DNA from: Terriglobia bacterium
GTDB lineage: Bacteria > Acidobacteriota > Terriglobia > Terriglobales > SCQP01
Assembly: GCA_021323595.1 (NCBI GenBank)
Contig: JAJPKR010000018.1
Coordinates: 1-33,004 of the forward strand
Direction of reading: 5' to 3'
Length of the DNA: 33,004 nt
The notes below the pieces were generated by a model. That model made no database searches and was not told the origin of the DNA. It saw only the letters and a program-made list of their open reading frames with translations. The position numbers and the translations under genes were made by a program. Positions 1-33,004 of the stretch are shown here, piece by piece (the first letter of the stretch is position 1; each line of letters begins with the position of its first letter).

Positions 1-2
1 GC

Positions 3-206
3 ACGCTGCGCGACATCTCGCACATGATCCGGCTGCGCGGCGCCGAAACCGTGATCGTCGGCATCCAGCCCGACGTCGCCTTCGCCCTGGTGCAACTGGG
101 CTTGAACTTGTCCGATGTCGCCACCGCGCTCGATTTGGAAGAGGGGCTGGCGTATCTCGACCGCCAGATGCCCTTGGGTGCGCGCCGCCCGCCGGCCGGC
201 GCCTAG
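3..206 (+). CDS. rsbS: RsbS-like STAS-domain antagonist, C-terminal part
   Basis: The gene enters from before the window; 67 residues of its C-terminus are visible, in the frame starting at base 3. The segments GIQPDVAFALVQLG and ATALDLEEGL match the end of the STAS domain of RsbS, the stressosome scaffold that in Bacillus sequesters the kinase RsbT. It is followed after 13 bases by an RsbT-like kinase and then an RsbX-like phosphatase, which is the usual rsbS-rsbT-rsbX order. The phosphorylatable Ser/Thr region lies upstream and cannot be seen. A generic STAS anti-anti-sigma factor is the alternative, but the neighbours favour RsbS. Confidence 0.82.
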   Translation, partial: TLRDISHMIRLRGAETVIVGIQPDVAFALVQLGLNLSDVATALDLEEGLAYLDRQMPLGARRPPAGA

Positions 207-219
207 GCGGACGACCGCG

Positions 220-675
220 ATGAATCGTCCCGCCGCCTCGCAGTCCGGCATCCCGCCCGCGCCGAGGCCGGAGGAGATCACGGTCGCCATTCGCTTCGAT
301 CTCGACGTCGTCGCCGCGCGCCGGCAAGCCCGCGCCCTGGCGGCGCGCGTCGGGTTTAGCGCCAGCGAGATCACTCTCATCGCTACCGCCGTTTCCGAGC
401 TGGCGCGCAATATCTTGCTCTATGCTCAATCCGGCATGATCGCCTTTCAATTCATCGAACAGCGGGGCCGCCGCGGCATCGGGATCACCGCCCGCGACCA
501 TGGCCCCGGCATCCCCGACTTGGAACTGGCGCTGCAGGATGGCTATTCCAGCGCGCGCGGCTTGGGGCTCGGTCTGCCCGGCGTGCGCCGTCTGATGGAC
601 GATTTCGAAATCCAATCCCAACCCGGCTTCGGGACCCGGGTGGTGGTAAAAAAATGGTTGGGGAACGGACCATGA
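220..675 (+). CDS. rsbT: RsbT-like anti-sigma serine/threonine kinase (HATPase)
   Basis: This 151-residue GHKL-type ATPase/kinase belongs to the RsbT/RsbW group. The ATG at 220 is chosen because it follows the rsbS stop by 13 bases; a longer in-frame start at 115 would overlap rsbS. Visible motifs are the N box (SELARNI, Asn64), the G1 box (DHGPGIP, Asp93) and the G2 box (GLGLGLPG, 114-121), all needed for ATP binding. In the known system RsbT phosphorylates RsbS, is released from the stressosome and activates a downstream phosphatase, so it acts in the cytoplasm in stress signalling. Its last bases overlap the next gene at an ATGA, implying translational coupling. The downstream target (an RsbU or other output) is not in the window. 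Confidence 0.88.
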   Translation: MNRPAASQSGIPPAPRPEEITVAIRFDLDVVAARRQARALAARVGFSASEITLIATAVSELARNILLYAQSGMIAFQFIEQRGRRGIGITARDHGPGIPDLELALQDGYSSARGLGLGLPGVRRLMDDFEIQSQPGFGTRVVVKKWLGNGP

Positions 676-1271
676 TCGAATTTGGAGCCGCTTTCCGTCC
701 CCTGCCCGGCGAGAGCGAGTGTGGCGATCAGTATCTCGTGCGCCCGCTCGCTCATGGTCATCTGCTCGCGGTCGCGGATGGCGTCGGCCATGGCCAACCG
801 GCTGCGGCGGCGGCGAATCTAGCCCTCGACCAGCTCCGGCAAGAGACCTCCCCTTCCCCGATTGCCTGGATGCGCCGATGCCACGAACGCCTGCAAGGCA
901 CGCGCGGGGCGGTCTTGAGCCTCGCCTTCTTCGATCCCCATGAGATGACTCTGACTTGGCTGGGGGTCGGCAACGTGCAAGGGCTCTTGCGTCACGCCGA
1001 CGACCGGCTTGCCCCCAGCCCCGAGTTCTTGTTGCTCCGGCCGGGCGTCGTCGGGCTTCATCTGCCGCGGCTGCAAGCGGCGATCGTGCCTGTCTCGCCC
1101 GGCGATTTGTTGATCTTCGCCACCGACGGCCTGCGGGAAGCCTTCGACTATCGCTTGGAGCATGGCCCTTCCGTTAACGCCGCCGCCGAGCGGATCCTCA
1201 ACGCCCGCTGGCGCGGCACTGATGACGCGCTCGTCTTGGTAGCCCGCTTTGAAGCCTGTCCTCCCCGCTAG
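672..1271 (+). CDS. rsbX: RsbX-like PP2C/SpoIIE-type serine phosphatase
   Basis: This 199-residue protein carries the metal-binding acidic motifs of the PP2C/SpoIIE fold: ADGVGHG (Asp36-Gly37), FATDGL and GTDDALVLVA near the C-terminus. In Bacillus, RsbX dephosphorylates RsbS/RsbR and resets the switch, so the single-domain size and the position after rsbT support that role. The start at 672 overlaps the rsbT stop as ATGA; an upstream in-frame ATG at 654 would overlap rsbT further and is less likely. It ends 109 bases before the convergent recR gene. It could instead be a free-standing SpoIIE-type phosphatase acting on another STAS protein. Confidence 0.78.
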   Translation: MIEFGAAFRPLPGESECGDQYLVRPLAHGHLLAVADGVGHGQPAAAAANLALDQLRQETSPSPIAWMRRCHERLQGTRGAVLSLAFFDPHEMTLTWLGVGNVQGLLRHADDRLAPSPEFLLLRPGVVGLHLPRLQAAIVPVSPGDLLIFATDGLREAFDYRLEHGPSVNAAAERILNARWRGTDDALVLVARFEACPPR

Positions 1272-1380
1272 GGAGGAAGAGTCACCCGCCCGCTGCGCCC
1301 GTCACACCCCATTCTGCAGTCGCACGCGACGCGCACCGCCGGGGAGCGCACCGCAAGCGCCCGCCGCCCGGCCTCGCTCG

Positions 1381-1998
1381 TTACAGCGCCCGGCGCCCTT
1401 CCAATGCCTTGAGCATGGTGACTTCGTCGGCATAATCGATTTCGCTGCCGACGGGAATGCCCATGGCGATGCGGCTGGCGCGCACCCCGAGCGGTTTGAG
1501 CAGTCGCGCCAGATATACCGCCGTCGCCTCGCCTTCGGCGTCGGGATCGGTTGCCAGGATGATTTCCTCCACTACCGGCCGCCCATCGCTCCGCGTGGCC
1601 CGCAGCCGCTCGATCAGCGACTTGATGCGAATCTGATCCGGCCCGATTCCTGCGAGAGGCGACAGCGAGCCGTGCAGCACGTGGTAGAGGCCGTTGAATT
1701 GGCGCGTCTTCTCCACCGCCAAAATGTCATTCGGCTGCTCCACGACGCAAATCAACGTTGGGTTGCGGTGCGGGCTGGCGCAAAATTGGCACGGGTCGAC
1801 GTCGGTGATGTTATTGCACACGCCGCACAGCCGCAGCGAATCCTTAACTCCGAGCACGGCCTCCGCCAGGTTTTGCGCCCGTTCCCGGTCACCGCGCATC
1901 AGGTGAAAGGCAATCCTCTGCGCCGACTTTTGCCCGATCCCCGGCAGCCGCTTCAGTTCGTCGATCAAGCGCTCCAGAGGCGCCGCCAGATCGCTCAT
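1381..1998 (-). CDS. recR: Recombination mediator RecR
   Basis: This 205-residue protein has the full RecR layout: a helix-hairpin-helix (about 17-28, [11 protein letters not shown]), a C4 zinc finger (Cys58, Cys61, Cys70, Cys73), and a Toprim domain with the acidic motif DPDAEGE at 151-157. RecR works with RecF and RecO to load RecA on single-stranded gaps. The start lies 3 bases after the ybaB stop, so it is the last gene of a dnaX-ybaB-recR operon, an arrangement conserved in very many bacteria. Length and motifs are complete and nothing looks damaged. Confidence 0.97.
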
Positions 1999-2001
1999 GG
2001 A

Positions 2002-2313
2002 TTAGAACAGCCCTCCCAGCGGGAGCCCGGTGATCTGGCCCAGTTCCCCGCGCAAACGCTCATCCACTTGCCGGCCGGCGTCATTCACGGCGGCTCGCAC
2101 GAGATCGGCGAGCATTTCGGGATCGTCGCGCGCCACACCGGCATCGAGCCGCACCTCGAGCACTTGCTTCTCCCCGTTCATGCGCACGGTCACCATGCCG
2201 CCGCCGGCCGTGCCCTCGACCACGATCGCAGCCATCTTCTGGCGCAGCGCGTCGTACTGCTGCCGCGCTTGGCCGAGCATCTCTTGCAGTTGCCCGAAGT
2301 TGAAGCCGCTCAT
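2002..2313 (-). CDS. ybaB: YbaB/EbfC family nucleoid-associated protein
   Basis: This 103-residue protein has the typical YbaB/EbfC pattern: an N-terminal helix rich in Gln and Met (FGQLQEMLGQARQQ), a central beta segment (VVEGTAGGGMVTVRMNG), and a C-terminal helix ending in a Gly/Leu-rich tail (GLPLGGLF). The family forms dimers that bind DNA; its exact role is unsettled, but it is nearly always found between dnaX and recR, as here. It starts 19 bases after the dnaX stop and ends 3 bases before recR, so the three genes are likely one transcript. Confidence 0.93.
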   Translation of the reverse strand: MSGFNFGQLQEMLGQARQQYDALRQKMAAIVVEGTAGGGMVTVRMNGEKQVLEVRLDAGVARDDPEMLADLVRAAVNDAGRQVDERLRGELGQITGLPLGGLF

Positions 2314-2332
2314 TTTCCGTTTCCTTTGCGCC

Positions 2333-4039
2333 TCACTCGCTCAACTCGATCGTGCGCAGCACGTGTCCCGGCACGTGTTCGCGCAGCGCCCGCAGCGCCG
2401 GATGCCGCGCCGCTCGTTCCGCGGCCGGCGTCCCATCCGTTGCCGGGGCCGGCGCCGCGGGCCCGGGGACCTCTACAACGCGCACCTCGATTTCCGGTGC
2501 AAAGCCGAGAGTTACCCGGCAAACCTCGCGTAACTCTCTAAGGATCGAGTCCTGTTTCGCGAGAGGCGCCAGCGCCGCCGCCTCGCCCGCGAATCTCAGT
2601 TCCAGTCGCCGCTCCGCCCAAGTCCAGACTGCCGGTTGGAGCACACTCAGCAGCGAGGTTCGCTTCAACTCCTCAAGGCGCGCCAAGACTTTGGCTCTCG
2701 CCGGATCCCCGGCCGGGGCCGGCGGCTCCGTTGCCGCGGCGCGTTCCGGCGCGGCGGCGTTCTCCTCTCCCGGCGCGTCAGCTTCCGGCGCGAACCGTGC
2801 CGAGGGCGGCGTTTCCCTGCCCGCGCCGCCGCCCGCGCGCGAGCCACCGCCGCCCGCCGCCGCTGCTGCGCCGCTGCCGGTCGCGTCATGCGGGGTTTTT
2901 TTTTGCTCCGCGCCGAGGCTCGCCAAAACGTCCTCGATACTCGCCAAGCGCCGCGCTTGCACCAGCTTCACCAAGCCCAATTCCAAGTGCAGCCGCGGCT
3001 CCTGGGCAAAGCGGAGATCGGCGGCGGTGCGCAACAAAATCTGCAGAAAGCGCGTCAGGTCCTCCTCGCCGAAGCGCTCGGCCGCCGCCGCCGTCGCCTT
3101 CCGCTCGGTATCGCTCAACGCCAGCAGTTCGCTCTCCGCCCCCGCCACCCGGCACATCAGCATATTGCGGATCATGCCCACGGTTTGCTGGCAGATCTGC
3201 GCCGGGCTCGCCCCCGCCGCTAGAAATGCGTCGGCGCGCTCCAGGACTTCGCGGCTGTTGCCATCGGCCACGGCGGCCATCATCTCGCCCAGGGCTTGGG
3301 ACGAGACTCGTCCCAGCAGAGCCCGCACCATCTCCGCCCGCAGCGCGCCCGCGCCGTAGGCCAGCGCCTGATCGAGCAGCGACAACGCATCGCGCAGGGA
3401 ACCTTCGCCGGCGGCCGCGATCAGGCCCAGCGCCTCGTCTTCGGCCGCGATGCCTTCGGCCTGGCAAATCTGCCGCAGCCGTTCGACGATGCGGGCGTAA
3501 GAGACCGCGCGAAAGGCGAAATGCTGGCAGCGCGAGCGGATCGTGGCCGGCAGCGCTTCCGGCTCGGTCGTCGCCAGCACGAAGATCGCCCACTCGGGCG
3601 GTTCTTCCAGCGTCTTCAGCAACGCATTGAAGGCGTCGTCGGTGAGTTGGTGCGCCTCGTCGAGAATGTAGAACTTATAGCGGTCGCGCGCCGGCCGGTA
3701 CCGCACGCTTTCGCGCAAGGCGCGAATCTCGTCGATGCCGCGATTGGAAGCGGCGTCGATCTCGATCACGTCCACCGAGTTGCCCTCGCGAATCTCACGG
3801 CAGCTCTCGCATTCGCCGCAGGGTGTTGGCGTCGGCCCGGGTGCGCGCCGGCAATTCATCGCCTTGGCCAAAATGCGCGCCACCGTCGTCTTGCCGATGC
3901 CGCGATGGCCCGAGAAGATGAAGCCGTGGCCCACCCGGCCCGCCGCCAGGGCGTTCTCGAGCGTCCGCACCACCGCCTCTTGGCCGATCACCTCATCGAA
4001 GGTTTGCGGCCGATAGCGGCGCGCCAGCACCTTTTCCAT
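2333..4039 (-). CDS. dnaX: DNA polymerase III subunit tau/gamma (DnaX)
   Basis: This is the clamp-loader ATPase, 568 residues from the ATG at 4039. The start is set by the family N-terminus ([17 protein letters not shown]); a longer open frame to 4219 runs through the SRP RNA gene and is rejected. Visible parts are Walker [10 protein letters not shown] (44-52), zinc-finger Cys63/74/77/80, Walker B DEAH (127-130) and a sensor/Arg-finger region (TIRSRC). AAA+ and collar domains fill about the first 370 residues. A Gly/Ala/Pro-rich linker follows, then a tau tail for DnaB and polymerase contacts. At codons 379-382 the coding strand has nine consecutive A, and a -1 shift there meets a stop after three codons (see separate entry). 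The first gene of dnaX-ybaB-recR, it begins 24 bases after the SRP RNA. Confidence 0.96.
2886..2905 (-). promoter_or_regulatory. A9 slip site and -1 frame stop in dnaX (gamma form)
   Basis: On the coding (minus) strand, codons 379-382 read CAA AAA AAA ACC, a run of nine A at 2904-2896. Shifting one base back, or adding one A to the mRNA, gives AAC CCC GCA TGA, with the stop at 2888-2886. The product would be 384 residues, ending KKNPA, just after the AAA+ and collar domains: the expected size of a gamma subunit. In Thermus thermophilus dnaX a similar A9 run causes transcriptional slippage; in Escherichia coli an A-rich heptamer causes ribosomal -1 frameshifting. Which mechanism acts here cannot be told from sequence. 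A GGAG sits just upstream (GCGGAGC) and the downstream sequence is strongly GC-rich. Confidence 0.7.
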
Positions 4040-4063
4040 CGGCTTCTCGCTGGGGAAAGTCGC

Positions 4064-4173
4064 GATCAGACTTCGGGAACTTCGCTGCACAGTTCCATTG
4101 CCGGCTACCGTTGCTTCCTTCCGGACCTGGCGGGGTTCGCCGGCGGATCTTGCGCGAGACCCGAAGCCTGACC
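4064..4173 (-). ncRNA. ffs: Signal recognition particle RNA (small bacterial 4.5S type)
   Basis: The minus strand carries the diagnostic SRP RNA core CAGGTCCGGAAGGAAGCA (about 4109-4130), with the GGAA tetraloop and the asymmetric loop that bind Ffh. The ends pair as a 14-bp stem: GGTCAGGCTTCGGG (4173-4160) with CCCGAAGTCTGATC (4077-4064), allowing two G-U pairs. Inner GCCGGC/GCCGGC and ACC/GGT segments also pair. At about 110 nt with no Alu domain it is the short form common in Gram-negative-type bacteria. It lies 24 bases upstream of the dnaX start in the same direction and diverges from fabH. The exact 5' and 3' ends are inferred from the closing stem. Confidence 0.93.
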
Positions 4174-4179
4174 ATTTCC

Positions 4180-4185
4180 ATCCTA
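4180..4185 (-). promoter_or_regulatory. Probable -10 box of ffs
   Basis: The minus strand reads TAGGAT six bases upstream of the predicted 5' end of the SRP RNA at 4173, the right distance for a sigma-70-type -10 element. No clear -35 box is seen at 16-18 bases upstream. Transcription from here could also supply dnaX. Confidence 0.5.
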
Positions 4186-4250
4186 GCATCCGCCGCCGTT
4201 CTCGCCCGACCGCGCCCATCCGGCCCCCTGGCCTCGGGGCTGCTGGCTGG

Positions 4251-4256
4251 TACGAT
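4251..4256 (+). promoter_or_regulatory. Probable -10 box of fabH
   Basis: TACGAT lies 13 bases before the fabH ATG at 4270 and would give a very short 5' leader of about 6-7 nt. No convincing -35 hexamer is visible. Confidence 0.4.
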
Positions 4257-4269
4257 AGACGTTCGTCCC

Positions 4270-5265
4270 ATGCCCGGCCCCTTTCGCGCCAAGATCACCG
4301 CCCTCGGCACCTATGTGCCGCCGCGCGTGCTATCGAACTCCGACCTGGAAAAGATGGTCGAGACCAGCGACGAATGGATTGTCACGCGCACCGGCATCTC
4401 CGAGCGCCATTTGGTCGCGCCGGGCATGGCGACCTCCGACATGGCAATCGAAGCGGCGCGCGCCTGCCTCGCCGAGCGCGGGATCGGCGCGAGCAACGTC
4501 GAGGCCATCTTGGTCGCCACCGTCACGCCCGACATGATGTTCCCTTCGACCGCCTGCCTGGTGCAAGACCGGCTGGGGGCGAAGTGCTGGGGCTTCGATG
4601 TTTTGGCGGCCTGCAGCGGCTTCGTCTACGCGCTGGCCACCGGCGCCCAATTCATCGCCTCGGGCGTTCACCGGCGCGTGCTGGTGATCGGCGCCGACAC
4701 GATGTCCAGCATCATCGACTACAAAGACCGCGCCACCTGCGTGCTCTTCGGCGACGGCGCCGGCGCCGTGCTGCTCGAGCCCGCCGCACCCGGCGAAGAC
4801 GCAGGCATTATTGATTTCATCCATGAGATCGAAGGTTGCGGAGGGCCGGCGCTGTGCATGCCCGCCGGCGGCAGCCGCCGTCCCGCCACGCCGGACACCG
4901 TGGCCCAGCGCCTGCACTTCGTCCACCAAGAAGGCGGGGCGGTATTCAAGTACGCGGTGCGCAAGATGTACGAAATATGCGCGCAAATCCTCGAGCGCAA
5001 TCACGTCACCGCCGCCGACCTCGACTGCTTCTTGCCGCATCAGGCCAACCAGCGAATCATCGAGGCCACCCGCGAGCGTCTCGGCCTCGAGCCGTGCAAG
5101 GTCATGATCAACATCGGCCGCTTCGGCAACACGACCGCGGCCACCATCCCGCTGGCGATGCAAGATGCGCGCGCCGCCGGCCTGCTCAAACCCGGCAGTT
5201 TGGCGCTGCTCGCCGCCGTCGGCGCCGGCTACACCGCCGGCGCGGCGCTGCTGCGCTGGGCCTAG
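4270..5265 (+). CDS. fabH: Beta-ketoacyl-ACP synthase III (FabH)
   Basis: This 331-residue condensing enzyme starts fatty acid synthesis by joining acetyl-CoA (or another acyl-CoA) with malonyl-ACP. The catalytic triad is in place: Cys115 in LAACSGF, His257 in LPHQANQRI, Asn287 in GRFGNTT. The N-terminal [15 protein letters not shown] and [14 protein letters not shown] segments are typical. The ATG at 4270 is chosen because a longer frame from 4111 runs through the SRP RNA gene and because a -10 box sits 13 bases upstream. It stands alone rather than beside fabD, fabG or plsX, and converges on the glycogen synthase gene downstream. Length and motifs are normal. Confidence 0.96.
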
Positions 5266-5300
5266 CGGCGCGGCGAGATCAGATAGAGACTCGATCGCTG

Positions 5301-5328
5301 GATGGCCTGGGAGTAAACCAGGGTCATC
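5301..5328. terminator. Hairpin between convergent fabH and glgA
   Basis: GATGGCCTGG and CCAGGGTCATC can pair around a GAGTAAA loop, with one bulge and one G-U pair, 35 bases after the fabH stop. There is no T tract on either strand, so it is a possible but weak intrinsic terminator. A second small stem (TGGTTG/CAACCA, 5351-5372) follows. The rest of 5266-5459 shows no gene. Confidence 0.35.
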
Positions 5329-5459
5329 CGGCGTAATGGATGAGCTGTTGTGGTTGGGTATGGCCGCAACCAACTGCCGTTGCCCATCCCGCCCGCGCCC
5401 AGCGCGCCCACGACGTAAGCAACGCCGCCTCCGCCCCTGCGCACCGGCCGTCGCGCCGC

Positions 5460-6701
5460 CTAAACCGCCGCCGGCTCGCGGGTCGCGTGCTGCGGCTGCC
5501 GCGCCAGTTGATCATAGAGCGCCACGGTCTGCGCGGCGAACGCCGGCCAGCTGAACTTTTCTTCGACCCGCCGCCGGCCGGCCTTGCCGAACTTGCGCCG
5601 CTGCTCCGGCTGCGCCAGCAGCGCGTTGAGCTTCTCCGCCAAGTCGCGCGCGAAGCGGTCCGGGTCAAGCGGCATGTTGGTGACCGGATCAGCGGCAAAC
5701 GGCACCAGATACCCGGTCTCGCCCTCGACCACCACCTCCTTGATGCCGCCGGTGGCGCTCGCCACCACCGCCGTCTCGCAAGCCATGGCCTCGAGATTGA
5801 TGATGCCGAACGGCTCGTACACCGAAGGGCAGCAGAACACCGCCGCATGCGTGTAGAGCTGAATCGCCTCCGGCTTGCTCACCATCTTCTCGATCCATAC
5901 CACCCGCGGATTCGCGCGCCGCGCCGCTGCGACCTTGGCGCGCATCTCGTCGGCGATCTCCGGCGTGTCGGGCGCGCCGGCGCAGAGCACCACCTGCGTT
6001 CCCGGCGTCAGATAGCGAATCGCATCCACCAAATGGGTCACGCCCTTCTGCCGCGTGATGCGCCCGACGAAAAGCACGTACGGCGTCTCCGGATCCACGC
6101 CGTACTCGCGCAGCGCGGTGACCTCGCTCGCGGGCCGGTATTCGTCGAGATCGATGCCGTTGTAGATCACATGCACGCGATCGGGCGCCACGCGCGGGTA
6201 GCAGCGCAGAATGTCGCGTTTGGTTTCGCTCGAGACGGCGATGATCGCTTCCGCCTCCTCGATCGCCGTCCGTTCCATCCACGAGCTCATCTCGTAGCCG
6301 CTGCCCAGCTGTTCCGCCTTCCAGGCGCGCAGCGGCTCCAGGCTGTGGGTGGTCATCACCTGCGGCACGCCATAAAGCTTCTTGGCCCAATATCCGGCCA
6401 TGGACGTGTACCAGGTGTGGGTGTGGACCAGATTCACGCCTTCGAGGTTCTTGATCGAAGTCAGGTTGACGCTCAGCGCTTCGAGCGCGCCTTTGAACTT
6501 CGCCTCCGTGCCTTCGCTGATTTCCCGCCAGGGCTCGGCGCCGCGCACGTGCAACCGCCCGCGGTCGGCTTGCTGCTCGCCGAAGCAATGCACCTCGACG
6601 TCGATCAGCTTCGCCAATTCACGGCTCAGATATTCGACATGAACGCCGGCGCCGCCATAGACGTGCGGCGGATATTCCCGAGTGAACAGTGCAACGCGCA
6701 T
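5460..6701 (-). CDS. glgA: Glycogen synthase, GT4 family (actinobacterial GlgA/GlgM type)
   Basis: This 413-residue GT-B glycosyltransferase closely resembles the corynebacterial/mycobacterial alpha-1,4-glucan synthases of family GT4 rather than GT5 GlgA of enteric bacteria. Signs are the N-terminal MRVALFTREYPPHVYGGAGVH glycine loop, VGRITRQKGV, and the retaining EX7E motif in YEPFGIINLEAM. It would use ADP- or UDP-glucose to lengthen a glucan or make maltose-1-phosphate, in the cytoplasm. The start at 6701 is backed by GGAGA six bases upstream on the minus strand. No glgB, glgC or trehalose-pathway genes are nearby. A general GT4 transferase is the alternative. Confidence 0.87.
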   Translation of the reverse strand: MRVALFTREYPPHVYGGAGVHVEYLSRELAKLIDVEVHCFGEQQADRGRLHVRGAEPWREISEGTEAKFKGALEALSVNLTSIKNLEGVNLVHTHTWYTSMAGYWAKKLYGVPQVMTTHSLEPLRAWKAEQLGSGYEMSSWMERTAIEEAEAIIAVSSETKRDILRCYPRVAPDRVHVIYNGIDLDEYRPASEVTALREYGVDPETPYVLFVGRITRQKGVTHLVDAIRYLTPGTQVVLCAGAPDTPEIADEMRAKVAAARRANPRVVWIEKMVSKPEAIQLYTHAAVFCCPSVYEPFGIINLEAMACETAVVASATGGIKEVVVEGETGYLVPFAADPVTNMPLDPDRFARDLAEKLNALLAQPEQRRKFGKAGRRRVEEKFSWPAFAAQTVALYDQLARQPQHATREPAAV

Positions 6702-6788
6702 GATTTCTCCAGATTAACAAAGCGGCGTCGCCGCCCGTATGCGCCGCTGCGTGCGTTCGCGGCCTGTCTGCTGTACGAGAGTGTTCGA

Positions 6789-7083
6789 ATGGCCGCCGGC
6801 AAGCGCCGCTTCGCATTGGCGGTTCTCACCGCCGGCTCGTTGCTTGCCGCCGCGCGCAGGTCGCGTTCCTGCCAAACGGCGGCAACAGCTCGTCGCTCCG
6901 ATCGCCCATTACCGCAACTCCGGCGTCATGACGTTCGTCGTCGGCGCGAACGATGTCGTTGACCAGCAAGACCTGGGGCCGAACGCCGAGGCCCTCGCCC
7001 ACAGCATCGCCGCCTTCGATCCCGCCACCGGATGGCAGCGGGCCGAAGCCCCGCCGCAAATCACGGCCGGGGCCGTGCATTAG
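6789..7083 (+). pseudogene. Possible remnant of an exported protein gene (broken in two places)
   Basis: Three short plus-strand pieces look protein-like but lie in different frames. The ATG at 6789 opens with a signal-peptide-like MAAGKRRFALAVLTAGSLLA. A second frame from about 6855 reads QVAFLPNGGNSSSL and stops at 6930. The third, from the ATG at 6928 to the stop at 7083, reads FVVGANDVV and SIAAFDPATGWQ, which is loosely like a kelch-type blade. One reading is a gene truncated and frameshifted by decay; another is chance in GC-rich DNA. The 378-base gap 6702-7079 holds nothing else recognisable apart from the glgA ribosome-binding site at its left edge. Confidence 0.3.
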
Positions 7084-8558
7084 CCGCCGCCGGCCGGGCG
7101 CGCCCGCCGGCCGAAGCGCGCGACCGCGCCCCATGCGGCCCATACGAGTACCAGCGGATACAATTCGAGCACATACCTCGGCTCGCAACTGATGTAAGCC
7201 CCGAGCGCCGCCGTGCGCGCCACCGCCAAGCCCACTAGCAGCGCCCTGTAGCGCGGCCGTGCCGCCCACAATCCCCAGAGCGCCAGCGCCAGGTAGGCGG
7301 CGTTGAGCAGCAGAAAACCGGCGGTGACGCTGAAATCGCGCGCATCGTTCTCCCACGCCGCGCCGGGCGGCCACCAATGATCGTCGAGCGGCAGAAATTC
7401 GATGCGCGGCGAGAACCACAGCGACGTCATGCGCGCCAGCGGCAGCAACAAGAAAAAGCGCAGCGGATGCCGCCGGATGCGCGCCGCCGCCAGGCGCCCG
7501 AAGGCGGCGTCGAGCCCGGGGGTGAGGTCGTCGTCGCGATTGTAAGCCGCAATCAAGGCCAGCGTCTGAGCGCGCGCCGGCCCCCGCCCCAGCGCCCGCG
7601 ACGGCAACATCGCCGGATCGATGGCGGCGCCGGGTACGTTGTCGAGTACGTCCTCGACGCCGCGATATCCCGCCAGCCAGGTCAGCGCCCAGCGATCGAA
7701 GCCGGGATGCTGCGGCTCGCCCACTTCCGTCGCTTCCGCGGTGACCAGCGGCCGAAACACGCCCAGCTCGACCCAGTTCCGTACCGTCCACGCCGCCAGC
7801 GGCGCCAGCGCGATGGCGACGAGCAGCGCCAGCGGCCGCCAGCCCCGCCGCCGCCGCGCCCCCAGGCCGCGCCACAACGGCACGCTCAGCACCAGCAGCA
7901 CCACGCCGGTGTCGGGCCGGAGCAGGATGCCGGCCGCCAGCGCCCCTCCGCTGCCCGCCCACCACGCCAATTCGCGATGCGACGGCGGCGCCGTGGCATC
8001 GCCCTCGCGCGCGCGCAGCGCCGCCAGGCCGCAGCCGATCGCCACGGTCGTGCACAGCGTCGCCGGCACCTCGCTCAGCACCACCGCCGTGTACATGCTC
8101 AGGAACGGGCACAACGCCACCAGGCCGAACGCCGCGAGCATCGCCCGGCCGGTGGCGGCGGGCTCGGCTTCCCGCGGCGCCACGAGCCGCGCCAGCCAGG
8201 CCGCGGCGGCGGCGGTGGCGGCGAGCAACAGCCATTGCAGCGCGAAGAGCGGCGCCAATCGCCCCCAAGGCGCGAAGCGATAGACCGCCGCCAGCAGCAG
8301 CGGATAGCCCGGCAGCCGCGCCGTGCTGGCGATCCAATGACCCTCGAACAGGCGCGTGTAGTGGCCGGTGCGCAGCAGGTTGTGCGCCAGTTGCAGATAA
8401 AGGCGGCCGTCGTCGGTAACCGTGCCGAAGGTGCGGCCGAAAAAGGCCGCCAGCGCCGCGCTCGCCACGGTCAGCGCGGCCAGCCGGCGCCACTGGCCGC
8501 GCGCCCAGGCGCGCAAGCCGGCGTCCGGGCGCGCGCGCGGCTCCGTCGCGGTGCTCAC
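7080..8558 (-). CDS. GT-C membrane glycosyltransferase (PMT/ArnT-like)
   Basis: This 492-residue integral membrane protein has about ten hydrophobic segments. Near the N-terminus is the acidic motif TVTDDGRLYLQLA, followed by RLPGYPLLLAAVYR, both typical of GT-C fold transferases such as dolichyl/undecaprenyl-phosphate-sugar mannosyltransferase-like proteins (PMT_2 superfamily). Such enzymes move a sugar from a polyprenyl-phosphate carrier onto a lipid or protein on the outer face of the membrane; the substrate cannot be deduced. It starts with GTG at 8558, six bases after a TATGAT box, which suggests a leaderless mRNA. It diverges from the GH18-CE4-GT2 gene across 176 bases, so the two may be co-regulated in surface glycan assembly. 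Confidence 0.75.
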   Translation of the reverse strand: MSTATEPRARPDAGLRAWARGQWRRLAALTVASAALAAFFGRTFGTVTDDGRLYLQLAHNLLRTGHYTRLFEGHWIASTARLPGYPLLLAAVYRFAPWGRLAPLFALQWLLLAATAAAAAWLARLVAPREAEPAATGRAMLAAFGLVALCPFLSMYTAVVLSEVPATLCTTVAIGCGLAALRAREGDATAPPSHRELAWWAGSGGALAAGILLRPDTGVVLLVLSVPLWRGLGARRRRGWRPLALLVAIALAPLAAWTVRNWVELGVFRPLVTAEATEVGEPQHPGFDRWALTWLAGYRGVEDVLDNVPGAAIDPAMLPSRALGRGPARAQTLALIAAYNRDDDLTPGLDAAFGRLAAARIRRHPLRFFLLLPLARMTSLWFSPRIEFLPLDDHWWPPGAAWENDARDFSVTAGFLLLNAAYLALALWGLWAARPRYRALLVGLAVARTAALGAYISCEPRYVLELYPLVLVWAAWGAVARFGRRARPAGGG

Positions 8559-8564
8559 GCGGCT

Positions 8565-8570
8565 ATCATA
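8565..8570 (-). promoter_or_regulatory. -10 box directly before the GT-C gene (leaderless candidate)
   Basis: The minus strand reads TATGAT, close to a perfect -10 consensus, with only six bases (8564-8559) before the GTG start. Transcription would begin at or next to the start codon. No -35 match is clear. Confidence 0.5.
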
Positions 8571-8734
8571 AGAGGTAAATGCAATAGCGCTTCGCGCGCG
8601 GTGCGTGCCCAGGCGCTAACGATCGCAGCGCGTCGGCCGGCGCCCCTCCGGCGCCCCGGTTGCGCAGCGAGGCGCCGCCAGGCCGCACCCGCGCGCACGC
8701 CGCCGGGTCCTTTCGCAGACTTAGCCAGACTTTG

Positions 8735-11700
8735 ATGGACAATCCACCGATTTTTTACGACCCCGCCCGCAAGCGCTGGAAGATCGCCCTCCGCGTTCTG
8801 GCCGTGAGCGCGCTGGTGGTGATCGCCTTGCTGGCGGCGTTCATCGTCGAGGTCGCGCGCAACGAAAGCCTGCCGCGCTTGATCCTGCCGCCCGAGGCGG
8901 CGGCGCATCCGGTGGCGGCCCGCTACCTGCGTTACATCCGGCATCGCGAGGAGCACCGGCCGCGCCGCCCGCCGCGCCATCGCCGCGAGCACCGCGTCTT
9001 GCCGGCGCGGCCGCTGCCGCAAGGCGTGCGCGCCGCCTTCTACGTCAACTGGGACGCCCCCGCCTACTCCGCCTTGCGCGCCCATATCCGCGACATCGAC
9101 GTCCTGTTTTGCGATTGGCTGCACGCCGCTTGGCCCGACGGCCATATCGAATCCAGCTTCGACGCGCAAGCCGATTACGGCATCAAGGACTCGAACATCT
9201 TCCTCTGGGCCAGGGCCGACAACCCCGATCTGGCGATCGTGCCGATGGTCAACAACTACGACGGCACCCTCTGGCAAGGCGAGGCCGCCGGCAGGATGTT
9301 TGCCGACCCCGCCGCCCGCGCCGCCTTCCGCCAGCAGCTGCTGCCGGCGCTGCGGCAATGGAACGCCCACGGCGTGGTGATCGACTTCGAGAACATTCCC
9401 ACCTCCGCCCAGTCCGCCTATCATGCGTTCCTCGCCGAGCTGCACCCGTTCCTGCAGCAAGCGGGCGTCAAGATGTACCTCAGCCTGCCGGTGGCCGACA
9501 ACGACTACGACCTCGCCGCCTATGCGCGCCAGACCGACGTCGTGATCTTGATGGATTACGACGAGCATTGGCAGGAAAGCGCGCCCGGCCCCATCGCCTC
9601 CCAAGATTGGTTCCTCGCCAACCTGCAGGCGGCGCTGAAGGCGGTGCCGCGCGACAAGCTGATGGTGGGCCTGCCCAACTACGGCTATGACTGGCCGCAA
9701 GGCCGCAACGGCAGCGAAACCAGCGTGCAGGGAGCGCTGGTGGCAGCCGACGAGTCCGGCTCCGACGTTCATCTCGACCCGCAGTCGCTGAACCCGACGC
9801 TCGACTACGATGACGACGCCGGCCGGCTGCATCACGTGTGGTTCACCGACGCCGTGACCGCGGTCAACGAAATGCGCGGCGCCGCGGCCCTCGGCATCAA
9901 CAATTTCGCGCTCTGGCGGCTGGGCTCGGGCGACGGCTCGCTGTGGCCGGTCTTCGACAAATTCATGGACAACGCCCTGGTCGAAAAGGCCCTGGCCGCG
10001 CCCGCGCCCGGCTATGAGATCGACCGCGAGGGCAAGGGCGACATCTTCCGCGTCGCCAGCGAGCCGGAAACCGGCATCCGCCGCATCACGATCGATCCCG
10101 CCAGCAATCTCATCACCGGCGAGCACTATCTCCGCTATCCCAGTGCATACCGATTGGATATGTACGGGTATGCGCCCAAGGCGATCGCGCTCACCTTCGA
10201 CGACGGTCCCGATCCGCGCTGGACGCCGCGCATCCTCGACATCCTGCGCGCCAACGGCGTGCACGGCACCTTCTTCGTGATCGGCGCCAACGTGGACCGT
10301 TTTCCGAACCTCGTGCGCCGCGCCTACGCCGAAGGCAACGAGATCGGCAATCACACCTTCCTCCACCCCGACTCCTCGGATATCTCGCGCCTGCAACTGC
10401 AGCTGGAGCTGAACAGCACGGAACGCCTGGTGGAGAGCATCTTAGGCGTGAAGATGGTGCTCTTCCGCCCGCCTTACGGCGTGGACGCCACCCCGACCAC
10501 CAACGACGAGGTGCGCCCGCTCGAGGACGCGCAGCAGCTCGGCTATATCGTCGTCGGCGAGGGCATCGATCCGCACGACTGGCAGCGCGGCACCACCAGC
10601 GACGCCATCGTCGCGAGCGTGCTCGCCCAGCTCGGGCAAGGCTCGATCTTGCTGCTGCACGACGCCGGCGGCGACCGCGCCGCCACCGTCGCCGCCTTGC
10701 CGCGCATCATCGCCGCGCTGCGACAGCGCGGCTATCGCTTCGTGCTGGTCAGCGACCTGATGGGGCGCACGCGCGCGCAAGTGATGCCGCCCCTCGGCGC
10801 TTGGGATCGCATCGGCGTCTGGCTGGCCGGGGCGGTGTTCACCGGCTTGCGCTGGCTGGAGACGGCGATCATCTGGATCTTCATCCTCGGCATCGTGCTG
10901 ATGACCGCGCGCGTGGTGGTGATCGGCTTGCTCGCCGGCTGGCAGAAGTTCCGGCCGCACCGCCCGCCCGACCCGCGCTACGCGCCGCCGCTCGCGGTCG
11001 TGATCCCCGCCTTCAACGAAGAGGCGGTGATTGCCGCCACCGTGCGCAGCGTGCTGCGCTCGGACTATCCCGCGTTTCGCGTCCTCGTCGTCGATGACGG
11101 CTCGCGCGACGCCACGCTGGCGGTGCTGCGCGCGGAATTCGGCGGCGACGCGCGCGTGCTCATCCTGACCAAGCCCAACGGCGGCAAGGCCAGCGCCCTC
11201 AATTACGGCATCGCCCGCGTCACCGAGCCCATCTTCGTGACCATTGACGCCGACACCGCCGTCGCCCCCGACGCCCTGCGCCTGCTGGCGGCGCACTTCA
11301 GCGATCCGGCGGTGGGCGCGGTCGCCGGCAACGCCAAGGTCGGCAACCGCGTCAACATGGTCACCTGGTTCCAGGCCGGCGAATACATCACCAGCCAGAA
11401 CCTCGAGCGCCGCGGCCTCGACGCCCTCAACTGCATCACCGTCGTGCCCGGCGCCATCGGCTGCTGGCGCACCGACATCGTGCGCCGCCTGGGCGGCTTC
11501 CCGCCCGACACCACCGCCGAAGACGCCGACCTCACGCTCTCCATCCGCCGCCTCGGCTGCCGCATCGTCTATGAAGACCACGCCTGCGCCTACACCGAAG
11601 CGCCGATGACCATCCGCGCGCTGATGAAGCAGCGCCTGCGCTGGTCGTACGGCATCTTGCAGACCGTGTGGAAGCATCGCGCCGCCTTCTGGCGCGAGGG

Positions 11701-12121
11701 CACGCTCGGCCATTTCGCGCTGCCCAACGTCGTGCTCTTCCAAGTGATCCTGCCGCTCTTCGGCCCGATCACCGATCTCATGGTGCTCTTCGCCCTGGCC
11801 ATGGAATGGTTCAACTACACCTCCCATCCCCAGAGTTGGACGCCCGACAGCCTCGAACGCCTGCTGTTCTTCTTCGCCGTGCTCATGTTCGTGGACCTGC
11901 TCGGCTCCGTCGTCGCCTTCGCGCTCGAACATCAAGAACAATGGACGCTGGTCGGCTCCGTCTTCCTCCAGCGCATCGTCTATCGCCACGTCATGGCCGT
12001 GGTCATGTTCCAGACCTTGCGCAAGGCGCTCGAAGGCGGCGAGTTCCATTGGGGCAAGCTCGAGCGCACCGGCACCCTCGAGGAACGCTTCAAGCACGCG
12101 CAGATGGCCGACCGCAGCTAG
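8735..12121 (+). CDS. Trifunctional GH18-like / CE4 deacetylase / GT2 polysaccharide synthase
   Basis: This 1128-residue protein is a fusion of three enzyme domains. After a short cytoplasmic start and one membrane helix (about 15-42) comes a GH18-like hydrolase (about 100-420) with VVIDFENI (Glu219) and LMDYDEHW. Next is a NodB/CE4 polysaccharide deacetylase (about 480-690) with TFDDGPD (Asp489/490), HTFLH (His540/544), RPPYG and LLLHDAG. A hydrophobic stretch (about 690-740) precedes a processive GT2 domain: DDGS (Asp787), DAD (838-840), ED (Asp930) and QRLRW (966-970), then C-terminal membrane helices. Predicted topology puts hydrolase and deacetylase outside and synthase inside, like PgaB plus PgaC for poly-N-acetylglucosamine. 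The ATG at 8735 is the first before the membrane helix. The substrate is inferred, not shown. Confidence 0.9.
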   Translation: MDNPPIFYDPARKRWKIALRVLAVSALVVIALLAAFIVEVARNESLPRLILPPEAAAHPVAARYLRYIRHREEHRPRRPPRHRREHRVLPARPLPQGVRAAFYVNWDAPAYSALRAHIRDIDVLFCDWLHAAWPDGHIESSFDAQADYGIKDSNIFLWARADNPDLAIVPMVNNYDGTLWQGEAAGRMFADPAARAAFRQQLLPALRQWNAHGVVIDFENIPTSAQSAYHAFLAELHPFLQQAGVKMYLSLPVADNDYDLAAYARQTDVVILMDYDEHWQESAPGPIASQDWFLANLQAALKAVPRDKLMVGLPNYGYDWPQGRNGSETSVQGALVAADESGSDVHLDPQSLNPTLDYDDDAGRLHHVWFTDAVTAVNEMRGAAALGINNFALWRLGSGDGSLWPVFDKFMDNALVEKALAAPAPGYEIDREGKGDIFRVASEPETGIRRITIDPASNLITGEHYLRYPSAYRLDMYGYAPKAIALTFDDGPDPRWTPRILDILRANGVHGTFFVIGANVDRFPNLVRRAYAEGNEIGNHTFLHPDSSDISRLQLQLELNSTERLVESILGVKMVLFRPPYGVDATPTTNDEVRPLEDAQQLGYIVVGEGIDPHDWQRGTTSDAIVASVLAQLGQGSILLLHDAGGDRAATVAALPRIIAALRQRGYRFVLVSDLMGRTRAQVMPPLGAWDRIGVWLAGAVFTGLRWLETAIIWIFILGIVLMTARVVVIGLLAGWQKFRPHRPPDPRYAPPLAVVIPAFNEEAVIAATVRSVLRSDYPAFRVLVVDDGSRDATLAVLRAEFGGDARVLILTKPNGGKASALNYGIARVTEPIFVTIDADTAVAPDALRLLAAHFSDPAVGAVAGNAKVGNRVNMVTWFQAGEYITSQNLERRGLDALNCITVVPGAIGCWRTDIVRRLGGFPPDTTAEDADLTLSIRRLGCRIVYEDHACAYTEAPMTIRALMKQRLRWSYGILQTVWKHRAAFWREGTLGHFALPNVVLFQVILPLFGPITDLMVLFALAMEWFNYTSHPQSWTPDSLERLLFFFAVLMFVDLLGSVVAFALEHQEQWTLVGSVFLQRIVYRHVMAVVMFQTLRKALEGGEFHWGKLERTGTLEERFKHAQMADRS

Positions 12122-12251
12122 CCGGCAGAACGGCCGGCGCTGACGGCGCGAGGAGGCGCGGCGGATCGCCGCCGTCCGCCCATGGCGCGCCCGCAAGACC
12201 CTCGCGGCTCGCCGCCCTTTGCCCCTTGCCTCCCCTCCCTGGCCGCTCCGA

Positions 12252-12281
12252 GTGAACGTGCGTGCGCGGTCCAGCTACAAT
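12252..12281 (+). promoter_or_regulatory. Promoter of the SDR gene (leaderless candidate)
   Basis: GTGAAC (12252-12257) and TACAAT (12276-12281) are 18 bases apart, a fair sigma-70-type pair. Only eight bases separate the -10 box from the ATG at 12290, so the transcript would start at or within a base or two of the start codon. Confidence 0.55.
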
Positions 12282-12289
12282 GCCGGGGA

Positions 12290-13024
12290 ATGACTTCCGT
12301 AGCGGTAGTCACCGGAGCTTCTTCCGGCATCGGCCGGGCGACGGCGCAGCGTTTGCTGCGCGAAGGCTGGCACGTGGCGGCGTTGGCCCGCCGCGGCGAC
12401 AAGCTGCGCACGCTGGCGCCCGCGGCGCAGGGCCGCCTGCTGCCCCTGCCCGCCGACGTCACCGACGAACTCGAACTGCGCGCCGCCGTCGCCGAAATTC
12501 GCTCCTGGCGGCCGGGAGTGCAGGCCGTGGTGGCCAGCGCCGGCGATTTCTTCGCGCGCCCCATGACCGCCACCACCGCCGCTGAATTCGAGCGCATGTG
12601 GCGGCTCACGGTCGAAGCCAAATTTCTGCTGGTGCGCGAGCTGCTGCCGCTGCTCGAGGTGGCGACCGGCGCCGCCGGGCAGCCGGGGCCGCGCCGCGCC
12701 ATCATCCACGTCGGCTCGCTCGCCGCCTTCCAGGACTTCGGCAACGAAAGCGCCTACGCCAGCGCCATGCACGGCGTGCGCGGCCTGGCGCGCAGCCAAG
12801 ACGCCGAACTGCGCGGCAAAGGCATTCGCGTTGCCATGCTCGCGCCCGGCCTGGTGAAAACCGAGCTGACCGAGCGCAGCGGCTTCTCCGCCCGCGCCCT
12901 CGAGCAGGCGCTCACCCCCGACGCAGTCGCCGCCTCGATCGTGTTCTTGATCGAAACCATTCGCGCCGGCGGCTACATCCCCGAGATTCTGCACCTGCCC
13001 GGCGCCGGCGCCACCTTCGCCTAG
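12290..13024 (+). CDS. Short-chain dehydrogenase/reductase with Met in place of catalytic Lys
   Basis: This 244-residue classical-SDR-sized protein has the NAD(P)-binding TGASSGIG motif (8-15), the fold-stabilising ASAG segment (82-85), the catalytic Ser143 in VGSLAA and Tyr156. The usual YxxxK motif reads YASAM, so the lysine at position 160 is Met (codon ATG at 12767-12769, one base from AAG). Lys normally binds the cofactor ribose and lowers the Tyr pKa; without it activity may be weak, altered or absent. APGLVKTELT after the active site is normal. The ATG at 12290 is chosen because of the -10 box just upstream; a longer frame to 12182 has no support. The substrate is unknown. Confidence 0.85.
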   Translation: MTSVAVVTGASSGIGRATAQRLLREGWHVAALARRGDKLRTLAPAAQGRLLPLPADVTDELELRAAVAEIRSWRPGVQAVVASAGDFFARPMTATTAAEFERMWRLTVEAKFLLVRELLPLLEVATGAAGQPGPRRAIIHVGSLAAFQDFGNESAYASAMHGVRGLARSQDAELRGKGIRVAMLAPGLVKTELTERSGFSARALEQALTPDAVAASIVFLIETIRAGGYIPEILHLPGAGATFA

Positions 13025-13026
13025 GG

Positions 13027-13043
13027 CCGCGCGCCGCGCGCGG
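13027..13043. terminator. GC hairpin between convergent stops
   Basis: CCGCGCG and CGCGCGG pair around a three-base loop, filling the 19 bases between the SDR stop (13024) and the opposing gene's stop (13044). It could end transcription from both sides, though neither strand has a T tract. Confidence 0.4.
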
Positions 13044-13958
13044 TCAGTCGTTCCCGCGCGCGCCCGCCTGCCCCCAGAGGAGGTCGAGCGATAACCCGAA
13101 CACTTCACGGCGAAAGCGCTTGGCCGCGCCGTAGCCGTTCTCCCAGCGGCTGACGCCGCCGAAGCGCAGCGCCAGCGCCGGGCTCAGCCGCCGGGTCACG
13201 CCCAGATCGGCGGCGGCGCCGTACGCCGTGGTGGAACTGACCGCAAGCACGACGGGGACATAGTTGCGCAGCGAAATCCACGCCAGCGGCGCCACGCTCC
13301 CCGCCAGGCGGAAACGCCACGGGCCGCGCGCGGCCGCGCGCGCGAGTTGCAGTTCCGGCCGCAACTCCTCGACGATGGCGCGCTCGCCGATCAGGCGCGT
13401 GTAGGTGTCGGAAGGCAAGGCCGGATTGGAGTTGAGATCGTAGGTGGTGACCGCGTGGTAGCGCGTCCACTGGCGCAGGAAGTCCACCCGCAGCGCCACC
13501 GGCCCCAGCCCCGCCGCCGCGCCCAGCGGCAATCGCTCGCCGAGCGCGAAGGTGCGGCTGCGCGCGTAGCCGGCGTTGCCGTGCGTGAAGTTCGTGTCGG
13601 GGCGGTAGTCGGTGTCTTGATCGTAGGCCCAGTGCGAACGCGAAGCCGGCGTCACCCGCAGCAACGTGCTGGTCGCCAGCCCGCCCCACCGCCAATCGAG
13701 CTGGAGCGTGAGATCGGCGCCGTCGAAGCCGTAGCCCTGCCGGAACTCATGCGGGTAGGGGTCGCCTTGCGCCGGCTGGTGAAACTCGAAACTGACATGA
13801 TCGTGCAGCGCCACCGTGCCGAAGGCGATGCGCTGGAGCCCCAGCGGAAACGCCCGGCTCTTGCCCGCGGCCGGCTTCGCGCTCTGCGCCGCGAGCGGCG
13901 CGCACGCCAGCGCCGCCAGCAGCAGCGGCCAGGCCCTGCGATGCAGGCGGGCAGTCAT
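13044..13958 (-). CDS. Unknown exported protein, probably an outer-membrane beta-barrel
   Basis: This 304-residue protein is not recognised. It begins with a clear signal peptide (RRAWPLLLAALACAPLAAQS, likely cut near residue 25). The mature part alternates polar and hydrophobic residues and is rich in Trp, Tyr, Arg and Gly, for example LTLQLDWRWGG and ALRFGGVSRWENGYG. It ends in a strand-like FGLSLDLLWG, all of which suits antiparallel barrel strands in an outer membrane. No catalytic motif is obvious. It sits between the SDR and xseA genes; it converges on the former and follows xseA in the same direction with a 142-base gap. A possible -10 (GATACT) lies about 30 bases upstream. Confidence 0.6.
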   Translation of the reverse strand: MTARLHRRAWPLLLAALACAPLAAQSAKPAAGKSRAFPLGLQRIAFGTVALHDHVSFEFHQPAQGDPYPHEFRQGYGFDGADLTLQLDWRWGGLATSTLLRVTPASRSHWAYDQDTDYRPDTNFTHGNAGYARSRTFALGERLPLGAAAGLGPVALRVDFLRQWTRYHAVTTYDLNSNPALPSDTYTRLIGERAIVEELRPELQLARAAARGPWRFRLAGSVAPLAWISLRNYVPVVLAVSSTTAYGAAADLGVTRRLSPALALRFGGVSRWENGYGAAKRFRREVFGLSLDLLWGQAGARGND

Positions 13959-14100
13959 GCATTGAGTGCGACTGGCGACATCGTCTCCGTAGTATCCGCC
14001 CTTTGCCGCGCGATGAGCGCCGGGCGGCCGGCAAACGAGCGGGGTGCCGCGCTGCCGTCGATTTCGGGTCCCGAAGCAACCGTCGGCGGAGGGCGGGCGG

Positions 14101-15498
14101 CTACGGCTGGCTCTCGCGCTCCGGCGGCAGCAATTCCCGGCCCGTCACTTGCGCGTCCAGCCAGCCGGCGGCCATGCGCACGCGCAGCGCTTCGCCCGGC
14201 TCGATCTGGCGGGGATCGGTGAGCAGACGGCGCTGGCGGTCGTAGATCAGCGCGTAGCCGCGCGCCAGGATCGCCAGGGGATTGCGCTCGCGCAGCACAT
14301 GCTCGAGGGCGTCGAAGCCGGCGCGCCGCGCCGCCAAGCGGAAGCGGTAGGCGTGAGCGATGGCGGCGCGCCGCTCCAGGACCTCGCGGCGCAGCAGCGC
14401 CAGGCGGCGGCGGGCGTCGAAGTGGCGCACCCGCGCCGCCAGTTGCTCCAGCCGCCGCCAGGCCGCCGCCGGCTTTTGCGCCGCCTCGTGCCGCAATCGA
14501 AACGTCAGATCGTCCAACCGCTGCGCCCGCTGCAGGAGCCGGTGGCGCACGCCGGGAAAGGCGCGATGCTGCGTCAGCGTCACCAGTTCATGCCGCCGCC
14601 GCGCCAGCCCGTAGCGCAGCCCGTGCGCCAGCCGCCGCCGCGTCTCCTCCCACTCCGCCAGCAGGTCGGCCTTGGGACGGATCAGCAGCTCGGCGGCGGC
14701 GCTGGGCGTGGGGGCGCGCAGATCGGCGACGAAATCGGCGATGGTGAAGTCGGTTTCGTGGCCCACCGCCGAGATCACCGGCAGCGGCGAGGCGGCGATG
14801 GCTCGCGCCAAGCCTTCGTCGTTGAAGGCCCACAGATCCTCGAGCGAGCCGCCGCCGCGGGCGACAACCAGCACATCCACGCGATGCGCCGGCGGCGCCG
14901 CCGCGAAATAGCGCACGGCGGCGCGCAGCTCGCCCGCCGCCGCCTCCCCCTGCACCGCCACGGGATAGACCAAGATGCCGAGATTGGGGTAGCGGCGGCG
15001 CAGGATGCGGATCATATCCGCCACCACCGCGCCCCGCGGCGAGGTGATCAGCGCCACGCGCCGCGGCAACGCCGGCAGCGGCCGCTTGCGCTCGCGCGCG
15101 AATAGCCCTTCCGCCGCCAGCTTCGCCTTGAGCTGCTCGAAGGCTGCCTGCAGACTGCCCAGCCCGCGCGGCTCGACGCGCTCGGCGTAGCACTGCAAGT
15201 CGCCTCGCGCCTCGTAGAGGCTGATGCGCCCGCGCACCAGCACCTGCATGCCGTCCTGCAGCCGGAAGCGCAGATAGCGCCCCTGCTGGGCGAACAGCGC
15301 CACCCGCAGCTGCGCGCCCGCGTCCTTGAGCGTGAAGTATTGATGGTTCGCCGCCGAGCGATGCAGGTTCGAGATCTCCCCCTCGACCCAGACGTCGAAG
15401 AAGTCGCGCTCCAGCGCCTCCTTCAACCGCGCCGCCAGCGCCGTGACCGTCCAGACCACGCGTTCCGGCGGAAACAGCAACTGCGCCTGCTCGTCCAT
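14101..15498 (-). CDS. xseA: Exodeoxyribonuclease VII large subunit (XseA)
   Basis: This 465-residue protein is the catalytic large subunit of ExoVII, which degrades single-stranded DNA. The N-terminal OB-fold (DVWVEGEISNLH, then YFTLKDAGAQLRVALF) is followed by the nuclease core with VALITSPRGAVVADM, VARGGGSLEDLWAFNDE and ISAVGHETDFTIADFVAD. A long Arg-rich coiled-coil region and a C-terminal NPLAILARGYALI segment come next. The ATG at 15498 is preferred because TACAGT lies six bases upstream; an ATG at 15522 would add eight residues and overlap that box. The small subunit gene xseB is not next to it, which is unusual but not rare. It diverges from the DsbA-like gene. Confidence 0.94.
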   Translation of the reverse strand: MDEQAQLLFPPERVVWTVTALAARLKEALERDFFDVWVEGEISNLHRSAANHQYFTLKDAGAQLRVALFAQQGRYLRFRLQDGMQVLVRGRISLYEARGDLQCYAERVEPRGLGSLQAAFEQLKAKLAAEGLFARERKRPLPALPRRVALITSPRGAVVADMIRILRRRYPNLGILVYPVAVQGEAAAGELRAAVRYFAAAPPAHRVDVLVVARGGGSLEDLWAFNDEGLARAIAASPLPVISAVGHETDFTIADFVADLRAPTPSAAAELLIRPKADLLAEWEETRRRLAHGLRYGLARRRHELVTLTQHRAFPGVRHRLLQRAQRLDDLTFRLRHEAAQKPAAAWRRLEQLAARVRHFDARRRLALLRREVLERRAAIAHAYRFRLAARRAGFDALEHVLRERNPLAILARGYALIYDRQRRLLTDPRQIEPGEALRVRMAAGWLDAQVTGRELLPPERESQP

Positions 15499-15504
15499 CG
15501 CATC

Positions 15505-15510
15505 ACTGTA
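15505..15510 (-). promoter_or_regulatory. -10 box directly before xseA (leaderless candidate)
   Basis: The minus strand reads TACAGT with six bases (15504-15499) before the preferred ATG of xseA. The -35 region is not recognisable. Confidence 0.4.
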
Positions 15511-15616
15511 CATCGGGCCCATCGCGGCTGGCGGATGGCAGCTCGCGCCCCCGGCGCCGGCTGCGCGATCTCCGGCCTCGTCCCCGCTCTCCGCTCCCCG
15601 GTGCCCGATCTCTCGC

Positions 15617-15622
15617 TACAAT
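15617..15622 (+). promoter_or_regulatory. -10 box directly before the DsbA-like gene (leaderless candidate)
   Basis: TACAAT is separated by seven bases from the ATG at 15630, so the predicted transcription start falls on or beside the start codon. No Shine-Dalgarno sequence fits in the space. The -35 region is GC-rich and unremarkable. Confidence 0.5.
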
Positions 15623-15629
15623 CGAATTG

Positions 15630-16286
15630 ATGAGCAGATTCCGCCGCCTGAGCGCGGCGCTGGCCGCCTGCCTGGCGCTGCTGCTGCTGCGCGCGCCCGC
15701 CGGCGCCGCCACGCCGCCGCTGGCGCCCGAACTGGGCAACCCGCATGCCCGCGTGCGCGTCGTGATCTTCGAAGACCTGGAGTGTCCCGACTGCGCCCAT
15801 TGGCACGGCATCATGAAGCAGCAGTTCTTTCCCCGCTACGCCGGCCGGGTGCGCTTCGAGTTTCGCGATTTCCCCTTGCCGCAGCACGCCTGGGCCTTCA
15901 ACGCCGCGGTGATCGCACGCTTCTTTTCCCGGCATAGCCCCAAGCTCTATTTCGCCTGGCGCGATTACTGCTTTACCCATCAGAACGAGCTGACCCCCGC
16001 GAATCTCATGGACCGCGCCGCCGCCTTCGCCTCCGCCTCCGGCATCGGACGCGGCGAGTTGGAGGCCGCTTTTTCCGATGCCAGCCTGCTGGCTGCGGTC
16101 GAGCGCGACCGCGCCGAGGGCCAGCGCGCCGGCGTCGAGCACACGCCCACCATTCTGGTCGGCGCCAATCAGCCCGGCCTCGATCGCGGCGGCACGCTCG
16201 ACACCGCCGGCCTGACCGAGGCGACCACCCCGCAGCAACTGACGCTGCTGTTGCGGCAAGATCTCGTGGCCGCCCGCGGGCGCTGA
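15630..16286 (+). CDS. Exported DsbA-like thiol:disulfide protein
   Basis: This 218-residue protein has a signal peptide (LAACLALLLLRAPAGA, cut near residue 27) and a thioredoxin fold of the DsbA/DsbC-like type. The redox site is CPDC (Cys52, Cys55) in FEDLECPDCAHWH. A cis-Pro segment (EHTPTILVG) lies near the C-terminus, after a helical insert. It probably makes or reshuffles disulfides in the periplasm. The Pro-Asp between the cysteines differs from DsbA's Pro-His and does not fix the direction of the reaction. The ATG at 15630 is chosen over the TTG just before it because of the -10 spacing. No DsbB-like partner is nearby. Confidence 0.85.
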   Translation: MSRFRRLSAALAACLALLLLRAPAGAATPPLAPELGNPHARVRVVIFEDLECPDCAHWHGIMKQQFFPRYAGRVRFEFRDFPLPQHAWAFNAAVIARFFSRHSPKLYFAWRDYCFTHQNELTPANLMDRAAAFASASGIGRGELEAAFSDASLLAAVERDRAEGQRAGVEHTPTILVGANQPGLDRGGTLDTAGLTEATTPQQLTLLLRQDLVAARGR

Positions 16287-16609
16287 ACCCAGCCCGTTGG
16301 CGCAAGAGCAGAAAGCCCCTTGGCGCTTCGGCGGTTCGCCGGCGGCGGGCGTTGCCATGCCGTCGCCCATAGGCCGTGGAACCGGCGGACGGCGCGGCCG
16401 GCGGCGCGGCTGTTGTGCCGCCGTTACCCACGCAATTCCGTTTATGCGCAAAGTTCCGCATACTGCGCGCCGCCTCCCGTCCCCAAGCACCAAGATTTCC
16501 AATCGCTTAGCGGACTAGTCCCAATGGCCAGTAACCTGCACCTGTCCGTTGTGCCGGCGGGGGCAGCCCAGGCCTCGCTTGGCGCCAAAAAACGTCAGGA
16601 CTTGCCCAA
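16287..16609 (+). other. Gene-free stretch upstream of the PEP-CTERM gene
   Basis: No convincing gene is present in these 323 bases. A poor promoter candidate is TTCCGT (16436-16441) with CATACT (16459-16464) 17 bases apart, which would give a leader of about 140 nt before the GTG at 16610. The leader-like part is less GC-rich than its surroundings. No known riboswitch or sigma-54 (-24/-12) element was recognised. Confidence 0.4.
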
Positions 16610-17281
16610 GTGATCGAACGCGCCCTTCGCTACTCCGCAATCCTCGTCCTCTTAGCCGGCCTCGCCGCCGCGGGCACGGTTAACGTGGAACTGACCGGCG
16701 TCGGCGGCAGCTATGCCACCGTACCCGGCACCAGCACCGCCGTTTACACCTATCCCTACTATTTGTCGCTGAACGGCACGAACACGGCCGTGATCTGCGA
16801 CGACTTCAATGATGAAGTTTCGATCGGCGAGACCTGGCAGGCGAACCAGACGAATCTCGGCGCCGACCTCGCCGCCAACGATTTCAGCGGCACCATGTTC
16901 GGCAACGCCACCAAATACCAGGAAGCCGCCTGGCTGCTGTCGCAAATCAACGGCACGAACAGCAACGACATCCAGTTCGCGCTGTGGGCGCTTTTCGACA
17001 CCAACAGCACGCAAGCGGCGCAACTGGCGAGCTTCGACAACGGGGCGGCGCAAAACTGGCTGAACGCGGCGGCGGCGTGGGCGGGCAACGCGAACAACCT
17101 CGCGAACTTCGACTTCTCCGCCTTCGCCATCATCAATCCCGACCCGGGAACGCAATCGGGTTCGCTGGGGACGCCGCAGGAATACATCACGGAAACTCCG
17201 GAACCGGTTAGCCTGGCCCTGCTGGGCACAGGGCTCCTCCTCGTGGGGCTAACGCGGAAGCGCTGGGGGTTAGCGGCTTAA
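16610..17281 (+). CDS. PEP-CTERM sorting-domain protein
   Basis: This 223-residue exported protein starts at GTG 16610 with a signal peptide (YSAILVLLAGLAAAGT) and ends in a PEP-CTERM tail: TPEPVSLALLG, a hydrophobic helix, then RKRWG. This tail is recognised by an exosortase (EpsH/XrtA type), which cuts it and passes the protein to the cell surface or extracellular matrix. The middle part has many Asn, Gln, Thr and Ala, low charge, and CDDFNDEVSIGETW, a segment seen in other PEP-CTERM proteins of unknown role. Asn-X-Thr sites are frequent, as is common for these proteins. No exosortase gene is in the window. It ends at a strong terminator. Confidence 0.88.
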   Translation: MIERALRYSAILVLLAGLAAAGTVNVELTGVGGSYATVPGTSTAVYTYPYYLSLNGTNTAVICDDFNDEVSIGETWQANQTNLGADLAANDFSGTMFGNATKYQEAAWLLSQINGTNSNDIQFALWALFDTNSTQAAQLASFDNGAAQNWLNAAAAWAGNANNLANFDFSAFAIINPDPGTQSGSLGTPQEYITETPEPVSLALLGTGLLLVGLTRKRWGLAA

Positions 17282-17310
17282 CCGAAGCCGTTCACCCGCC
17301 CAGTGCGGAG

Positions 17311-17362
17311 GGCCCCTTTTCCGAGACGAGGAGTAGCTCGGGAAAGGGGCCTTTTTTGTTTT
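17311..17362 (+). terminator. Strong intrinsic terminator after the PEP-CTERM gene
   Basis: GGCCCCTTTTCCGAG (17311-17325) pairs over all 15 positions, with one G-U, with CTCGGGAAAGGGGCC (17337-17351). It is followed by TTTTTTGTTTT. It is a textbook Rho-independent terminator 30 bases after the stop codon, and the clearest one in the window. Confidence 0.95.
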
Positions 17363-17511
17363 GAGGGATCGAGGAAACGCGCCGGGCGTTCGGGCGCGCC
17401 TGGCGGACCGGAGCGCAGGCGGCCGCTGGCGGCCGGCCGGAGAATCCGGGATTCGGTGCGGCGGGTAACCGCGGCGGGCGGGTGATCGTAAACCAAAGAG
17501 GCGGCGACGAT

Positions 17512-17517
17512 TACAAT
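17512..17517 (+). promoter_or_regulatory. Possible -10 box of the RND efflux genes
   Basis: TACAAT lies 51 bases upstream of the ATG at 17569, allowing a leader of about 45 nt. No -35 match is clear and no repressor operator is recognised in 17363-17568. Confidence 0.35.
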
Positions 17518-17568
17518 TGAACTACGAGCGTTCGCCGCTCGACTTGGTTCGTTCGCGGATACTCACGC

Positions 17569-18837
17569 ATGCAGCTTCCCGCCCGTTGGCCGCTGCGGTG
17601 CAGCCTGGCCCTGATCTTGCCGCTCGCGCTGGCCGGCTGTCACAAGCAGCAGGCGCGGGTGGCGCCGCTGCCGCCGGTGCCGGTCGCGGTGGCGCAAGTG
17701 GCCACCGCGAACGTGCCCACGCGCATCCAGGCGATCGGCCTGGCGCAGGCCTATGCGACGGTTTCGGTGCGCTCGCGCGTGGATGGCGAGCTGCAAAGCG
17801 CGGCGTTCCAGCAGGGCGACTACGTCCGGAAGGGCCAACTGCTGTTCACGATCGATCCCCGTCCCTTCCAGGCCGCCTTGGCGCAAGCCAACGCCAATCT
17901 GGCCAAGGACCTGGCCAACTACGCCGAAGCCAAGCTGGAGGCGGCGCGCTACGCGGAACTGGCCAAGGCGGGCATCGTCTCGCGCGAGCAGAACGACCAG
18001 ATGCAGGCGGCGGCAGAGGCGCTGGCCGCCTCGGTGCAGTCGGATCGCGCCGCCGTCGAAACCGCCAAGCTCAACCTCAGCTATTGCTCCATCGTTTCGC
18101 CCGTGGACGGCCGCACCGGCAGCCTGCTGGTGCAGCCGGGCAATGTCATCCAGGCCAACACCACGGTGCTGGTGACGATCAACCAGATTCAGCCCATCTA
18201 TGTCGAGTTCGCGGTGCCCGAGCAGTATTTGCCCGAGATCAAGGAGTTCATGGGCCGGCGGCAGTTGGTGGTGCGCGTGCATCCGCAGAACGACAACCAC
18301 GACGACGTGGGCACGCTGACCTTCGTGGACAACGCCGTGGATCCCACCACTGGCACGATCAAGCTGATGGGGACGTTTCCCAATCCCGCCCGCCGGCTGT
18401 GGCCGGGCGAGTACTTGAACGCGGAGGTGACGCTGGCGGTGCAGGCGAACGCGACGGTCGTGCCGCAAGCGGCGGTAATGACCGGGCAAGACTCGCTTTA
18501 CGTTTACGTGATCACGCCGCAGGGGCGCGCCGAGAACCGGCCGGTCGAGACCGGCGTCACGGAAAACGGGGTGACGGTCATTCAGAAGGGTTTGCAGCCG
18601 GGCGAGACGGTGGTGACGGACGGGCAGTTGCGGCTGTTTCCCGGAGCGAAGGTCGAGATCACGGGCCGCGCCAGCACGCCCGTCTCCGCCGGCAGCGATA
18701 CGCCGGGGCCCGGGCCGGCGCCGCGGCTGACGCAGGCTCATCCGGGGTTGGCGCATCCGGCGGCCGCGCCCGCGCGCGGCGGCGCGGGGGGCGGCGCCGC
18801 TGCGGCGCTCACCGGCGCAGGCGCGCGGCAGCGATAG
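17569..18837 (+). CDS. RND efflux periplasmic adaptor lipoprotein (MdtA/AcrA-like)
   Basis: This 422-residue membrane fusion protein has a lipoprotein signal with the lipobox LAGC (Cys24). A biotinyl-lipoyl half-motif (VSVRSRVDGELQSAAFQQGDYVRKGQLL), a coiled-coil hairpin rich in Ala and Gln (about 100-165), the second lipoyl half (SPVDGRTGSLLVQPGN) and beta-barrel and membrane-proximal domains follow. The last 50 residues form a Gly/Ala/Pro-rich tail of low complexity. It links the inner-membrane pump encoded 105 bases downstream to an outer-membrane channel, which is not encoded here. The MdtA group is the closest match by eye; the transported compounds are unknown. Confidence 0.92.
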   Translation: MQLPARWPLRCSLALILPLALAGCHKQQARVAPLPPVPVAVAQVATANVPTRIQAIGLAQAYATVSVRSRVDGELQSAAFQQGDYVRKGQLLFTIDPRPFQAALAQANANLAKDLANYAEAKLEAARYAELAKAGIVSREQNDQMQAAAEALAASVQSDRAAVETAKLNLSYCSIVSPVDGRTGSLLVQPGNVIQANTTVLVTINQIQPIYVEFAVPEQYLPEIKEFMGRRQLVVRVHPQNDNHDDVGTLTFVDNAVDPTTGTIKLMGTFPNPARRLWPGEYLNAEVTLAVQANATVVPQAAVMTGQDSLYVYVITPQGRAENRPVETGVTENGVTVIQKGLQPGETVVTDGQLRLFPGAKVEITGRASTPVSAGSDTPGPGPAPRLTQAHPGLAHPAAAPARGGAGGGAAAALTGAGARQR

Positions 18838-18942
18838 GCGAGGACATGTGACGGCGCAAGGATTGCAGTTCGGAACGCGGGGAGCGCGGCAGCGGCGGCC
18901 GGCGCCGGGAAGCGGCACGCCGGCGGCGGAGGGCGGCGCGGC

Positions 18943-21900
18943 GTGAGCGGCTACGAGCGCGACAACCCGAAGGAGGCGCGCGCGCCGGGCGGCGAGCTGC
19001 TCAAGAAATCGCTCGAACCCAGCCGCGCGCAAAGCGGCAGCGGCGGCATCGCCTCGATCTTCATCCACCGGCCGATCGCCACCACGCTGGTGATGTTCGC
19101 GATCCTGCTCTTCGGCATCGTCGCCTACAAATTCCTGCCCGTCAGCGATCTGCCGCAAGTGGATTTCCCCACCATTGCGGTCAACGCCGGCCTGCCCGGC
19201 GCCAGCGCCGAGACCATGGCTTCGTCGGTGGCCACCCCGCTCGAGAAGCAATTCGCCAGCATCCCCGGCCTCGACGAGATGACCTCGAGCAGCCAGCAGG
19301 GCTCGACCTCGATCACCTTGCAGTTCGCGCTGAACCGCAGCATCGACGCGGCGGCGCAAGACGTGCAGTCGGCCATCGCCGCCGCCGGCGGGCAGCTGCC
19401 GCCGGGCATGCCCACCCCGCCCACCTATCGCAAGGTGAATCCCGCCGACTCGCCCGTCCTCTTTCTGGGCCTGAGCTCGAGCACCATGCCGCTCTCGACG
19501 GTGGACCGCTACGCCGAAGACGTAGTCGGGCAGCGCATCTCGATGGTCGAGGGCGTGGCCGAGGTCAACGTTTACGGCTCGCAGAAGTACGCGGTGCGCA
19601 TCCAGCTCGATCCGCTGGCGATGGCCGCGCACGACGTGGGCATCGACGACGTCACCAGCGCCATCCAGAGCGGCAACGTCAACCTGCCGACCGGCACGCT
19701 CTGGGGCGCGACCAAGGCCTACACGGTGCAGGCCAGCGGGCAGTTGAACGACGCCGCCGCCTACCGGCCGCTGATCGTCGCCTTCCGCAACGGCGCGCCG
19801 GTGCGCCTGGGGCAGATCGGGCGCGTGCTCGACAGCGTGCAGACGGACAAGAGCGAGAGCTGGCTCAACGGCCAGCCCGGCCTGCTGCTGGCGATCCAGC
19901 GCCAGCCCGGCACCAACACCATCGACGTCGTCAACCGCATCCGCGCGCTGCTGCCCGGCTTCCGCGCCGTGATTCCGCCGGCGATCAGCCTGCAGGTCGA
20001 GTACGACCGCTCGGTGACGATTCGCGAATCGGTCAACGACGTCAAGTTCACCCTGCTGCTGACCATCTTTTTGGTCATCTTGGTGATCTTTCTCTTCCTG
20101 AAGAACATCTCCGCCACCATCATTCCCAGCCTGGCGCTGCCCTTCTCGATCATCGGCACCTTCGCGGTGATGTACCTGCTCGGCTACAGCCTGGACAACC
20201 TGTCGCTGCTGGCGCTGACGCTGTGCGTAGGCTTCGTCGTGGACGACGCCATCGTCATGCTCGAGAACATCGTGCGCCACATGGAGCAGGGCAAGAGCGC
20301 GCTGCGCGCCGCGCTCGACGGCTCGCGCGAGATCGGCTTCACGATCGTCTCGATGACGCTGTCGCTGGCGGCGATCTTCATCCCCTTCCTGTTCATGGGC
20401 GGGGTGCTGGGCCGCCTCCTGCACGAATTCGCGGTCACCATCGGCGCCGCGATTTTGGTCTCCGGCTTCGTGTCGCTGACGCTGACGCCGATGCTCTGCA
20501 GCCGCTTCCTCAAGCCGCATCCGCCGGCGGAGCGCCACGGCGCGCTCTACAACGCGCTCGAGGGCGGCTTCCAGTGGATGTACCGCGTCTACGACTGGGG
20601 CCTGCGGCTGGTGCTGCGGCATCGCGTCTGGACCATGCTCGGCGCCGGCGCCGTGCTCGCCGCCACCGTCTATCTGTTCCTGCTGATTCCCACCGGCTTT
20701 CTGCCCAACGAAGACACCGACGAGATCAGCGCCTCGGTGCAGGCGCAGCAGGGCATCTCCTGGGACGCGATGAAGCGGCACATGGAAGCGGTGATGCAGG
20801 TCTTCAACCGGATGCCGGAGTCGCAGGAGGTGATGGCCTTCGCCGGCGGCGGCCGCGGCGCCGGCAACACCGGCAACGTCTTCGACCACCTCAAGCCGCG
20901 CGCCGAGCGCAAGTACAGCTCCGACCAGCTCATCGCCCAGCTGCGGCCGCAGCTCAGCAAGATTCCCGGCGTGCAGGTCTTCTTGCAGACGCCGCCGCCG
21001 ATCCGCATCGGCGGCCACAGCACCAACGGCCTCTACCAGGTGGCGCTCGAAGGGCCGGACCCCAGCGAGCTCTATCACTACGCGCCCCTGCTGGCGCGCC
21101 GGCTGCAGCAGATCCCCATCCTCACCGACGTCAACACCGACATCCAGCTCCAGAACCCGACCGTGGACGTCAAGATCGACCGCGACAAGGCGGCCACCCT
21201 GGGCGTGACCGCGCAGCAGATCGAGAGCGCGCTCTACACCGCCTACGGCGAGCGGCAGATCTCGCTCATCTACGCGCCCGACGACGAGTACTACGTCATC
21301 ACCGAGCTGGAGCCGCAGTACCAGCGCGATCCCAGCGCCCTCGACGATCTCTACCTTCATTCCTCGAACGGCAACCTGGTGCCGCTCAGCGCCGTCACCA
21401 CGCTCTCGCAGAGCCTGGGACCGCTCACCGTCAACCACATCGGCCAGTTCCCCGCCGTCACCATCTCGTTCAACTTGCGGCTGGGCGCCTCGCTCGGCCA
21501 GGCGGTGAATGCGATCGAGAAGGCGGCCGCCGGCTTCGTGCCGCAGACCATCTCGCTGCAATTCCAGGGCTCGGCGCAGGTGTTCCAGCAGTCCATGACC
21601 GGCATGGGGCTGCTGCTGGGCATGGCGGTGCTGGTGATCTATATCGTGCTCGGCATCCTGTACGAGAGCTTTATTCATCCGCTGACGATCCTTTCCGGCC
21701 TGCCGGCGGCGGGCTTCGGCGCGCTGGTGACGCTGTGGCTCTTCCACGTGGACCTGAATATCTACTCGATCGTCGGCATCATCATGCTGGTCGGCATCGT
21801 CAAGAAGAACGCCATCATGATGATTGACTTCGCGCTCGACGCCGAGCGCGGCCAGGGGCTGGCGCCCGAGCGCGCCATCTATCAGGGCGCGCTGGTGCGC

Positions 21901-22158
21901 TTCCGCCCGATCATGATGACCACCTTCTGCGCCTTGGTCGGCACCTTGCCGATCGCGCTCGGCTGGGGCGCGGGGGCGGAGTCGCGCCGGCCGCTGGGCT
22001 TGGCCGTGGTCGGCGGCCTGCTGTTCAGCCAGTTCTTGACCCTTTTCATCACCCCCGTCGTCTACGTCTACATGGACCGCTTCCAAACCTGGCTCGGCGG
22101 CACGCGCCATCCCGTCGCCGTCGGCGAGCCGGAACCCGCCTTGGCCGCCGGGGACTAG
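18943..22158 (+). CDS. RND multidrug efflux pump, HAE1 family (MdtB/AcrB-like)
   Basis: This 1071-residue inner-membrane transporter has the family pattern of 12 helices with two large periplasmic loops. After the first helix (FIHRPIATTLVMFAILLFG) comes DLPQVDFPTIAVNAGLPGAS. The proton-relay residues are present: Asp-Asp in GFVVDDAIVMLEN (about 430) and Lys in GIVKKNAIMMIDFALD (about 950). The pump takes substrates from the periplasm or outer leaflet and uses the proton gradient. The start is GTG at 18943, which leaves a 36-residue hydrophilic N-terminal extension before the first helix. No closer ATG keeps the first helix. It is likely co-transcribed with the adaptor gene upstream. Confidence 0.94.
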   Translation: MSGYERDNPKEARAPGGELLKKSLEPSRAQSGSGGIASIFIHRPIATTLVMFAILLFGIVAYKFLPVSDLPQVDFPTIAVNAGLPGASAETMASSVATPLEKQFASIPGLDEMTSSSQQGSTSITLQFALNRSIDAAAQDVQSAIAAAGGQLPPGMPTPPTYRKVNPADSPVLFLGLSSSTMPLSTVDRYAEDVVGQRISMVEGVAEVNVYGSQKYAVRIQLDPLAMAAHDVGIDDVTSAIQSGNVNLPTGTLWGATKAYTVQASGQLNDAAAYRPLIVAFRNGAPVRLGQIGRVLDSVQTDKSESWLNGQPGLLLAIQRQPGTNTIDVVNRIRALLPGFRAVIPPAISLQVEYDRSVTIRESVNDVKFTLLLTIFLVILVIFLFLKNISATIIPSLALPFSIIGTFAVMYLLGYSLDNLSLLALTLCVGFVVDDAIVMLENIVRHMEQGKSALRAALDGSREIGFTIVSMTLSLAAIFIPFLFMGGVLGRLLHEFAVTIGAAILVSGFVSLTLTPMLCSRFLKPHPPAERHGALYNALEGGFQWMYRVYDWGLRLVLRHRVWTMLGAGAVLAATVYLFLLIPTGFLPNEDTDEISASVQAQQGISWDAMKRHMEAVMQVFNRMPESQEVMAFAGGGRGAGNTGNVFDHLKPRAERKYSSDQLIAQLRPQLSKIPGVQVFLQTPPPIRIGGHSTNGLYQVALEGPDPSELYHYAPLLARRLQQIPILTDVNTDIQLQNPTVDVKIDRDKAATLGVTAQQIESALYTAYGERQISLIYAPDDEYYVITELEPQYQRDPSALDDLYLHSSNGNLVPLSAVTTLSQSLGPLTVNHIGQFPAVTISFNLRLGASLGQAVNAIEKAAAGFVPQTISLQFQGSAQVFQQSMTGMGLLLGMAVLVIYIVLGILYESFIHPLTILSGLPAAGFGALVTLWLFHVDLNIYSIVGIIMLVGIVKKNAIMMIDFALDAERGQGLAPERAIYQGALVRFRPIMMTTFCALVGTLPIALGWGAGAESRRPLGLAVVGGLLFSQFLTLFITPVVYVYMDRFQTWLGGTRHPVAVGEPEPALAAGD

Positions 22159-22254
22159 CGCGGACGGCGGACCGCCCGCCGCCGCCAGGCGCCGGGCCCG
22201 GCTCGCGCGCAGCGAAGAGACCGCCGCCGGCCGCCCGGCTCGTGCGCTCGGCCG

Positions 22255-22276
22255 CGGCGCCGGCTACCCGGCGCCG
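22255..22276. terminator. Hairpin downstream of the RND operon
   Basis: A perfect nine-base-pair stem, CGGCGCCGG with CCGGCGCCG, closes a four-base loop (CTAC) about 97 bases after the pump stop codon. It lacks a T tract, so termination is only a possibility. Confidence 0.4.
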
Positions 22277-22592
22277 GACTGCGGAGCGCAAGCGGTCCCT
22301 GAGGGCCGGGCGGCGCCTAGCAGTCCGCCTACCGGCGCGCATTTTCCCCCCGGAGGTGCGTGAAGCCGCTTTTTGCGATCCGGACGGAGGCGCTGGAGGG
22401 TGGCACGCCGGTTCGCTCGCGGACAGCGCGGGGGCCGGCCGCAGATCGTTGCATTTGCAGGAGCTTGGCGGAACTTGCGCGGTTCGGACGAGGGCCTGAA
22501 ATGTGTGCCACCACTTTGGGGGGTGAGGGGCAGCGGAGCCGCAGTCGAGGAGACGGACGGCAGGCGCAGCCATCGGGTTCGGTTCGAGTAAG

Positions 22593-22628
22593 TCAGCGGA
22601 GTCACCCACTTCAGCGGAGTCACCCACT
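22593..22628. repeat. Tandem 18-bp repeat, two exact copies
   Basis: TCAGCGGAGTCACCCACT occurs twice head to tail (22593-22610 and 22611-22628), followed by TAAGAGTG. Repeated AGTGGGTGACTCC-like blocks of this kind occur at the ends of some insertion sequences, such as IS21-type elements, but no transposase is present. It could also be a paired binding site. Confidence 0.85.
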
Positions 22629-23077
22629 TAAGAGTGATGCTGAGCCGGCCAAAAGGGTTGGCTGAGAGCACACGCAGTCGGCGATTTTGGGAACTCGGCG
22701 GGCGCTGATAGATTCGCGCCGAGCCCCTCCCCCCTTCCGGGGCGGCGCAGCGTTGAGGCCGCTGTCGTAAGGGCCCCTCGCACCGACATCTGTCTCTTGC
22801 CGGCTTTGAAGCGAGTCCCCAATGGCAGGTTGTGCCGAAGGAGTCCGTCCAAGAGCTGCCGCGCGGAGAGCCTGACCGGGGGGTGGATCGCAGCGATGCC
22901 CCGCGGCGGACAGGCGGCACTCATTCCGGGGCCGAGGGATATATCTGGAGGCGCGGTCATCGGCGGCTACCCCGACGCACGCGTAAAAAAAAAGACGTGA
23001 ATTAAGGGGCGTGGTAGGGCACAGGCTGGGGTAACATGATTGGCCTATCGGCGTCAGGGATTCCCATGGAGGTGAAT

Positions 23078-24334
23078 ATGTCCGCGCCAACAACGTCAAC
23101 GCGCCCGGGTGAGCTTACCTATGAGGTGTTAAGAGATGCCGTCGAAGGCGGGGCGGCCGCTTTTCGCTGTCGGCGCCGCTTGCAGCCAATCGGCGGCCCC
23201 GGCGACAAGGTGTTCCCACCGACGTTCGCGGGAGCGGTCTACGCAACCGAGCAGCGTCGTCTTCCCGGGTACGCCGCACCGGTTACCTGCGTGCTCCTCG
23301 ACAGCGTGCAGAGCCAGGCAAACCGCATGGAACAAGCCCTGCAGGATGCCGTCGACGCCAGAGAAATTTCGATCCCGATTATCGAGGTGGATTTCTCGAG
23401 CTTCGAGCCGACCGGCAAGGAAGACGGGGACAAGAATCGCCTGCTCTCGCCTATAGGCAAGATTACGAGCCTCCAGGTCCCACACCGCCTCGCCGACGCG
23501 ATTTTGCGCGACAGCGAATACCTAGAGCCAGATGGCACGAAGAAGCCCTTCCGCAAATCGAGTGTGGGCCAGCCGATCGACTCCGCGTCCCCCTTGAATG
23601 CCACGCCGATTTACGAGCTTTGCCCCACCGCCCTCATTTTCGGGATGTGGGACTCCACCGGCCCCAGGGGCGGCCTCGGCGCCAAGTTCGAGCGCGCCCT
23701 GGTTTCCGAAATCGTCGGTGTCGGCGCAGAGTTGGGCGACCTGACACGCGGCGTCAGGCGTGACCCTCTGGATATCGCCAGCGGCATTATGGTAGTCAAG
23801 CTCCCTGACGGCGATTGGCGCCTCGCCAGGGCCGAAACTGAAGGGGAGCACGAGCGAACTGTGGCGCCCTCGAAGGTAAACCACAGCAGCGTGCCGTTTC
23901 CGGAGAAGACGGAAAAGAATCGGTACTCTGGAATGACGATTGAATTCGCCGAGCAGACGACCACCATCTCACTGATTGCGCTGAGGCGCCTCGGTTTCCC
24001 CCGAGGGTCTGCCACCGCCGCCCGCACAGCCCTGGCGGCCCTCGGTTTGTGCGCCGCGACTTTAGCCTTCTCGGCTGGCGACGACCTCAGATCCCGCTGT
24101 GCGCTCTGGCCAGTCGAGCCGATGGTCTGGCACCTCCTCGAAGACCCGGCCGCCGAGCCGAAACGGTTCTCGCTGGATGCGAAGACGGCTTGCACCCTCC
24201 TCGCTCACGCGGCGGCCGCCGCCGCCAAGGCCGGCGCCCCTTGGCGCTCTGAGGTCCTCACCCTGCTCCCCTCCCCAAAGTTAGTCGAACTGACCAGGCT
24301 TAGCCAGAAAGTGCGAGTCTCGCAGGAGGGGTAG
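23078..24334 (+). CDS. csb1: Type I-G Cas7-like backbone protein Csb1
   Basis: This 418-residue protein is the Csb1 (GSU0053-family) RAMP that coats the crRNA as the Cascade backbone in type I-G, formerly I-U. The family signature VLLDSVQSQANRMEQAL sits near residues 70-86, after LTYEVLRDAVEGGAAAFR. The start at 23078 is chosen because GGAGG ends five bases before it; an in-frame ATG at 23036 would add 14 residues without a ribosome-binding site. It opens the interference block csb1-csb2-cas3-cas8g, with the next start one base after its stop. Codon choice looks different from the housekeeping genes to the left, with fewer all-GC codons. Confidence 0.93.
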   Translation: MSAPTTSTRPGELTYEVLRDAVEGGAAAFRCRRRLQPIGGPGDKVFPPTFAGAVYATEQRRLPGYAAPVTCVLLDSVQSQANRMEQALQDAVDAREISIPIIEVDFSSFEPTGKEDGDKNRLLSPIGKITSLQVPHRLADAILRDSEYLEPDGTKKPFRKSSVGQPIDSASPLNATPIYELCPTALIFGMWDSTGPRGGLGAKFERALVSEIVGVGAELGDLTRGVRRDPLDIASGIMVVKLPDGDWRLARAETEGEHERTVAPSKVNHSSVPFPEKTEKNRYSGMTIEFAEQTTTISLIALRRLGFPRGSATAARTALAALGLCAATLAFSAGDDLRSRCALWPVEPMVWHLLEDPAAEPKRFSLDAKTACTLLAHAAAAAAKAGAPWRSEVLTLLPSPKLVELTRLSQKVRVSQEG

Positions 24335-24335
24335 C

Positions 24336-25784
24336 TTGCTTTCGATCTCGGTCCGCTACTTCACCGGCTACGCCGCCGCGGGGCGCGCGGACGACCGAGA
24401 GGCCGTGGAGTGGCCGCCGCACCCCGCGCGTCTCTTCATGGCCCTCGCAGCCGCTCACTTTACGTCCCGTGGCGGCCCCGCGGAGCGCGCTGCGCTCGCC
24501 TGGCTCGAGCAGCAGGCCCCGCCGGTCATCAGCGCCGGCGGTCACTCCGCGCGCTCCCGGGTCCTTCAGTACGTGCCCGTCAATGAGCTGGGGAAGAACG
24601 AGGCCGCCGTTCCCGTCCAATCCGCCCCCGGCCTCTTCCGCCAGCGCCAGCCGCGCTCTTTCCCGCGAGCTTGGCTTGAGCGCGAAACGGCCTATTTCAC
24701 CTGGCCGTCCGCTGAACCGAATAGTCATTTCCCAGCGCTCGCTGCCCTTTGCTCCAAAGTCACCCGCCTTGGCCACGCGTCCTGTCTCGTGCACGTCGCC
24801 GCCTCTGCCGACGCGGCACCCGAGCCACCCACCCTCGTTCCCGATCAGGACGGGGCCACCGACCAACTCCGCGTTGCTGTGCCGGGCACGCTTCAGCTCC
24901 TTGAAGAAACGTACGCCGCACCCGCGGAGCGAGAGACCAGACATGCGACGGTCTCGAGCACCCATGGCTACGCCCCTCCCCGGCAGCCCGGACCGCTCCT
25001 TCCCTCCACGGTCTGGCGGCCCGAGTTGGTTATTTTTGCGCTCAACCGGCGCAGCGGTCCTGTGCGCTTTCTCGACGCCGCCGCCACGCTCCAACTCACG
25101 GCCCGGTTGCGGCAGGCCGTTCTTTCCCACCTCGGCCCGACTGCACCCGAATCGCTCTCAGGCCACTGCGGCGTCGCGCGGGCCGAAAGGCCGCACCTCG
25201 CGATTCTGGCGCTCCCGTTCGCGGGCTATCAGCACGCCGACGGGCGCATCCTCGGGGTCGCTTTCGCCCTACCGTACGACCTTGCCCCCGAGGACCGCGC
25301 AAGCCTACTTCGGGCCCTAGCCCGGCTGCGCCAGCAGGGCCTCGCGCTCGGCCCCCTTGGCGTGTGGGACCTGATAGCCGGCGCCGACCTACAGCGCGAG
25401 ACACTGCGCGCACGGAGCTGGACCGCGGCCCAAACGGGCGCCAGTCGCTGGGCCTCCGTCACCCCCTTTGTTTTCGACCGACATCCCAGAGCAAAAGCGC
25501 GGGCGGCCTACATGGAGGAAGCGGTTCGATCGGTCCGCGAATCCTGGGAGCGCATCCGGCAGGAGCCAGCTGAAGTCAGCGTCGACCTCGTCCCGGTCTC
25601 AGCGCACATTGGCGTGCCGTCGTCTCGCGATTTCCCGCTAATGGCGCGCAAGGACGGCACCCGGCTGCGCCAGAGCCATGCGATCCTCCACTTCAGCCGT
25701 CCCGTGATGGGCCCCATCCTGCTGGGTGCTGGGCGCTTCCGCGGTTACGGCCTCTTTCGCCCCCTCCCGGAGTCCAAGCCATGA
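24336..25784 (+). CDS. csb2: Type I-G Cas5-Cas6 fusion-like protein Csb2
   Basis: This 482-residue protein is Csb2 (GSU0054 family), in which a Cas5-like N-terminal RAMP is joined to a Cas6-like C-terminal one. Support comes from the N-terminal SVRYFTGYAAAG and EWPPHPARLFMAL, the middle SVTPFVFDRHP, and the Cas6-type Gly-rich loop GAGRFRGYGLFRPL at the end. In a characterised I-G system Csb2 cuts the pre-crRNA and stays on the 3' end of the crRNA. The start is TTG at 24336, backed by AGGAGGGG at 24324-24331, which overlaps the end of csb1. Its stop overlaps the cas3 start as ATGA. Confidence 0.92.
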   Translation: MLSISVRYFTGYAAAGRADDREAVEWPPHPARLFMALAAAHFTSRGGPAERAALAWLEQQAPPVISAGGHSARSRVLQYVPVNELGKNEAAVPVQSAPGLFRQRQPRSFPRAWLERETAYFTWPSAEPNSHFPALAALCSKVTRLGHASCLVHVAASADAAPEPPTLVPDQDGATDQLRVAVPGTLQLLEETYAAPAERETRHATVSSTHGYAPPRQPGPLLPSTVWRPELVIFALNRRSGPVRFLDAAATLQLTARLRQAVLSHLGPTAPESLSGHCGVARAERPHLAILALPFAGYQHADGRILGVAFALPYDLAPEDRASLLRALARLRQQGLALGPLGVWDLIAGADLQRETLRARSWTAAQTGASRWASVTPFVFDRHPRAKARAAYMEEAVRSVRESWERIRQEPAEVSVDLVPVSAHIGVPSSRDFPLMARKDGTRLRQSHAILHFSRPVMGPILLGAGRFRGYGLFRPLPESKP

Positions 25785-28693
25785 GCTCGGCCGGTAGTGC
25801 GCGAGCGCCGATGCCATCCTTCGACGAGTTCTTCCGCGCTTTATGGGGCGGGCGCGAACCGTTCCCCTGGCAATCCATGCTGGCGCAGCGAGTGCTGACC
25901 GGGGCTTGGCCGGCGATCATTGACCTGCCGACTGCCGCAGGCAAGACCGCTTGCATCGATATTGCCCTTTACGCCCTGGCTGCCCAGGCCGACCTCGTGC
26001 ATCGCCTTGCGCCCCGCCGGATCTGGTGGGTCGTTGACCGCCGCATTGTCGTCGATCAGGCCTATGATCGCGCCCGCAAGATTCGTCACGGCCTGGAAGC
26101 AGCGGAGTCTGGCCCATTGCGCGTCGTCGCCGACCGCCTCAAACAACTTTCCGAGACAAGCGCTCCGCTGGTCGCGGGTCGCCTCCGCGGCGGTATTCCG
26201 CTTGACAACACGTTCGCCTCGCTTCCTAGCCAGCCAGCCGTCATCGCCACAACCGTGGACCAGATAGGATCGCGGCTTCTCTTCAGCGCTTACGGCACGA
26301 GCCCCGGCCTCGCCCCGATCGCTGCCGGTCTCGCGGCCAACGACAGCCTCATTTGTCTCGACGAGGCCCACCTCTCCGCCGCCTTCGAGCAGACCCTCTA
26401 CGCTATCGAAAAGCTGCGCACCTGGAAGACGGACGCCGCCCCCCTCCCACCGTTCGCTTTCGTCACGCTCTCAGCGACTGCCTCCGCGAGGCCCGGCGCT
26501 ACGGTATTTCCTGGTGTTGACCGTGCGGCCGCGCTCGCCTCGCCCGTTCTAAAGGCCCGCTCCTCCGCCCCCAAGCCCACCTGGCTCGCCCCGCCCTCGG
26601 TCGACATCGCCGCCGACGCCATCGACCACGCGCGCCGCTTCGCGTTGGAGGAAAACCGCCAGCGCGTTGCCGTCATGGTCAACCGCGTCGCGACAGCCGC
26701 CGAGATTGCGGACAAGCTCCGCATTACCTCAGTCGGGGCGCTCGACGTCGTCCTTCTCACCGGCCGCCTTCGGCCCCTCGACCGCGACGTCTTGCTCGAC
26801 CGCTGGGCCCCCCACCTCCGCGCCGAAGAGCCGCAGCCACACCCCCGCCCCATCGTCGTGGTCGCCACGCAGTGCCTCGAGGTCGGAGCCGACTTCAGCT
26901 TCGACGCCCTTGTCACCGAGTGCGCCAGCTTCGACGCGCTTCGCCAGCGCCTCGGGCGCCTGAATCGCCTCGGGGCCCCGGAGCCGGCGCCTGCGGTGCT
27001 TCTCGTGCGCGCCGACGACGAAAAGCGGAACGACCGCGACCCCGTCTACGGCCCGGCCCTGGCAGCAACGTGGAATTGGCTGTGCGCTGCCGCCAAGGGC
27101 GTCGGAGAAGGCAAGCGCAGGACGCGCGAGATGGACCTATCAACGGCCGCATGCGAGGAGCTCTGGAATCAGTTGGACGACGCCGCGCGCGCCCGGCTTC
27201 TCCCGCCGCGCCCGCCCGCGCCTTCGCTCCTACCCGCGCATCTCGACCTTCTCTGCCAAACCGAGCCCGCAGCCGCCCCGCAACCCGAGGTGCCCCTCTA
27301 TCTCCATGGCGTCGGCCGCCACGACGCCGAAGTCCAGGTCGTCTGGCGCGCCGATCTCCACGAGGGCAATCAAGGGGATTGGGAGGGACTCGTCGCGCTA
27401 GCCCGACCCCTCACCCAAGAGGCGGTCGCCGCGCCGATATGGCGCGTCCGCCAATGGCTGGCTGCAACCCCCACTGAGACAGACGAAGCGGACGTGGAGG
27501 GCGCGACCTATCCTGCCGGCGCCAGCGAGCGCACCGTCCGCCCGTGCCTTCTGTGGCGCGGACAGGGGAAGTCGCGGATCGCGGAGACCGCCTCTGACAT
27601 CTTCCCCGGGTGCACACTGGTTGTCCCGCTTGCCTACGGCCTGGACCCTCTTGCCCAGCCGCTATTCCCTGACGAAGGCCAAGCCGCCGGCCAGCCCCAG
27701 GACCTCTGGGAGCTGGCAAACCTTCGTGCTGGGCGCCGAGCCGCCGCCCTCCGGATCTCGCGTCCCGTCCTCGCGCCCTGGCGCAACAGCCCCGATGTCG
27801 CGCGCCTTTGCAGCCTTGCCGATGACGACGGCCTCGACGCCGGCGAGCTTAGCGCCGCTCTCAAATCCGCATCCCGGGCCGCCGACCTCCCCTTGTGGCT
27901 TCGCGACCTGCTCGCTGAACTGGCCGACCATCCGCGAGCCGTCCCCCTGCCCTCCGGCGGTTTGCTCGTGCAGGGTCCGCAGCCCCCCGCGAGCGATCCC
28001 ATCGGCGATGCATTCGCCGATGACCTGGACCTCCTAGCCCCTGGCAACAATAAGGTCACCCTCGACGACCACACCGCGACCGTCGCCCACTTCGCCCGAA
28101 AGTACACCTTGCTCTGCGTACCGGCATTGGCCTCAACGTTTGCGGCCGCGGCCCTATGGCACGATGTCGGCAAGCTCGACCCGCGCTTCCAACTGCTCCT
28201 CCGCAACGGGGACGAAGCCGATCCCGAAACCCGCCCGCTAGCCAAATCCGGTCGAGCTCCCCTCGCTGCCGGCGCGGCCCGCGCGGAGCTTCTCCGTCGT
28301 TGCCAACTGCCGGCCAAGTTCCGTCACGAAGTCCTATCGGCGCAGATGGCCGAAAAGCTGGCTCCCGACGCCAGCGGCATCGATCTTGAACTTCTCCTCC
28401 ACCTGGTCGCCTCCCATCACGGCTACTGTCGGGCCTTCCCCCCCGTCTGCCACGACCCGGAACCGCCCCCGCTCGAAGGGCCCCTGCCCCCCGGGACCGC
28501 CGTGGAAACAGCCGCCAACCTGAGGCCTTTTGCAACGCCGCCGCATCGCCTGGACAGCGGCTTCGCCGAGCGATTTTGGTCCCTCAATCGGCGCTTCGGC
28601 TGGTGGGGCCTCGCCTATCTCGAGGCCATCTTCCGCCTCGCTGACTGGGCTGGCAGCCGCTGGCAACTCGACGGTCAGGAGAACGAAGCATGA
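25781..28693 (+). CDS. cas3: Type I-G Cas3 helicase with C-terminal HD nuclease
   Basis: This 970-residue Cas3 has the reversed domain order typical of I-G. A superfamily 2 helicase comes first: Walker A-like PTAAGKTA (Lys55), DEAH at 194-197, then QCLEVGADFSFDALVTE and RQRLGRLNRLG in the second RecA domain. The HD nuclease comes last: WHDVGKLDPRFQ (His794-Asp795) and ASHHGYCRAFP (about 880). The enzyme is recruited to the R-loop, where it nicks and degrades target DNA. ATGA overlaps at both ends couple it to csb2 and cas8g; known I-G work found Cas3 held by Cas8g, which fits the coupling. All expected motifs are present. Confidence 0.95.
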   Translation: MSSAGSARAPMPSFDEFFRALWGGREPFPWQSMLAQRVLTGAWPAIIDLPTAAGKTACIDIALYALAAQADLVHRLAPRRIWWVVDRRIVVDQAYDRARKIRHGLEAAESGPLRVVADRLKQLSETSAPLVAGRLRGGIPLDNTFASLPSQPAVIATTVDQIGSRLLFSAYGTSPGLAPIAAGLAANDSLICLDEAHLSAAFEQTLYAIEKLRTWKTDAAPLPPFAFVTLSATASARPGATVFPGVDRAAALASPVLKARSSAPKPTWLAPPSVDIAADAIDHARRFALEENRQRVAVMVNRVATAAEIADKLRITSVGALDVVLLTGRLRPLDRDVLLDRWAPHLRAEEPQPHPRPIVVVATQCLEVGADFSFDALVTECASFDALRQRLGRLNRLGAPEPAPAVLLVRADDEKRNDRDPVYGPALAATWNWLCAAAKGVGEGKRRTREMDLSTAACEELWNQLDDAARARLLPPRPPAPSLLPAHLDLLCQTEPAAAPQPEVPLYLHGVGRHDAEVQVVWRADLHEGNQGDWEGLVALARPLTQEAVAAPIWRVRQWLAATPTETDEADVEGATYPAGASERTVRPCLLWRGQGKSRIAETASDIFPGCTLVVPLAYGLDPLAQPLFPDEGQAAGQPQDLWELANLRAGRRAAALRISRPVLAPWRNSPDVARLCSLADDDGLDAGELSAALKSASRAADLPLWLRDLLAELADHPRAVPLPSGGLLVQGPQPPASDPIGDAFADDLDLLAPGNNKVTLDDHTATVAHFARKYTLLCVPALASTFAAAALWHDVGKLDPRFQLLLRNGDEADPETRPLAKSGRAPLAAGAARAELLRRCQLPAKFRHEVLSAQMAEKLAPDASGIDLELLLHLVASHHGYCRAFPPVCHDPEPPPLEGPLPPGTAVETAANLRPFATPPHRLDSGFAERFWSLNRRFGWWGLAYLEAIFRLADWAGSRWQLDGQENEA

Positions 28694-29637
28694 CCGTCGA
28701 CCACCGCCTCGAATTGCCTGCCCTCGATGGGTCCAACCCGCTCGCCTTCCTTGCTGCCCTCGGCGTTCTGGTATCCCTCGCGCCCGAACCCGCCCTCAAC
28801 CTGCGTCTCTCTTGGCGCCGCGCCGCCCGGGTCACTCCGACGATTCACGCCGCCTCGCCGCTCGACGCCGAAACGCTCTGCGGCCTCCTGGCCCACACCC
28901 CCGCAGCCGCTCCGCCCCTCGTGGCGCAGCATGATGTCCTCGACATCACGTGTGAGGAGTTTCGGGGGTGTGCCAGCGACCTCATCATTAAGCGCCTCCG
29001 CACCGATCTCGATGTGCTTGCGGCGTTCGGCGCCGACGCCGACGGCGACTCCGGCCGAATCGCCCGTACCCAGTTCTGCTTCACCTCCGGCTCGGGCCAC
29101 CAGAAGTTCCTCGAGAACGCCCGCGTGCTGACCGCGAGGGCGGACGAACGAAAATTCCGCGAAGCGCTCTTCATGCCCTGGAGCCGCACCGACCAGAAAT
29201 ACTCGATGCGCTGGGACCCCGCCGACGACCGGCGCTACGCGTATCTGGCCGCCGACCCTAGCACCCTCTGCAAAGACGGGACGGTATGGATGGCTAACCT
29301 CCTCGCGTACCGAGCGCTCACCCTCTTCCCCTGTGTCCCGGACTCCCGCAGCGCCTCGAAGTCCCACGGCGCCTCGGGCCCCCGCGACGCGCAGACCGTC
29401 GCCTGGTCCAGCGAAGATGGCCGGCGCGAGCCATTTTTCGCGTGGCCCATCTGGGAGCCCCCGGCCGCCCTCGACGCGATCCGCTCCCTCCTCCAAATGG
29501 CCGACATTTCGGACAGCGCGGCAGCGCCGGAGCTGCGGCGGCGCGGGATCACCGGCGTTTTCTGCAGCCGACGCCTTCGCGTCGGCTCGGGCGCCAATTT
29601 CAAGCTCAATTTTGCTCCTGCCCGCGCCCTGTGGTAG
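28690..29637 (+). CDS. cas8g: Probable type I-G Cas8 (small large-subunit candidate)
   Basis: This 315-residue protein occupies the place of the large subunit next to cas3. It opens with LPALDGSNPLAFLAALGVLVSL, the kind of N-terminus shared by type I-G Cas8 proteins (GSU0052/Csb3 group and Csx17). It also has FTSGSGHQKFLENAR, MPWSRTDQKYSMRWDPADDRRYAY and a Gly-rich region near the end. I cannot decide by eye between the GSU0052/Csb3 and Csx17 families, but the short length fits the former better. It would hold Cas3 on the effector and check the PAM. The start overlaps the cas3 stop (ATGA). A 102-base gap with no gene follows. Confidence 0.68.
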   Translation: MTVDHRLELPALDGSNPLAFLAALGVLVSLAPEPALNLRLSWRRAARVTPTIHAASPLDAETLCGLLAHTPAAAPPLVAQHDVLDITCEEFRGCASDLIIKRLRTDLDVLAAFGADADGDSGRIARTQFCFTSGSGHQKFLENARVLTARADERKFREALFMPWSRTDQKYSMRWDPADDRRYAYLAADPSTLCKDGTVWMANLLAYRALTLFPCVPDSRSASKSHGASGPRDAQTVAWSSEDGRREPFFAWPIWEPPAALDAIRSLLQMADISDSAAAPELRRRGITGVFCSRRLRVGSGANFKLNFAPARALW

Positions 29638-29739
29638 CCGCCCGTAACCTCAAGGCTTCCCCCCTGAGACCCTGTGTGCCACCCGAACCCTCGGTGCCTG
29701 TCACAATAGCTCACGGCACTAGTCCGCCGCGCCAAACCT

Positions 29740-30033
29740 ATGCGCTCGACCTATCTGGTCTGTTACGACATCTGCGACGATAAGCGGCTGCGGGCAGTTT
29801 TCAAGGCGATGCGCGACTTCGGCGATCATCTGCAGTACTCGATCTTCGAGTGCCAGTTCACCGCCAGCGAGCTGATCCGCTGCCGGGAGACGCTGCGGCG
29901 CCTCATCAATCACGCCGAGGACCAGGTGCTCTTCGTCTGCCTCGGCCCCTCGGCAGGACGGGGAGACCGGGTCATCTCCGCCCTCGGCAAGCCCTACCAG
30001 GTGACCTTCGATGCCCCCTGCATCGTGGCCTGA
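29740..30033 (+). CDS. cas2: CRISPR integrase subunit Cas2
   Basis: This 97-residue protein has the Cas2 ferredoxin-like fold pattern with STYLVCYDICDDKRLRAVFK at its N-terminus (catalytic-type Asp in YDI), a QYSIFECQFT strand, and a short C-terminal strand. It forms the dimer that bridges two Cas1 dimers during spacer integration. It begins the adaptation block 102 bases after cas8g. CACAAT at 29702-29707 is a faint -10 candidate, so it may have its own promoter. Its end overlaps cas4/cas1 by 23 bases in another frame. Its codon use looks like the host genes rather than the effector block. Confidence 0.95.
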   Translation: MRSTYLVCYDICDDKRLRAVFKAMRDFGDHLQYSIFECQFTASELIRCRETLRRLINHAEDQVLFVCLGPSAGRGDRVISALGKPYQVTFDAPCIVA

Positions 30034-31888
30034 GCCGGGCGGCGCGGCGCCGGCGCCGGAGCCCGGCGCGCTCGAGCGCCATCTGGGCAAGAAGCTGCCC
30101 GACCTGCTGCCCGCGCGCATGGTGAACGAGTTCGTTTATTGCCCGCGGCTGTTTTATTACGAGTGGGTGGAGAAGGTTTTCGTGGGCAGCGCCGACACCG
30201 CGGAGGGCCGGGCGCGCCACCGCCGCGTCGAGGCCGAAGCCGACGCCCTGCCCGCAGCGGCAGAGGTCGAGCCGGAAAAGATCCACTCCCGCTCGATCGA
30301 ACTCTCGAGCCCGCGGCTGGGGCTGATCGCCAAGCTCGATCTGATCGAGAGCGCGCCGGGCGACGCCTCGGTCACGCCGGTGGATTACAAGAAGGGGCGG
30401 CCGCGGGAGAGCGCCGGCGACGCCGGCCCCGCCGCCTGGCCGGCTGATCGCGCGCAGATCGCCGCACAGGTCGCGATTTTGCGCGACAACGGCTACGCCT
30501 GCGACGGCGGAGTGCTGTATTACGCCGCCACCAAGCAGCGGGTGCGGGTCGTCTTCGACGCCGCGCTCGAGTCCGAACTGCTGGCGACGCTGGCGGCGGC
30601 GCGCGCCGCCGCCGCCAGCGACCAAATCCCTCCACCGCTCGTGGATAGCCCGAAGTGCCCGCGCTGCTCGCTGGTCGGCATCTGCCTGCCGGACGAAACC
30701 AACGCGCTGCGCGCACGCCTGGTGCAGCTCGCCCCGGCCGAGCCGGCAATCCGCCAACTGCCGCTCTTTGCCGGCGTCAACGGCGCGCGCGAATCGCTCG
30801 AGCTGCGCCCGCTCGTCGTCCCGCGGGACGAATGCAAGGCCGTCTACCTCAACACCCAGGGCTGGCGCGTGGGCAAGTCCGGGGAAGTGTTCCAGGTGCG
30901 CGGGCCGGCCGAGGGCAAGGGCCGGTCGCGGCCCGACGAGGTCAAGCTCGAGTTCCGCCTGGGCGAGATCTCGCAGGTCAACGTCTTCGGCAGCGTGCAG
31001 ATCACCACCCAGGCGCTGCAGGCGCTCTGCGAGGCGGAAGTGCCGGTCTGCTTCTATTCGCAGGGCGGATACTTCTACGGCCTCGCCACCGGCCTCGGCT
31101 TGCGCAACGTGTTTCTGCGCCGCACGCAGTTTCTGTCGGCGGAGAACCCCGCCCTGGCGCTCGCTTTGGCGCGGCGCCTGGTCGCCGGCAAGATCCGCAA
31201 CCAGCGCGTGATGCTGCAGCGCAACCATATTGAGCCGCCGGAGGACGCGCTGCGCCTGCTGCGCGCGCTCGCCGACAACGCCGAGGCCGCCGCCTCGCCG
31301 GAGACGCTGCTCGGCATCGAGGGCGCGGCCGCGCGGGCGTACTTTGCTCATTTCGCGGGCATGCTCAAGGTCGAGGCCGAGGGCGGCGAAGCGGCGGATG
31401 CCGCAGGCGAGCTGCTGCGCTTCGATTTTCAGGGGCGCAACCGGCGGCCGCCGCTGGACCCCGTTAATGCCCTGCTCTCGCTCGCGTATGCCATGCTCGC
31501 CAAGGACGCCACCATCGTTTGCCTTGCCGCCGGCTTCGACCCGTTCTGGGGCTTCTACCATCAGCCGCGCTTCGGCCGCCCCTCGCTGGCGCTGGATCTG
31601 ATGGAGCCCTTCCGCCCGCTCGTCGCCGACTCGGTCGTCCTCACCGCCATCAACACCGGTATGATTCGCGCCCGCGACTTCGTGCGCGCCGGCCCCGGCG
31701 TCGCGCTCAGGCCGGAGGCGCGGCGCACGTTTTACTACGCCTACGAGCAGCGCATCGAATCCCTGGTGACGCACCCGCTCTTCGGTTACCGTTGCAGTTA
31801 TCGGCGCATGCTCGAGATTCAAACGCGTCTCTTCGCGCGCTGGCTGACCGGCGAGATTCCCGAATATCCAGTCTTCACGACCCGTTAA
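30011..31888 (+). CDS. cas4/cas1: Cas4-Cas1 fusion adaptation protein
   Basis: This 625-residue protein joins a Cas4 nuclease (about 35-230) to Cas1 (about 250-625). Cas4 has the iron-sulfur cysteines Cys44, Cys216, Cys219 and Cys225 and the nuclease acids Asp110 and Asp125-Tyr-Lys127. Cas1 has the integrase metal site Glu437 (GIEGAAARAYF), His517 (GFYHQPRFGRP) and Asp529/Glu532 (LALDLMEPFRP). Cas4 trims prespacers and sets PAM orientation; Cas1 inserts them. The fusion is typical of type I-G. The ATG at 30011 overlaps cas2 by 23 bases; an ATG at 30119 would drop only a Pro/Ala-rich lead of 36 residues and cannot be excluded. The array leader follows directly. Confidence 0.96.
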   Translation: MPPASWPEPGGAAPAPEPGALERHLGKKLPDLLPARMVNEFVYCPRLFYYEWVEKVFVGSADTAEGRARHRRVEAEADALPAAAEVEPEKIHSRSIELSSPRLGLIAKLDLIESAPGDASVTPVDYKKGRPRESAGDAGPAAWPADRAQIAAQVAILRDNGYACDGGVLYYAATKQRVRVVFDAALESELLATLAAARAAAASDQIPPPLVDSPKCPRCSLVGICLPDETNALRARLVQLAPAEPAIRQLPLFAGVNGARESLELRPLVVPRDECKAVYLNTQGWRVGKSGEVFQVRGPAEGKGRSRPDEVKLEFRLGEISQVNVFGSVQITTQALQALCEAEVPVCFYSQGGYFYGLATGLGLRNVFLRRTQFLSAENPALALALARRLVAGKIRNQRVMLQRNHIEPPEDALRLLRALADNAEAAASPETLLGIEGAAARAYFAHFAGMLKVEAEGGEAADAAGELLRFDFQGRNRRPPLDPVNALLSLAYAMLAKDATIVCLAAGFDPFWGFYHQPRFGRPSLALDLMEPFRPLVADSVVLTAINTGMIRARDFVRAGPGVALRPEARRTFYYAYEQRIESLVTHPLFGYRCSYRRMLEIQTRLFARWLTGEIPEYPVFTTR

Positions 31889-32104
31889 CGGCATGGCTTC
31901 AGGCGCACATTTCGAGTCCGCGGCCCCGCGCGAGCGGCGAGGTGGTGCGGCCGGCCCCGCGCCCGCTCGCGCCGCCTATGGCGCTGCGCTACAATGGCTT
32001 GGCTGCCGTCCGCCGCGCCCGGCCCGGCCGCGCGCGGCTCGCCCCCAGGGGCGCTCGCAGGTGCGTCCGGCCGGCGTTGAAAACACGAAGCTTGCTTGCG
32101 CGCG
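31889..32104 (+). promoter_or_regulatory. CRISPR leader
   Basis: The 216 bases between cas4/cas1 and the first repeat should hold the leader, because the repeats end in the usual ATTGAAGC-type 3' end when read on the plus strand. TACAAT at 31990-31995 is the best -10 candidate, which would place the start of the pre-crRNA about 100 bases before the first repeat. The leader is GC-rich rather than AT-rich. GTTGAAAAC at 32077-32085 near the array echoes the repeat end and may be part of an anchoring sequence. Confidence 0.6.
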
Positions 32105-33004
32105 ATTTCCGCGATCCTCGGATCGCGGCCTCATTGAAGCCGAACAACTCCGCGTTGCGCCGTGCTTTCGGCATACATTTCCGCGATCCTCGGATCGCGG
32201 CCTCATTGAAGCCTCGCGGATTTTCCGAGTATCCCGATACGCATCGTCATTTCCGCGATCCTCGGATCGCGGCCTCATTGAAGCATCGCCAAGGCCATCG
32301 CCAACGATGGTTCGGATGCTATTTCCGCGATCCTCGGATCGCGGCCTCATTGAAGCCTGGTCGGGCGATTCGGTGTGCCGTCCGCTAGCGTGATTTCCGC
32401 GATCCTCGGATCGCGGCCTCATTGAAGCTGCGCGAGCGTTACCCGTGGGCCGCCGCTTCCTCGCGATTTCCGCGATCCTCGGATCGCGGCCTCATTGAAG
32501 CACCGCCCGGTGCCGGATGGCTTCGTGCGGCAGGCGTATTTCCGCGATCCTCGGATCGCGGCCTCATTGAAGCGACTCCCATCCCGGCGGCACCCGGACC
32601 GGGCTGAGATTTCCGCGATCCTCGGATCGCGGCCTCATTGAAGCCCCGCGGACTCGTCCACATTCGTCAGTCGGCCGCGATTTCCGCGATCCTCGGATCG
32701 CGGCCTCATTGAAGCGATTCCATTCCTGTCCGACCTGTCCTACAACTCCATATTTCCGCGATCCTCGGATCGCGGCCTCATTGAAGCCTGGCGATGGCTG
32801 AGCCGGCTCTAGTCGTGCTGCATTATTTCCGCGATCCTCGGATCGCGGCCTCATTGAAGCCCCACCCCAACAACGGGAAGCAGGCGCACGAATAGCATTT
32901 CCGCGATCCTCGGATCGCGGCCTCATTGAAGCGAGAAGGTCCGCCACCCCACCCCACTGGATGTAGAGATTTCCGCGATCCTCGGATCGCGGCCTCATTG
33001 AAGC
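32105..33004 (+). CRISPR. CRISPR array, 13 identical 36-bp repeats, 12 spacers
   Basis: Repeats begin at 32105, 32177, 32249, 32321, 32393, 32466, 32538, 32609, 32680, 32752, 32825, 32897 and 32969. All look identical. Each starts ATTT, carries a nine-base-pair inverted repeat (CCGCGATCC and GGATCGCGG around TC), then CCTC and ends ATTGAAGC. Spacers are 35-37 bases, mostly 36, and all differ. The hairpin would be the Csb2 (Cas6-like) processing site, and the last eight bases the likely 5' handle of the crRNA. The final repeat ends exactly at the window edge, so the array may continue. No degenerate terminal repeat is seen. Confidence 0.99.

Follow-up and report, generated by a model that had tools for sequence, protein, structure and literature searches.

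Results

The dnaX locus and its A run

The window, that is, the whole 33,004-nucleotide stretch of DNA analyzed here, carries dnaX, the gene for the tau/gamma subunits of the clamp loader, on the minus strand at 2333..4039, with its ATG at 4039 and a zero frame encoding tau (568 aa). The N-terminal region of the product scored 428 bits against TIGR02397 (dnaX_nterm; cut-off 250) over residues 3-359, and matches to PF13177, PF22608 and PF12169 showed that the ATPase, lid and collar regions are present. Escherichia coli gamma (1jr3_A) also matched the product (E=1e-84), with gamma structures covering residues 3-359. The collar domain (gamma/tau domain III; PF12169, E=6.8e-23) spans residues 234-372, at 2924..3340 on the minus strand. 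The gene belongs to a dnaX-ybaB-recR cluster, also on the minus strand, in which ybaB/ebfC (2002..2313; TIGR00103) comes next and recR lies at 1381..1998 (TIGR00615), both above the model cut-offs, and a small bacterial SRP RNA (4068..4166, minus strand; RF00169, 69.4 bits) lies upstream of dnaX.

Seven residues beyond the end of the collar domain, nine consecutive A's form a candidate slip site at 2896..2904 of the minus strand, across codons 379-382 (CAA AAA AAA ACC) in the context GAG CAA AAA AAA ACC CCG CAT GAC. The run sits inside the zero-frame tau ORF, which is open to 2333, and dnaX relatives align across residues 1-566, indicating that this frame is open beyond the run. The tau-specific linker and C-terminal region, which gamma would lack, occupies 2336..2893 (minus strand) and is aligned in relatives to residue 566. 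In the -1 frame the sequence past the run reads AAA AAC CCC GCA TGA, and this TGA (2886..2888, minus strand; 7 nt past the run) would end a gamma subunit of 384 residues. Translation of a 10-A message would give exactly such a product, with QKKNPA at its C-terminus, 12 residues beyond the collar domain. The first stop of the +1 frame lies much further on, 228 nt past the run (2665..2667, minus strand). An initial sequence-only reading of this DNA had described the A9 run across codons 379-382, the close -1 stop at 2888-2886 and a short product ending just past the ATPase and collar domains; the coordinates and arithmetic were correct, and the ends of the PF12169 match (residue 372) and of the product (residue 384) confirmed where the truncation would fall.

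Frequency of A9 runs in the window and genome

By dinucleotide shuffling, 0.01 A9 runs are expected per window, and two were observed. The second, at 22985-22993, lies a short distance ahead of an ORF that begins at 23036, and as no convincing gene frame covers it, any significance for this run was dropped. Of the five A9/T9 runs found in the 3.55-Mb genome, only that of dnaX reads as A9 in the sense direction of an evident gene; two appear to read as T9 in the sense direction of long open frames, and the remaining two are without a convincing gene frame. Simple arithmetic from this genome count gives a chance of about 2 in 10,000 that, with five runs placed randomly over both strands, one would land in any particular sense segment of 300 nt, and the placement of the dnaX run in the genome is in this respect striking. 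The earlier description of the run as a lone long homopolymer is thus a slight overstatement, given a second A9 in the window and five A9/T9 in the genome, although this is the sole sense A9 of an evident gene.

Conservation within the family and sister family

Full N-terminal dnaX sequences were obtained from 11 of the 14 genomes of the family. An A9 or A10 just beyond the collar domain was present in five of these 11 genes, representing four of six genera: g1 (the window's own), g2 (two genes), g4 and g5. In all five, a -1 stop follows 3-7 nt past the run, while the +1 stop falls at +228 nt in the window's gene and at +2, +2, +23 and +14 nt in the others. The flanks of the run, compared in 10-nt blocks on either side, have a mean pairwise identity of 23-49%. 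Across four genera of the family, the run is therefore retained while the surrounding DNA drifts. At the run, G004 encodes VKKN and the four other members QKKN or QKKT.

Within the same family, dnaX of genera g3 and g6 carries no A run, and neither A9 nor T9 occurred in any of 59 dnaX loci from 57 different genomes of the sister family. Conservation of the A run and of the close -1 stop with variable flanks, which the initial reading had proposed as a check, was consequently seen in four of the six family genera and supports a function, with the qualification that the run is absent from g3, g6 and the sister family. This absence also indicates that the group as a whole does not require gamma made by slippage. 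One sister-family dnaX (G024:C9:377390-378659) is split into two segments that lie in different frames, with an internal TGA, which may reflect an assembly error or a real frameshift.

Survey of Acidobacteriota and analysis of off-frame stops

A survey of 109 Acidobacteriota dnaX genes, the 11 family genes included, identified 15 sense runs of at least nine A's in 14 genes from six families. All 15 lie at codons 360-404 and thus within codons 346-430, a segment that makes up 15% of the coding length, and no sense run of this size occurred in the remaining 155 kb of surveyed dnaX coding sequence. The runs are pure A, 9-11 long, and not A6G. Additionally, an A8 was seen at codon 423 of G474 (L190), a dnaX gene of 68% GC, with a -1 stop 2 nt on; this may be a shorter slip site and lies outside the counts given here.

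Distances from the run to the next stop in each off-frame were measured from the longest qualifying run within codons 301-500 of each gene. The comparison set consisted of positions elsewhere in these genes, from codon 330 onward, with distances capped at 90 and 20,000 draws. In 12 of the 14 genes, each off-frame meets a stop no more than 24 nt after the run, where 1.5 genes would be expected from the comparison positions (P<5e-5). The mean distance was 8.4 nt for the -1 stop (52.8 expected) and 17.4 nt for the +1 stop (52.6 expected, P<5e-5), and in neither case did any of the 20,000 draws reach the observed value. The enrichment of +1 stops also held when a near -1 stop was already given. 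When a single gene per clade was drawn, the median P was 0.001 for the -1 frame and 0.0045 for the +1 frame, with P=0.33 in the worst +1 draw. The two exceptions to close closure of both frames are the window's own gene and that of G505, and draws containing them are consequently the weakest in the one-per-clade analysis.

On a tree of the N-terminal region of 121 genes, the presence of the run requires seven changes, and the window's family and its sister family each fall on one side of a branch; this tree was a quick build with several doubtful long branches, in which gains and losses of the run are not distinguishable. Altogether, the recurrence of the run in five further families and the position of off-frame stops far nearer than chance strengthened the proposal that the run is unlikely to be neutral, and these sequence comparisons indicate that it is real and probably functional.

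Discussion

Comparison with known dnaX systems

In Thermus thermophilus, gamma is made by slippage on an A9 run in dnaX that is followed by stops in both off-frames (Larsen et al. 2000, as cited in PMC1088944 and PMC5009743). The dnaX gene in the window resembles it in having one open tau frame, a sense A9, an off-frame stop that truncates the product to gamma, and two Lys tRNAs in the genome. By the same accounts, the Thermus run lies seven-eighths along the gene, whereas the run described here lies two-thirds along, and Thermus closes both off-frames nearby, whereas the window's gene closes only the -1 frame early; most Acidobacteriota relatives with the run close both.

E. coli dnaX relies on -1 ribosomal frameshifting on A_AAA_AAG with the help of stimulators (PMC5009743). 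The window's gene is similar in that gamma would end beyond the collar, about two-thirds along, at a -1 stop, with tau as the zero-frame product (PMC5009743), and differs from E. coli in its pure A9 and in that no stem-loop and no suitably placed Shine-Dalgarno (SD) sequence were found. A third type, the two-ORF dnaX genes with 7-10 A's grouped in a GeneTack cluster, for which polymerase slippage has been proposed, shares the poly-A slip site within dnaX; slippage is required for tau in those genes (PMC3711429), whereas tau is the templated product of the dnaX gene analyzed here.

Proposed mechanism and alternative explanations

We consider it likely that the A9 run serves as a programmed slip site at which polymerase slippage gives both tau and gamma from one dnaX gene. 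RNA polymerase would slip on the A9 tract (rA:dT) and produce dnaX messages of variable A number. Full-length tau (568-569 aa) would come from those with 9 or 12 A's; those with 10 (or 7) would reach the TGA seven bases on and yield gamma (384 or 383 aa), which would retain the ATPase and collar domains but lack the linker and the tau C-terminal region. Some ribosomal -1 slipping on A_AAA_AAA may contribute to the same gamma product. The sequence comparisons lead us to propose slippage, mainly at transcription, as the origin of a gamma subunit that would be both produced and used.

The principal alternative is programmed ribosomal frameshifting of the E. coli type, in which ribosomes slip by -1 on A_AAA_AAA and stop at 2888-2886, so that gamma comes from an accurate message; we regard this as rather unlikely as the main source of gamma. 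The heptamer is in phase within CAA AAA AAA ACC, its -1 stop is at +7 nt, and the -1 frame is the only one closed early in the window's gene, all of which suits such a mechanism. The stimulators that it would call for were sought and rejected: the stability of downstream structure in the window was within that of shuffled sequences (z +0.07 to +1.35), and the other 13 run-bearing genes showed no consistent stem-loop, with strong values only in G492 and G408. Likewise, no internal SD stood at the spacing that stimulates -1 shifts; the window's dnaX offered only a GGAG immediately ahead of the run, beginning 5 nt upstream of it, and an AGGA much further off, at 30 nt; upstream SD-like elements were absent in most run-bearing relatives, and none was consistently placed amongst these genes. 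The runs are pure A of 9-11 rather than A6G, although A_AAA_AAG is the shiftier sequence in E. coli (PMC5009743). The stops provide a further distinction. As transcriptional slippage puts messages into either off-frame, closure of the two would be expected, whereas ribosomal -1 slipping needs only a -1 stop; the closure of the +1 frame in most relatives is more than a purely -1 event requires. The open +1 frame (228 nt), unlike that of Thermus, means that the window's gene by itself does not separate the two mechanisms. The genome carries two separate tRNA-Lys (UUU and CUU), and two Lys tRNAs have been tied to polymerase slippage in Thermus (Atkins review, PMC5009743). The closure of both frames, the lack of a consistent SD or stem-loop and the two Lys tRNAs together favor a mechanism of the Thermus type over that of E. 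coli, and we infer that transcriptional slippage is the most likely process, with ribosomal slipping as its main rival or partner.

Explanations without a programmed slip site were also weighed. The run could have arisen by chance, with no programmed use, in a Lys-coding linker where errors at a low level do no harm. The linker is indeed poorly conserved, the run is missing from g3, g6 and the sister family, and the two T9 runs inside other long open frames indicate that such runs are not wholly kept out of genes; a neutral run, however, would not predict the concentration at one position, the retention over four genera with drifting flanks or the stops in both off-frames, and we give this explanation very little chance. 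Selection could instead act on the protein, through a QKK or KK motif at the start of the linker, with the A's following from codon choice. The QKKN or QKKT of four of the five family members would agree with this, but the sequence is VKKN in G004 and EKKT, KKK or LKKN in other families, and the motif is missing from g3 and g6. Of the ten other Lys codons in the window's dnaX, just two are AAA, and a protein motif would leave the close off-frame stops unexplained. No relatives with KK coded by AAG and lacking off-frame stops were seen. Given the varied residues and the off-frame stops, the protein-motif explanation was rejected as hardly credible.

Returning to polymerase slippage, the open +1 frame has a further consequence, as translation of messages carrying 8 or 11 A's would give a product of 457-458 residues whose tail is different and rich in Arg. 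That this third DnaX form is made in quantity and used seems highly doubtful; if it were, a single slip site would supply the clamp loader with three isoforms of DnaX.

Significance

The type of phenomenon is already known from Thermus, and in the literature searched it appears to be new for Acidobacteriota, which, as scattered lineages rather than as a whole phylum, join the bacteria that likely make gamma by slippage. No report of a slip site in dnaX of Acidobacteriota was found in that literature, which is weak evidence of absence as most subscription papers fell outside the search; the survey of PMC3711429 includes three Acidobacteria, and its available part reports no such dnaX site. Baranov et al. 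(PMC1088944) note that comparing sequences is a difficult way to assess slippage that truncates a protein, and a search for stops that close both off-frames behind a long A run offers a comparative test for it. In addition, given the patchy presence of the run in one family, relatives that have the site can be paired with relatives that lack it, which would be useful for asking what role gamma plays.

A runs in dnaX of other phyla

Amongst the named dnaX loci of other phyla, ten genes from Clostridia MAGs (L077, L083, L086, L092, L093, L094, L098, L100, L102 and L112) have an A9 at about codons 359-364. In these genes the zero frame stops right past the A9, and the -1 frame runs on for about 115 residues, giving tails that share 47-82% identity with the one encoded in frame by L105, a relative with an A10. 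Tau itself would need slippage in these ten genes, which belong to the two-ORF type described by GeneTack (PMC3711429) and are a parallel rather than a new kind. This parallel suggests that an A run at such a place in dnaX can be relied on for expression.

Runs of A9 or A10 were also observed in dnaX of L053, L059, L064, L068, L070, L074, L076, L078, L085, L088, L089 and L096, which are labeled Planctomycetota, Phycisphaerae, Phycisphaerales or Sedimentisphaerales. These runs lie at codons 373-421, counted from the start of the match, and most of the genes have a GC content of 58-73%.
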